Origin: Spirochaetales bacterium Spiro_07
GTDB lineage: Bacteria; Spirochaetota; Spirochaetia; Treponematales; Treponemataceae
Direction of reading: 5' to 3'
Assembly: GCA_001603145.1 (NCBI GenBank)
Contig: LVBI01000007.1
Span: 58,455 to 122,454, forward strand
Length of the DNA: 64,000 nt
Part shown: positions 1-64,000 of the stretch, in pieces
How positions within the stretch are numbered: the first letter of the stretch is position 1
How the letters are laid out: each line of letters starts with the position of its first letter
Notes under the pieces: model-generated
The model's database searches: none
The model's input: only the letters and a program-made list of their open reading frames with translations
What the model was told of the DNA's origin: nothing
Position numbers and translations under genes: made by a program

Positions 1-613
1 TGAAAATCTCCGTGCCCGGCGATTTTCTGCCTGTAGTTGAAATTACAATCACGTCGCCACGGCCGCAGCCGTCAATTGCAAGCACATCGTCATTCATTAT
101 GCCGATTTTCTTGAAGCGCACCGCTATTCCGTATGCGCCCTGGTCTGAAACACCGCCAAGCGCGCCCATTTCTTCGCCGTCTGTAAAGAACACGCGCATG
201 TTGTGCGCCGTCTTGAAAGTTTTAAGACGCTCCAAAAATGCAAGCACCTGAAAGACGGCGGCACTATTGTCGTTTGCTCCCGGCGAGTTCGGCGCGCGGT
301 CATAATGCACCAAAATAGTTTTCATGCGGAAGCGCGGGTCGTAAAACTGTGAAGGAAAATTAATATAGATATGCTTTGAACCGTCAATCGGTATTAACGT
401 GCAATCGATATTATGTGAATCAAGCCAGTTTGTGAGAAACTTACATCTGTCTGCATCGCTGGCTATAAAATCAGAAAATTCTGGCAACAAATATGACATC
501 AATGAATTATCGGAAGATAAGCCAGTTTTATCGATATTTGTTTTAGCCCGTTCTAACAAACGCCTTGCCACAAGAAGCTAGGCTAAAACCAGAAGGAACA
601 GTTCCTTTGTCAT
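1..613 (-). CDS. M28-family zinc peptidase-like protein, C-terminus beyond the window start; start codon uncertain (in-frame TAG at 578-580)
   Basis: Minus-strand translation ...ILVHYDRAPNSPGANDNSAAVFQVLAFLERLKTFKTAHNMRVFFTDGEEMGALGG... carries M28-like ANDNSAAV and DGEE motifs. ATG at 613-611 is followed by an in-frame TAG at codon 12; an alternative GTG lies at 571-569. Confidence 0.6.
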
Positions 614-716
614 ATTCAGGCTTGACCCGAATATCTTTTAAACGAGATTGCCCGGTCATTCGCAGCGAAGCTTCGAACAAGCCGGGCAACAACATTATAC
701 TCTTTTTAGGCAGAAC

Positions 717-1067
717 TTAATATTTATAAGATTCTTCCCCAAAACTGCGCTGCTCGCGTCCGCCGTCACGGTTAAAGGAGCGGTCGCGGTTAAAGCCGCC
801 GTGCGGTCTGTCCCTTCGCGGCTTGTCTTCTGCCATGTTCACACGAAGACGGCGGCCGTCCAGCTCTTTGCCGTTCATGCCCTCTATTGCGGCATCTGCT
901 GCCTGCGCTTCTGCAAATTCAACAAAGCCGAAACCTTTAGACTGGCCAGTTGCCCTGTCTTTAATCACAATTGAAGACAAAACTTCACCAAATTGAGAAA
1001 AGCAATTCGTAAGCGATTCTTCCGTTGTTGCGTAGTTCAAATTTCCTACATAAATCTTCTGAGACAT
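717..1067 (-). CDS. RNA-binding protein with a single RRM domain
   Basis: MSQKIYVGNLNYATTEESLTNCFSQFGEV...KGFGFVEFA has RNP2 and RNP1 motifs and an R/G/D-rich tail; start trimmed to MSQK. Confidence 0.9.
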   Translation of the reverse strand: MSQKIYVGNLNYATTEESLTNCFSQFGEVLSSIVIKDRATGQSKGFGFVEFAEAQAADAAIEGMNGKELDGRRLRVNMAEDKPRRDRPHGGFNRDRSFNRDGGREQRSFGEESYKY

Positions 1068-1357
1068 AAAATTCCTCCACACACTGCTCCCACAGCTGTG
1101 TCTGAGATTTTTGCAACGGCAACCGCCGCAGCAAACCATCGTCATCTACTATGCTTGTCATTCAAACCTAAAACAAAAAAAATACTGGAAAGGAATCTTA
1201 TGCGGAAACTTGCAGGATCTCATCATTCTGGGAAATCACGACTTTTAGAGAACGTTGATTGAATTCAGTCTACATTGTAAAAATTGAGCTGTCAAGTTTT
1301 TTCGTTTCTAAAAAAAAGTACACAGCCATGCACGTTTTGACACTAAGGGCAAAAAAA

Positions 1358-1389
1358 GACCTGATTAGAAAATAAATTCTAATCAGGTC
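1358..1389 (-). terminator. Rho-independent terminator
   Basis: Perfect 13-bp stem GACCTGATTAGAA/TTCTAATCAGGTC flanked by an A7 run (U tract on the minus strand), just downstream of the 1421-1927 gene. Confidence 0.85.
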
Positions 1390-1420
1390 TATAAAAGCAT
1401 TAATAATTAGTATCTAAGAA

Positions 1421-1927
1421 TTATTGAATTACCCATGGATTATTCGGATCATACGGATTTTTAATATATGTCTTTGTTCCATGATTAGTATTTGAAAGGA
1501 TAAGAACATCATCTGTTACGTTGTAGGCATATCTTGACGGCCAACATTCTGGAGCACTGAACCTAACATAGCCTTGAGCACCGCTTGTAATTTGAACATC
1601 ATAAGACATATCTTCAGGATACATACTCCATATATTACCACCACCGACACGAGTAAGGGTAACAGCTTTAGAAGGACTAATAAAATAAAGTGCGGAATTT
1701 GAATTGTTATTAAACACCCAAAGAGTTCCTCTTCCTGTTCCTGTTCCGCAGAATCCATAAGGAAACACAGCTGTAGCTGCATAAGTAGAAGTACCGCTAG
1801 GTTCACCCTGTTCACCGGCTGATGCACCAGAACCGCCGCCACCGCCGCCACCGCCGCAGCTTGACATCACAACTAAAACCAGAAGAGCTGTTACAACAGA
1901 AACAACATTGAACATTATTTTTTTCAT
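1421..1927 (-). CDS. Lipoprotein with poly-Gly linker, unknown function
   Basis: MKKIMFNVVSVVTALLVLVVMSSCGGGGGGGGSG: lipobox (SSC) followed by eight Gly. Confidence 0.75.
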   Translation of the reverse strand: MKKIMFNVVSVVTALLVLVVMSSCGGGGGGGGSGASAGEQGEPSGTSTYAATAVFPYGFCGTGTGRGTLWVFNNNSNSALYFISPSKAVTLTRVGGGNIWSMYPEDMSYDVQITSGAQGYVRFSAPECWPSRYAYNVTDDVLILSNTNHGTKTYIKNPYDPNNPWVIQ

Positions 1928-2144
1928 ATCTTAGTTCCTTATTTTTTCACTGATCGAATCAGCTAATATATAAAACTTAATATAGCAATATAATATCATA
2001 ATACTGAATCTGTAACAAGTAAAAATATATAAATTTTAAGCGTTATAAACTGACAGCTGAAATACTTCTGTTTACAATTTTACAAAAACTGAAGTTTTTA
2101 GAGATTCTCTTTAACAAAAACGCTTTCTATGATATACTCAGCTC

Positions 2145-3248
2145 ATGAGTTTTAGCGGTGATAGTGAAAAAAGGCGACATGTTTTTATTGTTGATGACGA
2201 AGCGACGAATCTGAAAGTCGCCGAAAACGTGCTCCGCAATTATTTTCAGCTGACACTGCTAACTTCAGGCAAGGAACTTCTTCAGATAATTCACAGAACA
2301 AAGCCCGACCTTCTGCTTCTCGACATTGAAATGCCCTCAATGAGCGGTTTTGAAGTCATTGAAAAGATGAAGCAAGACCAGCAGCTGCAAGATATTCCTG
2401 TTATTTTTTTGACCGCCAAAAACGATGTTGAAAGCGAACTTCGCGGGCTTACGCTCGGTGCGCTTGACTACATCAACAAGCCGTTTTCTCCGCCGCTTCT
2501 GCTGAAACGCATTCAGCATTACCTTGCAATGGTTGAGCAAAAAAAAGAGCTTCAATCTTTCAACAAGAACCTCAACGACATGGTGCGCGAAAAGACCGAG
2601 ACAATTCTTCAGCTTCAGTATTCAATTTTAAGCACAATCGCAAACCTTGTAGAATTCCGCGACGTGAACACGGGCGGCCACATTGAGCGCACGCAGCATT
2701 ATCTTTCGGTGCTGCTCAAGGCGATGCGCGAGCAAGGCACATATGCAGAAGAAGTCTCGACATGGAAGATTCCGCTTTTGATTCAGTCTGCGCAGCTGCA
2801 CGACGTTGGGAAAATTGCCATTTCAGATACAATCTTAAAAAAAGAAGGAAAGCTCACGCCAGAAGAAACTGAAATAATGATGAAGCACACATCTTTCGGT
2901 GCAGAAATCATAAGAAAGATTTCAATTTCAGCTTACGGCACAGAATTCTTGAATTATGCAGAAGTCTTGGCGCAGCACCACCACGAAAAATGGGACGGCA
3001 CAGGCTACCCGAACAAGCTGAAAGGCACAGACATTCCGCTTGCGGGCAGAATCATGGCGATAGCCGACGTTTACGATGCGCTTGTTTCGGCAAGACCATA
3101 CAAAAAGGCATTTACTCACGAAGAAGCGAGCAGAATCATAATCGAAGGCAGCGGCACTCATTTTGACCCCACCCTTGTTGAAGTGTTCAAGTCTGTAGCT
3201 GATAAATTTCAAGAAGAAAAAGACACAACTCTGCTTGATTTTGTATAA
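2145..3248 (+). CDS. Response regulator with C-terminal HD-GYP domain
   Basis: Receiver domain (VDDEATNLK, LLLDIEMPSMSG, FLTAK) plus HDVGKIAI and HHEKWDGTGYP motifs. Confidence 0.93.
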   Translation: MSFSGDSEKRRHVFIVDDEATNLKVAENVLRNYFQLTLLTSGKELLQIIHRTKPDLLLLDIEMPSMSGFEVIEKMKQDQQLQDIPVIFLTAKNDVESELRGLTLGALDYINKPFSPPLLLKRIQHYLAMVEQKKELQSFNKNLNDMVREKTETILQLQYSILSTIANLVEFRDVNTGGHIERTQHYLSVLLKAMREQGTYAEEVSTWKIPLLIQSAQLHDVGKIAISDTILKKEGKLTPEETEIMMKHTSFGAEIIRKISISAYGTEFLNYAEVLAQHHHEKWDGTGYPNKLKGTDIPLAGRIMAIADVYDALVSARPYKKAFTHEEASRIIIEGSGTHFDPTLVEVFKSVADKFQEEKDTTLLDFV

Positions 3249-3308
3249 TGCTTTTGAAACGCAGTGCATTTAAGTTTTCAACTATTTTATATTTAAAAGA
3301 AGGTTCTC

Positions 3309-4235
3309 ATGATAAAAGCAGAAATAAAAGACGATGAGCTTAACGCGCACCTTAACAGCATAGAAAAAGACGGAATGAACATCTTCATCATGGCAGACGG
3401 CAAATTCCGCGGAGCTTTTTTTCACGGAACGCGCTTCGTAAACCAGATGAGAGCCAACCAGAATCTAGGAATTCTTGAAACGATGGTCTTGGGTCAGGCA
3501 TGTCTTTGCGGCGCGCTGATGATTCCGACAATGAAAGGTCATTCGCGCCTAAGCTTTAGATATGACACGGAAGGCCCAGCCGCCGGCTTTGTAGTCAACG
3601 CGGAAAGCACCGGCTCTGCCAACGGAATGCTGCTGCAAAACCCGATTCCAGTTTTTGAGCCGATAGAAAGTTGGGATTTATCACCGTTTTTTGGCGACGG
3701 CACTGTTACGGTAACGCATTTTCTTGAAGGCAAAACTGAACCTGTAAGCGGCACTGTCGAGATTATGCACAAAAACATTGCGCAAGACCTTGCATGGTAT
3801 TACCTTCAGTCTGAGCAGATTCACACAGCATTCAACACAAGTATTCAGCTTGACAAGCAAGGGCGCGTAACCGGCGCAGGCGGCATGTTTCTTCAGATGA
3901 TGCCGGGCGCAGACGAAGAGACAATTGAGCGCGTGGAAGCAGCTTTCAGCGCCGCGCCTTCATACGGTCAGTGGTTCGCCGAAAAAGGAAACTTGAACGA
4001 CATAATTTATGGACTTTTCAGAGAATTTAAGCCTTCTGTTGCATTGGAGCGGAACATTACGTTTGATTGCCACTGCTCTGAAGAGGTTTTCAAGAACCAT
4101 TTGCTGCATCTGAATAAGAAAGAACTAACCGAAATGTGCAATGAAAAGCAGGACGAACCGCTTGAGCTTGTCTGCCATTATTGCGGCAGCGTCTACAAAT
4201 ACGACAAGAAAGAGCTTTTAAGCTCGCTCATATAA
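3309..4235 (+). CDS. hslO: Hsp33-family redox-regulated chaperone
   Basis: Hsp33-like sequence with C-terminal CHC...CHYC zinc-binding motif. Confidence 0.9.
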   Translation: MIKAEIKDDELNAHLNSIEKDGMNIFIMADGKFRGAFFHGTRFVNQMRANQNLGILETMVLGQACLCGALMIPTMKGHSRLSFRYDTEGPAAGFVVNAESTGSANGMLLQNPIPVFEPIESWDLSPFFGDGTVTVTHFLEGKTEPVSGTVEIMHKNIAQDLAWYYLQSEQIHTAFNTSIQLDKQGRVTGAGGMFLQMMPGADEETIERVEAAFSAAPSYGQWFAEKGNLNDIIYGLFREFKPSVALERNITFDCHCSEEVFKNHLLHLNKKELTEMCNEKQDEPLELVCHYCGSVYKYDKKELLSSLI

Positions 4236-5535
4236 TGGGCTGCAACTTTTCAGCCTGGCTTGCGTAAATGCTTTCCATTACAAGCGCGGCCTTTGCGCAA
4301 TAACGACGGTCAATCGTATAGAACGCAAACATTACATCCTGCACATAAATCTGGAAATTGTCGCCCGGAGTATAAGGCACATAACGCACCTTCATAACGT
4401 CAAATTCTATTTCTTTCTGCTCGCCGAAAAAGTCACCGCTGTAAGTGTAACCGCATTTTCTAATGTGCAGCACGCCTTTGCCGCACTTTTCTATGCCGCG
4501 CGTCTTTTTGATTTGCAAATTCGCCTCGCCTGAAGGAATCACGGTGGCGGCTTCGGAGAGAATGCGAAGCTCAACTGGAATGAATATCTCGTAATCAGAA
4601 TCTGCTTCTATAGCCTTTTTTTCTGCAAGACGCTGCGCATTATACCATTCGCCGATATGCGGGTAGAAATTCTCACTCTTGTTCCATGAAAGATGAGCAG
4701 ATTCAGTGTATTCGGCAGTGCAGCCGCAGCTTTTGCAAGTTATGCTGTTCTTGTGCGTTTCAAGCTCGAATTCTGAGCCGCACGACGGGCATCTGTAAAG
4801 AATGTTCTCAAGCCCTTTCGCACGGTTTCGGCCTTTGTAAAGATAGCCGCTTTTTTCTTGCTCGGCGAAATTGTCTACATATATAGCCTTGCCGATAGCG
4901 TCATCGATTTCTTCTATAGACATTTCCTTTATCTTTTCAGGCGTAAGCGCCATAGAAATGTCTATGTCTATAATGCCGTGCTTCAAGCATTTGCGCCACG
5001 TTGAATCGCAGAAATAAGCCCCGGAAGTGCGGATCGCAAAAACAGGCAGCTTCATCTTCTTGATGAGCTTAGCGCAGCTTTCGGGCATGTCTTTAGAAAT
5101 GCCGTTAATGACAATCTGACCTTCGGGGTAAAGAGCCAAAATTCCTTCGTTGCCCAGAATGTCGAAAGACTGCCTTATAGTCTGAATGTCAGGCTGAAAC
5201 AGGTTTTTCGGAATGGCGCGCGCCATCCTTACAAAAAAATGAAACTTTGACGCAAGATAAAGCTTTCTTGCAACTATAAATGTGATTCTTCTAGGATAGA
5301 ACGCGCGGATTGCGAACACATAATCGTAAAGGCTGTGGTGGTTGCCCACGATGATGTACGGCGGCTTGACTTTTACAAGCTCTTCGCGCACCTTGCTGCC
5401 GTGCACCTCTTTTCCGTCAGGCATTCTGTATGTAAAAAGCACCTGCCTTTTTGCAAAAGACAAAAATGAAACGATAAAACCAAATAAGTAATAAACAAAA
5501 GGATTCGGACGCTTTGTTTTTGTTCTTCTCTTCAT
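4228..5535 (-). CDS. 1-acyl-glycerol-3-phosphate acyltransferase-like protein with internal zinc ribbon and C-terminal extension
   Basis: GNHHSLYDY (HX4D), LYPEGQ motif; CPSCGSEFELETHKNSITCKSCG zinc ribbon. Confidence 0.8.
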   Translation of the reverse strand: MKRRTKTKRPNPFVYYLFGFIVSFLSFAKRQVLFTYRMPDGKEVHGSKVREELVKVKPPYIIVGNHHSLYDYVFAIRAFYPRRITFIVARKLYLASKFHFFVRMARAIPKNLFQPDIQTIRQSFDILGNEGILALYPEGQIVINGISKDMPESCAKLIKKMKLPVFAIRTSGAYFCDSTWRKCLKHGIIDIDISMALTPEKIKEMSIEEIDDAIGKAIYVDNFAEQEKSGYLYKGRNRAKGLENILYRCPSCGSEFELETHKNSITCKSCGCTAEYTESAHLSWNKSENFYPHIGEWYNAQRLAEKKAIEADSDYEIFIPVELRILSEAATVIPSGEANLQIKKTRGIEKCGKGVLHIRKCGYTYSGDFFGEQKEIEFDVMKVRYVPYTPGDNFQIYVQDVMFAFYTIDRRYCAKAALVMESIYASQAEKLQPII

Positions 5536-5776
5536 ACAACACCTTATTTAATTATTGGCCGGTTATCGGGTCAAGCCTGATAATGATACAATTCCACGGA
5601 ACTCGATATTTAATCTATATAAAAAGATTTTCCATAAAAAAATCTAAATGGTCAAGTAAAACTTTTAAGCGAGCCTGCAAAAACGCGGTGTGTTGCAATC
5701 TCAAAGCGCAACCTGCAAGCCGCACCCAATAAAGTGCACATGAATCGCACTAAACAAACCGAAGCGCAAGCCCTCT

Positions 5777-7399
5777 TTAAAGCAGCGGCGCAAAAATCTT
5801 GAAGAGCGTTCTTACAAGTCGCTTGACCACATTCGTCTGGCTTAAATATTCGGGCGTAATCTCGCGGCAAACGTCAAGCGTATTCAGAAAATCGGCTTTT
5901 ATGTCTTTTATAATAGAAGCTTTATAGAACCACACGCCGCACTCAAAATGATGATAAAGGCTTCTGTAATCCATGTTGAAAGTTCCGACTGTCGCGGTCG
6001 TATTATCAGAAACCATGTTCTTGGCATGCATAAAGCCCGGCGTATATTCATAGACGCGCACGCCACCGGCCACAAGCTCATGATAATACGAGCGTGTCAT
6101 TTCATGCACAAGCCATTTATCTGGAATGAACGGCGTGATTATGCGCACGTCGACATTCCGTTTTGCGGCAAGGCACAGCGCGGTCAAAAGCTCGTTGTCG
6201 ATTATCAGATAAGGCGTAGTTATGTAAAGATATTCTGCGCTCTGATTGATTATATTAAGAAAAACCTGCTCGCCGGTCAGCTCGTCATCAAGCGGAGAAT
6301 CAACATAAGGCTGAACGAACCCGCCGCCAAAAGAATTTGCTGAACGCGCGGCAGAAGCACTTTTAAGTGAAGAACTTGCGGCCAAAGAGCGCATCGCTTC
6401 CATGCTTGCCGCAGAATTTGCGCCAGAACCGCCGTCAGCTTCAGGTCTGAAAGCATTGTAGTCATCATCAGAATTGCGGTACAAGTTCCACAATTCAAGA
6501 AAAGCGAGCGTAAAGCAGAATGCTGCCCTGCCCTTCAGCATTATCGCGCTGTCTTTCCAGTGGCCGAAGCGGTTCACGCAGTTTATGTATTCATCTGCAA
6601 GGTTTATGCCGCCGGTAAAAGCGGTGCGCCCGTCAATCACGCAGATTTTTCTGTGGTCGCGGTTGTGCAGAATTGTGCGCAGCGCCGGCCGGTACGGGTT
6701 GAACGAAACGCACGGAATGCCCGACTTGCTCAATTTTTCAGCATAACCGTATGGCAGCGTGGCAACGCTTCCGACGTCGTCATAGATAACGCGCACATCT
6801 ACGCCAGCATCAATCTTCTGATGCAGAATTTCGAGAATCGTGTTCCACATAATTCCAGGCTGAATAATGAAATACTCAAGGAAGACGTACTTTTCGGCTT
6901 TTTTAATCTCTTCAACGAGAGCCTCAAAGAATGCTTCGCCAGAACTGAAATACTGCGTGGTTTCTTCTTCGTAAAGCGGAATTGCGGTAGCGTTCGTTAT
7001 GTAAAAAGACTGAGAAGCGGCGTGAATGTCTGATTTTTCAAGCTTGTCGATAGCGGAATCTTCTGTTTCGTAGATTCTGCTTGTGCGCTCGGCATGTTTC
7101 AGCAAGACAGTCTGCTCTTTGCGGCGAAGCTTTGCCGACCCAAAGACAAAGTAAAGCATGCAGCCAAAAACAGGCAAAAGCGCAATCAAGAGCGCCCACG
7201 GCAGCTTTACCGCAGGGTTTGCGTGCTTGTTGATTATGCCGAGTATCATCACAAAGCCCAAGAGCCAGAAAATAGCAGAAATGAATGCGTAGTTGCGGCT
7301 CAAATAAAAGACACTGAGCAACATAACAAAAAGCTGAATCAAAATGAGCACGGAAACAACTGAAAACCGGCTCATCAATAATTTCAACAGCTTACGCAT
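5777..7399 (-). CDS. cls: Cardiolipin synthase / phospholipase D family
   Basis: Two HKD motifs (HNRDHRKICVIDG; HAKNMVSDNTTATVGTFN) and N-terminal TM segments. Confidence 0.9.
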   Translation of the reverse strand: MRKLLKLLMSRFSVVSVLILIQLFVMLLSVFYLSRNYAFISAIFWLLGFVMILGIINKHANPAVKLPWALLIALLPVFGCMLYFVFGSAKLRRKEQTVLLKHAERTSRIYETEDSAIDKLEKSDIHAASQSFYITNATAIPLYEEETTQYFSSGEAFFEALVEEIKKAEKYVFLEYFIIQPGIMWNTILEILHQKIDAGVDVRVIYDDVGSVATLPYGYAEKLSKSGIPCVSFNPYRPALRTILHNRDHRKICVIDGRTAFTGGINLADEYINCVNRFGHWKDSAIMLKGRAAFCFTLAFLELWNLYRNSDDDYNAFRPEADGGSGANSAASMEAMRSLAASSSLKSASAARSANSFGGGFVQPYVDSPLDDELTGEQVFLNIINQSAEYLYITTPYLIIDNELLTALCLAAKRNVDVRIITPFIPDKWLVHEMTRSYYHELVAGGVRVYEYTPGFMHAKNMVSDNTTATVGTFNMDYRSLYHHFECGVWFYKASIIKDIKADFLNTLDVCREITPEYLSQTNVVKRLVRTLFKIFAPLL

Positions 7400-7679
7400 A
7401 CACACCCCGAAAAGTTTCTGTTACCTGAATGGCAATTTATTAGGTCGAATGTCGAGTTTTTACAATTCGGTGGCTGAGCGTAGTCGAAGCCACAAAATAC
7501 AGAAATTTTGTTAAAAAAAATGAAAATCGATCATTTCGACTACGCTCAATGACCGATTTTGCAAAAAACTTGCGAATTTTGAAAACTCGAAATTGAGCTT
7601 ATTATAATGTCGGAAATAATCGAAGTATGCAAAAGCGGTTACGCACACAGCCGGAACGCGCGTCGCTTTAAACAAAAAA

Positions 7680-7709
7680 AAGCCGGGCTGCATTCAGTCA
7701 GTCCGGCTT
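7680..7709 (-). terminator. Rho-independent terminator of glyA
   Basis: AGCCGG...CCGGCT hairpin with A-tract on the left, 37 bp downstream of the glyA stop. Confidence 0.7.
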
Positions 7710-7745
7710 ATTCAGCATATCCGAAACATTCGGAATGATGCTATG

Positions 7746-9245
7746 TTATTTTACGAATTCTTTCTTCAAGAAGTCGAGGTCAAGTTCAGGGTAAAGAACA
7801 TGTGCTGAAAGAAGTGCATTTACGCGCTTTCTGGCTGCTTCTTTTACAGCCGGGTCAAGCTCAATCTTGCCCTTTGCAGGCTTGCCGTCTTTTGCAACGC
7901 CAGGCTTTGTGCCTTTGAGCACGAAGTCAAGGATTGAAGCAACTTCTTTCATGTCGTTCTCGTTCATGCCGAGCGTAGTCAAAGCAGGTGTGCCAAGACG
8001 GACGCCACTTGTCCACCATGCGCCGTTCTTATCATACGGAAGGGCGTTGGCGTTTGCAGTGATTCCGCATTCAAACAAAGCGGCTTCTGCCTGCTTGCCA
8101 GTCAAGCCGTAAACAGTTACATCGCAAAGCATAAGGTGGTTGTCTGTTCCGCCAGTCTGAAGCGGAATGCCGTAGCCTTTGAGCGCTTCTGCCAAAGCCT
8201 GAGCATTCTTGACAACATTGTGCGCCCATTCACGGTAAGCCGGTGTGGCAGCTTCTTTGAAAGCAATAGCCTTTGCAGCCATAACGTGTGCGAGCGGACC
8301 GCCGAGAACCATCGGGCAGCCTTTGTTTACATATTCAGCATATTCTTTTTTGCAGAGAATAATTGCGCCGCGCGGACCGCGCAATGTCTTGTGCGTTGTT
8401 GTTGTAACGATGTCTGCCCATTTTACCGGGTCGAAGTCGCCTTCAAAGACTTTACCGGCAACAAGACCAGCAAAGTGAGCCATATCGACCATCAAAACTG
8501 CTCCGCACTTGTCTGCAATTTCGCGGAAACGCTTGAAGTTAATCTTGCGCGGGTAAGCAGAGAAGCCTGTCAAAAGAATGAGAGGCTTTACTTCCATTGC
8601 CTGCTTTTCGATTGCGTCATAATCGAGCAAGCCTGTTTCTTTATCAACGCCGTATGGATGAGATTCAAACATACGTGCTGAAACGTTCATTTTATAGCCA
8701 TGTGTAAGGTGGCCGCCGCAAGAATAGTCAAGCCCCATAAGCTTCTGGTTGCCGAACTTCTTGCGGAGGGCGTCGAACTGTTCGTCAGTCAAATCATTCA
8801 AAGATTTTACACCAAGCTCTTCGAGTGTCGGTGTTTCAACTTTTGCGGAAAGGATTGCCCAGTAAGCAACGAGGTTTGTATCTGCACCAGAGTGCGGCTG
8901 AACATAGGCATAATCTGCACCGAAAAGCTTTTCAGCTTCGCGGGCGGCTACGTTTTCAACTGCGTCTACGTTTACACAGCCGCCGTAATAGCGGTGATCA
9001 GGGTAGCCTTCAGCATATTTGTCTGTCAAAAGGTTTCCCATGGCAGCCTGTACATTGAGCGAACAGTAGTTTTCGCTTGCAACAAGCTTAAGGTGGCTGC
9101 GCTGGTTGTCAATTTCGTTTACGATTGAAGCAGCAATTTCCGGCCCAACAGCTGCAACCTGCTGAAGATTTGCGACATAAGCTGTCATTGCAACATTCGG
9201 CTTGCCGTTGCATGAAGCAAGATAATTTTCTAATGGTGTTGACAT
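7746..9245 (-). CDS. glyA: Serine hydroxymethyltransferase
   Basis: VASENYCS, YAEGYPDHRYYGGC, TTTTHKTLRGPRGA (PLP lysine); start trimmed to MSTPLENYL. Confidence 0.95.
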   Translation of the reverse strand: MSTPLENYLASCNGKPNVAMTAYVANLQQVAAVGPEIAASIVNEIDNQRSHLKLVASENYCSLNVQAAMGNLLTDKYAEGYPDHRYYGGCVNVDAVENVAAREAEKLFGADYAYVQPHSGADTNLVAYWAILSAKVETPTLEELGVKSLNDLTDEQFDALRKKFGNQKLMGLDYSCGGHLTHGYKMNVSARMFESHPYGVDKETGLLDYDAIEKQAMEVKPLILLTGFSAYPRKINFKRFREIADKCGAVLMVDMAHFAGLVAGKVFEGDFDPVKWADIVTTTTHKTLRGPRGAIILCKKEYAEYVNKGCPMVLGGPLAHVMAAKAIAFKEAATPAYREWAHNVVKNAQALAEALKGYGIPLQTGGTDNHLMLCDVTVYGLTGKQAEAALFECGITANANALPYDKNGAWWTSGVRLGTPALTTLGMNENDMKEVASILDFVLKGTKPGVAKDGKPAKGKIELDPAVKEAARKRVNALLSAHVLYPELDLDFLKKEFVK

Positions 9246-9311
9246 AAACACTCCTGTAAAAAGATTATTTTGCAGTCCAGGCGCGCGGCTGCAATTACAA
9301 GACTTCATGAT

Positions 9312-9575
9312 GGAAACTCATCTGAGCGCCAGAAGGGAAACCAAAAGGTTTATGCAGATATTACTATTTATTTCAGGCTTTTACAAGTGCATAAGGGGAA
9401 GGCAAAACCCTTAATTCGGAAGCACGGTTTTTCCTTCCCCTTAAACCCCATCCTTTTCCGGCACCGATTAGGGGCTTGCTTCGCGCCCCTAATAACCCCC
9501 GATTAACTACATTTTAAGTTTAGCTTCGCGGGAATGGGTATTTAAAATGTCATTGCCGTGCTTGAAACGGCAATC
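9312..9575. repeat. Cluster of palindromic intergenic sequences
   Basis: AAGGGGAAGG...CCTTCCCCTT, TAGGGGCTTGCTTCGCGCCCCTA and CATTGCCGTGCTTGAAACGGCAATC inverted repeats. Confidence 0.6.
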
Positions 9576-9581
9576 AAGGAT

Positions 9582-10124
9582 TTAATTTGATATGATATAC
9601 GTTTGTATTTCACGTTTGTTTTCTTGGTTATCAAGCCAATCTAGAAAATCAATTATTTTTTCCGATTGCTCATCAGAAAAATATTTTTTGATATTGTTGA
9701 TTTTGATTTCATGAACTTCCTGCTTATGAACATAATTTTGCCATGAAGATGAAAAAATGTAATAGATGTTGTTTTCTAAATTGCTTTCCTTCAAGAAATT
9801 CCATTCATTATTATCAAGCCAGATACCGGAACAATGCCCGCATTTTTCTATATAAAATTCCAACCCGAAACCAGCTTTTCTTGCGATTAAAACTTTTCCG
9901 CATTCCGGGCAATTTTTTAATGTATCATCATCTTTGTTATTAAAAACTTTATTGAACTTTACTTTATCAATAATATCCATATTCAATGTTCTGTTTTCTA
10001 AGAATTTTTGATAATTGAAATATGGGATAAAATTTCCTTTGCATTTCGGGCATTCAAAGGCTTGCAAATCACCTTCTAATTCTACAGGATTAAGCTCTTC
10101 AATCTTACATACAGGACAATTCAT
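9582..10124 (-). CDS. TFIIB-type zinc-ribbon (zf-TFIIB-like) protein
   Basis: MNCPVCKIEEL...FECPKCKGNF and CPECGKVL...CGHCSGIWLDNNEW. Confidence 0.75.
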   Translation of the reverse strand: MNCPVCKIEELNPVELEGDLQAFECPKCKGNFIPYFNYQKFLENRTLNMDIIDKVKFNKVFNNKDDDTLKNCPECGKVLIARKAGFGLEFYIEKCGHCSGIWLDNNEWNFLKESNLENNIYYIFSSSWQNYVHKQEVHEIKINNIKKYFSDEQSEKIIDFLDWLDNQENKREIQTYIISN

Positions 10125-10250
10125 AAAAACTCCTTATTTAAATGTTTAATAGAAATTATAGATGTACAATCTGAATCTAGCAAGCGCAGATTTTCTGCAG
10201 AAATGCAGCAATGGCTTTAAAAACGTGCAAGTTTTTGCTAAAATAGACGC

Positions 10251-11849
10251 ATGAAAAATATTACCAAGACTTTTATCAGGGCAGCTGCCCTTGTTGTTTT
10301 TGCTGCAACATGCACCGGCTGCATCAAAAACACAAATGCAAATACATTTATAATCGCCAACGGTACAGAAAAGCCGGTGCTCAATCCGGCTGAAATCAGC
10401 ACGGCAGCAGACGAGCGCATTTACCGCGCCATTTTTGAAGGGCTTGTTTCGCCAGACCCGGTTACAGGCGATGCTGTTCCGGCTCTCGCTGAATCGTGGC
10501 AGCTTGACAAAGGCGCGCGCCGCATCACATTCACTTTAAGACAGGCAAAATGGAGTGACGGCAAGCAGATTACGGCGCAGAACGTAGTTGATTCGTGGTT
10601 TTATCTGATGGAAAACAGCAAGAGCGAGGCGAACCGCAGCCTTATGGGCGAGCTTATCTCCGGCGCACAGGCTTATATGAACAATGCCCTTCCGAAAGAA
10701 AAGGTGGGCATTGCCGCGCTTGACGACCAGACTTTGCGCATAGACTTTGCCACGCCGCGCGCAGACGCAGTGCAGCAGCTTTTGAGCAGCGCGTTCGCCG
10801 TGCTGCCGATGCATCTTATAAATGAAAAACCCGAAAACTGGGCAGAGTCTTCAACAATCGTCACGAACGGCGCGTTCAAGGTTTCCGGCCTTTCTTCAGA
10901 CGGAACTCTGACGCTGCTTGCAAACAGCAAATATTGGAACAAAGATTCAGTTTCGCTTGCGCGCATTATCTTCTTAAAGAAAGGCGCAGACAGCTCGACA
11001 TTCAAAGACTTTAAAGACGGAAAAATCTCATGGATTCCGGATATTCCGTTTGAAAAGATTGGCGAAGTCAAGAGCAACCCATATTTTGTCAGCACACCGA
11101 AGACGGCAGTTCATTACTATTATCTGAACGTAAACCACAAGACACTTTGCAACGCAAAAGTAAGGCAGGCGGTTAACCTTGCAATAGACAGAAACGCGCT
11201 CGTAGACACAATTCTGGGCGGAAACGGCGAGCCGTGCGCTTCGCTTGTGCCGCCGCGCAAAGGCTGGAAAGAAGTGCAGCTACCCGAATTTGACGTTGAA
11301 AAGGCAAAGAAGCTTCTTGCCGAGAGCGGCTTTGCAAAAAGCAAAGACATTGACGAAATCATTTTGGGCTATAACGAAGAAAGTGCAATCTACAAAGCAA
11401 CGGCTGAATTCATCGCAGATTCGCTTAAGAAAAATCTTGGCATAAACGTAACTGTTCAGGCTTCTGACTGGGAAAGTTTTGCTACAAAGCGGCGTGCAAA
11501 TGGCTTTGACATGGCGCGCGGCGGCTGGCAGAGCAGCATCAACGAGCCGACGGGCTTTCTTCTTCAGCTTGTTTCAACTGACAAAGAGAATGCGGGCCGC
11601 TACAACAACCCGGCTTTTGATTCGCTTTTGCGCACGGCAAGCAGAACAACAGAAAATGCGGAGCGGCTTGCCATTCTGCACGAAGCAGAAAATATTGCGG
11701 TTGCAGAAGACGCGGCGATTCTTCCGCTTTATTTTGAGAAGTCTTATCAGCTTATCAACACAACATTGTGGCAGGGCTGGTACGCCAACCCGGCGGACAT
11801 TCACACGTTTTCAAGCATAAAGCTCAAGGATGTGGAATTGACAAAGTAG
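10251..11849 (+). CDS. Peptide ABC transporter substrate-binding lipoprotein (OppA/DppA family)
   Basis: Lipobox CTGC; NPAEISTAADERIYRAIFEGLVSPDP, FTLRQAKWSDGKQITAQNVVDSW typical of SBP family 5. Confidence 0.92.
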   Translation: MKNITKTFIRAAALVVFAATCTGCIKNTNANTFIIANGTEKPVLNPAEISTAADERIYRAIFEGLVSPDPVTGDAVPALAESWQLDKGARRITFTLRQAKWSDGKQITAQNVVDSWFYLMENSKSEANRSLMGELISGAQAYMNNALPKEKVGIAALDDQTLRIDFATPRADAVQQLLSSAFAVLPMHLINEKPENWAESSTIVTNGAFKVSGLSSDGTLTLLANSKYWNKDSVSLARIIFLKKGADSSTFKDFKDGKISWIPDIPFEKIGEVKSNPYFVSTPKTAVHYYYLNVNHKTLCNAKVRQAVNLAIDRNALVDTILGGNGEPCASLVPPRKGWKEVQLPEFDVEKAKKLLAESGFAKSKDIDEIILGYNEESAIYKATAEFIADSLKKNLGINVTVQASDWESFATKRRANGFDMARGGWQSSINEPTGFLLQLVSTDKENAGRYNNPAFDSLLRTASRTTENAERLAILHEAENIAVAEDAAILPLYFEKSYQLINTTLWQGWYANPADIHTFSSIKLKDVELTK

Positions 11850-11892
11850 TTTTTGCGCATGTCATTACGGATAACTATTAAATTTGTGCAGT

Positions 11893-11925
11893 AGCGTCAT
11901 TCCGAACTTGTTTCGGAATCTATTG
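11893..11925. repeat. Short palindromic dispersed repeat (TCATTCCGAACTTGTTTCGGAATCT type)
   Basis: Perfect CCGAA/TTCGG stem in an intergenic region, similar to other copies in the window. Confidence 0.7.
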
Positions 11926-12066
11926 CACTGAAACGAAGGTTTTTATTTCAAAAATCTCTAAAAATTCTGCAAAATTGACTTGCGATATTTTTTAAACTGC
12001 TTATAATATTAATAGCTGTTTTTTTACAGCAACTTGATGAACGCAAACAACTACAAGGAGATAATT

Positions 12067-12228
12067 ATGATAGAGAGAATGCAATGCGACAGCTGCGGCT
12101 ATGTTTATGACGCAAACGACGGCGATCCAAAAGCCAACGTAGCACCTGGCACAAAATGGGCAGATGTTCCTGCTGATTACAAATGCCCTCAGTGCGGAGC
12201 AGGAAAAGACAAATTCATTACTGAATAA
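12067..12228 (+). CDS. Rubredoxin
   Basis: MIERMQCDSCGYVYDANDGDP...YKCPQCGAGKDKF: two CxxC(G) knuckles. Confidence 0.95.
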   Translation: MIERMQCDSCGYVYDANDGDPKANVAPGTKWADVPADYKCPQCGAGKDKFITE

Positions 12229-12260
12229 GCTGTCATTTTGAAGAATTAAAATAGTTTTGA

Positions 12261-12306
12261 GGATGCATCTTCAGTTCAGCCCATGCTGACAGAAGGTGCA
12301 TTTTTT
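12261..12306 (+). terminator. Rho-independent terminator after rubredoxin
   Basis: ATGCATCTTC...GAAGGTGCAT followed by T7. Confidence 0.6.
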
Positions 12307-13172
12307 TATTCTGAAAATCGGTTGCTTTTCAAAAGTGAAAACACGCCGCTGTTTGTGCCGGCCGGCACAATTGAAAATGAATCGAATGACGGCGAAATAA
12401 GAAGCTTCTGCGCAAGGCAGTGCTTGAAAAATGCGCCGTAGCTTTCTTTTGAGCCTTTGTATCTAAGATAAGGGCCGATTCTGTGCCAGTACGGCGAAAG
12501 CTCGTTGTCAAACACTGCCCAGTCTTCGGCTGAACGGCTTGGCAGTGTAAGGCGCAAGTCATATACGGCGCGGCAGAACGCTTCGCAAAGCGGTGCGGGT
12601 ATACCGTCGCTTGCGGGCACTTTCTGCTGCAACGCTGAATCTTTGAACGCAAGCACTGTTGCAGGCTGCCAGCTGAACGGCAGCACAATCTCAACGCAAT
12701 CAGTTTTTCTTGAAGCGCACTTTTGCTCTAAGGCGGCGTCTGTGCAATACACAGCCGGTTTCCGCTGTTTTGAATGTGGAAGCGGCGGCAAGTCTAAGCC
12801 GTAATCGAGCCACGGAAGAAACTTCGGCGCATTGCCAACGCTAAGACCGGCGCATTTCAGTGCTTCTGCCACTTTAACTTTATCTGTATAAAAAGCATAA
12901 AACGCAAAGCCGCCGCCAACCAAAGCATTAAGCGCCTTTTTTAGCGCGTGCGGAAACGCTGTACCGTACACGCCTGAAAAACCGCGCTCGATGCTGTTCT
13001 TGAAATACATGCGCGCTTTGCCTGCGCCCCAGCCTAAAACAGCACGGCCGCCGTCAAGCCACAAATCAGTTATGCGGTTGCCGCTTTGTGTATAGAGATA
13101 GCAGCCGCGGACGCGCTTAACCGCGCCGTAGCGTTCAGTCAGTTCTTCCAGCAAATCGAAAGGCTCATTCAT
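12306..13172 (-). CDS. Conserved protein, weakly aminotransferase-like, translationally coupled to gatB
   Basis: ATG overlaps the gatB stop (TAATG); N-terminus RGCYLYTQSGNRITDLWLDGGRAVLGWG resembles the N-terminal region of class-III aminotransferases; no PLP-lysine motif recognised. Confidence 0.6.
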   Translation of the reverse strand: MNEPFDLLEELTERYGAVKRVRGCYLYTQSGNRITDLWLDGGRAVLGWGAGKARMYFKNSIERGFSGVYGTAFPHALKKALNALVGGGFAFYAFYTDKVKVAEALKCAGLSVGNAPKFLPWLDYGLDLPPLPHSKQRKPAVYCTDAALEQKCASRKTDCVEIVLPFSWQPATVLAFKDSALQQKVPASDGIPAPLCEAFCRAVYDLRLTLPSRSAEDWAVFDNELSPYWHRIGPYLRYKGSKESYGAFFKHCLAQKLLISPSFDSFSIVPAGTNSGVFSLLKSNRFSE

Positions 13173-14629
13173 TACAGTTTTGCAAGCTCTTCGTTGAGAA
13201 GTTTTGTGGCTGTAGCCGGTGTGGCCTTGCCTTTAGACTTTTTCATAACCTGCCCCATGAGCCAGCCCACAACATTAGATTTGCCAGACTTATAATCTGC
13301 AATCGCTTTCGGGTTTTCGGCGATTACTTCTTTTACAAAAGCCGCAATCTCGTCGGTGTTTGTGGTGGCGGCAAGCCCCTTCTCTTTCACGATTTCAGAC
13401 GGCATCTTTGCAGTTGCAATCATTTCAGCAAAAACGTCTTTTGCCTGTTTAGAAGTGATTGTGCCGGCGCAGACAATGTTGACCAAATCTGCAATGTGAT
13501 CAGGCTTAATCGCAATTTCAGTTATATCCTGCTCTTTTTCGTTGAGCACGGCGAGCAGCTCTGCAAGAATCCAGTTTGCGGCCTTCTTCGGGTCTTTAGA
13601 CTTTTTGGCGGCTTCTTCAAACCAAAGCACAAGATTGCGCGATGATGTCAAAGTCTGAACGTCAAAGTCTGAAAGGCCGTATTCTTTCTTTAAGCGCTGA
13701 CGCTTTGCTTCCGGCAGCTCGCCGACCTTTTTGCGTGCTTCTTCAACAAGCTCGCGCGAAACGGTGAACGGCTTAATGTCCGGCTCCGTCGTAAAGCGGT
13801 AGTCAACGAATGAGTTCTTTGTACGCTGAATAACCGTTTCGCCCTTAACTTCGTCCCAGCCCATCGTACGCTTAAAGCCGAGCACAAATTCCTGACGGTC
13901 TGTGTCAAATTCAGCAAGCTGACGCTTAACTTCATAAGAACATGCGTCACGGATTGAGCGGAACGAGTTCAGGTTCTTGATTTCTGAAATCGGCGTTCTG
14001 AATTCCTTGCCGTTTTCCCAAATCTTAAGGTTAATGTTCGCGTCACAGCGCATGTTGCCTTCTTCAAGGTTTCCTTCCGTAACACGTACATAGCGCAAGA
14101 TTTCCTGAACTGTCTGCATGAAAAGCGCAGCTTCTTCCGGCGCATTCATGTCTGGCTTGGTGACAATTTCAATAAGCGGTGTGCCGCTGCGGTTATAGTC
14201 GATATAGCTGTGCGCGCCCTCAAGGTGCAAGCTCTTGCCTACGTCTTCTTCAAGGTGAATACGCTCAATGCGCACGCGCTTGTAGCTGCCGTTTTCAGGC
14301 AAATCTACATAACCGTCTGTGCAGAGCGGCACGTCATATTGCGTAATCTGATAGCCTTTAACCAAGTCAGGGTAAAAATAATGCTTTCTGTCGAATTTCG
14401 TAAATTCTGCGATGTTGCAGTTAAGTGCAAGACCTGCAACCGCGCCAAGCTCTACATAGCCTTTGCTTATGCGCGGCATCGCGCCCGGCAAACCCAAGCA
14501 GACAGGGCAGACGCGCGTATCAGGCATTCCGCCGTAACGGTTTTCGCAAGAGCAGAAAGCCTTTGTCTTTGTCAGCAGCTGACAGTGAATTTCGCAGCCA
14601 ATAATTACTTCGTATTTATCTACACTCAT
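13172..14629 (-). CDS. gatB: Asp/Glu-tRNA amidotransferase subunit B
   Basis: YEVIIGCEIHCQLLTKTKAFCSC...CPVCLGLPGAMP. Confidence 0.96.
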   Translation of the reverse strand: MSVDKYEVIIGCEIHCQLLTKTKAFCSCENRYGGMPDTRVCPVCLGLPGAMPRISKGYVELGAVAGLALNCNIAEFTKFDRKHYFYPDLVKGYQITQYDVPLCTDGYVDLPENGSYKRVRIERIHLEEDVGKSLHLEGAHSYIDYNRSGTPLIEIVTKPDMNAPEEAALFMQTVQEILRYVRVTEGNLEEGNMRCDANINLKIWENGKEFRTPISEIKNLNSFRSIRDACSYEVKRQLAEFDTDRQEFVLGFKRTMGWDEVKGETVIQRTKNSFVDYRFTTEPDIKPFTVSRELVEEARKKVGELPEAKRQRLKKEYGLSDFDVQTLTSSRNLVLWFEEAAKKSKDPKKAANWILAELLAVLNEKEQDITEIAIKPDHIADLVNIVCAGTITSKQAKDVFAEMIATAKMPSEIVKEKGLAATTNTDEIAAFVKEVIAENPKAIADYKSGKSNVVGWLMGQVMKKSKGKATPATATKLLNEELAKL

Positions 14630-16164
14630 TTTGATGACCCCGCAACTTTTGCGATTTCTGAAGCAACTTCAGGATGTGCTTCGTGCCAAGCCTGCGCAAC
14701 CTGCAATAATTCAGCGTCTTTGAAATGTGCGCCTGTAATCTGAATGCCTATCGGCAGCCCTTCTTTTGTAAGCCCCGCCGGAACAGAAACTGAAGGAACG
14801 CGGGCAAGGTTTACGAATGTCGTGAACAAGTCTGAAAGATACATCGCCATCGGGTCGTCAACCTTTGCACCAAGCTTGAACGCGCTCGTCGGGCTTGTCG
14901 GGCAAAGAATCAAGTCATATTTCTTGAAGACTTCGCTTATGTCGCGCTGAATGCGTGCGCGCACCGTCATAGCCTTTTTGTAGCAGTCGCCTGAAAAGTT
15001 AGAAGAAAGCACGTAGTTGCCGATGATGATTCTTCGCTTTACTTCCGCGCCGAAACCTTCGCTTCGGGTCTTTACATAAAGCTCATCGTAGCCTTCGCCG
15101 GGGTCTTTGCGCGCGCCGTAGCGGATGCCGTCGAAGCGGCTCAAGTTAGAAGCAGCTTCTGACAGCGCAATAACGTAATAGCACGCAATCGCCGCATCAA
15201 GCACCGGAATCTCAACAGTTTCTACTGTTGCGCCCTGAGCTGTGAACCACTTTTTAGTTTCTTCAAACCTTTCCATTATTTCAGCATCAAGGCCGTTTGT
15301 TTCAAGAAACTGCTTCGGAATTGCAATTTTCAAGCCTTTAATTGATGCGGCTTCAAATTTGCCAGTTTTCAGCATGTCTTTGCAAGGCGTAACGTCTGTG
15401 TCTGCCGAAGTGTCATCGTAAAAGTCTTCGCCGGCCATAACAGCAAGCGGCAGCGCAATGTCGGCAGGCTCTTTGCCCAAAAGCCCAACCTGGTCAAGCG
15501 ATGAACCGAATGCAACAACGCCCCAGCGGCTCAATGTGCCGTAAGTCGGCTTGTAGCCGTAAATGCCGCAATATGCAGCCGGAAGGCGGACAGAACCGCC
15601 TGTTTCAGTGCCGAGCGCAAACGGAACCTGGCCGCCAGCGACAACAGCCGCCGAACCGCCTGAGCTTCCGCCCGGAGTATAAGCGCGGTTCACCGGGTTG
15701 TGGCTTGCGCCGTAGCATGAATATTCAGTTGAAGAGCCCATCGCGAATTCGTCCATGTTCGTGCGCCCGAAAGGAACGGCACCGGCAGCAATAAGCCGCT
15801 GAATTACAGTCGCGTTATAAGGCGAAACATAGCTTTCAAGAATTTTGCTGCCGCAAGTGCAAGCCTTGCCCTGCACAGAAATATTGTCCTTTACGCCGAA
15901 AGGAATGCCGAGCAAAGGCTTTTTTTCGAACAAAGCTTTAACTGCTGCGTCGCCGCCCTTTCTTGCTTCGGCGATTTCAGCATCGCATGCGGCTGCTTTT
16001 GCGGCAGCGTCTTCGTAAAGGTCTATAAAGCCTTTGAGAGGCTCTGCACTTTTGTTATCTTCCGTAACGATTTTCGTATATTCTTCAACAAGTGCCGCGC
16101 TCGTTACCTTGCCGGAAACAAGCATGTCGCGCACCTGCATCAGTGTCAGTGTACTAAAGTTCAT
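14626..16164 (-). CDS. gatA: Asp/Glu-tRNA amidotransferase subunit A
   Basis: Amidase signature GGSSGGSAAVVAGGQVPFALGTETGGSVRLPAAYCG. Confidence 0.96.
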   Translation of the reverse strand: MNFSTLTLMQVRDMLVSGKVTSAALVEEYTKIVTEDNKSAEPLKGFIDLYEDAAAKAAACDAEIAEARKGGDAAVKALFEKKPLLGIPFGVKDNISVQGKACTCGSKILESYVSPYNATVIQRLIAAGAVPFGRTNMDEFAMGSSTEYSCYGASHNPVNRAYTPGGSSGGSAAVVAGGQVPFALGTETGGSVRLPAAYCGIYGYKPTYGTLSRWGVVAFGSSLDQVGLLGKEPADIALPLAVMAGEDFYDDTSADTDVTPCKDMLKTGKFEAASIKGLKIAIPKQFLETNGLDAEIMERFEETKKWFTAQGATVETVEIPVLDAAIACYYVIALSEAASNLSRFDGIRYGARKDPGEGYDELYVKTRSEGFGAEVKRRIIIGNYVLSSNFSGDCYKKAMTVRARIQRDISEVFKKYDLILCPTSPTSAFKLGAKVDDPMAMYLSDLFTTFVNLARVPSVSVPAGLTKEGLPIGIQITGAHFKDAELLQVAQAWHEAHPEVASEIAKVAGSSK

Positions 16165-16211
16165 CTATTAAACTCCGCTTTATGTAATTAAGTTCAGTAT
16201 AAAGGTGCAGA

Positions 16212-16523
16212 CTAAGCACCGCCGCCGAGAACTTTCGGAACACGGAAATAACCGTCCAAAAATTCAGGCGTAATCTTCTTAACGTCTTTCATCTCAAGAC
16301 CTGCTACAATTTCGTCTTTGCGCAGCGCGTCTGCCGTTGTTGAAGGATAAGCGTCATAAGGGTTTTCATTGTCATTATATGCTGACAATATATCGAAATA
16401 CTCAACAATCTGGTCAACCTGCGATTTAAGCACTTCCATATTTGTACTTTCCGGTGAAAGGCGGGAAAGATACAGCAACGCATCAAGTGTTGTTGAATCT
16501 ATTTTGTGTGATTCAGAATTCAT
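16212..16523 (-). CDS. gatC: Asp/Glu-tRNA amidotransferase subunit C
   Basis: Small protein directly upstream of gatA with GatC-like sequence. Confidence 0.9.
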   Translation of the reverse strand: MNSESHKIDSTTLDALLYLSRLSPESTNMEVLKSQVDQIVEYFDILSAYNDNENPYDAYPSTTADALRKDEIVAGLEMKDVKKITPEFLDGYFRVPKVLGGGA

Positions 16524-16667
16524 ATTTTCCTCGACATTCTAAAATGAGGTCAGCAAGCCGAAAAGCCCACTGCAACAGCTTATCTTAGAATATTTTGCTA
16601 TTTGTTTCAACGTATCAGCAATTTTTTGGCTTTGATTCGTGCCGAGGTTCGTTGATTCAACCGCCAA

Positions 16668-16908
16668 ATGATTGACAAATGCGGCTACGTGCGTGCATTC
16701 TTCGTGCCACCGCGAAGGCATTGCACACGCGCCCGTGCAAAAAGCAGAAGAAACCTTGCGCGCAGAAGGAATCAGCAAAATCTTTTGCCTTGTCTTCAAA
16801 GACAACGAAATTGCAAACTCATTCTGGCAAAAGCAAGGCTACACGTTGCGCACAGACTTGAACTACCGCAACAAAAGCCTGAACGCCGCCGTCCCCCAAG
16901 GCGAGTAA
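16668..16908 (+). pseudogene. GNAT-family acetyltransferase remnant (N-terminal truncation plus frameshift)
   Basis: Frame 1 gives MIDKCGYVRAFFVPP; the homology continues in another frame as REGIAHAPVQKAEETLRAEGISKIFCLVFKDNEIANSFWQKQGYTLRTDLNYRNKSLN. Confidence 0.75.
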
Positions 16909-16937
16909 ACAGCAGCGCAGAGACCATCACATTTTTT

Positions 16938-16979
16938 CGGGGCTAAAACAGTGCAAATTCTACACTTTTTCGGGGCTGA
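16938..16979 (+). repeat. 42-bp dispersed repeat, left copy
   Basis: CGGGGCTAAAACAGTGCAAATTCTACACTTTTTCGGGGCTGA; aligns by eye at 34/42 positions with 20771-20812. Confidence 0.7.
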
Positions 16980-17042
16980 AAAAAACAGGGCTGCCCGAAT
17001 AGACAGCCCTGCAATTAGCGGAAAAAGCGCAAGTTTATGCGC

Positions 17043-17738
17043 TTATTCTGAAACCTTGCCGCGCTTGGCTACGGAATTATTCATTTTTTCGATTTCGGAT
17101 TCGGCTTTTGAAACAAAGTCGCCGTAAACAGCGGCGTTCACAAGGTTCATTGCTGTGAGGTATGCCACAAGCTTGTCGTTAATGGCGGAAAGCAGCGGTT
17201 TCTTGAGAGCGGATGCACTTTCATTCTTGTTTACGTTAGAAGCTGTAAATTCATCGTTCGCCTTGTTGAACTCGTCTTGCGCGGCTCTTAAATCGCTGAT
17301 GTACGAACCAACGCCGTCAAGAGCCTTGATTGAATCAGCAAGTTCCGAAGCTTCATAATCCTTAAGCATACTTTCAATAAAAGAAGATTCGTTCGCATAG
17401 CTTTCAGCTGTAATGCCCTTATACTTGTCGAATACAGCAAGGAGCTTTTCTGCGGCGGCCTTTTTCTCTGCAATTGGAATAACCGAGTAACCGTTAAGCA
17501 AAGTGCCAAGCGAGCGGATAATCTCGTCACGTTTTACATCTGCTTCATCAAGCGTTGAAGCGATTTTGTCAGCTTTGATTGCTATTGTGATTCTTTCAGA
17601 AAGTGACTCAATTTCAGCCATTGTGCTTTTAAGGTAATCATCACCTGCAATGCCGGAATCAGCTTTGTAAAGGCGGATGATAATGTCAGAAATTGTGTCG
17701 AGTTCTGTGACACGGACTGTTGTCCTAATCTTTTTCAT
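17043..17738 (-). CDS. Conserved helical hypothetical protein (DUF6261-like)
   Basis: All-helical, Ala/Glu/Lys-rich 231-aa protein; family assignment from memory. Confidence 0.55.
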   Translation of the reverse strand: MKKIRTTVRVTELDTISDIIIRLYKADSGIAGDDYLKSTMAEIESLSERITIAIKADKIASTLDEADVKRDEIIRSLGTLLNGYSVIPIAEKKAAAEKLLAVFDKYKGITAESYANESSFIESMLKDYEASELADSIKALDGVGSYISDLRAAQDEFNKANDEFTASNVNKNESASALKKPLLSAINDKLVAYLTAMNLVNAAVYGDFVSKAESEIEKMNNSVAKRGKVSE

Positions 17739-17853
17739 AAATTTTCCCTCCTAGTTTTGAATATTTATGAAGTTATCTTAATTATAAAACATGAATTTAA
17801 AATTGTAAAATAAAAGTTAACGGAATGTTAAAATTTTAAGAGTTACGGCTATA

Positions 17854-18112
17854 AAACGTAATGATTACGATTTGCAAAATGAAAGTGAACAATCGTAATG
17901 ATTACGATTTGAGAAAATGGCAAAGTGAGCAATCGTAATGATTACGATTCAAGAAAATGACCAAAGTGAGCAATCGTAATCATTACGATTCAAGAAAATG
18001 ACCAAAGTGAGCAATCGTAATCATTACGATTCAAGAAAATGGCAAAGTGAGCAATCGTAATCATTACGATTCAAGAAAATGACCAAAGTGGGCAATCGTA
18101 ATGATTACGATT
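17854..18112. repeat. Array of seven 19-bp palindromes AATCGTAAT(G/C)ATTACGATT at 37-41 bp intervals
   Basis: Copies at 17854 (one mismatch), 17891, 17931, 17972, 18013, 18053 and 18094, with conserved 21-22 bp spacers (e.g. caagaaaatgaccaaagtgagc). Confidence 0.97.
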
Positions 18113-18146
18113 TGAAAATGCAGAGTGTACATATCACAAACCAAGC

Positions 18147-18175
18147 TTTACAAACTGTGTCATATGACTTAATCT
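18147..18175 (+). promoter_or_regulatory. Putative sigma-70 promoter for the 18236 gene
   Basis: TTTACA-17 bp-TAATCT between the palindrome array and the TTG start. Confidence 0.5.
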
Positions 18176-18235
18176 GATTTTTATAAAAACGAGAAACAAA
18201 TTATAGCGCTCTGTTTAGTGTCGAGAGAATAAAAA

Positions 18236-20182
18236 TTGGGTAGCAGGAAATCACAATCAGAATTTTTACAAAAAGCAAAAGAAACAAAGAGCTTAGAAAC
18301 AGCTTTTCCTGAGATTCTTAATGAATGGGATTACGAGAAAAATACTGAAATAACGCCAAGCACAATAAGTTCTAAAAGTACAAAAAAAGTCTGGTGGATA
18401 TGCAAGAATAAACATAGTTGGAACGCTTCGATTTATGAAAGAGTTTATCATGATAAAACAGGTTGCCCTTTTTGCTATGGAAGACTTTTGATACAAGGTG
18501 TTAATGATTTAAAAACCGTAAATCCAGTATTAGCAAAGGAATTCCATCCTACAAAAAATGGAATTGTTACATCATCAACAGTAACTGCACATTCAAATAA
18601 GAAAGTCTGGTGGATATGCCCATTAGGGCATGAATATGATTCTTCAGTGAATAAAAGAATGCTTGGACAAGGATGTCCATACTGCGCCAACAAAAGAATC
18701 CTTATAGGATTTAATGATTTATATACAAAAAGGCCTGAAATAGCAAAAGAATGGGATTATGAGAAAAATGAAGGTCTGACACCGAAAGATGTAGTTCCGG
18801 GGTCAAATAAAAAAGTCTGGTGGATTTGTTCTGTTTGCGGAAATTCTTTTCAAGCTATAATTGCGGATAGAACAGTCCGTAACAACGGATGCCCCATTTG
18901 TGCTAAACAAAAAAGAGTTAATACTCGTATAAAAAAATTAACACAAAATAATTCACTGGATGATGATAAAGATTTAATAAAAGATTGGGATTATGAAGCA
19001 AATTACCCGAAAACACCAAAAGATTATACACCGAGGTCAAATGCGAGTGTTTATTGGAAATGCCATATATGTAATTATCAATGGAAATCAAAAATATTAA
19101 ATAAAGCTAGAAAAAATGGATGTCCAGCATGTTCCAATCGTGTTGTAATTGCCGGAAAAAATGATCTTGCGACAACGAATCCTGAATTAGCCAAAGAATG
19201 GCATCCAACTAAAAATGGTGACTTGACTCCAAGCCAAGTTTCTAGGGGAAGCGGCAAGCTGGTCTGGTGGCTGTGCCCTATGGGGCATGAGTATCAAGCA
19301 ACAATCTTAACAAGAAAAGGCGGACACGGAACAGGTTGTCCAATATGCTTCAACAGACGCCAAACATCTTTTGCAGAGCAAGCAGTCTTTTATTATATAA
19401 AGAAAATTTTCCCAACTGCAATAAATGGTTATAAAGCCCCTTTTTTAGGCAAAATGGAATTAGACGTATATATTCCATCTATAAAGTGGGCTATAGAATA
19501 TGATGGCAAAGCCTGGCACAAAGAAGAAACAATCGAAAGAGAAAAGCGCAAATATGAAATTTGCAGAAAGCACGGAATAAGATTATACCGCTTAAAAGAA
19601 GAAAAGCAGACTGACAAAGAATTTGGTACTTATGACAAAGCTTTAAACACTGATGATATGTGGACACCAGAAAAGCTGAATCAAACAATATATTATCTAT
19701 TATTAGATTTATGTCACAATCCATTCGCAATAACTTTTGATATTGATGTTGAGAAAGACAGATTTGCAATACAAGAAAACATGCAGGTAAAAATCGAAGA
19801 TTCAATTGCTACCAAATATCCTTTAGTAGCTCAAGAATGGGATTATGATAAAAACGGTGCGTTAAAACCAGAGATGGTTTCTCATGGTATGCATATGAAA
19901 GTTTGGTGGAAATGTTCTAAATGTGGTAATAACTTTCAAGCCGCAATAAGCCATAGATGTACTGGAACAGGATGCCCGAAATGTGGCATGAAAAAAAGCA
20001 GAGAAGTCCGTATGAAAAAAGTAGCGTGCATTTCATTGGAAACTGGTGAAGTAATAAGGATTTATAATTCAGCTACGGAAGCATGTAATGAACTGAAAAT
20101 GAAATCTGTTGGTAATGTAATTTCTGTCTGTAAGGGTAACCGCCCTAACGCGGGCGGTTTTTCATGGAGATATGTGGATTAA
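18236..20182 (+). CDS. Multi-zinc-ribbon (DUF4379/treble-clef) protein with Vsr/PD-(D/E)XK-like nuclease and C-terminal NUMOD1-like segment
   Basis: Six repeats of the form EWDYEKN..TP..v..GSnKKVWWiC..CG..f.a.i..R...gCPiC; nuclease core FLGKMELDVYIPSIKWAIEYDGKAWH...KYEICRKHGIRLYRLKE; C-terminus KKVACISLETGEVIRIYNSATEACNELKMKSVGNVISVCKGNRPNAGGFSWRYVD. TTG start. Confidence 0.85.
   Translation: MGSRKSQSEFLQKAKETKSLETAFPEILNEWDYEKNTEITPSTISSKSTKKVWWICKNKHSWNASIYERVYHDKTGCPFCYGRLLIQGVNDLKTVNPVLAKEFHPTKNGIVTSSTVTAHSNKKVWWICPLGHEYDSSVNKRMLGQGCPYCANKRILIGFNDLYTKRPEIAKEWDYEKNEGLTPKDVVPGSNKKVWWICSVCGNSFQAIIADRTVRNNGCPICAKQKRVNTRIKKLTQNNSLDDDKDLIKDWDYEANYPKTPKDYTPRSNASVYWKCHICNYQWKSKILNKARKNGCPACSNRVVIAGKNDLATTNPELAKEWHPTKNGDLTPSQVSRGSGKLVWWLCPMGHEYQATILTRKGGHGTGCPICFNRRQTSFAEQAVFYYIKKIFPTAINGYKAPFLGKMELDVYIPSIKWAIEYDGKAWHKEETIEREKRKYEICRKHGIRLYRLKEEKQTDKEFGTYDKALNTDDMWTPEKLNQTIYYLLLDLCHNPFAITFDIDVEKDRFAIQENMQVKIEDSIATKYPLVAQEWDYDKNGALKPEMVSHGMHMKVWWKCSKCGNNFQAAISHRCTGTGCPKCGMKKSREVRMKKVACISLETGEVIRIYNSATEACNELKMKSVGNVISVCKGNRPNAGGFSWRYVD
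20138..20162 (+). terminator. Terminator-like hairpin inside the 3' end of the nuclease gene
   Basis: AACCGCCC-TAACGC-GGGCGGTT followed by T-tract, within codons before the stop at 20182. Confidence 0.6.
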
Positions 20183-20194
20183 GCAAACATTACA

Positions 20195-20524
20195 TTAAGA
20201 ATCCAAAAGCGTTACGTTAATTAAAATATTTCCGTTCCTGTCTTGCGAGAATTCACAGTTACTAAAATCACAAGTATCTTTATTTCCATTGGTGTAAACA
20301 AATACAATATAATCGTTATAACAATTTATAGAGCTGATGCTGTTTTTATTTAATACCGACCTTTCAACGATATTACCACCTTTTTCTTGAAAATTGAAAA
20401 CTATGTAAGTTCCTCTTTCAAAAAGGATTTCTGCCATTTTTTCACAAGCATCAATTCTATTTCTTTCTGCAAAGCACAAGGAACTAAAAACTAAAACAAG
20501 TGTAATTAAAAAAGCTCTTTTCAT
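20195..20524 (-). CDS. Small predicted secreted protein
   Basis: Signal peptide MKRAFLITLVLVFSSLCFAERN; RBS (ggagg) upstream of the trimmed ATG. Confidence 0.65.
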   Translation of the reverse strand: MKRAFLITLVLVFSSLCFAERNRIDACEKMAEILFERGTYIVFNFQEKGGNIVERSVLNKNSISSINCYNDYIVFVYTNGNKDTCDFSNCEFSQDRNGNILINVTLLDS

Positions 20525-20547
20525 ATTCAATCCTCCAAAATATTTTG

Positions 20548-20643
20548 CTAAGATACCTTTTGGCTTTCGCCTTTTTCGTAGCCTTTGTCTTTCCATTCTT
20601 CCGCAAATTTCTTCGCTGCTTTCTGCTGTTCAATTTGTGTCAT
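20548..20643 (-). pseudogene. N-terminal remnant resembling MmeI/YeeA-type (type IIL-like) restriction-modification methyltransferase
   Basis: 31-codon ORF MTQIEQQKAAKKFAEEWKDKGYEKGESQKVS* preceded by TATAAT-like sequence; resembles the conserved AKxFaxxWKgkGyEKgexQkFW start of this family, cut off before the FW. Confidence 0.5.
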
Positions 20644-20770
20644 GTGGTTATTATAGCAGATTTTCTTAGAAATTGGCAGAAAACTTGAAGGGCAAAGAAG
20701 AAATTGTCTTTCCTCTGAGTGCAGATGTGCCTATCCACTGACCGCAGATGCATCACTAATGAGAATTATT

Positions 20771-20812
20771 CTGGGCTGAAATGACGCGAATTCTACATTT
20801 TTTCGGGGCTGA
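20771..20812 (+). repeat. 42-bp dispersed repeat, right copy
   Basis: CTGGGCTGAAATGACGCGAATTCTACATTTTTTCGGGGCTGA, same orientation as 16938-16979. Confidence 0.7.
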
Positions 20813-20837
20813 CGAACCGTAAACAAGCTGAAAGCTT

Positions 20838-21623
20838 TTACAGCTCTTTCAAGTTATTATCAACGCTTGTATCAGCATTGTCAGAACGATTTTTCTTTCC
20901 TTTGAGGCTGTTTTCTGCTGCAACCAGCTTATAGTTAATTGCCTTTCCATTAGTCAACACCCACTTGAAAGCTCTAATTGGCGCTGTGTCTTCAACCTTG
21001 CTTTTCCACACATTCAGAGCATCAAATCTGCGCTGCTTCCATGCGATGACTTTATCATAAGCGGCGGCAATTGGCTTATTGAGACGCATATTTCCTATCG
21101 TCGTCCATATCATATCGATAACGAATATGCACCATAGCACTATGCAAGCTATAAGTCTGATATTATACGGTATGCTCTTTGCCACAGCGCTCAATCCGGG
21201 ATGAACCCATTTGACCATTACCATAAGTGCTATTCCGAAAAACAAACCCGCCACAACGCTTATTCTGCCGTCAAAGTTAAGCGGATAATAGCTGTAATCC
21301 CAATAACGCTTATGGAAAAGCGCTTCCATGCTTATGCTGGTTATAAGCTCAACTATACTTGTCACCGTTCCAGCCAATATTATAAGAAGCCACCATTCTT
21401 GTATGGGATGGAACAAATCATAGCTGAAAGTGCACACCATGCAATAAATCGGACACAGCGGCCCGATGAAGACACCCCTGTCCATGAACTTGCCCTGCTC
21501 ACAGAGCGAAAAAATGGTAGACTCGTAAAACCAGCCAATAAATGCGTATATAAATGCCACTAAAGTCCATGCAGGAAAATCCAATCCTGCAAAGAGTTTT
21601 TCAATCAAAGTTAGTTCATTCAA
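20838..21623 (-). CDS. Putative ABC-transporter type IV / CmpB-like membrane protein
   Basis: Multi-TM; FIYAFIGWFYESTIFSLCEQGKFMDRGVFIGPLCPIYC is typical of PF06541-type proteins. Confidence 0.8.
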   Translation of the reverse strand: MNELTLIEKLFAGLDFPAWTLVAFIYAFIGWFYESTIFSLCEQGKFMDRGVFIGPLCPIYCMVCTFSYDLFHPIQEWWLLIILAGTVTSIVELITSISMEALFHKRYWDYSYYPLNFDGRISVVAGLFFGIALMVMVKWVHPGLSAVAKSIPYNIRLIACIVLWCIFVIDMIWTTIGNMRLNKPIAAAYDKVIAWKQRRFDALNVWKSKVEDTAPIRAFKWVLTNGKAINYKLVAAENSLKGKKNRSDNADTSVDNNLKEL

Positions 21624-21668
21624 TTTAATCTGTCTCCTGCCGTCATTTTGAAACGAACAATTTCGGGG

Positions 21669-23972
21669 CTAGTCTTTTACGCGCATAAGCGAGCTTGCGC
21701 AATGTTCAGGCATGAACTGCTTTTTTGCACCTGACTCAAACGCCACGTATATGCTCAAATCGCCTTCGATATATGATGCTTTGCAGACAAGGCCGTAGCC
21801 GAAATCATCGTGATAGACTTTCGTGCCGGGCTTCCACCGCTCAAAAAGCGGGTCTGTTTTAGGCGTTTCACCGCCGTTCAGCACTTTCTGCCCTGCATTC
21901 AGCTTCCGCTCCCCTGCAAAGCTGAACCTTGCCGGCTTACGACCGAGCACTTCCACAGATTCGCGCTTAATTTCAGCCAAAAACGGGCTTGGGCTCATCC
22001 ATTCAGTGCGGCCGTAAAGGCGGCGCGAAGCCGTTGTTGTCAGATAAAGCTCATCGCGGGCGCGCGTAATGCCAACGTAAAACAGCCGCCGCTCCTCTTC
22101 AAGCTCTGAATCAACCTTGTCTTCGCGCGGAAAAATGCCTTTTTCTATGCCGGTGATTATTACGCGCGGAAATTCAAGGCCTTTGGTGTTATGCAGCGTA
22201 ATCAGCGTAACAGCATCGCTTGTGTCTTCAGCCTGAGTTACGGCGCGGTCTAGCTCGATGTGGTCAAAGAAAAGCGCAAGCCCTGCCCTAGTCTTTGGGT
22301 ATAAAGCCGCGCTGTTCGCAAGTTCCTGCATGTTCGCCACGCGCTGTGTGCCTGCAATTTCGTCTTGCGCAGAATGATATTCGCCCAAGCCAGAAGCCGA
22401 TATGACCTTTTCGATAAACGAAGCGAGCGTTTTTGCTTTTTCAAGCGGTGCATTTGAGAGCATCTGCTCTTCAATTGCAATCTGCGCCATGTCGGCAACT
22501 TCCTTTGACACAGCAGGTTCGCCATTTTCAGCCGATTTATCAAGCTCGGCGGCAAGGTTCTGCATTATCTCAAGGAATTGGAGTACGCCTTTTTTGGCTT
22601 TTGCCGGAATTGGCAGCGCTTCATCTGCACACGCTTCAAGAATGCTGCCGCGCAACACAGGCCGCTGTTCTGGCGACATTTCGAGCGTGCCATAAGTTGA
22701 GCGCGCAAAATCTATGATTTTCTGCTGGCTTGAGTTGCCCACACCGCGCAAAGGCTTGTTTACAACGCGCGCAAAGCTGATTTCATCTCTTGAATTGAGC
22801 ACAAGCGCAAGATAAGCGAGAATGTCTTTTATTTCTTCGCGGTCATAGAATTTAAGCGAACCGACAACGCGGTATGGAATTTTTCTGTTTAAGAACTCTG
22901 TTTCAAAGCCAAGCGACTGCGCGTTGGTTCTGTAAAGCACAGCCCAATCGCTGTAAGGGCAGCCTTTGCGGTATGCGGCTTTTATCATTTCGGCGCAAAA
23001 CGCAGTTTCTTCGTCTTGGTTTGCGAGGAACACAGCTACAGGCTTTTTGCCTTCGCCGCGCTCTGCTTTCAGCGTCTTGCCGAGCCGCCCCTTGTTGTTG
23101 CTGATAACTTCATCCGCAATTTTCAAGACCGGCGCAACAGAGCGATAGTTCCGCTCAAGCTTTATAAGCTCTGCACCTTTAAAGTTCTCTTGAAACGTAA
23201 GAATATTCTGCACTTCTGCGCCGCGGAAGCTGTAAATCGACTGGTCATCGTCACCGACAACGCACACATAAGTTTCTGGTCCGGCGAGCACTTTGAGAAG
23301 CTCAAACTGCGCCACGTTAGAATCCTGATACTCGTCAATCATTATCACCTGAAAACGGCGGTGCATCTGCTCCGCAATTTCTGGGTTTTCTTTCAAGATG
23401 CGCACAGGCAGCGCAATCAAATCGCCAAAATCGGCGTTACCTGTTTCATGCAGCCTGTCCTGATATTTCTGGTAATAATCTGCGAAATTCGGGTCTTCAT
23501 CGATTTCAGTGAGGTCGCTGTCTGGCAGCAGGCAATAGTCTTTTGCGCGCGAAATAAGATGTGTATAATGCGCGCACTGGTTGTGCGTCAGCTCAGGCGC
23601 GACCTTGCTTAGCAGCGTGAGCATGTCAGTGTCATCATAGATTGTAAAATTCGGGGCAAGCCCTGCATATTCAGCATAAACGCGCAAAAACCAAGAGCCG
23701 AAAGAGTGAAACGTTCTTATCTGCGCAAACTGTGCGTTTTCGTTGAGGCGGCACGCCCGTTCGCGCATCTCGTTTGCTGCTTTTTTGGTGAAGGTAACGG
23801 CCAGAATTGTGCGAGGGTCTGTGCCCTGCTCTATGAGCCACGCAATTTTGGTTGTTATTACGCGCGTTTTGCCCGAACCTGCACCTGCAAGAATCAGCAG
23901 CGGAGAACCTTCGTGCATAACAGCCTGGCACTGTTCAGGGTTGAGCAAGCTTAAATAATTATCTGATTGCAT
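21669..23972 (-). CDS. uvrD: UvrD/PcrA/Rep-type superfamily 1 DNA helicase
   Basis: LNPEQCQAVMHEGSPLLILAGAGSGKTRVIT, DEYQDSN, VVGDDDQSIYSFRGA, TLHNTKGLEFPRV. Confidence 0.93.
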   Translation of the reverse strand: MQSDNYLSLLNPEQCQAVMHEGSPLLILAGAGSGKTRVITTKIAWLIEQGTDPRTILAVTFTKKAANEMRERACRLNENAQFAQIRTFHSFGSWFLRVYAEYAGLAPNFTIYDDTDMLTLLSKVAPELTHNQCAHYTHLISRAKDYCLLPDSDLTEIDEDPNFADYYQKYQDRLHETGNADFGDLIALPVRILKENPEIAEQMHRRFQVIMIDEYQDSNVAQFELLKVLAGPETYVCVVGDDDQSIYSFRGAEVQNILTFQENFKGAELIKLERNYRSVAPVLKIADEVISNNKGRLGKTLKAERGEGKKPVAVFLANQDEETAFCAEMIKAAYRKGCPYSDWAVLYRTNAQSLGFETEFLNRKIPYRVVGSLKFYDREEIKDILAYLALVLNSRDEISFARVVNKPLRGVGNSSQQKIIDFARSTYGTLEMSPEQRPVLRGSILEACADEALPIPAKAKKGVLQFLEIMQNLAAELDKSAENGEPAVSKEVADMAQIAIEEQMLSNAPLEKAKTLASFIEKVISASGLGEYHSAQDEIAGTQRVANMQELANSAALYPKTRAGLALFFDHIELDRAVTQAEDTSDAVTLITLHNTKGLEFPRVIITGIEKGIFPREDKVDSELEEERRLFYVGITRARDELYLTTTASRRLYGRTEWMSPSPFLAEIKRESVEVLGRKPARFSFAGERKLNAGQKVLNGGETPKTDPLFERWKPGTKVYHDDFGYGLVCKASYIEGDLSIYVAFESGAKKQFMPEHCASSLMRVKD

Positions 23973-24429
23973 TAATTCTGATTTTCTTTTTTGTTTCTGG
24001 TTTCTGCACGGCGGCCAGTTTCTTTTTTCTGCTCATTTCAAGCTGATTCTTTACATGCAGCAGAATTTCAGCCGGTGCAATCGGCTTAAGAATATAATCG
24101 TTTGCGCCTGATTTGATAATCTGAGAAACAATGTCCTCTTTTTCTACGCCGGTCAAAAAAATAACAGGCACGTCTTTTGTTTCTTTGTTTTGCTGCATCT
24201 TTTCATAGACTTCAAAACCAGAAACTTCAGGCATATTTATATCCAAAATCACAAGATCAACTTTATTTTCTGATAAAAACTTTAAGGCAGCTTTGCCGGA
24301 ATTAAGCGTGACAACTCTATAATGTGCTTTTAACGAAGACATAACGTGAACGTTCATAACTGAATCGTCGTCTACTGTTAAAATCAAAGGCAGTTCTTCA
24401 ACTAGAGTTTCTTCTTGAGCATCTATCAC
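23959..24429 (-). CDS. Stand-alone response-regulator receiver protein
   Basis: LTVDDDSVMN, VILDINMPEVSGFEVYE, VIFLTG, YILKPI. Confidence 0.9.
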   Translation of the reverse strand: MIDAQEETLVEELPLILTVDDDSVMNVHVMSSLKAHYRVVTLNSGKAALKFLSENKVDLVILDINMPEVSGFEVYEKMQQNKETKDVPVIFLTGVEKEDIVSQIIKSGANDYILKPIAPAEILLHVKNQLEMSRKKKLAAVQKPETKKKIRINAIR

Positions 24430-24495
24430 TTTTTACCTCCAAAGAACCTTTTGTTCTAATACTTTATAATCATTTCCCCAACTTTATAAACATAA

Positions 24496-25866
24496 TTACA
24501 GCATGAAGCCTTCGATGTCAACGCCCCGCACAGAGCTTATCATAACCGGAATTCTTGCACCGACAGAAATTTGCGAAACTTGCCTTGAATCAGTAACATC
24601 ATAAGAGATGACAGCCGCACCGTCAACTTCTGGTGCTTGAAACCACGCGCGCCCAATTACAAAGCCTGTTTCCTCGCCCTCTTTGAAAGGCACAATCTCT
24701 TCTATAAGCACATCGCATTTCTGGTTGCAATGGCGCGCAAGCCGCTTTTCGGTTATGGTTTGCTGCGCCTCTTCAAGCATTTTGCAGCGTTTTTTGGCGG
24801 TTCGCTCTGAAACGCGCTTCGCCTTCATTTTTTCGGCTGGCGTGCCTTCTTCAGGGCTGTACGCAAAGCAGCCTGACCAATCAGGTTCAATCTGCTTCAA
24901 AAATGCGAGCGTGTTCTCAAAGCGCGCTTCATCTTCACCGGGGAAACCAGTCAAAAATGTTGTGCGCAAAACTGAACCAGGCAGCTCTTTTCTTATTTTT
25001 GCGACAAGCTGCTTGTAAGTTTCAGCATTGCCGTGCCTGTTCATGCTTAAGATAATATCATTATCACCCGACTGGAACGGAATGTCAAAGTATGGCAAGA
25101 TTCTTTCGTCTTTTTTTATTGCGTCAATCAAATCTTTTGGAAAATTATCAGGATGAATGTACAAAAGCCTAAGCCAGAAATTGCCTTTTATGGCGCATAT
25201 TTCTTCAAGCAGCTTTACCAGCATACTTGATGAGCCGTCTTTGTTTTCAAAGTCTTTGCCGTAAGAGGCTAAATCTTGACCTATAAGGTTTATCTCGAAC
25301 ACACCGCGCAAAAGCAGCGTGCTGATTTCGGCTACAATTTCATCAATCGGGCGGCTTCTCAAATTGCCGCGTATAATCGGAATGGCGCAGAAAGTGCATC
25401 TGTTGTTGCAGCCTTCCGTAATTTTTACGAACGCGCTGCCAGAAAAAGACAGAAGCTCCGGGCGTTCACCGGCGCAGACACCGTTTTGCGGAGCTTTTAT
25501 TGAAGGCTTTTTGCCTTGCTCAAGCTCTTTTACAGCCTGGCGCACAAGCGAAATATCGCCGTTGCCCAAAATGCCGTCAACCTCTTCAAAAGATTCATCA
25601 AATTCTTTCTGGTATCTTTCGGCAAGACAACCTGCAAGCAATATTTTGGCGTTTGGGTATTGGGCGCGGGCCTGAATAACAGAATTGATTGATTCAGCTT
25701 TTGCAGATTCTATGAAACCGCATGAATTTACAATAATCAAAGAAGCTTTTTCAGGCTCGTCTGTACGAACCCAACCGTCTTCTGCAAGGTGTCCGATAAT
25801 CAACTCACCGTCAACCTGGTTTTTTGCGCATCCATGCTGATCAAGAAAGAAAAGCTTGTTATTCAA
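24496..25866 (-). CDS. rimO: Ribosomal protein S12 methylthiotransferase
   Basis: DQHGCAKNQVDGE, radical-SAM motif EGCNNRCTFCAIPIIRG. Confidence 0.92.
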   Translation of the reverse strand: MNNKLFFLDQHGCAKNQVDGELIIGHLAEDGWVRTDEPEKASLIIVNSCGFIESAKAESINSVIQARAQYPNAKILLAGCLAERYQKEFDESFEEVDGILGNGDISLVRQAVKELEQGKKPSIKAPQNGVCAGERPELLSFSGSAFVKITEGCNNRCTFCAIPIIRGNLRSRPIDEIVAEISTLLLRGVFEINLIGQDLASYGKDFENKDGSSSMLVKLLEEICAIKGNFWLRLLYIHPDNFPKDLIDAIKKDERILPYFDIPFQSGDNDIILSMNRHGNAETYKQLVAKIRKELPGSVLRTTFLTGFPGEDEARFENTLAFLKQIEPDWSGCFAYSPEEGTPAEKMKAKRVSERTAKKRCKMLEEAQQTITEKRLARHCNQKCDVLIEEIVPFKEGEETGFVIGRAWFQAPEVDGAAVISYDVTDSRQVSQISVGARIPVMISSVRGVDIEGFML

Positions 25867-26977
25867 CTTCCATAACCACCAATTTGTAACGGCCGTCGTC
25901 GTCCTTTATCCATTTTACGTCTTCAACAAGAACCTGACCAGCACGTCCTGCATCCAAATCTACAACATGACCGCCGCCAAGAACCTGCATCTTCAATGCA
26001 TTTGAGTTTGACATCCACAAACGGAAGCCGTTGTTCGCATTTATGCTTACAGTCTGACCGCTTGTGTAAAAGTCTTCCACAATGTCTTTGCGGTCAATCT
26101 GATAGCGGAAAAGGCACTGGTTTCTGAAATTTGCGTTAAGCGTTACAGGATAAGGATTTGGCGAATCGAAGATGACCTTGCGCTTGATTCCGGCTTCTGT
26201 AACTTCTGAAACAAGCTCGTTTGCTGGGGCTTCTTCCTGTTCTGGCTCAGCCGGAGCTGGCGCAACTGCTGCAAGTTCAGCTTCTGACTGAATGCGCACA
26301 ATCTGAATGTCTGCGCCGCGGCTTGAATCTGTCTTTGAAATCTCATCAAGATAAATCGAAATTTCGTTGCCCGGCTGACCGTCTAAGTCAATTTCAACTT
26401 CTTCGCTAAGCTCAACAACCTGCGAGCCGAAAGGCGTATCGATTGTAAGAATTCCGCTCGTATCTGCAATTTTCAGCTCTACAACCTGATCGCCAAGAGG
26501 AATCTCAATCTGGTCATCTTGATAAACGTGAAGCTTCATAGGAACGTTGCCCATTGTATAGACGTTGTGCTGCGGTGCGGCCGCAATTACGTTCTCGCGC
26601 TTTTCGTCTTTTTGCATGTTGAGCCTGACGATAAGAAAAGCCGCAACTGCAACAATTGCCACACCGACTATTGCGCCCACAACCGCATAAACAGGAACTT
26701 TCTTTTTTGGTGCGAGCAAAAGCTCAAGAGGTGCAGGCTCTATCTGCGTCTTGACGGCCTTGTACATCGTTACAAGCTCTTCTGCATCGAGGTTCAGATA
26801 TTCGGCGTAGTTTTTCAAAAAGCCTATAAGATATGTGTCGCACGGAAAAGATGAAATAAGCTCTTTTTCAAGTGCGTCAAGATATGAAGCAGTAATGTTA
26901 GTTTCAAGCGAAGCACGCTCAAGGTCAATTCCACGGGCTTCACGTGCCTGTCTTAGCGTAGCACCAAAACTTTCCAT
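25859..26977 (-). CDS. RodZ-like HTH membrane protein with C-terminal DUF4115-type domain
   Basis: FGATLRQAREARGIDLERASLETNITASYLDALE HTH, single TM, C-terminal beta domain. Confidence 0.8.
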   Translation of the reverse strand: MESFGATLRQAREARGIDLERASLETNITASYLDALEKELISSFPCDTYLIGFLKNYAEYLNLDAEELVTMYKAVKTQIEPAPLELLLAPKKKVPVYAVVGAIVGVAIVAVAAFLIVRLNMQKDEKRENVIAAAPQHNVYTMGNVPMKLHVYQDDQIEIPLGDQVVELKIADTSGILTIDTPFGSQVVELSEEVEIDLDGQPGNEISIYLDEISKTDSSRGADIQIVRIQSEAELAAVAPAPAEPEQEEAPANELVSEVTEAGIKRKVIFDSPNPYPVTLNANFRNQCLFRYQIDRKDIVEDFYTSGQTVSINANNGFRLWMSNSNALKMQVLGGGHVVDLDAGRAGQVLVEDVKWIKDDDGRYKLVVMEVE

Positions 26978-27097
26978 GATAAAAAAATCCTTTGAGCCGG
27001 AACAATTCCAGCCCTTTTATATAAAAAAGCCCGACAAATCATTTCGAGCCTATAAATTCAAAATCAAATAACCACGGAAACTTCCGCGGCTCATCTT

Positions 27098-27769
27098 TTA
27101 TTCCGCATACAAAAAGTTGTCGTAATTGTTTGCAGAAGAAGGCGGATCGTAGATAAAGCGCGTATCTGGAATGCCTTTGTTCAGCGAATAGTTCTTAAAA
27201 TCGAAGATGAAAGTCTCGCCTGACTTTGCGTAGCCTTCAACACGGCGGATAAGCTTTGTTTCAGGGTTTACCGACAAGCGGATACGGCGGTAGCCTTCAG
27301 ATGAAGTTTTTGGCACAAGAATCAGCTTTACAACCATTTCCGAAGAACCTTCTTCTAGCGGCTCTGCGTTCTGACCTGTTTCATAAGAAATCGAATAATA
27401 GCGGCGCATAAGAGAAAGGCCTTCAGGCGTTGCAATGCCGGCGCCTGAAGATCTTCCGCCGGAAGATACAGTCTGCGTCATGATGGCGCGTGTGCGCGGC
27501 ACATAAATCGTGAGTGTTTCAGCGTTAAAGCAGATTACCTGCGTGTCAGGGTTTGAAAAATCAAAGCGGAGCAAATTGGGGCGCTTGAAAGATACTTTTG
27601 CAGCAGAAGTAGACTTTGAGTCTTTGATGGTCACATTCGCTTCAAAATCTTTTATTGTTCCGTAAAATTCATTTATAGTCTGAAAAAAATCACCGGCTGT
27701 CATAATCTGAGCAGAAACAAGCGCGGCGGTCATAACAAACAAACAAAAAAGTGAAATAATCTTTTTCAT
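27098..27769 (-). CDS. lolA: LolA-like outer-membrane lipoprotein carrier
   Basis: Signal peptide; FEANVTIKDSKSTSAAKVSFKRPNLLRFDFSNP typical of LolA. Confidence 0.8.
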   Translation of the reverse strand: MKKIISLFCLFVMTAALVSAQIMTAGDFFQTINEFYGTIKDFEANVTIKDSKSTSAAKVSFKRPNLLRFDFSNPDTQVICFNAETLTIYVPRTRAIMTQTVSSGGRSSGAGIATPEGLSLMRRYYSISYETGQNAEPLEEGSSEMVVKLILVPKTSSEGYRRIRLSVNPETKLIRRVEGYAKSGETFIFDFKNYSLNKGIPDTRFIYDPPSSANNYDNFLYAE

Positions 27770-27930
27770 ATAAAGACAACCCCTCATTGCGGCCATTTTT
27801 AGCCGCAAAGGAAAAATCTACAAAATGCCCATTTTGAAGCATTTAATTCATTCTATAGTAAAGCAGAAAGCGCATTAACAGTCAAGCTGTTAAAACTGCT
27901 TAAAGTGCAGGCTGATGTTAAAATAGAAGC

Positions 27931-27959
27931 TTGACAAATTGCAAATACGCTACTAACAT
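27931..27959 (+). promoter_or_regulatory. Putative uxuB-uxuA promoter
   Basis: TTGACA-17 bp-TAACAT about 92 bp before the trimmed ATG at 28051. Confidence 0.6.
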
Positions 27960-28050
27960 ACTAGCATATCTTGTTATTTACAACGAATACAAGATTCATA
28001 TCAGCAGCCTAATTGCATCAACAGCTTTTGACTGTTCAATTGGAGTTTTT

Positions 28051-29673
28051 ATGCTTACATTAACACGTTCCGCATTAAAAGACACTGCCGCATGGCAAAA
28101 AGCAGGCACTGCACTTCCGCAGTTTGACATTGAGCTTATGAAAAAAAACACAGCCGAATCGCCTGAGTGGATTCACTTCGGCGCGGGAAACATTTTCCGC
28201 GGCTTTATTGCGCCGTTGCAGCAAAAGCTTTTGGACAAAAATCTTGCAAAGACAGGCATTATTGCAGCCGACACATTTGACGGCGAGATAATCGACAAAA
28301 TTTACAAGCCTTTCGACAACCTTGCGCTGCTCGTTACGATGTGCGCCGACGGAAGCCTTGAAAAAAGCGTAATAGCTTCTGCCGCAGAAGCTTATCAGGC
28401 AACGCCGCAGAATAAGGCGCACTGGGAACAGCTTAAATCAATCTTCAAGTCGCCGTCTCTCAAAATGGTAAGCTTCACAATTACAGAAAAAGGCTACGCA
28501 TTGCGCGGCATGAACGGCGAAATAATGCCGGTTGTGCAGAAAGACCTTGCAGAAGGCCCAGCCGCACCTGTACACGCAATGAGCATCGTCACTTCGCTGA
28601 TGCTTGAACGGTTTAAGGCCGGTGCAAAACCGATTGCGCTTGTAAGCATGGACAACTGTTCACAGAACGGCGAAAAACTTCAGAGCGCTGTGCTTGAAAT
28701 TGCCGGAACATGGCTTAAGAACGGCTTTGTTTCAGAAGAATTCGTTTCTTATTTGAAAGACACAAGCAAGGTTGCTTTTCCGTGGACAATGATTGACAAA
28801 ATTACGCCGCGCCCTGCCAAAAACGTGCAGGAGCAGCTTGAAAAAGACGGAATCGGCGGCATTGCACCGATAACCACAACAAAAGGCACATTCATCGCGC
28901 CGTTTGTGAACGCCGAAAAGCCGCAGTATCTCGTAATCGAAGACACATTCCCGGCTGGCCGCCCTGCTTTTGAAAATCTGAAAGATTCCGGCGTGTTCCT
29001 CACAGACAGAGCTTCTGTAAGCAAGAGCGAGCGCATGAAAGTAACAGCTTGTCTAAACCCGCTGCACACAGCGCTGGCAGTTTACGGCTGCCTTCTTGGC
29101 TACACTTCAATTGCAAAAGAAATGCAGAACCCGCTGCTCGTTTCTCTTATCAAGCAGATTGGCTATAAAGAAGGCCTGCCTGTTGTAGAAAACCCAGGCA
29201 TTTTAAGCCCAGAAGCTTTTATAGACGAAGTAATCAACGGAAGGCTTGTCAACCCGAACATTCCGGACACACCGCAGCGCATTGCGACAGATACTTCACA
29301 GAAAATTCCTGTACGTTTCGGCGAAACAATAAAGGCATACATCGAAAAAGGCAAAGACCTTAACGAGCTGAAAGGCATTCCGCTTGCCATTGCAGGCTGG
29401 TTGCGCTATCTTCTTGCAGTTGATTCAAAAGGTCAGAAGTTTGAACCTTCAAGCGACCCAATGCTCAGCGAAATGCAGGAAAAGCTGAAAAACGTAAAGC
29501 TCGGCGACAAATCTACGGCAAACGGCGTGCTTGGCTCTATTCTTGCAAACAAGACTTTGTTCGGCACAGACTTGACCAAAACACCGCTCGCCGCAAAAAT
29601 TGAAGCGATGTTCGCTGATTTGGTTTCAGACGCTTCGGCAGTTGAAGCTGTATTGCACAAATATTTAGACTAA
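28051..29673 (+). CDS. uxuB: Mannitol dehydrogenase family, probable fructuronate reductase
   Basis: WIHFGAGNIFRGF; neighbour uxuA; start trimmed to MLTLTRSALK. Confidence 0.87.
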   Translation: MLTLTRSALKDTAAWQKAGTALPQFDIELMKKNTAESPEWIHFGAGNIFRGFIAPLQQKLLDKNLAKTGIIAADTFDGEIIDKIYKPFDNLALLVTMCADGSLEKSVIASAAEAYQATPQNKAHWEQLKSIFKSPSLKMVSFTITEKGYALRGMNGEIMPVVQKDLAEGPAAPVHAMSIVTSLMLERFKAGAKPIALVSMDNCSQNGEKLQSAVLEIAGTWLKNGFVSEEFVSYLKDTSKVAFPWTMIDKITPRPAKNVQEQLEKDGIGGIAPITTTKGTFIAPFVNAEKPQYLVIEDTFPAGRPAFENLKDSGVFLTDRASVSKSERMKVTACLNPLHTALAVYGCLLGYTSIAKEMQNPLLVSLIKQIGYKEGLPVVENPGILSPEAFIDEVINGRLVNPNIPDTPQRIATDTSQKIPVRFGETIKAYIEKGKDLNELKGIPLAIAGWLRYLLAVDSKGQKFEPSSDPMLSEMQEKLKNVKLGDKSTANGVLGSILANKTLFGTDLTKTPLAAKIEAMFADLVSDASAVEAVLHKYLD

Positions 29674-29686
29674 AGAGGAAAGACTT

Positions 29687-30748
29687 ATGGAAATGACATT
29701 CAGATGGTTCGGCAGCAAATATGACTCAATTACGCTCGAACAGATTCGGCAGATTCCAGGAGTGCGTGGCGTAATCACCACGCTTTATGGAAGCACACCG
29801 GGCGAAGCGTGGAGCGCAGACGAAGTAAACGCGCTTAAAGCCGAAGTCGAAAAAGCGGGCTTGAAAATTTCAGGCATTGAAAGCGTGAACATTCACGATG
29901 ACATAAAGACAGGCGCACCGACGCGCGACATGTATATAGAAAACTATATCAAAACGCTTGAAGTGCTCGGCAAAGCCGGAATCAAGATGGTCTGCTACAA
30001 TTTTATGCCGGTCTTTGACTGGACACGCAGCGACCTTGCAAAGAAACGGCCGGACGGTTCGACAGTGCTTGCTTATGACCAGTCTGTAATCGACAAGATA
30101 AACCCTGAAACAATGTTCGCCTCGCTCGACAAAAAATCAAACGGCTTTGTTCTGCCGGGCTGGGAACCAGAACGCATGGCGCGCATAAAGGAGCTTTTTG
30201 AAGCGTACAAGCCTGTAACAAAAGAGAAGCTCTTTGACAATCTCGTGTACTTCCTCAAGGCTATTATGCCTGTCTGCGACAAATACGACATCGATATGGC
30301 GATTCATCCGGATGACCCGGCTTGGCCTGTGTTCGACTTGCCGCGCATAATTACAAACGAAGAGCAGATTGTAAAAATGCTCAAAGCTGTTGACAACAAG
30401 CACAACGGCCTTACGTTCTGCACCGGCTCGCTCGGCACAAACCCGAAAAACGACTTATGCGGAATAATCCGCGCGGCAAAAGGACGCATTCACTTTGCGC
30501 ATGTGAGAAACCTTTATCATGAAGCACCCGGAAAATTCGAAGAAGCCGCTCACCTTTCGGCCGACGGCTCATTCGATATGTATGCTATCATGAAGACGCT
30601 GCACGACACCGGCTTTGACGGCATAATAAGACCAGACCACGGACGCACAATCTGGGGCGAAGTTTCAATGCCGGGCTATGGGCTTTATGACCGCGCGCTT
30701 GGTGCTGCATATCTTAACGGACTTTGGGAAGCAATTGAAAAAAGTTAA
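29687..30748 (+). CDS. uxuA: Mannonate dehydratase
   Basis: MEMTFRWFGSKYDSITLEQIRQIPGVRGVITTLY; DMAIHPDDPAW; FAHVRN. Confidence 0.95.
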   Translation: MEMTFRWFGSKYDSITLEQIRQIPGVRGVITTLYGSTPGEAWSADEVNALKAEVEKAGLKISGIESVNIHDDIKTGAPTRDMYIENYIKTLEVLGKAGIKMVCYNFMPVFDWTRSDLAKKRPDGSTVLAYDQSVIDKINPETMFASLDKKSNGFVLPGWEPERMARIKELFEAYKPVTKEKLFDNLVYFLKAIMPVCDKYDIDMAIHPDDPAWPVFDLPRIITNEEQIVKMLKAVDNKHNGLTFCTGSLGTNPKNDLCGIIRAAKGRIHFAHVRNLYHEAPGKFEEAAHLSADGSFDMYAIMKTLHDTGFDGIIRPDHGRTIWGEVSMPGYGLYDRALGAAYLNGLWEAIEKS

Positions 30749-30772
30749 TCAGTCTGTTAAAGTGTAAGAACA

Positions 30773-31495
30773 ATGGAAGCAGAAACGAATTTAGTTGTTC
30801 TTGAACGTGAACGTTACGAATCGACACGCGATTATGCAATCAGATGCTTAACGTATAACATTGTCAATCTTCACCTTAAGCCGGGGCAGCTCGTCAGCGA
30901 ATCTATCATAAGCGAGCTGCTTGAGCTTAGCCGCACACCTGTGCGCGAAGCTTTTTTTGACCTTTCAAAATCAGGCTTGCTGAAAATCATGCCGCAGCGC
31001 GGCACAAGGGTTGCACACATCGACCTTGACCTTGTTGAAGAAGCAAGGTTCGCGCGCTGGGCAATTGAACGCTGCATCGTTCAGCAGCTTGCAGAATCGC
31101 GCACAGACTATGACATTGTGGAGCTAAGAAACAACATTGAGAAGCAGCTTGCGTGCAAAGAAGCTAAAGACGCAGAGCAGCTTCTTGAGATTGACAACAC
31201 ATTCCACAAACTGCTTTTCCGTTTCTGCCAGAAAGAATCTGTCTACAATTATTTGAAGCGTCTTCGCGTTCATTTTGACAGAGTGCGCAAGCTCAACATT
31301 GAACGCGTGGAAACAGATCGGATTATTAACGACCACACCGAGCTGACCGATGCGATAGAAGCGCAAGACAAGGCTAAATCACTTGAAGTAATCGACAGAC
31401 ACCTTACAAGAGTCATCGATGATATTCACTATCTAAAATTGCAATACCCAGATTATTTCGTAAACAAAAAGAAACGCACAATAGCTACTTTCTGA
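30773..31495 (+). CDS. GntR-family (FCD) transcriptional regulator
   Basis: LKPGQLVSESIISELLELSRTPVREAFFDLSKSGLLKIMPQRGTRVA. Confidence 0.92.
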   Translation: MEAETNLVVLERERYESTRDYAIRCLTYNIVNLHLKPGQLVSESIISELLELSRTPVREAFFDLSKSGLLKIMPQRGTRVAHIDLDLVEEARFARWAIERCIVQQLAESRTDYDIVELRNNIEKQLACKEAKDAEQLLEIDNTFHKLLFRFCQKESVYNYLKRLRVHFDRVRKLNIERVETDRIINDHTELTDAIEAQDKAKSLEVIDRHLTRVIDDIHYLKLQYPDYFVNKKKRTIATF

Positions 31496-31523
31496 ATTGC
31501 CGAAAACAGAAAACATATCAAAA

Positions 31524-31555
31524 AAAAGCCAGACTGCACTTTACAGTCTGGCTTT
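31524..31555. terminator. Bidirectional-looking terminator
   Basis: AAAAGCCAGACTG-cactttа-like loop-CAGTCTGGCTTTT perfect stem. Confidence 0.8.
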
Positions 31556-31727
31556 TCAATTTTATAGCATCATCTCATGTCATTGTCGGAAGTGTCATGT
31601 CATTGTCGGGCGAGACCTGACAATCTGACAGCAAACTTGCAGGGTTCGCCAAAAAAACTTATCTTGCAAATCAAGCTTGATTGCGAACCCAAGATTTCTG
31701 CGTCAAGCGCGGAAATGATATGTACAA

Positions 31728-33839
31728 TCAGCTTTCAACAGTTTCTGGCTGTTCGGGCTTCTGCTCATTCGCATCAGCTTCGGCAGATTCAGCCGGCTTT
31801 TCTTCAGCAGCGGCATTGTTCTGCGCAATAACCTTCTGAGACAAATCAGCTTCTGCCTTAATTATTTCTGCAAATTCTTTGCCGTCCATCGTCTCAATTT
31901 CGATGAGCCTGTTCGCGATATACTCAAGCAGCTGCTTATGCTCGCGCAATACAGAAAGAACATGCTGATAACGCTCATCCATTATGCGCGCCATCTCTTC
32001 ATCAATGAACTTCTGCGTCTCTTCGCTGAATTCACGGACAATGCTCGGCTCGCCGCCGCGGTTTCCGAGAACACCTTTTCCGAGCGTAATGTTCTTAAAT
32101 TTGTCGCTCATACCGTAGTCGGTAATCATGCGCTTTATTATGTCGGTGGCGCGCGCAATGTCGTTTGAAGCACCAGTTGAAACTTCGCCAAGCATAATCT
32201 CTTCAGCAGCACGGCCGCCGAGACAGCTGTCAACCTCATTGAGCATGTCGCGCTTTGTAAGGCAGTTGTGTTCTTCCTGTTCGCGGTACTGCGTAAAACC
32301 GCCGATACCGTGCGAGCGCGGAACAACCGTAATCTTGTTGACAGGCGGAAAATCTGGCGTAAAAGCCGCAATGAGCGCATGGCCTGTTTCGTGGAAAGCG
32401 ATAAGGCGGTGCTCTTTCTCGTTTTCGCGCTTGTTCTTCTTTTTAAGGCCCATGCTTACTTTGTCTATGGCATCGTTAAAATCGACCATCGTGACTTTTT
32501 TTCTGCCGTTGCGCACGGCAAGAAGCGCGGCTTCGTTCACCACGTTTGCAAGATCTGCACCGGCAAAACCTACAGTTCCGTGTGCAATCGAATTGAAATC
32601 AACGTCATCGTCGATTTTTACGTTCTTTGCATGAATGCGCAAAATCTCTTCGCGGCCCTTAACATCAGGGCATTCAACCGGAACCTGACGGTCAAAACGG
32701 CCAGGGCGCAGCAACGCTGAATCAAGCACGTCTGCACGGTTTGTTGCGGCAAGAATAATCAAGCCCTTTTCGTTATCAAAGCCGTCCATTTCTACAAGCA
32801 GCTGGTTCAATGTCTGCTCGCGCTCGTCATTGCCGCCGCCGAAACCGTTCACACGGCTCTTGCCGATTGCGTCAAGCTCATCAATAAAGATGATGCACGG
32901 TGCTTTTTCGCGCGCCTGTCTGAAAAGGTCGCGCACACGGCTTGCGCCCACGCCGACGAACATTTCTACAAAGTCTGAACCGCTGATTCTAAAGAACGGC
33001 ACACCGGCTTCTCCGGCTACTGCACGCGCAAGCAAAGTCTTGCCTGTTCCTGGCGGGCCAACCAAAAGCACGCCTTTCGGAATCTTTCCGCCGATGTCTG
33101 TATATTTCTTAGGTGATTTCAAAAAATCTACGACTTCTACAAGCTCTTCTTTTGCTTCGTCTACACCGGCTACATCTTTAAAGCGCGTGGTGACTTTGCC
33201 CTCTTCTACCGCGCTGTTGCGGCTCTGCCCTGCCGAGAAAAGCCCCATTCCGCCGCCGAAGCCGCCGCCCATCTTTTTGAAGAGCAGCCGCCACATCAAG
33301 AAAAGCAAACCGAAAGGCACAACCCAGTTAAGGATTATCTCAAGAATAAAGTTGTTCTGCTTTGAGACAGCCTTGTAAGTCACGTTCTTTTCGTCAAGAA
33401 ACTTTAAGAAGTCTTCTGTAAGAATTGCGACAGTCTTATATTCGGGCGTAATTCCTGCCGCACCGCGCATCAATACAGAAAGCGCATTTTCAGACGAAGT
33501 TTGAGCTGAATTGGCAGACTGTGCGCCGTAACCTGTAAAATAGTTCTGCCCCAAATCGACACGAACGATAGTTCCGTTTTCAATAAGCTTCTTGAATTCA
33601 GAAAAAGGAATCGTTGTATCTGCTCTGGACATGCCCATCATATTTACAAAAAGAATTACAGCAACACCAACAGCAACAAGCACCCATAAAGACCATTTCG
33701 GCTTTTTATCGCCTGAATTATTTGACGGTTCATCTGACAATTTGAAAAAATCGTATGGGTCTGTTTCGTTTTTCTTTTTGTCGTCGTTCTTGTTTTCGCT
33801 CATCATATACCCCATATTCAAAGACATATTTATATTCAA
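31728..33839 (-). CDS. ftsH: ATP-dependent zinc metalloprotease FtsH
   Basis: [48 protein letters not shown] zinc motif. Confidence 0.96.
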
Positions 33840-33976
33840 TTAAAAATCGATAATCTATAAACAGCTACATTTAATATACGAAAATAAACGACATTAGGCT
33901 ATAGAAAACCACATAAATAAAGAAACTTTTTTTCGTGCAAAAAGCGCTTTTTTTTCAAAAAAATTCACTTTTTTGC

Positions 33977-34003
33977 TAAAGTTGCTTTTTTCAAGGCCGA
34001 TAT
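33977..34003 (+). promoter_or_regulatory. Sigma-28 (FliA) type promoter upstream of fliS
   Basis: TAAAGTTG-N11-GCCGATAT versus consensus TAAAGTTT-N11-GCCGATAA. Confidence 0.85.
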
Positions 34004-34078
34004 TTAAACGAATTAGAGTGTATTGTATTCTGTTTGTCATTGTGCCACAGCCGGCACATACTTATACAGGGGGAACCG

Positions 34079-34522
34079 GTGGGATATAATCAAGCTTATA
34101 GTGCATACAAAGAGGCTAGCGTAAAAACAGCAAGTCAGGGCAAGCTTATCATTATGCTTTATGACGAATGTGTGCGCCAGCTGAATATGGCCTTGGAGAA
34201 GTTCGGCACCGACACAAAGATTGCACCGAAAGACATTGAACAATTCAGCCGCAACATCATCAAAGCGCAAGAAATTATCACAGAGCTGATGGTTTCTCTT
34301 GACATGGAATCTGGCGGCGAAATTGCGCAGAATCTGCTTAACCTTTATATGTTCTTCAACCAAGAATTGCTTGAAGCGAACGTGGGTACAAAGCCGGAAA
34401 AAATTACGTTCGTCCGCAACATGATGAGCCAGCTCCGCGATTCTTGGGCGACAGCAATCATGAATTCAGTTCCAGTTGAAAATCATGCAATGCAGCACAC
34501 AGGAATCAACATTTCAGGCTAA
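34079..34522 (+). CDS. fliS: Flagellar export chaperone FliS
   Basis: GYNQAYSAYKEASVKTASQGKLIIMLYDECVRQLNMA; GTG start preceded by AGGGGGA RBS. Confidence 0.92.
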   Translation: MGYNQAYSAYKEASVKTASQGKLIIMLYDECVRQLNMALEKFGTDTKIAPKDIEQFSRNIIKAQEIITELMVSLDMESGGEIAQNLLNLYMFFNQELLEANVGTKPEKITFVRNMMSQLRDSWATAIMNSVPVENHAMQHTGINISG

Positions 34523-34627
34523 CTTTTCGGCATTGCAGATAACTTTTGACGGTTTGCCGCGCATGCAATAGAAATGCGCATTATTTTTTGACTAAACCTT
34601 TAAGGTTGATTTTTAAGGCAGGTATCC

Positions 34628-35104
34628 ATGACGGAGACTTTAACCCTTACACAGACGGAAATCGATGAGCGTGTCGCAGTTCTGAAGCGTCTCCGTCATC
34701 TGCTTGAGCAGCAGAGAGCTAAATTTCAAGAATATCTTCTTGTGCTTGAAAAGCAAGAAGCATGCATAAAATCAGACAATGTAAACGCAATTTCTTCTCA
34801 AGCTGAAATCGAAGAGCAGATTGTCTCGAACATCAACAACCTTCAGCGCGTAATTAAACCGATGGAAGACATGTACCGTTCAGTCTATCCACATGGTGAA
34901 ACCGAAATTCCGCAGCTTAAGACAGATTTGTACAAGCTTCAGACGCAGGTGCTTGCCCAGAACGAGCGCAACAGAAACCTGCTCAAAAGCAATATCGTGC
35001 ATATCCGCAACCAAATTGCAAAATTCAAGAATCCGTATAAAAACCGGAAAAGCATTTACGCCGGTGAACTTCACGCAGCAAACTACATCGATATTCAGCA
35101 GTAG
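34628..35104 (+). CDS. FlgN-like flagellar chaperone / coiled-coil protein
   Basis: Coiled-coil downstream of fliS with FlgN-like organisation. Confidence 0.6.
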   Translation: MTETLTLTQTEIDERVAVLKRLRHLLEQQRAKFQEYLLVLEKQEACIKSDNVNAISSQAEIEEQIVSNINNLQRVIKPMEDMYRSVYPHGETEIPQLKTDLYKLQTQVLAQNERNRNLLKSNIVHIRNQIAKFKNPYKNRKSIYAGELHAANYIDIQQ

Positions 35105-35126
35105 CTTCACCACACAAATCCGCGAA

Positions 35127-35160
35127 GACAAAGCCGGTGCATCAGCCACCGGCTTTTTTT
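35127..35160 (+). terminator. Rho-independent terminator (left copy of a duplicated sequence)
   Basis: GACAAAGCCGGTGCATCAGCCACCGGCTTTTTTT; 9-bp stem plus T7. Confidence 0.9.
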
Positions 35161-35171
35161 GTGCCTCAGGA

Positions 35172-35507
35172 TTATAACTTCATGGCTACAATTTCATCAT
35201 GCAGAGATTTTTCCACGAAGCTATTTAAAGACATATTCATTTTTCTGGCAGCAAGCGCAACCTGACTATGAAACAAAGGCGTAAGCCGCACATTGAATTT
35301 GCCCGAATACGGCTTTTCTGGCTCAATACCGTCCTGCCTGCACCATTCAAGATAATCATCAACAGAATCATGAAATTCCTTTTCTATTTCATCTACCGTA
35401 GTTCCTTGAAAAGTGATTACAGTGCGTGTATTTATCACCTCTCCAGAAAAAATGCGGGCTTCATCATCGTACTCAACAGAACCAATAAAACCTTTATAAG
35501 TCATCAT
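35172..35507 (-). CDS. hicB: HicB-family antitoxin
   Basis: MMTYKGFIGSVEYDDEARIFSGEVINTRTVITFQGTTVDEIEKEFHDSVDDYLEWC plus C-terminal RHH-like segment. Confidence 0.9.
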   Translation of the reverse strand: MMTYKGFIGSVEYDDEARIFSGEVINTRTVITFQGTTVDEIEKEFHDSVDDYLEWCRQDGIEPEKPYSGKFNVRLTPLFHSQVALAARKMNMSLNSFVEKSLHDEIVAMKL

Positions 35508-35758
35508 ATTTTTACTCCAGCATTTTCCAAGAATCTCCGCATTGATTTTACAGCACCTTTATCTGTTTCGCGTTCCGGGTGAGGTCTATGAAACACAGCA
35601 CGTTCACCATTAAGCTCAATGCGGACACGAGAACCATTCCCTTCGGAAATTTTTGCACCAAGTGACTTAAGCAAATTCTCAATTTCCTGCCAATCAATAT
35701 TAGATTGCACAGGATTCTTGAAAATCTGCTCATACACTTTCCGTTGCTTCGCATTCAT
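35504..35758 (-). CDS. hicA: HicA-family mRNA interferase toxin
   Basis: IDWQEIENLLKSLGAKISEGNGSRVRIELNGERAVFHRPHPERETDKGAVKSMRRFLENAGV; 4-nt overlap with hicB. Confidence 0.9.
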   Translation of the reverse strand: MNAKQRKVYEQIFKNPVQSNIDWQEIENLLKSLGAKISEGNGSRVRIELNGERAVFHRPHPERETDKGAVKSMRRFLENAGVKI

Positions 35759-35835
35759 AAGAATATGATACTACACATTGGTACTAAAGACAAATGAAAA
35801 ATCTAACAAAGATTTTATTTGAATCTCTTAAGTTG

Positions 35836-36300
35836 TTATTTACGGGTAAGAACAGCAGTGTCATTCGAATTTATAATAGGAACTACAACACCATCTGACT
35901 TACAGTTTGACAAAGTCAAATTATTACCGCTTATAGAATAATCAAAAGATTCATTAGTTCCATTAAAATCTATAGAAGAACCATTTCTATTATAAGTAAT
36001 TGTGAAATTTGCCGGACTATAAGATATAGTATTTCCTGATAATGTATATGGCATTTGTCCCTCAATTTCTTTCACGTCATTTACATACCAGACCTGCTTC
36101 CAAATTGAATTATCAAAATTCATTTCGAGTTTGAAAGTATCGCCATTACCGTTTGTTTCCGTATAAACCCACCAGCAGCCAGTAAGAGAACTTGCAGCAG
36201 GCGCAGAACCACCGCCACCTCCTCCACCACCGCCGCCACAAGAAACCAGAGCGACAGAAAGTGCAATTGCTAACAACAATGCAGAAATCTTTTTTTTCAT
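35836..36300 (-). CDS. Lipoprotein with poly-Gly linker, lipocalin-like beta-rich C-terminus
   Basis: MKKKISALLLAIALSVALVSCGGGGGGGGGGSAPAASSLTGCWWVYTE. Confidence 0.75.
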   Translation of the reverse strand: MKKKISALLLAIALSVALVSCGGGGGGGGGGSAPAASSLTGCWWVYTETNGNGDTFKLEMNFDNSIWKQVWYVNDVKEIEGQMPYTLSGNTISYSPANFTITYNRNGSSIDFNGTNESFDYSISGNNLTLSNCKSDGVVVPIINSNDTAVLTRK

Positions 36301-36639
36301 AAGAACTTCTCCTTATATATAATTGTGTTATAAAAAAACCTTTTTTGAATTCGCTTAAATGCGCACAAAAAGGCTTTTATATGAGAAGGATATTTTGTGC
36401 AGACATTATGCACCAAGTTGCTGAGTTAATCATGCAGAAAATTATCTGCAAATCAATATCTTTTTTATTTATCATACTTTTTCGCTTACATTGTTAAGAA
36501 TAATTTACATTTTTAACATAGCATCCTTTATTAAGCTTGTCAAGAAAAATCTTTTTACATAGAAAAATTTTGTTAATATTCAATATATCTTAACAAAAAA
36601 TAACTAGCATCAACCTACTAACACCATTTAAGTGAATGT

Positions 36640-36675
36640 GACAAAAGCCGGTGCATCAGCCACCGGCTTTTTTTT
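36640..36675 (+). terminator. Rho-independent terminator (right copy of a duplicated sequence), orphan on this strand
   Basis: GACAAAAGCCGGTGCATCAGCCACCGGCTTTTTTTT; near-identical to 35127-35160. Confidence 0.9.
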
Positions 36676-36763
36676 CCAAGCATAGGAAAAATTCCAGATT
36701 TGCGCATACAGTTTTTTTCTGTTAATATAGAAGCAAACTGAAAGGAAGCATTTTGGAGCGATT

Positions 36764-39568
36764 ATGCCGGATAACAACACTTTATACATTCTTGACTCTT
36801 ACGGACTTATTTACAGGGCATATTATGCTTTTATAAACCGGCCGCTCATAAACAAGAACGGCGAAAACATTTCCGCAGTTTTCGGTTTTTTCAGGAATTT
36901 TCACCGCATATTGAAAGACTATAAGCCGCAGTATATTCTTGCCGCAATGGATTCGCGCACGCCGACATTCAGACATGAGCTTTTTGACCAGTATAAGGCG
37001 ACACGCCAAAAGACGCCGGAAGATTTGCATGCGCAAATTCCGGTAATCGAAGAAATACTAACGGCGCTGGGCGTGCCGATTTTGCGCTGCGACGGCTTTG
37101 AAGCAGACGATGTAATAGCGACGCTTGCCGCCGGATGTGAAAAAAGCGGCAGACAATGCCGGATTCTTTCGGGCGACAAGGACTTGATGCAGCTTGTTTC
37201 AGACACGACGCTCATGCTAAAGCCGGACAAAGCTGGCGGCGGCTGGGTTTTAATCGACAAGCAGGGCGTTGAAGCCGAATGGGGCGTAAAGCCTGAACAG
37301 ATGCGCGACATGCTTTCGCTCATCGGCGACACAGCCGATAACATACCCGGCGTAAAAGGAATTGGAGAAAAGACGGCGCAGAAGCTTCTTGCTGACTACA
37401 AGACGCTTGACGGTATTTACGCGAACATTGACAGCATAAAAGGCGCAACGCAGAAAAAGCTCATCGACGGAAAAGATTCGGCTTATTTTTCGCAAAAGCT
37501 TGTTGAGCTTTGCTATAATGTTCCGGTGTGCGCCTCAATCGACGAATTGAAGCTGATTTCGCCAGACTATAAAAGTGCGGCCAAGATTCTTGAGCACGCA
37601 GGCGCTTATGCCGTTGCCAAAAGCTATGCGGCAGACGCCATAGAAGCTGGCGCAACCGGCATTGTTGCAGACGGTGTAGATGCAGCTGCCCCCGCCCTTT
37701 CAGACTTTGCGTTGCAAGATGAAGCACCGCAAGCTCAGCTTGTGCAGAACAGCGGCGACTATACGCCGGTTCATTCAATTGAAGAACTTCACACTATTAT
37801 AGATGAAATCAAGCAGAATTCGTTCTGCGCCTTTGACCTTGAAACAGACGGCTTAAATCCACATCAGGCGAACATGGTCGGTTTTTCTCTCTGCTGCAAA
37901 ACAGGCAAATCTTTTTATGTGCCGTTCACAAGCGCAGAGCGTGGCACTTTTGACGCGCCAGAATATGTTGATAAAGCCGCCGCGCTAAAGGAACTTTCCG
38001 CAATTTTTTCTGACAAGCAGATGACGGTGATAACCCACAACGGCAAGTTTGACTATCAAGTTTTGCGCTCAAACGGCCTTGCAAAGCCGTGCTGCCGCTT
38101 TATAGACACGATGGTTGCGGCGTGGCTTCTCAACCCAGATTACAGCTCGCTTTCGCTTGAAACGCTTTCAAAGAATGTGCTCGGTTTGCAGACAATCAGC
38201 TTTGAAAGCTTAGTTTCTAAAGCTGAAATGTCAAAAGGCAAAACTTTTGCAGACGTTCCGCTTAAAGACGCAGTGCCTTATGCTGCAGAAGATGCAGATT
38301 TGACGCTCAAATTATGGCAAAAGCTTGAGCCAGAGCTTGCAAAAGCCGGCCTGACAGAGCTTTTCACTTCAATTGAAATGAACGTGCTGCCGGTTCTTGC
38401 TGAAATGGAAATCGAAGGCATTCACGTTGACACGCAGAAACTTGCAGATTACCGCGTTGAGCTTGTGGCAGACATTGAAAAGACTCAAGCTGAAATCATT
38501 GACATTGTGGGGCATGATTTCAACATTGCGTCAACAAAGCAGCTTCAGCAGGTGCTTTTTGAAGAGCGGAAGCTTCCGGCAACAAAAAAGACAAAAACAG
38601 GATATTCGACAGACACGGCCGTTCTTGAAGAGCTTGCGCCGCTTGACCCAGTGCCGAAGAAAATTCTTGAATACAGAAGCCTTACAAAGCTGCTTTCAAC
38701 TTATGTAGATACGCTGCCATCGCTTGCAGACAAAAACGGCCGCATTCACACAAGCTTTATGCAAACAGGCACGGCAACAGGCCGCCTTTCAAGCAAAGAC
38801 CCGAACTTGCAGAACATTCCTGTAAGAGAAGAAGCAGGCCGCCGTATTAGAAGCGCGTTTACGGCCGAGCCGGGCAAAGTGCTTGTTTCAGCTGACTATT
38901 CACAGATTGAGCTTGTGCTTCTTGCGCACCTTTCGGGCGACAAAAACCTGCAAAAAGCGTTTAACGACGGTGTTGATGTACACAAAGCCACAGCAAGCCT
39001 GATTTTCGGCGTGCCGGCAGAACAAGTGACGGCTGAACAGCGGCGCACGGCAAAGACAATCAATTTCGGCGTAATGTACGGCATGAGCGCGTTCCGCCTT
39101 TCAAACGAACTTGGCATTCCGCGCGGCACGGCAAAAGAGTTCATCGACTCTTATTTTGCGACATATTCGGGCGTGCAAGATTTTATCCGCGCCGTCATCG
39201 AAAAATGCGAAACTTCGGGCTACGTTGAGACAATCTTTAACCGCAAAAGATTTATCCGCAACATAAACGCCAAAAACAAGAACGAAAAATCTGCCGCAGA
39301 GCGCATGGCTGTGAACACGCCGATTCAAGGCTCGGCCGCAGACATTGTGAAAAAAGCCATGATTGCCGTGCAAAACGCGATCGAATCAGCCGGCTTGAAG
39401 GCAAAGCTTCTCTTGCAAGTGCATGACGAGCTGATTGTAGAATGCCCTGCCAAAGAATGTGAAGCTGTCAAAAAGCTTCTGCAAACCGAAATGGAAGGCG
39501 TCGCCAAGCTTAACGTTCCGCTGAAGGTCAGCGTTGAAAGCGGCGAAAACTGGGGAATGTTCCATTAA
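36764..39568 (+). CDS. polA: DNA polymerase I
   Basis: 5' nuclease domain, FDLETDGL 3'-5' exo motif, DYSQIELVLLAHLSGD, RRTAKTINFGVMYG, QVHDELIVE. Confidence 0.97.
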   Translation: MPDNNTLYILDSYGLIYRAYYAFINRPLINKNGENISAVFGFFRNFHRILKDYKPQYILAAMDSRTPTFRHELFDQYKATRQKTPEDLHAQIPVIEEILTALGVPILRCDGFEADDVIATLAAGCEKSGRQCRILSGDKDLMQLVSDTTLMLKPDKAGGGWVLIDKQGVEAEWGVKPEQMRDMLSLIGDTADNIPGVKGIGEKTAQKLLADYKTLDGIYANIDSIKGATQKKLIDGKDSAYFSQKLVELCYNVPVCASIDELKLISPDYKSAAKILEHAGAYAVAKSYAADAIEAGATGIVADGVDAAAPALSDFALQDEAPQAQLVQNSGDYTPVHSIEELHTIIDEIKQNSFCAFDLETDGLNPHQANMVGFSLCCKTGKSFYVPFTSAERGTFDAPEYVDKAAALKELSAIFSDKQMTVITHNGKFDYQVLRSNGLAKPCCRFIDTMVAAWLLNPDYSSLSLETLSKNVLGLQTISFESLVSKAEMSKGKTFADVPLKDAVPYAAEDADLTLKLWQKLEPELAKAGLTELFTSIEMNVLPVLAEMEIEGIHVDTQKLADYRVELVADIEKTQAEIIDIVGHDFNIASTKQLQQVLFEERKLPATKKTKTGYSTDTAVLEELAPLDPVPKKILEYRSLTKLLSTYVDTLPSLADKNGRIHTSFMQTGTATGRLSSKDPNLQNIPVREEAGRRIRSAFTAEPGKVLVSADYSQIELVLLAHLSGDKNLQKAFNDGVDVHKATASLIFGVPAEQVTAEQRRTAKTINFGVMYGMSAFRLSNELGIPRGTAKEFIDSYFATYSGVQDFIRAVIEKCETSGYVETIFNRKRFIRNINAKNKNEKSAAERMAVNTPIQGSAADIVKKAMIAVQNAIESAGLKAKLLLQVHDELIVECPAKECEAVKKLLQTEMEGVAKLNVPLKVSVESGENWGMFH

Positions 39569-39595
39569 TTTTATAACTCGTTACAGGAAAAACAA

Positions 39596-40804
39596 ATGAA
39601 GAGCTTTAAAAAAGTTGCAATTATCATTTTTACTCTGACTTTCGGCTTGAGCATTTTTTCTTGCAAAGAAAACAAGTCTACTATGCTCAACCAGAATAAG
39701 CCGCTGATTTTCTATAACAGACAGCCGTCTGACCCTGTTACAGGCAAGCTTGATTTTTCGGCAGTTTCTTGGAACAACAGGACTTATTATTTGGGCACAG
39801 ATTCACAAAACGGCGGCGTAACACAAGGCCAGATGATTCTCGATTTTTTGCAGAACTCAAACGGAGAAGATATTGACCGCAACGGCGACGGCATAATCGG
39901 CTATGTTCTGCTTATCGGCGACGAAGGGCACACCGACTCAAAAGCCAGAACTGAAGGCGTGCGCAAAGCACTGGACACATGGAACAATTCCACAAAGCCA
40001 AACATAAAAAAAGAAGGAACCGTAAATGTCGGTGGCAAAACTTATAAGACGGTGGAGCTGGCGGCAAAATCAATGACCGGCGCAGACGGCTCAACTTGGA
40101 ACGCAGCCGCCGCACGCGAATCGATGAAAATATGGACCAATTCATTCGGCAAGTCTATCGATTTGGTTATATCAAACAACGACGAGATGGCGCTTGCGTG
40201 CATCGCTTCTGAAAATTTCCCCAAGGGATTACCTGTTTTCGGTTTTGACGCAAACGCATCTGTGGAAAAAGCAATTACTTCAGGGCTTATGACCGGCACA
40301 GTGACTCAGAACACAGATTCGCAAGCACTTGCACTGCTTTTTCTTGTTAGAAACATGTGCGACGGCTTTTTGGATTCGGCTGTGTACACGCAAGGCTTTT
40401 CGCACGGCGACAAATATGGAAACAAAATCTCAACACCGTTCGTGTATTATAACGACAGCCGCTCTCTGCTTGTTTCAAACACTGCAATCAACAAAGACAA
40501 TTGGAACGAATACATGCAGAATGCCCATAACAGCCAAATCTCAAAAGTTCAATCATCAAGGGTCAAGCTTCTGCTTTCAGTCTATAACAGCAACAACGAT
40601 TTTCTCAACCAGAATTTCATTCCTTCTATAAATTATTATGCACCGTTGCTGAATATCGATGTGACAATAATTTATGGCGACGGTCAAAATGAAAGCAGCT
40701 GCCTTTCAAAATTCACCAACCTTGATTATTACGATGCATACGCGATAAACCTTGTAAAGACGAACAACGCACATCTTTATACAAATAAACTCAACGAAAA
40801 ATGA
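39596..40804 (+). CDS. MglB-like galactose/glucose-binding lipoprotein with circularly permuted domain order (MglB-2 type)
   Basis: N-terminus (after lipobox IFSC) NKPLIFYNRQPSD...YYLGTDSQNGGVTQGQ corresponds to the middle of MglB. The C-terminus RVKLLLSVYNSNNDF...IIYGDGQNESS...DAYAINLVKTNNAH corresponds to the MglB N-terminus. Confidence 0.8.
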   Translation: MKSFKKVAIIIFTLTFGLSIFSCKENKSTMLNQNKPLIFYNRQPSDPVTGKLDFSAVSWNNRTYYLGTDSQNGGVTQGQMILDFLQNSNGEDIDRNGDGIIGYVLLIGDEGHTDSKARTEGVRKALDTWNNSTKPNIKKEGTVNVGGKTYKTVELAAKSMTGADGSTWNAAAARESMKIWTNSFGKSIDLVISNNDEMALACIASENFPKGLPVFGFDANASVEKAITSGLMTGTVTQNTDSQALALLFLVRNMCDGFLDSAVYTQGFSHGDKYGNKISTPFVYYNDSRSLLVSNTAINKDNWNEYMQNAHNSQISKVQSSRVKLLLSVYNSNNDFLNQNFIPSINYYAPLLNIDVTIIYGDGQNESSCLSKFTNLDYYDAYAINLVKTNNAHLYTNKLNEK

Positions 40805-40865
40805 ACCTCTCAAGCAAAAGCTTGCAATGAATCATAGTTTCTATAAAAAAAATCTTTAATTTCTA

Positions 40866-40894
40866 TTGACAGAAATAATAAAAAAGCATATAGT
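40866..40894 (+). promoter_or_regulatory. Sigma-70 promoter
   Basis: TTGACA-17 bp-TATAGT upstream of the 40938 start. Confidence 0.8.
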
Positions 40895-40937
40895 TTGCTC
40901 GTTACTAGAAAAAGAAACTATTTTTATCGAGGTATCT

Positions 40938-41921
40938 ATGAAAAAGCTTATTCTTCTTACAATGATTGCAGGGCTTGTTTTAAGCTCTTGCGCAAAAAAA
41001 TCAGACTCAAAGAAAGTGAAAATCGGCATTGCAAAGATTGTTCAGCACCCGGCACTTGATGCGGCAGAACAGGGCATTATCGATGTAATCAACGAAAACG
41101 GCATCGACGCAGAATTCGACATGCAGAATGCAAACGGCGACGTAAACACAGCTGCCCAGATTGCTTCGCAGTTCAAAGTGAAGAACGTAGATGTTGCAGT
41201 TGGCATTGCAACGCCGGTCGCCATTGCGCTTTCAACAACACTCAAAGAAACACCTGTTGTTTTCGGCACTGTTACAGACCCGGTTGGTGCTGGCCTTGTT
41301 GACACAGTTGAGCACGGCAAGAATAACGTAACAGGCATGAGCGATGCGATTCCGACAGTGGAGCACATCAAGCTTTTTGCCAAAATTACAGGCATCAAGA
41401 CGCTCGGCTATATCTACACAAGCAACGAAGCTAACTCAGTTTCTGCGCTTGAGCTTGTAAAGCAGGGCTGCCAAGAAGCAGGTCTTTCGCTTGTAACACA
41501 GGCAATCTCGCAATCAAGCGAAGTTAAGCAAGCCGCAGAGACAATCATCAACCGCGTTGACGGCATCTATCTTACAACAGACAACACTGTTTTCAGCGCA
41601 ATTGCTTCTCTTGTTGACGTTTTCGGCAGAGCAAAAAAGCCAATCTTCAGCGGCGACGTTACAGCTGCTAAAGACGGCGGAATCTTTATGGCGAGCGGCT
41701 TCAACTATTACAAAGCAGGCCGCGCCACAGGCGAAATCGTTATAAAAATTCTTAACGGAACAAAGCCTGACACAATTCCGGTTCGCTTTATGACAGACCC
41801 GTCAGACAGCGACCTGCTTATCGACTTGGATGCAGCCGCAAACTGTGGAATTACAGTTCCAGAAGAGTACAAAAAATCTGCAAACATGATTTTTGAAAAC
41901 GGAAAATTGACAGAGAAATAA
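40938..41921 (+). CDS. ABC transporter substrate-binding lipoprotein (ABC_sub_bind/TrpX-like)
   Basis: MKKLILLTMIAGLVLSSCAKK; KVKIGIAKIVQHPALDAAEQGIIDVINENG. Confidence 0.88.
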   Translation: MKKLILLTMIAGLVLSSCAKKSDSKKVKIGIAKIVQHPALDAAEQGIIDVINENGIDAEFDMQNANGDVNTAAQIASQFKVKNVDVAVGIATPVAIALSTTLKETPVVFGTVTDPVGAGLVDTVEHGKNNVTGMSDAIPTVEHIKLFAKITGIKTLGYIYTSNEANSVSALELVKQGCQEAGLSLVTQAISQSSEVKQAAETIINRVDGIYLTTDNTVFSAIASLVDVFGRAKKPIFSGDVTAAKDGGIFMASGFNYYKAGRATGEIVIKILNGTKPDTIPVRFMTDPSDSDLLIDLDAAANCGITVPEEYKKSANMIFENGKLTEK

Positions 41922-41940
41922 TTTGAAATTGTTCATACTG

Positions 41941-41985
41941 AAGGGCAGCTGATAACCGCGCAAGCGTATCAGCAAGCCCTTTTTT
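41941..41985 (+). terminator. Intra-operon terminator/attenuator
   Basis: AAGGGC-A-GCTGATA...TATCAGC-AA-GCCCTTTTTT between substrate-binding protein and permease genes. Confidence 0.7.
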
Positions 41986-42002
41986 GCTTTTAAGGATTTT
42001 AT

Positions 42003-42890
42003 ATGGTCTGCAGCATTATTATCGAAGGTTTGATTTACGGAATCATGGTATTGGGCGTTTTCATGTCTTACCGTGTTCTCAATTTTTGCGACATGACTGT
42101 CGACGGCGCGTTTCCGATGGGCGGCTGCATTTTGGCGGCATGTCTTACAATCGGCATAAACCCGGTTGTTGCGCTTTTTCTTGCGTTTCTAGGCGGAATT
42201 CTTGCAGGGCTTTGCACGACAGTTATCTATACAAAGCTAAAAATTCCAGATTTGCTTGCCGGAATTCTCGTAATGACGATGCTTTATTCGATTAACTTGC
42301 GTATTATGAGCAACAAGGCAAATATTTCGTTTTTGAAAATTGCGACGCCGTTCTCTAAAATCACGGAATTTTGCGAAACGCATTTTGCTTCTTTTCCGGC
42401 TGAACTTGGGATTTGCCTTTTCTTGATTATCTTCGTGATTGCGCTCAAATGGGTTATGGACATTTTTTACCACACCGACTTGGGGCTTACGATGGGCGCA
42501 CTTGGTGCAAACCAACAGATGATTGTTTCTCAAGGCGTAAATCCTCAAATTGTGCGCGGAATCGGAATCTGCGTGGGCGACGGCCTTGCAGCAGTTTCTG
42601 GCGCTTTTGCCGCAATGTACAACGGCTTTGCAGATGTTGGCAGCGGAACAGGCGTTATCGTAAGCGGCCTCGCTTCTCTCATGCTCGGTGAATTCATAAT
42701 ACGCTCAAACAAAATCGGAATGCAGACTTTGCGCGTGCTCATCGGCTCAATCATTTACCGCGGAATAATGTATATTGGGCGAAGCTACGGCTTTGTAATC
42801 GGGCTTACAAGCAACGACTTGAAGCTCATTACAGGTCTTCTCATCATCATCTGCCTCATCGTTTCAAAAAAGGGGAACAAACATGCTTGA
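42003..42890 (+). CDS. ABC transporter permease
   Basis: Multi-TM; operon context; VCSIIIEGLIYGIMVLGVFMSYRVLNFCDMTVDGAFPMGG. Confidence 0.88.
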   Translation: MVCSIIIEGLIYGIMVLGVFMSYRVLNFCDMTVDGAFPMGGCILAACLTIGINPVVALFLAFLGGILAGLCTTVIYTKLKIPDLLAGILVMTMLYSINLRIMSNKANISFLKIATPFSKITEFCETHFASFPAELGICLFLIIFVIALKWVMDIFYHTDLGLTMGALGANQQMIVSQGVNPQIVRGIGICVGDGLAAVSGAFAAMYNGFADVGSGTGVIVSGLASLMLGEFIIRSNKIGMQTLRVLIGSIIYRGIMYIGRSYGFVIGLTSNDLKLITGLLIIICLIVSKKGNKHA

Positions 42891-43674
42891 GCTTAAAGAC
42901 ATCGGAATTACATTCAACGCCGGAACGCCTGACCAGAACGAAGCGCTGAAGAACATCAACCTCAAGATTAACGACGGCGATTTTATCACAGTTATCGGCT
43001 CGAACGGTGCCGGCAAATCGACTTTGTACAACGTAATTTCTGGCAACATGCAGCCTTCACACGGCACAATTCTGCTTGATTCAAAAGACATAACGAATGA
43101 GCCTGAATATAAGCGCGCCAAATACATTGGGCGCATTTTTCAGAACCCGCTTTTGGGCACAGCCGGAAAAATGTCGTTGCAAGACAACATGATGATTTGC
43201 AGCAACAAAGGCTGGAAGGGGCTTCGGATTAGTCTGAATAAGAAGAAACAAGCTTTTTTCAAGGAAGAACTTAAAAAGCTGAACATGGGGCTTGAAGACA
43301 GGCTGAACGACAATGTTGATCAGTTTTCCGGCGGCCAACGTCAGGCACTTACGCTTCTGATGGCCGTTCTTTCAAAGCCGAATATTCTGTTGCTAGATGA
43401 ACATACAGCCGCGCTTGACCCCACGAACGCAGACATTGTGATGAAGCTTACGAAAGAATTTGCAGACAAGTACAACCTTACCGTGATGATGGTAACGCAC
43501 AACATGCAGCAGGCTCTTGATTATGGCAACCGCCTTTTGATGATGGACGGTGGCGAGATAATCCTCGACATAAGCGGCAAAGAAAAAGAAAATCTCACGA
43601 TGGAAGACTTGAACAGACGCTTCAAAGAAATCCGCAAAACGTCAATCGTAAGTGACAGACTCAATTTGCATTAG
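42883..43674 (+). CDS. ABC transporter ATP-binding protein
   Basis: GSNGAGKST Walker A, FSGGQRQAL signature, LLLDEHTAALDP Walker B. Confidence 0.95.
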   Translation: MLELKDIGITFNAGTPDQNEALKNINLKINDGDFITVIGSNGAGKSTLYNVISGNMQPSHGTILLDSKDITNEPEYKRAKYIGRIFQNPLLGTAGKMSLQDNMMICSNKGWKGLRISLNKKKQAFFKEELKKLNMGLEDRLNDNVDQFSGGQRQALTLLMAVLSKPNILLLDEHTAALDPTNADIVMKLTKEFADKYNLTVMMVTHNMQQALDYGNRLLMMDGGEIILDISGKEKENLTMEDLNRRFKEIRKTSIVSDRLNLH

Positions 43675-43794
43675 CATTTACGGCGAATAACGCAGCTTGT
43701 TGCTCTGCATTTAGTGTCTGGGCTTGACAAAAGGCGCGTTTTTTCGCAAAATAGCTGTACGCTGACGGTTATCCGAAAGGAGGTGATTACACAC

Positions 43795-44007
43795 ATGGCA
43801 CGCATCGTAGTTGATGATTCAGAAAACCTCGAAAAAGCGATTAAACGCTTTAAGAGAATGGTTGAAAAAGAAGGCATTATCCGCGAATGGAAAAAACGCG
43901 AATATTACGAAAAACCTTCTACCATTCAGAACCGCAAGAATAAGACAATTCAGCGCAAACTGATGAAGAAGTCAAGAAAATCAAAGGATTCTAAAGGATC
44001 GTATTAA
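43795..44007 (+). CDS. rpsU: 30S ribosomal protein S21
   Basis: [42 protein letters not shown]; strong AAAGGAGGTGAT RBS. Confidence 0.95.
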
Positions 44008-44952
44008 TTGATACTTTCGGTTCAAAAAAAAGCTTCAGGATTTTCCTTGAAGCTTTTTTTGTCTATATTCATTACAATTTTTTTCTCAAATTGCGCGGTC
44101 TTATCGCCGGCTGAAGAATCTGAATCTGCCATTGCACAGCAGAACAAGCAGAGCCAAATTTCAGAGCTTGTATCAACTCAAGGCGAAGAAACAGCTGAAG
44201 AAGCAATCAGCTTCAACTGGGTTGAAATCGCTGACGGCATAGAGCAATGCTCATTTTTTGACGAAACAAGCCACAGCCAATGCAACGCCGTTAAGATAAA
44301 GCTTGATACGCCGGGGCTAAGACTTATTGCAAGCACACCGTCAGAGCCTGTTGCAGACGGTGTATCAACATTTAAGGCAGAAACAACAAAAAGATTTGCA
44401 CAACGTAGCGGCGCAATTGCAGCAATCAACGCAACACCATTCAACTACCCTTCTGGCAGAATCTCAAAGAAGAGAACTCTTGCAGGTGTTTTTGCCGCTG
44501 ATAACGTGGTTTTAGCCCCACGCGCAGGGCGTTACGCTGCGCTTATATTTGATGCTGAAAAAGATGAAAGCTTTTCTGCAAAAGTAATAGATTCACAAAA
44601 CGATTTTGAGCTTGATGGCTCGACAAAATTCGCGTTCGGCGGCTTTTGGACGTTGCTTAAAGAGGGCGAGATCATCATGTTCAAGTCTCAGCAGAAAGAA
44701 CCGCGCTCTGCTGCCGGCATCTTGGACGGCGGCAAAACGCTGATTCTGCTTGCAATAGACAAATCAGGCACAACCTCAAAAGGCGCAACCTTTAACGAGA
44801 CATCATCTATTCTGCTGCGGCTTGGCGCAACCGAAGCGATAATGCTCGACGGCGGAAGTTCTTCGTCGCTTGTAATAAACGGCAAGCAGATTTCAAAGAC
44901 TTTTCCGCACGTAGAAGTTGCATTAAGCTTCGGCTTTTTACTTGAAGATTAA
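44008..44952 (+). CDS. Phosphodiester glycosidase (NAGPA-like) lipoprotein
   Basis: Hydrophobic leader ending FFSNC; GAIAAINATPFNYPSG, LGATEAIMLDGGSSSSLVINGK. TTG start directly abutting the rpsU stop. Confidence 0.8.
   Translation: MILSVQKKASGFSLKLFLSIFITIFFSNCAVLSPAEESESAIAQQNKQSQISELVSTQGEETAEEAISFNWVEIADGIEQCSFFDETSHSQCNAVKIKLDTPGLRLIASTPSEPVADGVSTFKAETTKRFAQRSGAIAAINATPFNYPSGRISKKRTLAGVFAADNVVLAPRAGRYAALIFDAEKDESFSAKVIDSQNDFELDGSTKFAFGGFWTLLKEGEIIMFKSQQKEPRSAAGILDGGKTLILLAIDKSGTTSKGATFNETSSILLRLGATEAIMLDGGSSSSLVINGKQISKTFPHVEVALSFGFLLED
44024..44060 (+). terminator. rpsU Rho-independent terminator embedded in the next CDS
   Basis: AAAAAAAGCTTCA-GGATTTTCCT-TGAAGCTTTTTTT. Confidence 0.85.
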
Positions 44953-45905
44953 GCTTTCACAAGATGAACTGCAAAACCGCAGATTTCCTTATCAAGATAA
45001 ATCACAGAAAGCTTGTCTTTCTTATATTTTGCAGTTTCTTCCACACCCTTAAAGCCAAACTGCGAAAGATATGCAAGCGCCCTTTCGATATTCCAGCACT
45101 TAATAGCGATATGGCCGTTCTTGCCCCGCCCTTTCGATTTCATCACTTCAATGCAAGAAGCGTTGAAAATTGATGAATTACCATCTTTAAGCGCAAAACC
45201 AAACAGCGCGAAAAGCTTTGCTGCTTGCATAGCTTCGTCTGCATTGTCTGCGTTAAGTCCGATATGGGCAAGCTCAAAACCATGCAGCGCAACAACAGCT
45301 TCTTTGCATAATCTTGTAATTTCTGCCCAGTTTTCAGCTTCAATCAAATCAGACTTAACCATCCAGCTGCCGCCTATGGCATGGACGTTTGAGCATTTGG
45401 CATAGTCACTAAGATTTTTCATGCTGATACCGCCGGTCGGCATAAACTTAACCTGCGGGAACGGTCCAGAAAGAGCCGAAAGCATTGTAACGCCGCCCGA
45501 AGCTTCAGCCGGAAAGAACTTGAGCACTTCAAGCCCTTTTGCAAGGCCAGCTTCAACGCCGCTTGGGTTGTTTATGCCAGGCACGACCGGCATATTGTTT
45601 GCAATGCACCAGTCAACCACGTCAGGAGAAAAGCCCGGCGCAACAATGAACTTTGCACCAGCTTCTTTCGCGCGCTTTGCGTAATCAACATTGATTACCG
45701 TGCCTGCACCTACAAGCATTTCAGGGAATTTCTTCGTGATAGCAGAAATTGCGTCAGCTGCTGCTGCCGTTCTGAAAGTTATTTCCGCACACGGAAGACC
45801 ACCGTCTATAAGTGCCTGTGCAAGACCGCAAGCACGTGAAACATCATCAATTTTGACGACCGGCACAAGCCCGATGTCGCCTAATTTTTTAAGTATATCA
45901 TTCAT
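44949..45905 (-). CDS. eda: KDPG/KHG aldolase fused to a C-terminal VOC (glyoxalase-like) domain
   Basis: GLVPVVKIDDVSRACGLAQALIDGGLPCAEITFRT, KFIVAPGFSPDVVDWC, KFFPAEASGG, MPTGGIS; C-terminal FELAHIGLNADNADEAMQAAKLFALFGF...NGHIAIKC. Confidence 0.88.
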   Translation of the reverse strand: MNDILKKLGDIGLVPVVKIDDVSRACGLAQALIDGGLPCAEITFRTAAAADAISAITKKFPEMLVGAGTVINVDYAKRAKEAGAKFIVAPGFSPDVVDWCIANNMPVVPGINNPSGVEAGLAKGLEVLKFFPAEASGGVTMLSALSGPFPQVKFMPTGGISMKNLSDYAKCSNVHAIGGSWMVKSDLIEAENWAEITRLCKEAVVALHGFELAHIGLNADNADEAMQAAKLFALFGFALKDGNSSIFNASCIEVMKSKGRGKNGHIAIKCWNIERALAYLSQFGFKGVEETAKYKKDKLSVIYLDKEICGFAVHLVKA

Positions 45906-45912
45906 ATATAAG

Positions 45913-45993
45913 AATTTACACCGTTTTGACATACTTGTCAATCAGTGAAATAGTATTTTACTGATTGACAAGTAGACAAGTTAGAGCTAAAGT
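45913..45993. promoter_or_regulatory. Mirror-symmetric divergent eda/kdgK promoter with inverted-repeat operator
   Basis: 14-bp arms ACTTGTCAATCAGT (45933-45946)/ACTGATTGACAAGT (45960-45973) include both -35 boxes. Plus strand: TTGACA-17-TAAAGT. Minus strand: TTGACA-17-TAAATT. Confidence 0.85.
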
Positions 45994-46011
45994 ATTCATG
46001 GAGGATTTTCC

Positions 46012-47043
46012 ATGGATAAAATTGTCACGTTCGGTGAAATCATGCTGCGGCTTAAATCGCCGGAACACGAACGTTTTTTTCAGCAACCATATCTTGAAGC
46101 TACATTCGGTGGCGGTGAAGCCAATGTAGCTGTGTCTCTTTCTATTCTCGGCAAGCAAGGCGTTTTTGTAACAGCCCTGCCTGACACACCGATTGGCGAA
46201 GGTGCTATTTCAGCCGTGCGCGCTCACGGAGTCGATACGTCTTTCATCAACCGCACAAAAGGCAGAATGGGCATCTACTACCTTGAGTCTGGCGCAAACC
46301 AAAGGCCGTCTAATGTAGTCTATGACCGCGAGTACACAAGCATTTCAATGGCCAAGCCCGGCGACTTTGACTGGAAGACAATCTTCAATGGTGCAAAATG
46401 GTTTCACATTACAGGCATCACCCCTGCTCTGACAGAATCAACCGCTGCACTTTCGCTTGAAGCTGTAAAAGCTGCCAAAGCTGCGGGCTGCACAGTTTCA
46501 ATAGACTTAAACTACCGCAAAAAGCTTTGGAACTACGGCAAAACCGCCGCCGAAGTAATGAGCGGCCTCGTGCCTTATGCTGACGTAATCATCGCCAACG
46601 AAGAAGATATTCAAAAAGCTTTGGGTATTTCTGCACCTGTTGACGTTACAAGTGGCAAGCTTGACACAAACGCATACAAAGCATTGGCTGAAAAAGTTAA
46701 AGCCGCCTACCCGAATGTTTCTGTTGTAGCAATTACATTGCGTGAATCTCATTCAGCAGACTATAACGGTTGGAGCGCAGCTATTCACGGCAAGACTGGT
46801 TTCTATCTTTCAAAGAAGTACGAAATTACAGACATTGTAGACCGTGTAGGCGGCGGCGACAGCTTCTCTGCCGGCTTGATTTTCGGTTTGCTTGAGTACG
46901 GCAATGATGAAGAAAAAGCTGTAAATTTTGCAGCCGCAGCTTCATGCCTCAAGCACTCAATTCCGGGCGACTTTAATTTGACCACGCGCAAAGAAGTTGA
47001 ATCTTTGTGCGCTGGCGACGGTTCCGGCAGAGTTCAACGCTAA
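46012..47043 (+). CDS. kdgK: 2-keto-3-deoxygluconate kinase (PfkB family)
   Basis: [51 protein letters not shown]. Confidence 0.9.
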
Positions 47044-47049
47044 GCCATC

Positions 47050-47120
47050 TGTCACCCCGAACTAGTTTCGGGGTCTGTTTGTATACAGTAGATGCTGAAT
47101 CAAGTTCAGCATGACATCAC
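47050..47120. repeat. Two palindromic dispersed repeats
   Basis: CACCCCGAACTAGTTTCGGGGTCT and ATGCTGAATCAAGTTCAGCATGAC. Confidence 0.7.
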
Positions 47121-47123
47121 AAT

Positions 47124-47157
47124 AAAAAAAGCACCTTCGATTGAAGGTGCTTTTTTT
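47124..47157. terminator. Bidirectional terminator between kdgK and the ABC permease gene
   Basis: AAAAAAAGCACCTTCGATTGAAGGTGCTTTTTTT. Confidence 0.85.
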
Positions 47158-47170
47158 GCCAATGAAGCGC

Positions 47171-48019
47171 TTAGCCTTTTACAGAACCAAGAGCAACACC
47201 TGCAATGATGTACTTAGAAAGCAAGAAATAAACTACGAACAGCGGAAGAACCGTAAGAAGCAAGCCCAAATAGATTGAACCATATTCTGTGCGGTAAATA
47301 TCGCCGCGGAGCAAACTTACCATAATCGGCATTGTGTAGCATTTATGCTTTGTAAGAATAACCAATGGCATGAACAATTCGTTCCATTTTGAAACGAAGA
47401 TGAAGATTGCCTGTGTAGCAATAGCCGGTTTCATAATCGGCAAAGCAATAGCATTAAAAGTATAGAACTCTTTTGCGCCATCAATACGTGCAGATTCAAT
47501 AATCTCAAGAGACAGCGACGGAATCATGTACTGCCTCATAAAGAAGACCGTGGAAGGTGCCGCTATCGCCGGTATTATCAATGGCAAAAAGTTATTCGTC
47601 AGATGGACTTTGTAAATCATCTGATAGAAACCGATTGTAACAATCTGAGACGGAATCATCATGATTGCCATGATGAATGTAAAGAATGTTCTTTTCAGTT
47701 TCCAGTCATAAACAACGATTGAATAAGCTGTCAATGTAGAAAAGTAAACAGCGCAGATTGTTGCACCCACCGCAATTATTAACGAGTTTATAAAACCCTG
47801 CATTGCGTTGAACTGCTTGCCGTTCAAAATCGCCCAGTTATTCATAAGGTATTTTGACGGAAAAATCGATACAGCATTTGACTGAATCTGATATGTATTT
47901 CTAGTTGCGTTTACAATCATCGTCCAGAACGGGAAAATACTCAAAAATGTGAGGATTATACATACAGCATATACAAAAGTCTTGAATGTAGCCTTTGATG
48001 CAGACATAGACTTACTCAT
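47171..48019 (-). CDS. Carbohydrate ABC transporter permease (MalG-type)
   Basis: Multi-TM with EAA-like loop ESARIDGAKEFYTFNAIALPIMKPA. Confidence 0.9.
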   Translation of the reverse strand: MSKSMSASKATFKTFVYAVCIILTFLSIFPFWTMIVNATRNTYQIQSNAVSIFPSKYLMNNWAILNGKQFNAMQGFINSLIIAVGATICAVYFSTLTAYSIVVYDWKLKRTFFTFIMAIMMIPSQIVTIGFYQMIYKVHLTNNFLPLIIPAIAAPSTVFFMRQYMIPSLSLEIIESARIDGAKEFYTFNAIALPIMKPAIATQAIFIFVSKWNELFMPLVILTKHKCYTMPIMVSLLRGDIYRTEYGSIYLGLLLTVLPLFVVYFLLSKYIIAGVALGSVKG

Positions 48020-49002
48020 TTGCTGCCTCCTTGCTTAGCCAAAGCTTTCTGCTCTTTTTTATAAGCTTTGATTCTTGCTTTTTCAGCTTTATGGAATTTC
48101 GCTTCTTCTTTATCGCGCATCATAAAGAACATGATTGCAGACAAAATTGCGATGATTACGAACATAACCATACTTGCTGCAGAAGCTCTTGCATAAAGAT
48201 AGCTTCCGCCGAATGCGATGTCATAAATGTAAACACTTGCTGTAATCGTTGAGTTATCCGGACCGCCGAGGTTGAACAACTTCGGAATATCGAACATCTG
48301 GAGACCACCAATCAAAGAAGTAACAAGTGTAAAGAGCATAATCGTTCTTAAGTTAGGCAAAGTAATCTTAAAGAATTTCTGTGCACCGTTTGCGCCGTCG
48401 ATTTCGGCTGCTTCAAATATATCAGGGCTGATTCCCAAAATACCGGAAATCAGAACAATCATCGTATAACCATACCACTGCCAGAATTGTACGAACGAAA
48501 CGATTAACCTTGAAGCAGTTGGTGACTGAATGAAATTGAATTTTGCGAAGCCCAAAGATTCAAGGATTGAGTTTACAGGACCTACAGGATAAGAAAACAA
48601 TGCGTTGAACAAAATAGCAACTGATGCAGCCGTAATAATGTTAGGCATATAGAATACTACTTTGAAGAAGCCTCTTCCCTTAATTCTGGTTGCGTCATTG
48701 CTGAACCATGCAGCAAGTGCAAGGGCAAAAACCATCTGAGGAATAAAGTTTGTAACCCAAATAATGAAAGTATTCTTTATTGATTTAATAAAGGTAACAT
48801 TCTTAGACAACTTAGCAAAGTTATTAAATAAAGGTTTTGACCACTGAAGATTGGTATTGCCTACACCTTTCAGATTTGTAAAACCTAATAAGATTGTGTA
48901 AATAATTGGATAAGCCATAAAAAGAAGCCATGCAACCATGAACGGAATTGCAAAATAGTAACCGTACTTTGCATAGCTTATTTTGCTATGTTTTTGTTTC
49001 AT
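48016..49002 (-). CDS. Carbohydrate ABC transporter permease (MalF-type)
   Basis: EAAEIDGANGAQKFFKITLPNLRTI; overlaps downstream permease by 4 nt. Confidence 0.9.
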   Translation of the reverse strand: MKQKHSKISYAKYGYYFAIPFMVAWLLFMAYPIIYTILLGFTNLKGVGNTNLQWSKPLFNNFAKLSKNVTFIKSIKNTFIIWVTNFIPQMVFALALAAWFSNDATRIKGRGFFKVVFYMPNIITAASVAILFNALFSYPVGPVNSILESLGFAKFNFIQSPTASRLIVSFVQFWQWYGYTMIVLISGILGISPDIFEAAEIDGANGAQKFFKITLPNLRTIMLFTLVTSLIGGLQMFDIPKLFNLGGPDNSTITASVYIYDIAFGGSYLYARASAASMVMFVIIAILSAIMFFMMRDKEEAKFHKAEKARIKAYKKEQKALAKQGGSK

Positions 49003-49142
49003 ATAAACCCCAGCCAAAAAATGTAAAGACTGTGCCTGAACACATTAAAAAATCGAAAAAAAAACGAGCTTGTGAGTTGTAAGTCAAAACACAAACTCGT
49101 TTATCAAAACAAGGCTGTCCGTTACCAGACAGCCCTAATCAA

Positions 49143-50495
49143 TTAGATGTCAAGGTCGAACTTGTCAGCTACTGTCTGTTTGAAGTCAGCAATAGCCTGA
49201 TCCTTAGACTTCTGTCCGTAAGCATATGCACGAACCTGATCACGCCATGCCTGGTTGATACCTTCATCATACTGTGTAAGGTTCTTACCAGAAGCAAACT
49301 TGTTAGCAGGAACGAATACATCGAACATGTTCTGGCCACCCAAGAAGTCGAGTTTACCGTTAGACTTAGCCATAACTGTACCAGAAGAAACTGTATCCTT
49401 TGTGTTTACAGTTTTGTCAACACCCTTTGAATACTTCCATTCGTATGTACCATTTGCCCACTGATAAAGAAGACCGTCGTTAGATGTATCCAATGTGATC
49501 CATTCGATAATCTTTGCTACAGCATCTTTAACCTTTGTGTCGTTGTTTACACAAAGCCATGTACCACCCCAGAAGAATCCGAGAGGAGATTCACAAACTG
49601 CCCAGTCACCGTATGAACCTTCACCAATCTTTGAACCGCCTGAGTTACCAGCCATAACGTAGTTGATGAGCCATGCAGGACCGAAGAAACCGAATGCTGT
49701 ACCTGTTTCTTTCATATCTGCGAACCAAGCGTCTGTCCAGTCGCGTGTATCGTTATGATAACCGTTGTCGAACATCTTCTTTGAATAGTCCATGAAAGCT
49801 TCGCGTTTCGGGTCGATATAGAGCTTGTTGTTTACGATCCAACCCTTGTCTGAAGAGTTTTCTACTGCGTGCCAGAGGTCACCGTCGCCAGAGCAAATCT
49901 TGTAACCCTTTGCCTTGAGGTCTTCAGCAGCCTTCCAGAATTTATCGAGGTTGCCTGAACCACCACCAATCTTGTCTTTTACAACTTTTGGATCATCTGA
50001 ACCCCAAGTTGCTTTAGCGATTGAGCGGCGATAAATGAATGCACCTCCAGTTGCCTGATATGGAAGAGCAACGAGGTCTTTTCCGCGTGAACCAATCTGA
50101 ACTGCATAGTCAGCAATCTGAGCATCTTTGATAGCCTTGTTTACATTGATTCCGAGATCCTTGTATTTTGCAGCATAACCAGAAGCATCGCCCTGTGTAT
50201 ACTTCAAAACGAAAGCAGCTTCTACTGCATAAATATCCGGAGCGTCTTTTCCGCCACCTGCCAAAGCCTGGTCAAGAGCTGGCTGATAAGCACCGTCTGT
50301 TGTTGCAATAATTGTTACGTTGATGTCATAACCAAAATCTGGGTGTGTTGCCTTGAATTTTTCAATCATTCCAGGAACTTCATCTGTAAAAGCCCAAACA
50401 TTGATAACCTTAACGTTTTTGTCATTCTTTGGTTTTGCAGATACAGAACCAACGATCAATGCTACACATACCAATGCAGCAAGCAACTTTTTCAT
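49143..50495 (-). CDS. Carbohydrate ABC transporter substrate-binding protein
   Basis: Signal peptide; VINVWAFTDEVPGMIEKFKATHPDFGYDINVT; operon with permeases. Confidence 0.9.
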   Translation of the reverse strand: MKKLLAALVCVALIVGSVSAKPKNDKNVKVINVWAFTDEVPGMIEKFKATHPDFGYDINVTIIATTDGAYQPALDQALAGGGKDAPDIYAVEAAFVLKYTQGDASGYAAKYKDLGINVNKAIKDAQIADYAVQIGSRGKDLVALPYQATGGAFIYRRSIAKATWGSDDPKVVKDKIGGGSGNLDKFWKAAEDLKAKGYKICSGDGDLWHAVENSSDKGWIVNNKLYIDPKREAFMDYSKKMFDNGYHNDTRDWTDAWFADMKETGTAFGFFGPAWLINYVMAGNSGGSKIGEGSYGDWAVCESPLGFFWGGTWLCVNNDTKVKDAVAKIIEWITLDTSNDGLLYQWANGTYEWKYSKGVDKTVNTKDTVSSGTVMAKSNGKLDFLGGQNMFDVFVPANKFASGKNLTQYDEGINQAWRDQVRAYAYGQKSKDQAIADFKQTVADKFDLDI

Positions 50496-51013
50496 AACAT
50501 TCCTCCTATTATGATGTTATAAAGTTTCTTTTATAAAAACCTGAATCCATTTACACGGTTTCCGTGCAACGTTCATCAGATTTATTCCAGTTAATTTGTT
50601 TTGCACTGGCCTTTGCTACCGCCACAGAGCTAAACCGGCAAAACTAAAGCTTCCGCCACGCAGAAACTCATAAGCTTTTGAATCTCTCACCCAAGCTTGT
50701 TATATCATGTTAGGTGATGATTTCAACTAAGTCAAGCTATTTTTTCTATTTTTTTTGTTTTTCTTTCAAAAAACAGAAAAATCAGCAAGCCTTTTGCTAT
50801 AACTATAATAGCTTTGATTGCCTAATCTGAATATATATATTCTTGATAAATTATATCTATTTTTGACAATCCCTTTTCATCATTTACATTTCAAAAAGCC
50901 CGTGTCATTGCCATTGGCACTGCATCTGCTTCAAGCAGACCCCGAAACTAATTCGGGGCGACACAGCGCTTCTTTAGCAATGACACAACATGCTTTTCCG
51001 AGCTGATACTGCA

Positions 51014-52201
51014 CTACTCTTTTATTGCGCCACCTGCAACACCTTCGGCAAGCTTTCTCTGGCAAGCAAAATAAACCACAAGCACAGGCACAGTCGCAAT
51101 TACAAGCGCTGCAATCTGCCAGCCCAGCTGTAAACCGGTGCGGCTAGAAAAAGAGAATATTCCAACCGGCAAAGATTTTGTCGTTTCCTTTGTAGCCATA
51201 ACCAAAACAAGCAGAAACTCGTTCCAGATGCCGAGCGCGGTCATAATGCTTATCGTAACGATTACAGGAATCGTCATCGGCACGATTATGCTTATAAACG
51301 AGCGGAACGGCGTTGCACCGTCTATATACGCAGACTCAATCAAGCTGTTCGGCAAGCCGCGTATAAACGTGGCCGAAAGCATAACCGCAAGCGGCAACCC
51401 GAAAGCCGTATAAACCAAGATTATGCCCACATGCGTGTTCGTAAGTCCGATTTTGGTGAGCATCAAGAACAGCGGAACTATAAGCTGGTTTACGTCAAGC
51501 AAATAGCCGAGCGCAATTAAGCCTGAAACGGCAGCCGCTATCTTGGTGTATTTGAACTTCGTCGTGCCGTAGCCCAACATCAAGCCGAGTATAACAACAA
51601 GAAACGTAGAAACTACGGTGTAGATAATGCTGTTCACAAAGCCCATGCCGAGGCTGCCCCGCTTCCACGCGGAAGTAAAGTTCCACCAGAAAGTTTCAAA
51701 CGCAAGCTTCAGCTGCATTTTCTGCGGCAAGTCGCGGCAGTTAAGCTGAACGCCGTCGCCGGGCTGCAAATTCTTTACAAGCTTTCCGTCTGAAGTTACG
51801 CAAGTTTCAGGAATTTCAGCACGAACAAGGAAATGCACCTTTATGCGTTTGTGCGCGCCTATGTTTGGCGATTCAAGAATCAGCACCTTTTCATTTATCT
51901 GATCTGTGTACTTTGACGACGTAATGCCGAGCTTTTTCAAAAAGCCTTTCGGATAAAGAATATTCGTCTGCGGCTTTACAACATCGAATTTTGAGTCGCG
52001 CACAGAAATCAAGTCATGCGGCGGCGCGTAAATGCTTTTCGTCAGCTCTTCGTTCGTCTTAAAAGACGAATACAGCATCCACAAAAGCGGCGCAATAGTC
52101 AGAACCGTCCACAAAACGAAAATGAAGTACGAAACCGGCTTTGCAAAATATTTTCCAAAAATTGATGTACGCGGAGCATCAGAATTATTGATTTTTGCCA
52201 T
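51014..52201 (-). CDS. Carbohydrate ABC transporter permease (MalG-type) with long extracytoplasmic insertion
   Basis: ESAYIDGATPFRSFISIIVPMTIPV loop; long insertion after the first TM. Confidence 0.88.
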   Translation of the reverse strand: MAKINNSDAPRTSIFGKYFAKPVSYFIFVLWTVLTIAPLLWMLYSSFKTNEELTKSIYAPPHDLISVRDSKFDVVKPQTNILYPKGFLKKLGITSSKYTDQINEKVLILESPNIGAHKRIKVHFLVRAEIPETCVTSDGKLVKNLQPGDGVQLNCRDLPQKMQLKLAFETFWWNFTSAWKRGSLGMGFVNSIIYTVVSTFLVVILGLMLGYGTTKFKYTKIAAAVSGLIALGYLLDVNQLIVPLFLMLTKIGLTNTHVGIILVYTAFGLPLAVMLSATFIRGLPNSLIESAYIDGATPFRSFISIIVPMTIPVIVTISIMTALGIWNEFLLVLVMATKETTKSLPVGIFSFSSRTGLQLGWQIAALVIATVPVLVVYFACQRKLAEGVAGGAIKE

Positions 52202-52202
52202 A

Positions 52203-53153
52203 TCAATACTCCTCGTCTGTGCCGAATTTTTTGCCGACCCAATTGCTGAAGCCAATCAGCAACAAGCTTATGCACACAACAATGTTCGAGATTGTCGCGC
52301 CGTAAGCAAAGCGCATCGGGTCTTTCGCATTGTTGAAAGCCGTGCGGTACATGAAAATCGGCAATACTTCGGTGTTAATGCGCTGCTGCCCTTCTGGTGC
52401 AAGCGCAAATATAAGAGAAAAGCCTTTGAGAGAACCCGCTATAGCAAGAATGCACGATGTAAGTATTGTTCCTGCAAGAAGCGGCACTGTAATTCTAAAG
52501 AACATCTGGAATTCGTTCGCGCCGTCAATCTTGGCAGCTTCAAACATGCTTTCATTGATTTTCTGCAAGTTCGCCAAAAAGATAATCATATACATGCCGG
52601 TGTACATCCAAATAAGCGCAATTCCTATCGGAATCATGCACTTGTCCGGGTTCATCATCAGGTCAAACTGCTTGGTCGGGTCTTTGGTAAAAAACTGAAT
52701 AAGCTTGGCGACCGGGCCGTCAACCATAAACAGCATTCGCCACATGATACCAATAACGATTGTTGACAAGAAGTTCGGCAAAAAGACCATAGACTGAAAA
52801 AAGGTTGCGCCTTTGACCTGCTTGCGGTAAAGAATAAACGCAAGGATAAAGCCTATCGGAATCTGCCCGAAAACAGAAACAGCGACGACAATCATGTTGT
52901 TTTTCAGCGCATACCAGAATTCGGGTATGTTCGACGAAGGATCGACCACGCCTCTGTTCATGGTCATTACCTTTATATAGTTAGCAAGCCCCACGAATTT
53001 TGTGCCTGCGTCAGTGTTCGGATTATAATTGGTTAAGCTCAAAAAAACAGAATAACAAATCGGATATGCAATAATGAACAGATAAATCAACAAGCCCGGC
53101 GCAATAAAGCCGAAGAATGTCATAAAATCTCTAGCATCAGATTTTTTTCCCAT
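52203..53153 (-). CDS. Carbohydrate ABC transporter permease (MalF-type)
   Basis: EAAKIDGANEFQMFFRITVPLLAGT. Confidence 0.9.
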   Translation of the reverse strand: MGKKSDARDFMTFFGFIAPGLLIYLFIIAYPICYSVFLSLTNYNPNTDAGTKFVGLANYIKVMTMNRGVVDPSSNIPEFWYALKNNMIVVAVSVFGQIPIGFILAFILYRKQVKGATFFQSMVFLPNFLSTIVIGIMWRMLFMVDGPVAKLIQFFTKDPTKQFDLMMNPDKCMIPIGIALIWMYTGMYMIIFLANLQKINESMFEAAKIDGANEFQMFFRITVPLLAGTILTSCILAIAGSLKGFSLIFALAPEGQQRINTEVLPIFMYRTAFNNAKDPMRFAYGATISNIVVCISLLLIGFSNWVGKKFGTDEEY

Positions 53154-53287
53154 TGATTCTTTCCTTCAAAAGGTCACAAAAAAAGAGCTGCCGACAGCTG
53201 ATAGCATGATATTTGGCAGCCCTTTCAAGAGCGGAACTGCCGGAACACAAACAAAGGCCCGGCAGTTTAATCCAGATTTAATCCAGA

Positions 53288-54574
53288 TTATTGTTCGTCA
53301 AATGCTCTCTGAACAGCAGCAGCAAGTTCTTTAGCTGTTGTCTTTCCGGCAACAATGTTCTGCATACCGGCGTTGAGCACGTCGTTCGGTGTACCAGAAA
53401 GGTAAGAGTCAATTACATAGCATGACGGATACTTACCGAGCGTTGCTTTTTCAGCGATACATGGGTCCATTCCGTCTGGGAGTGTGAAGTTCTTGAGAAT
53501 CGGGGCGGAAATAGCACCGTCTGCAAGGCGCTGGATTGTTTCTGTCTCAGAGAAGAAATATGCAATCCATTTCTTTGCGGCTTCAAGCTTTGCCGGGTCA
53601 GATGCGCCGGCCTTTGTGATGCCGTAGCCAACCTGCCATGCACCTGCAAGAGAGCCTGCACATGCTTTTTCGCCTGGTACTGGCGGAATTGAAATAAGCT
53701 TAACCTTCTTAGAAAGGTCGCCGAGGTTCTGCTCGCCGAAGCCCCACTGTCCGTCAATGTACATAAGGCACTTGCCGTTTACAAAGTTTGAAAGGCCCGT
53801 TCCATTGTCAATGAGGATTGCATCTTTAGAGATAACGCCGTCTTTTACCCACTGTGCAAGAACGTCAAGTGCAGCAACGAAACCTTCGTCTGTAAACTTA
53901 ACCTGCTTGTTTACAGCCTTTTCAATCCATTTCAGGTCGCCTGTTGTGCGCGGGATGATGCCAGACATAACGCATGAACCCCAAACCCAGCCGTCTGCGC
54001 CGTGTGTTGAGATGCATTCAATGCCGTTGCTCTTGCAGAGCTTTGCAAGTGCAACAAGGTCTTCGTATGTTTCAGGAATCTTGCCGCCGATTTTTGCGAG
54101 CAATTCAGTGTTTACGCCGACAACTGTACAATAGTTTGAGCCGCCGAGCGGAAGATATGGGCGGTTGCCGTTTCCGAAGAAATCTGGAACCAAAGAAACG
54201 TCGATGTTTGACGGATAATATGGTGTGTTGTCAATCTGCTGATTTGCTTCTTGCCAAGATGCACCCCAACGGGCGTCTGCACCCATGTATGCAACATCAG
54301 GAACATCACCAGCTGCAAGACGTGCAACTACTTTCTGGTGATATGCTTCATCATAAAGCATTTCGTAGTTGAGCACGATGTCTGGGTTTTCAGCCATGAA
54401 TTCTTCGCAGATGCGCTTGAATGTAAGACCTTCAGCGTTTGCGTTGTCACCGTAACCCATAATGTTGAGTGTCACCTTGCTTGGTGCTGCTTCTTTTTTT
54501 GCACAGCCTGTAAAAAGCATGCCAAATGCCAAAACTGCCATAAGGCATGCAAGTATAACTTTAGAAAATCTCAT
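53288..54574 (-). CDS. Carbohydrate ABC transporter substrate-binding lipoprotein
   Basis: MRFSKVILACLMAVLAFGMLFTGCAKKEAA; SBP family 1-like. Confidence 0.9.
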   Translation of the reverse strand: MRFSKVILACLMAVLAFGMLFTGCAKKEAAPSKVTLNIMGYGDNANAEGLTFKRICEEFMAENPDIVLNYEMLYDEAYHQKVVARLAAGDVPDVAYMGADARWGASWQEANQQIDNTPYYPSNIDVSLVPDFFGNGNRPYLPLGGSNYCTVVGVNTELLAKIGGKIPETYEDLVALAKLCKSNGIECISTHGADGWVWGSCVMSGIIPRTTGDLKWIEKAVNKQVKFTDEGFVAALDVLAQWVKDGVISKDAILIDNGTGLSNFVNGKCLMYIDGQWGFGEQNLGDLSKKVKLISIPPVPGEKACAGSLAGAWQVGYGITKAGASDPAKLEAAKKWIAYFFSETETIQRLADGAISAPILKNFTLPDGMDPCIAEKATLGKYPSCYVIDSYLSGTPNDVLNAGMQNIVAGKTTAKELAAAVQRAFDEQ

Positions 54575-54596
54575 AATTTCCCCCTTTGAGATTTTT

Positions 54597-54657
54597 TTCT
54601 TAGTTGATTTCTTCAATCAACTAAGAAAAGTATAACATCGTCATTTTAGGATGTAAA
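54597..54657 (-). promoter_or_regulatory. Promoter plus inverted-repeat operator for the 53288-54574 operon
   Basis: Minus strand TTTACA-17-TATACT followed by TTCTTAGTTGATT-TCTTC-AATCAACTAAGAA (13-bp arms) around +1. Confidence 0.8.
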
Positions 54658-54890
54658 GCGATTTTGAAAGTTTTTTTCTGATTTTTTCAAAAAGTTTCAA
54701 TAGGTGATTTCTTTTATATCTGCAACATCTCCAGTTAATTGCAAATTTGCAAATCTTTATAAATTGCACGCGCCTTGCCATGCTGAAATTGATTCAGCAC
54801 CTATTTTTGTCATTGTTGCATGCGCCTTGCAGTTTTCGAAAGAAAACTGCGCCGTTCCGCGAGATAATTCCATTATTGTAGATTAATCCA

Positions 54891-56582
54891 TTACGAAACG
54901 CGGAAGCCTTCTTTTTGCGAGCGCATACGCTCTTTGGCGAGCGGCAGCAAATTTGAGGTGAATTCAACTTCTGAGCGGAAAGCAAAGCCCGAAGCCATAG
55001 AAAACTGATAGCGCGGATGCTTCTGAATCTCTGCAAACAAAAGCTCGTCAAGGTTGATAAGCATACGGTGAATGTCTTCTTTGCGCAGTTCAGTCGCAAC
55101 CACGCAGAATTCAGATTCGCCTGTATAAGCAACTTCAGCCTTTCCGCTGAAAACCTTGCTTATGCAAGACATAAAGCCGGCAAGCACTTCCCCTCCTTCA
55201 AGCGAAAACAAATCAGGCGTGCCCCTACCGGCCGGCATAAAAGACAGCATAATTATAGAAAAATCAAAATTATTCGCCAAATCAAGATTCTTGAGATGCT
55301 CGTTAAGCGCGAACATATTCCAAAAGCCTGTCTGATAGTCAAGGCGCATCTGCTCGTCTTCAATCTTCTGAATTGCCCTTTTCTCTGAATCAGGGCGCAC
55401 CTGAAACAAAAAGCTTGCAACCATAATCGTAACGAACACAAGCACGCCGAAAGACATCGGACTGCCCTGCATCAGCTGCATATTCATTGAAAAATATTTC
55501 TGAATCGGATAGCGGACAATATCAACAGTTATGAAGAACATCATAAAAAGAAACGCGATAGACGGCAGCTGTTCGCGCCATATAAGCATCATCACATTCT
55601 TTGTGCAGATAAACAGGCAGAAAGCAATTTCTACGCCCAAAAAGATGAACTGAATGAAGCGCGTGGTCGGCAAATGCATTATGCCAGAAAAATCGAACAG
55701 CAGAATCAGCGAACAATAAATGGCAAAAGCGTAGATAAAGCAAAGCACGACCAGCTTTTCATACTTCTTGTTTGCAACTATCAGATAAAAAAGCGTAAGA
55801 ACCGCAAAATTCGTGCAGTAAAGCGTCACATGCTCCATCCATGAATTGAGCGAATAATTCGAGAAGAAAACGACCATGCATCTGTTTGTGTAAAGCTCAA
55901 AAAGGCCAAGCCATAAAAGCGCTTGCGACAACGAAAAAATTTTTACAACTTTCTTGCCGAGCACAATAAACACAATCGAAACGATTGACGTCGTAAGGCC
56001 GAGCACAAAAAGAAAAATAGAGCTGAACATCATGAACAGCTTGCCCGAAAGCATGTTTGAGAACGTCTTGTCAGCAGATTCAATCCAAATCGGCTGCAGC
56101 GAAGTGAACGAGCGCGGCTCTGTTACGTTGAGCACAATCTTAACAGGCGTGCCCTGCTTATAATTGTTCAGGCTTGTAACATGTGCGCCGCAACCCACAT
56201 TCTTAGACTGCATCACAAGATCATGGCCATAAACATAGGCAAGCCTGCCGTCAAGATAAATGTCTGCCGTGCAATAAAGCGTGTATATTCTCAGAACAGG
56301 GCTTGGCATGTTAAAGAACGGCAGCTCGTTATCAAGCTCAATCACCGAGCCGGTTGAAACTACCGGAAAAGTAAAATCTGTAAGGTCAACGTTTTCATAA
56401 TACTTGCCGTCTATGCAGACAGTCCAGCCTTCGTTAAAAGAGTCTGCTTCAAAGACAATAGACTGCTCAAGTCTGCGCATTGACCAATAAAACAGCGAAA
56501 AGAACACGCAGAGAGCAAGGGCAGAGATAATGCCATATCGTAATAATTTCCGGTTTGAATAACTATCTTTAATCCGCTTCAT
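54891..56582 (-). CDS. Membrane protein, 7TM-type sensor with degenerate GGDEF domain
   Basis: Beta-rich extracytoplasmic region, about 7-8 TM helices, then YQTGFWNMFALNEHL...YTGESEFCVVA where GGDEF is replaced by GESEF. Confidence 0.75.
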   Translation of the reverse strand: MKRIKDSYSNRKLLRYGIISALALCVFFSLFYWSMRRLEQSIVFEADSFNEGWTVCIDGKYYENVDLTDFTFPVVSTGSVIELDNELPFFNMPSPVLRIYTLYCTADIYLDGRLAYVYGHDLVMQSKNVGCGAHVTSLNNYKQGTPVKIVLNVTEPRSFTSLQPIWIESADKTFSNMLSGKLFMMFSSIFLFVLGLTTSIVSIVFIVLGKKVVKIFSLSQALLWLGLFELYTNRCMVVFFSNYSLNSWMEHVTLYCTNFAVLTLFYLIVANKKYEKLVVLCFIYAFAIYCSLILLFDFSGIMHLPTTRFIQFIFLGVEIAFCLFICTKNVMMLIWREQLPSIAFLFMMFFITVDIVRYPIQKYFSMNMQLMQGSPMSFGVLVFVTIMVASFLFQVRPDSEKRAIQKIEDEQMRLDYQTGFWNMFALNEHLKNLDLANNFDFSIIMLSFMPAGRGTPDLFSLEGGEVLAGFMSCISKVFSGKAEVAYTGESEFCVVATELRKEDIHRMLINLDELLFAEIQKHPRYQFSMASGFAFRSEVEFTSNLLPLAKERMRSQKEGFRVS

Positions 56583-56791
56583 ACGAATCCAGTTCAGACT
56601 TCTCAAAAATTTAAGCTTTTAGAGATTTTGTCTACTTATTCAAGTTTATACGATAGTCTTTGTGTTATCAAGCAAAAAATATGCAACAAATGAACGAACC
56701 CGACGCAGAGCGTGCGGGGGATGAAACCTTCCGCACGAATCAAGCCGCCGCCTTGCTTGCAAGAAGCGGCACATTTCTCAAGACAAACTGC

Positions 56792-58462
56792 TTAAAGCTT
56801 GGCGCGCGGCGGCGCAATCTGATAATCTTCAGCGGAATACGCAGCCCTTTTCACAGCATCAACAATCTTTTCGTAGCCTGCACGCACCTTGCCGGTTTTT
56901 CTGTCTATATAGCCGAAGCTTTCCTTGCCCGTGCTTCCGGCGTTGTTGTCCCAAAGAAAGAACATCATGTTTTTTTGCTTTGCATATTTAACCAGAAACT
57001 CAACATAATAACGCTGATAATCTGAAAATTCTGCGTCCTGATAAGTTGCGCCATATTCGCCAATATAGACAGGGCAATCTTTGAACAGAGCCGCAACACG
57101 GTCAAAGCATCTCATCATGGCTTTTTCCTGGTCGTTTTGGGTTGTTTCATCTGGCGGAACATTGCCAAAATCTGCGCCCCATTTGTGCACAGAAGCTTCA
57201 ATGCCGAATTCATAAGGCGAATAATAATGGAAAGAAACTGCAAAACGGTTGGCTTCGTCAACGCCGATGTCTTCCGGCAAGCTGAGATAAGACAAACAAT
57301 CTGGCGAGGCGCAATAGCCGTTAAGCCCAAGAAAGCGGTACACGTTGTTTCCGCCTGTTGCACGAACAACAGCCGTAAAAGCCTGGTTCCATTTGTTGAT
57401 TATCGAATATTGAATGCCGTCGTCGCTTCTGTTGTCGCCCCAGCCCCATTTGCCGTCTTGAATTTCGTTGAAGCCTTCAAAGGCAAGGCTAGAACCGTAG
57501 TCTTTAAAAGCTTCTGCCACTTGAGACCAAATCTGACAAAACTGAACTGTCTGCTTGATAAAGTTCTCTTCGCTGTCATCAGCTTTTGCAATGTTGAGCC
57601 ACTGGTTTGTTTCAGAGCCGTCATGGTGAATGTTTATCAGCACGCCCAAGTTTTCAGCCAATGCCATGTCGACAACGCTTTTGACATAGGCAAGCCATTC
57701 TTCGTTAATCTTATAGTCTGGCGCACCGCCGATGTGGTTGAGATAAGTCACCGGAATGCGCACAAAATCAAAGCCCTGCCCGCGCAAGCCTTTGAAAAGC
57801 TCAGGCGAAGCTTCTGCCTTGCACCAGTTTTCTGCGGCAGAAAAGCCTTTGTCTTGACCCGAGCCGATTGTGTCAAGATAATTTCCCATGTTCCAGCCAG
57901 AATGGAAATTTTCAGCAAAATATGATTTTGAAGAACTTTCGGTGTCAATCTTTGTGCCGGCCACAGGCGCATAATCTATGCTTGAAACTTTTACGCTTGA
58001 AGCTTCCGCGCCGTAGCCCAAAATGATAAGCCCGCTCTTTTTAAGCGCAGCTACGTCTTTTGCAGAAACTGTATAAACTGTGGTCTGAGCCGCGCTCTGC
58101 AATGTTGCGTTTCCGGCATCTTTGTCAAACACGGCGTTATCTGAAAATTTGCCGCCTTCAAGCGCAGAATCTGCGCCGTCGTTCAGCACGAGCTTGAGCT
58201 TGGGCTTTGAAATAGAAGCGTTCGGCATTTTCAAGATGCCGCACTTTTTGGTCTTTATCGTTATCGTGCCGCCTTTCTCAATCTCTGCAAAAAGAGACTT
58301 GTCTAGCGCAAGTGCAGCAGAATATTTTACGGCGGGCGCGCTTTTCGCCTTTGATTTGGCGGCAGCTTTCTTGTTGCCGCAACCTGTTAAAAGCAGCGCG
58401 GCAAAACAAGCAATTGCGCACAAGCGCAAACCAGACAAACATAAAGAGACGGTTTTCTTCAT
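56792..58462 (-). CDS. Glycoside hydrolase family 5 lipoprotein (endoglucanase-like)
   Basis: Lipobox LLTGC; GWNMGNYLD, LINIHHDG, FEGFNEI, YIGEYGA. Confidence 0.9.
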   Translation of the reverse strand: MKKTVSLCLSGLRLCAIACFAALLLTGCGNKKAAAKSKAKSAPAVKYSAALALDKSLFAEIEKGGTITIKTKKCGILKMPNASISKPKLKLVLNDGADSALEGGKFSDNAVFDKDAGNATLQSAAQTTVYTVSAKDVAALKKSGLIILGYGAEASSVKVSSIDYAPVAGTKIDTESSSKSYFAENFHSGWNMGNYLDTIGSGQDKGFSAAENWCKAEASPELFKGLRGQGFDFVRIPVTYLNHIGGAPDYKINEEWLAYVKSVVDMALAENLGVLINIHHDGSETNQWLNIAKADDSEENFIKQTVQFCQIWSQVAEAFKDYGSSLAFEGFNEIQDGKWGWGDNRSDDGIQYSIINKWNQAFTAVVRATGGNNVYRFLGLNGYCASPDCLSYLSLPEDIGVDEANRFAVSFHYYSPYEFGIEASVHKWGADFGNVPPDETTQNDQEKAMMRCFDRVAALFKDCPVYIGEYGATYQDAEFSDYQRYYVEFLVKYAKQKNMMFFLWDNNAGSTGKESFGYIDRKTGKVRAGYEKIVDAVKRAAYSAEDYQIAPPRAKL

Positions 58463-58509
58463 ATTGAACTCCACAAGCTGTTACTCCGAACTGGATTCGG
58501 AATCTTTGG

Positions 58510-59754
58510 TTATTCAGTCAGCGTAATTTCAATTACCACAGTCTTTCTGCCCCGGAGAACTGCAACAGAAACTTCGTCGCCGGGCTTCTTGCTTTCAAGC
58601 GCGGCATAATAGCCAGCAAGCGAATTAACCGCAATGCCGTCAATCGCCGTAATTACGTCGCCGCCGAGGTAGATGACCTGCGCATTGCGCACAGAGCCGT
58701 AGCGCACAGCCTGTGTGCCGCCTTTAAGACCGGCTTTTGCAGCGTTGCCCTTCTCTGCAACCTGCTGCACAAGCAAGCCCGAATTGACCGCAAGCTTTGC
58801 GTAATTGGCAATCGAGCTGTTGAGCTGAACGAATGTGGCGTCTATCGTGCCGCGCCTTACTTTTCCGTTCTGAATAAGCTCAGAGGCGACGCGCTTTGCG
58901 GTGTCAGCCGGAACAGCAAAACCGATTCCGGCAGAATCGCCTGAATTTGAATATATCATCGTGTTGATGCCGATAATCCGTCCGCGCGTGTCCAAAAGCG
59001 GGCCGCCGGAATTTCCCGGATTGATTGCGGTATCAGTCTGAATCATGTTCCTTATTATGGTGTTCTGGCTTGACTGAATCGGGCGGCCAAGGCCAGAAAC
59101 AATGCCTGTCGTCATTGTGCGCTCAAGACCGAACGGGTTGCCGATGGCGATGACTTTCTGCCCAACTTTAAGATGAGAAGATTCGCCAAAGTCTATTGTA
59201 CGCAAGTTCATGTTTTCAGGCGGTGTAAACTTAACCACGGCAATATCGCTTGCCGCGTCCGAACCGACGACAGTGCCTTCATATTGAGTTCCGTCTGCCA
59301 AAGAAATGTAAATGCGGTAAGCGTCAGCAATTACATGTGAATTCGTAACGACGTAGCCGCGCTTGTCTATGATTGCGCCAGAACCAGAGCTGCCTTCCTG
59401 CGGCACAGGCTCAAGAAACCAGTTTACGGCGACAACTTCGGTCGTAATATTGACTACAGCGTCTTTGCAATTTTCATAGACTGTAATGTTCTGGATTTCA
59501 TCCTGCGAATATCCTTCGAGGTCTACTTTTTTAACTAAATCTGATGAGGAAGTCTTGAATTCAAATACAGGCGTATCGCTGTAAGTTGTTTCTTCCTGGG
59601 TTTCTTCAATTTCTGAAATATCGTCTTCAACAGCTTCGGTTGACTGGCTTCTTGTAAAATTAAAAGTCAGCAACATGCCTGCAAAAATTGCAATCATCGC
59701 AATTGCTGTAACACAAACGATAACGACTACCTGTGAACGGCTGTAAAGTTTCAC
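58510..59754 (-). CDS. HtrA/DegP-like trypsin-type serine protease with PDZ domain
   Basis: VTNSHV, DIAVVKF, NPGNSGGPLLD; C-terminal PDZ (VIYLGGDVITAIDG); GTG start. Confidence 0.92.
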   Translation of the reverse strand: MKLYSRSQVVVIVCVTAIAMIAIFAGMLLTFNFTRSQSTEAVEDDISEIEETQEETTYSDTPVFEFKTSSSDLVKKVDLEGYSQDEIQNITVYENCKDAVVNITTEVVAVNWFLEPVPQEGSSGSGAIIDKRGYVVTNSHVIADAYRIYISLADGTQYEGTVVGSDAASDIAVVKFTPPENMNLRTIDFGESSHLKVGQKVIAIGNPFGLERTMTTGIVSGLGRPIQSSQNTIIRNMIQTDTAINPGNSGGPLLDTRGRIIGINTMIYSNSGDSAGIGFAVPADTAKRVASELIQNGKVRRGTIDATFVQLNSSIANYAKLAVNSGLLVQQVAEKGNAAKAGLKGGTQAVRYGSVRNAQVIYLGGDVITAIDGIAVNSLAGYYAALESKKPGDEVSVAVLRGRKTVVIEITLTE

Positions 59755-59773
59755 TGCACTCCCCCAAAAAAAT

Positions 59774-59793
59774 GGGCTGCCAAAAGACAGCCC
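59774..59793 (-). terminator. Terminator downstream of pfp
   Basis: GGGCTG-CCAAAAGA-CAGCCC with A7 tract to the left. Confidence 0.7.
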
Positions 59794-59819
59794 TTTCAAA
59801 ACCTGAATTATGGGCAATT

Positions 59820-59855
59820 GTCATTATCGGGCTTGACCCGATAATCTATCATCAT
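59820..59855. repeat. Palindromic dispersed repeat
   Basis: TCATTATCGGGCTTGACCCGATAATCT. Confidence 0.7.
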
Positions 59856-59933
59856 AGATTGCTGACAGAGTTTGCTCCGCAAACGTCGCAGTATCAATTG
59901 CAGCAATGACAACGCCCAACCTACCTATTAGGC

Positions 59934-61589
59934 TTATTTGTGCTCAAGCTTCAATGTCTTTGTCGGCTGGTCGCAAACTTCGCTTGGGCCATAATACTGG
60001 ATTGCGCCCGGATAAAGATAAGCTGTTTCAACAGCCCACTTGTCGCGGTTGTCTGCATAAGCCTTGAAAGGTGCACCGTCAAGCTCAACCAATGCCTTGC
60101 GGATAACAGGCTTCTTTGAGCCGTGGCGCTGTTCCATATTCATCATCATTGTCAGCGGAATACCGCCGGCAATCCACTTTTCAGCAGGAGCTGTCAAGTT
60201 GCGTACGCTAGAAAGGTAGCCTGTAACGCCAGAAGCGATGAGAACAAATGCGTTGTAGCCCAAGCTGTAGCAGTAGTCTGCATCAAAGTTTGAAGGGAAC
60301 GCACAGCGGCCTTCGTAGCCGAAGAAGTGGCAGTATGAGCTGAACTTGCCTTTGTAAGTTCCTTCTTTCTTCATTTCAGCAAGACGTGCTTCTACGCTGA
60401 GAGCGAGGAGCTTTTCTGTGTCAATGCGGCTAACCTGAACGTTGCCGTGCGGGTCGCGGTCTGCAAGGAACTGAGCGGCGATTGCTTCTGGAAGACTTGC
60501 GAAAGTCTCGAAGCTTGCAGCTGTAAGGTTGGCTTTGAGCCAGTCTTTCTTAGCGGCAAAATCTTTGAGGGCGTTGAATTCATCAGCCTTAAGAGCCATC
60601 TTGTCGTTCAATTCAGCAATAAGTACTTTCATTTCTGGAATGAACTCTACGAGGCCTTCCGGAATGAGGATAACGCCGAAGTTGCCTGCGCCTTCTGCGC
60701 GCTTTGCAACAGCCTTACAGATGTCGTCTGTAATCTGGCGGAGTGTCATCTTCTTTGCTTCAACTTCTTCTGAAATCAAGCAGATGTTTGCCTGTGTCTG
60801 AAGTTCGCATTCAAGAGCGATGTGCGAAGCAGAGCGGCCCATCAATTTGATGAAGTGCCAGTATTTCTTTGCAGAGTTTGCATCGCGTTCGATGTTTCCG
60901 ATAAGTTCAGAATATGTCTTACATGCTGTATCGAAACCGAAAGAAGTTTCGATATATTCGTTCTTGAGGTCGCCGTCGATTGTCTTTGGGCAGCCGATAA
61001 CGCGTGTCGGTACGTTGTTTGCAACGAAGTATTCAGCAAGCAATGCAGCATTTGTGTTAGAGTCGTCGCCGCCGATGATTACGATTGCGTCAAGGCCGAG
61101 CTTCTTTGCTGTTTCAGCAGAAGCCTTGTACTGTTCGTCTGTCTCAATCTTTGTGCGTCCAGAACCGATGATGTCGAATCCGCCTGTGTTGCGGTATTCG
61201 TCAATGAATTTGTCGTTGAATTCTACATAGTCACATTCAATAAGACCGCTCGGGCCGCCTTTGAAACCATAAAGTGTAGAAGACTTGTTGCCAGCCTTAA
61301 TGCCGTCATAAAGGCCTGCAATTACGTTGTGTCCGCCCGGTGCCTGACCGCCAGAAAGGATTACACCAACCTTAATCTGTTTTTTTACGTCTTCGTTCTT
61401 GCCTTTTACAACGCGGGCTTCTGGTTTTCCGTAAGTATTTTTGAAAAGCTCTTTAAGTTCAGCCTGATCAGCAACAGATTCTGTCGGGTTGCCGAATTCT
61501 ACTACGATTTTGTCGAGTTTGTTCTTAAGCACAGCCGGAAGTTTCGGCTGATACTCGTAACGTGCCTTTTGCAATGCAGAAATTGACAT
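59934..61589 (-). CDS. pfp: Pyrophosphate-fructose 6-phosphate 1-phosphotransferase
   Basis: [50 protein letters not shown]. Confidence 0.95.
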
Positions 61590-61700
61590 ATTGTCTCCTA
61601 TTTCTTTTATTTTCAGCAGGCCTTGCATTTTATTGCAGAACACCCGCTTCTATTGAAATCTATTGAAGTTATTCTACTGAAATAGCAGAGCATTTTCAAG

Positions 61701-62040
61701 CTATGCCGGGTTTGCGATTGGGCTTATTCTACGACTTTGGCTTAACCGGCAAACCCTGCAAGTTTTGCTTCGCAAAACTTGATAGCTGTTAAGCCCGTCG
61801 CATTATGCTATGCCGGGTTTGCGATTGGGCAAAACTTGATAGCCGTCATTGCGAGCGAAGCGAAGCAATCTAAAGATGTGCAGCAGCCTTTGGGAATGGA
61901 TTGCTTCGTCACTTCGTTCCTCGCAATGACACAGCCACCCGACAATGACAGTGCTACAGTGTTTGGTTGCTTCGACTCCGCTCAGCAACCGGGCTGGTCA
62001 TTGAACATTGGTTGGTGAGCGTAGCCGAACCAAGTCGTAG
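61701..62040. repeat. Repeat-dense intergenic region
   Basis: Direct repeat CTATGCCGGGTTTGCGATTGGGC at 61701 and 61808; TCATTGCGAGCGAAGCGAAGCAATC...GATTGC...CTCGCAATGA at 61846-61930; GTTGCTTCGACTCCGCTCAGCAAC near 61970. Confidence 0.85.
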
Positions 62041-62136
62041 CGAGCGGACAGCAATAGCAATGTGTTTTTAAAATTAATGACTATCTCTAATCTTTATGTT
62101 AGAATTAATTCCGTAAAAAAAATTCAGAGGTATTTT

Positions 62137-63534
62137 ATGGAAAATCAGACAAAACAGAGGAACTCGTTCACAAGTTCGCTCGGCTTCGTTCTGGCGGCGG
62201 CAGGCAGTGCCGTCGGCTTGGGCAACATCTGGCGGTTCCCTTATCTTGCCGCAAAAGACGGCGGCGGGCTTTTTCTTGTGGTTTATCTTGCACTCGCATT
62301 GACTTTCGGCTTTGCACTTCTCATCACAGAAATTGCAATCGGCAGAAAGACACAGGAAAGTCCGCTGACAGCTTACAAGAAAATCAATTCAAAATGGGGC
62401 TTTCTCGGCATCTTCTCGTTCGTAGTTCCTTTCATTATTTACCCATATTACTGCGTAATCGGCGGCTGGGTAATGAAGTACATGTTCAGCTACCTCGCCT
62501 TTCAGGGGCAGGTTGCAGTTGCAGACGGCTATTTCGGCGGCTTCATCACGTCGCAGTGGCAGCCGATTTTTTACACAGTGCTTTTCGCGATTCTTTGCTT
62601 CATCATCGTCTACAAAGGCGTTGAGCACGGCATCGAAAAATATTCAAAGATTCTCATGCCGATTCTCGTTGTAATCGTTGTGTTCATCGCGGTTTATTCA
62701 ATGTTCATAAGCCACACGGACGAAAACGGCGTTACGCGCACCGGCTTGCAAGGCGCGGCTGTCTACTTTATTCCGAATTTTGAAGGGCTTACGTTCAAGA
62801 AATTCCTTACAGTCTGCCTTGACGCGATGGGTCAGCTTTTCTACTCGCTTTCAATCGCAATGGGCATCATGATTGCCTACGGCTCATACATGAAAAAAGA
62901 TGTGAACCTCGGCAAATCAGTCAACCAGATTGAGATTTTCGACACAGGCATCGCGCTTCTCGCCGGCATGATGATTATTCCGGCAGTTTTCGCATTCAGT
63001 GGCAAAGAAGGAATGTCGGCCGGTCCGGGGCTTATGTTCATCACATTGCCGAAGGTCTTCAACTCGCTCGGCAAGTTCGGCGAATTCATCGGCCTTATCT
63101 TCTTTGTTATGGTCATGTTCGCGGCGCTCACGTCGGCGGTTTCTATTCTTGAAGCAATCACTTCAAGCATGATGGACAAATTCAAGTGGAGCAGAAAAAA
63201 GTCAACACTCGTTATGGCGGCAAGTACCTTCGTCGTTTCGATTATCGTGTGCCTCGGCTACAACGTCTTCTACTTCGAGCTCAAGCTTCCGAACGGCAGC
63301 GTCGGCCAGATTCTCGACATCCTTGACTACGCAAGCAATAACTTCCTCATGCCGGTTGTTGGCCTGCTCACCTGCATCCTGATTGGCTGGGTTGCCAAGC
63401 CACAGACCACAATCGATGAAATCACCCTCAACGGCGAAAAATTCGCCCGCAAGGGGCTTTACATTGCAATGATCAAGTTCATCGCGCCAATCCTGCTGTT
63501 CATCATCCTGCTGACCGGCATCGGTATTCTGTAG
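62137..63534 (+). CDS. Sodium-dependent transporter (NSS/SNF family)
   Basis: SLGFVLAAAGSAVGLGNIWRFPYLAAKDGGGLFLVVYL. Confidence 0.95.
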   Translation: MENQTKQRNSFTSSLGFVLAAAGSAVGLGNIWRFPYLAAKDGGGLFLVVYLALALTFGFALLITEIAIGRKTQESPLTAYKKINSKWGFLGIFSFVVPFIIYPYYCVIGGWVMKYMFSYLAFQGQVAVADGYFGGFITSQWQPIFYTVLFAILCFIIVYKGVEHGIEKYSKILMPILVVIVVFIAVYSMFISHTDENGVTRTGLQGAAVYFIPNFEGLTFKKFLTVCLDAMGQLFYSLSIAMGIMIAYGSYMKKDVNLGKSVNQIEIFDTGIALLAGMMIIPAVFAFSGKEGMSAGPGLMFITLPKVFNSLGKFGEFIGLIFFVMVMFAALTSAVSILEAITSSMMDKFKWSRKKSTLVMAASTFVVSIIVCLGYNVFYFELKLPNGSVGQILDILDYASNNFLMPVVGLLTCILIGWVAKPQTTIDEITLNGEKFARKGLYIAMIKFIAPILLFIILLTGIGIL

Positions 63535-63599
63535 GCGTTTTGCATTGCTTTTCGCAGATTAATCCCTTGTTGTAGAACGTCTAATGCGAAAAGAAAAAA

Positions 63600-63630
63600 C
63601 CGGGCTCTAGGAAACAGCCCCAGAGCCCGG
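63600..63630 (-). terminator. Rho-independent terminator
   Basis: CCGGGCTCT...AGAGCCCGG with A-tract on the left. Confidence 0.75.
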
Positions 63631-63753
63631 ATAAAGCGTTTTGCGCAAATCTTAGGATATGGAGGAGATGCGCAAAACGGCAAATCTTGTAATTGATGTA
63701 CAACTTCCGCACGGTTTGCAGATGTGCACCAAATATGGAATGCAGCTAAATGA

Positions 63754-63939
63754 CTAAGCCAATTTCCTCAAATCTGATTCTTTGACTTTTATGATGATGT
63801 CACTGTAGCCGGTTTTCAGGTCGCGGGAAAGTTCCTTTACCTTGTAGTCAATTCCCTGTTTGCTGAGCTTTTCAAGAAGAGCCTCTCTTTCTGATGATGT
63901 GCGAGGAACAATCTTTGTTGTCTTTTCGAATAATTTCAT
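63754..63939 (-). CDS. Small (61 aa) hypothetical protein
   Basis: MKLFEKTTKIVPRTSSEREALLEKLSKQGIDYKVKELSRDLKTGYSDIIIKVKESDLRKLA; RBS upstream and terminator at 63600-63630. Confidence 0.6.
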   Translation of the reverse strand: MKLFEKTTKIVPRTSSEREALLEKLSKQGIDYKVKELSRDLKTGYSDIIIKVKESDLRKLA

Positions 63940-64000
63940 AAAAAATCTCCTTAAACTGGAATATTTATTTGTAGTTGTAATATAATTGAGAAACAGATTG

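Follow-up and report, generated by a model that had tools for sequence, protein, structure and literature searches.

A probable free-standing homing-type endonuclease with DUF4379 modules lies beside an independent palindrome array in a spirochaete accessory island

Gene content between gatC and pcrA

The stretch of DNA analysed here, 64,000 nucleotides long and referred to as the window, contains an accessory insert (16615-21670) with gatC on one side and a UvrD/PcrA-type helicase gene (pcrA) on the other. Inside the insert, two direct repeats bound a block with the following features, some of which were compared with the congeneric genome G004:

16926..16979, no strand: left direct repeat, 33-bp period, bounding the DUF6261-array-nuclease-MmeI remnant block
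17043..17738, minus strand: DUF6261 gene (Pfam), 86% identical in DNA, together with the array, to G004:C10
17854..18112, no strand: seven 19-bp palindromes AATCGTAATNATTACGATT, 37-41 bp apart, a neighbour of the nuclease gene and not its partner
18236..20182, plus strand: nuclease gene (648 amino acids) with six DUF4379 treble clefs, a Vsr/EDxHD-like nuclease core and a NUMOD-like tail
18314..19354, plus strand: DUF4379 modules 1-5, overall span (Pfam)
18314-18484, plus strand: DUF4379 module 1
18530-18694, plus strand: DUF4379 module 2
18740-18907, plus strand: DUF4379 module 3
18974-19141, plus strand: DUF4379 module 4
19187-19354, plus strand: DUF4379 module 5
19361..19615, plus strand: nuclease core, residues ~376-460, with the invariant residues and the profile match to 3r3p
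19829..19990, plus strand: DUF4379 module 6 (Pfam)
20054..20167, plus strand: predicted NUMOD-like DNA-binding tail (PF22083, weak)
20195..20530, minus strand: small ORF between the nuclease gene and the MmeI remnant, without a family match
20558..20652, minus strand: remnant of an MmeI-type IIG restriction-modification gene, first 29 codons, 89% identical to the intact start in G004:C10
20759..20812, no strand: right direct repeat, bounding the same block

The distance between gatC and pcrA is about 120 bp in genome G007, where the island is empty, and about 270 bp in G002. The spot is occupied in G004 by a PIN-domain toxin-type gene and a small ORF, and in G006 other genes are present at its helicase end, where they are separated by related repeats. 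The left and right repeats of the window are 54 bp long and 78% identical, and their 22-bp core was found just twice in the genome. Short direct repeats with a 33-bp period (TTTTTCGGGGCTGA) separate the gatC-pcrA gene blocks in a cassette-like manner in two genomes of the genus; they are located at 16926-16979, 20759-20812 and ~21658-21672 of the window and at L143:1737-1797 and 3099-3192.

The gene order in G004:C10 is MmeI-type restriction-modification gene, array, DUF6261, and in the window the nuclease gene and the small ORF occupy the gap from the MmeI remnant to the array. In this comparison the nuclease gene stands in place of the MmeI gene body, rather than as a simple insertion into a clean empty site. 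With two genomes to compare, the 29-codon start is most readily understood as what is left of a formerly complete gene. The initial annotation had stated that there is no adjacent methyltransferase; none is adjacent, but these minus-strand MmeI-type codons persist. On contig C52 of G004 this MmeI promoter and start recur, with the coding sequence broken off after 15 codons; next come a gene that matches HNH weakly and a short array. The MmeI start is retained before unrelated genes, beside palindrome arrays, at two loci, window 20558-20652 and L118:2160-2230; the latter keeps the promoter region, and an MmeI start is also located at L113:580-673.

Domain structure and relatives of the nuclease

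The TTG start codon of the nuclease gene is the earliest start possible downstream of an in-frame stop (ORF analysis). DUF4379 (PF14311) was found by Pfam in six stretches of the protein (E 3.7e-117), all six above the cut-off, and reading of the sequence located the zinc ligands C-x2-C/H ... C-x2-C in 6/6 modules. Five modules are N-terminal and one is C-terminal of the core, and the NUMOD-like tail corresponds to residues 607-644 (PF22083, E 6.7e-5, under the cut-off of that family). Among 50 aligned homologue sequences, NUMOD-type tails were recognized as PF22083 in nine and as NUMOD1 in five, and a module plus a NUMOD-like tail after the nuclease is an arrangement common to several homologues. 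The GC content of the gene is 0.355 vs 0.451 outside the region. What the initial annotation had read from the letters was confirmed: six zinc ribbons, five before and one after a Vsr-like core (Pfam and the core profile described below), a NUMOD tail, with a weak match, a TTG start opening a 648-aa ORF, and a gene richer in AT than its surroundings.

Residues E381, D410, E421, G424, H428 and K439 of the core are invariant in an alignment of 72 sequences from several phyla, and in a set of 82 homologues the same six show conservation of 99% or more. E381, D410 and H428, all conserved, are candidate members of the namesake EDxHD motif, a provisional assignment that covers the motif up to its H. 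Matches to DUF2726 and MTES_1575, weak and obtained with the single sequence, partly cover the core at about residues 411-460 (Pfam). Both families are restriction-endonuclease-like folds. When the profile of the core, built from 72 homologues, was compared with the PDB, the sole significant match was 3r3p, "Mobile intron protein" (E 1.1e-5), which we take to be I-Bth0305I, an EDxHD homing endonuclease. The AlphaFold model of the core (pLDDT 88.6) has the order helix-strand-strand-strand-helix-strand, and this predicted order is that of PD-(D/E)XK folds. Foldseek searches with the core model returned zero significant fold matches, and those with the whole protein returned matches limited to DUF4379 mitoribosomal proteins. 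The trypanosomatid mitoribosomal proteins mS66 and mt-SAF33 have the DUF4379 module fold in common with the window protein; unlike it, they lack a nuclease and have an RNA/ribosome role. Conservation of the nuclease residues and a structural or profile relationship of the core, both proposed as checks by the initial annotation, turned out in its favour, the latter through the profile and the model and not through Foldseek.

The PHROGs that match over the modules and the nuclease bear the names HNH or homing endonuclease (E 1.5e-43 to 1.3e-10). Phage relatives identified by tblastn with the DUF4379 and nuclease regions include Hef-like homing endonucleases of Klebsiella and Salmonella phages; the homing endonucleases of these phages share 25-34% identity with the window protein over a shorter coverage. 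The single PADLOC match of the protein is a homing endonuclease model, located at the NUMOD tail.

The architecture had been considered undescribed, but the combination of DUF4379 and a Vsr-like nuclease was already published in 2025, as DUF4379/CapR-EDxHD/Vsr-like homing endonucleases in phage group I and II introns (PMC12350094, Nucleic Acids Res 2025). The group is a large outgroup of the EDxHD/Vsr homing endonucleases with thousands of unannotated relatives, and its nuclease domain is C-terminal in four intron cases, a position not given as group-defining (PMC12350094). Both the group and the window protein have several ~60-aa DUF4379/CapR treble-clef modules joined to an EDxHD/Vsr-like nuclease. 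Unlike in the intron cases, the nuclease of the window protein is not C-terminal, the sixth module and the NUMOD-like tail being located after it, and unlike the founding cases, which are located in self-splicing introns (PMC12350094), the gene is free-standing in a bacterial chromosome. Rfam searches at 14600-24000 found no intron or other known RNA around the nuclease gene. Free-standing homing genes are also common, and intron location is hence no defining feature of the group. I-Bth0305I likewise has several domains, among them a long part that reads DNA (PMC3943268); its nuclease core is related by profile to that of the window protein, but the match is confined to the core, the DNA-reading modules differ, and the window gene has no intron.

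Palindrome arrays with and without the nuclease

A palindrome search allowing at most one mismatch produced 8 hits vs 0.15 expected in shuffles. The initial annotation had reported about seven phased palindromes upstream of the nuclease gene, and seven were found at 17854-18112, separated from it by a gap of ~124 bp. Contigs C12, C23 and C61 of the window genome (G000) also hold arrays and C19 holds a short one. None of these four loci outside the window has a DUF4379 gene; the window nuclease is the sole DUF4379 gene of this genome above the family cut-off. The congener G004, which is 95% complete, has arrays on C10, C21, C22, C34 (two), C48 and C52, and the nuclease homologue is absent. At G004:C10 the array and the DUF6261 gene share 86% DNA identity with window 17046-18081, and the nuclease is absent there. 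Among 145 sampled genomes of the family, spaced palindrome pairs were found in these two alone.

The initial annotation had proposed a system that pairs the six modules with the palindrome array, a proposal to be dropped if homologues generally lacked upstream arrays, and had suggested looking for conserved palindromes in homologue neighbourhoods. Of 83 homologue loci, 78, from other bacteria and phages, offered 250 bp or more of sequence upstream, and a repeated palindrome or tandem repeat was found there in 0/78. The pairing is therefore largely refuted, and arrays without the nuclease occur in both G000 and G004. The window array is an independent dispersed repeat of the genus, which adjoins the nuclease gene by position alone.

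In a set of 74 palindromes (arrays and singles from two genomes) that was pre-selected for symmetry, position seven of the half-site is A/T in 39 and C/G in 29, and ~6 are asymmetric. This symmetric change is suggestive of selection for dyad symmetry, of the kind expected for hairpins and for sites bound by dimers. The orthologous loci G000:C19 and G004:C22 have two vs seven palindrome copies; therefore, arrays expand or contract in situ. The dispersed arrays are specific to the genus, have the core CGT[A/C]ATNAT[T/G]ACG and a period of 37-41 bp, and are nearly all intergenic. Outside the window, array coordinates include L098:4683-5023, L099:4547-4960, L100:599-899, L113:3635-3975, L114:3501-3765, L116:3440-3695 and 4858-4992, and L145:3499-3716. 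A Borrelia P83/100-family gene is present at L098:2927-4558, which would fit a spirochaete. The DUF6261 gene of the window has paralogues in G000:C30, G004:C40 and G005:C155, and a rule tying the array to DUF6261 was rejected because these three are found without an array. A tie to MmeI genes was also discarded; the second MmeI gene of G004 (C9) has no array in the stretches read.

Homologue neighbourhoods and proposed mode of spread

The nuclease gene is present in one of eight genomes of the genus, with one copy in the window genome and none in the seven congeners. Phage genomes also carry homologues. Among 142 genes adjoining homologues, only recombinases, plasmid mobilisation proteins and helix-turn-helix proteins recur, 3-5 times each; no fixed partner family, defence partner or recurrent methyltransferase was found among them, and the defence-type matches were varied. 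Such neighbourhoods resemble those of a mobile gene within accessory DNA, not those of a subunit of a fixed system.

Genes for tRNA or tmRNA located less than 500 bp from homologues number 15 vs 3.6 expected from the remaining same flanks (P 6e-6), an excess inflated by clustered tRNAs and related loci; with about ten independent loci, P is estimated at about 0.005. In 15/15 loci with a tRNA or tmRNA gene no more than 600 bp away, the closest such gene has its 3' end toward the nuclease gene. Homologue loci at such 3' ends include L014:2532-4899, L061:2603-4712, L052, L032, L071, L073 and L081. Sequence from the tRNA 3' end recurs on the far side of the nuclease gene in L061 (21 bp), L032 (12 bp) and L052 (25 bp). 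The closest homologue, in L014, sits 80 bp past a tmRNA, and a gene of G191 that is 73% identical to it is found at an unrelated place; at both sites the homologous block has TCCACCA copies at its start and end. Such repeats were not found at most other homologue loci, flanking direct repeats of at least 14 bp were found at only 7 (4 of them long), and terminal inverted repeats were not found as a general mark of homologues. The 3'-end pattern and the TCCACCA-bounded pair are suggestive of small site-specific mobile units. Since the repeats are present at few loci and the window nuclease gene has no tRNA nearby, this lead supports mobility of the family and not that of the window gene. As a tentative proposal, which we regard as possible but doubtful, free-standing DUF4379-Vsr genes may be minimal site-specific mobile units, often the gene plus ~100 bp, that insert at tRNA/tmRNA 3' ends, become flanked on both sides by a copy of the target (TCCACCA, for instance) and are able to take the place of restriction genes.

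The window gene is probably a free-standing homing-type endonuclease of the DUF4379/CapR and EDxHD/Vsr-like group, residing in an accessory island beside an independent array. We favour this reading because of the invariant nuclease residues, the sole match to 3r3p, the homing annotations of the phage relatives and the published architecture. The earlier guess of a selfish site-specific endonuclease would hold up in this form. DNA cleavage, a recognised site and copying by break repair are inferred from the fold. The six treble clefs and the NUMOD-like tail would read a long DNA site, the Vsr-fold core would break DNA without the nuclease gene, and repair from a gene-bearing copy would spread it. 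The gene would have arrived in the gatC-pcrA island and taken the place of the MmeI-type gene body.

That same position, where a congener has a restriction-modification gene, can be read as the mark of a local defence nuclease that replaced the lost MmeI gene, its zinc modules recognising foreign or modified phage DNA for the core to cut. The PIN-type gene pair received by the spot in G004 and the PADLOC-type neighbours beside some homologues agree with this explanation, which we nonetheless consider unlikely: no conserved defence partner emerged from the 142 neighbours, there is no methyltransferase, PADLOC matched the protein to a homing endonuclease model alone, and phage genomes themselves carry homologues. 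It is improbable that the gene is a relic, decayed or domesticated, of a mobile nuclease and now inactive; it is single-copy and AT-rich and shares its block with a gene remnant, but its 648-aa frame is intact and the zinc ligands and invariant nuclease residues are all kept. Least probable by far is that nuclease and array are one system, with the modules binding the array for self-regulation or as a cleavage target. Six modules ~124 bp from seven sites invite the idea, but it is opposed by the arrays that lack a nuclease at several loci of the window genome and G004, including the one beside DUF6261, and by the absence of upstream arrays among the 78 homologues; moreover, an unprotected palindrome target would presumably mean cuts at ~30 sites of its own chromosome.

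Reading the gene as a homing-type endonuclease removes one candidate defence system and illustrates that adjacency in one genome is weak evidence. Many proteins annotated merely as zinc-ribbon or DUF4379 now find a place among homing-type endonucleases. Confirmation of the 3'-end pattern at tRNA/tmRNA genes would make a single-gene nuclease unit whose target is defined a simple model for spread without introns or integrases.
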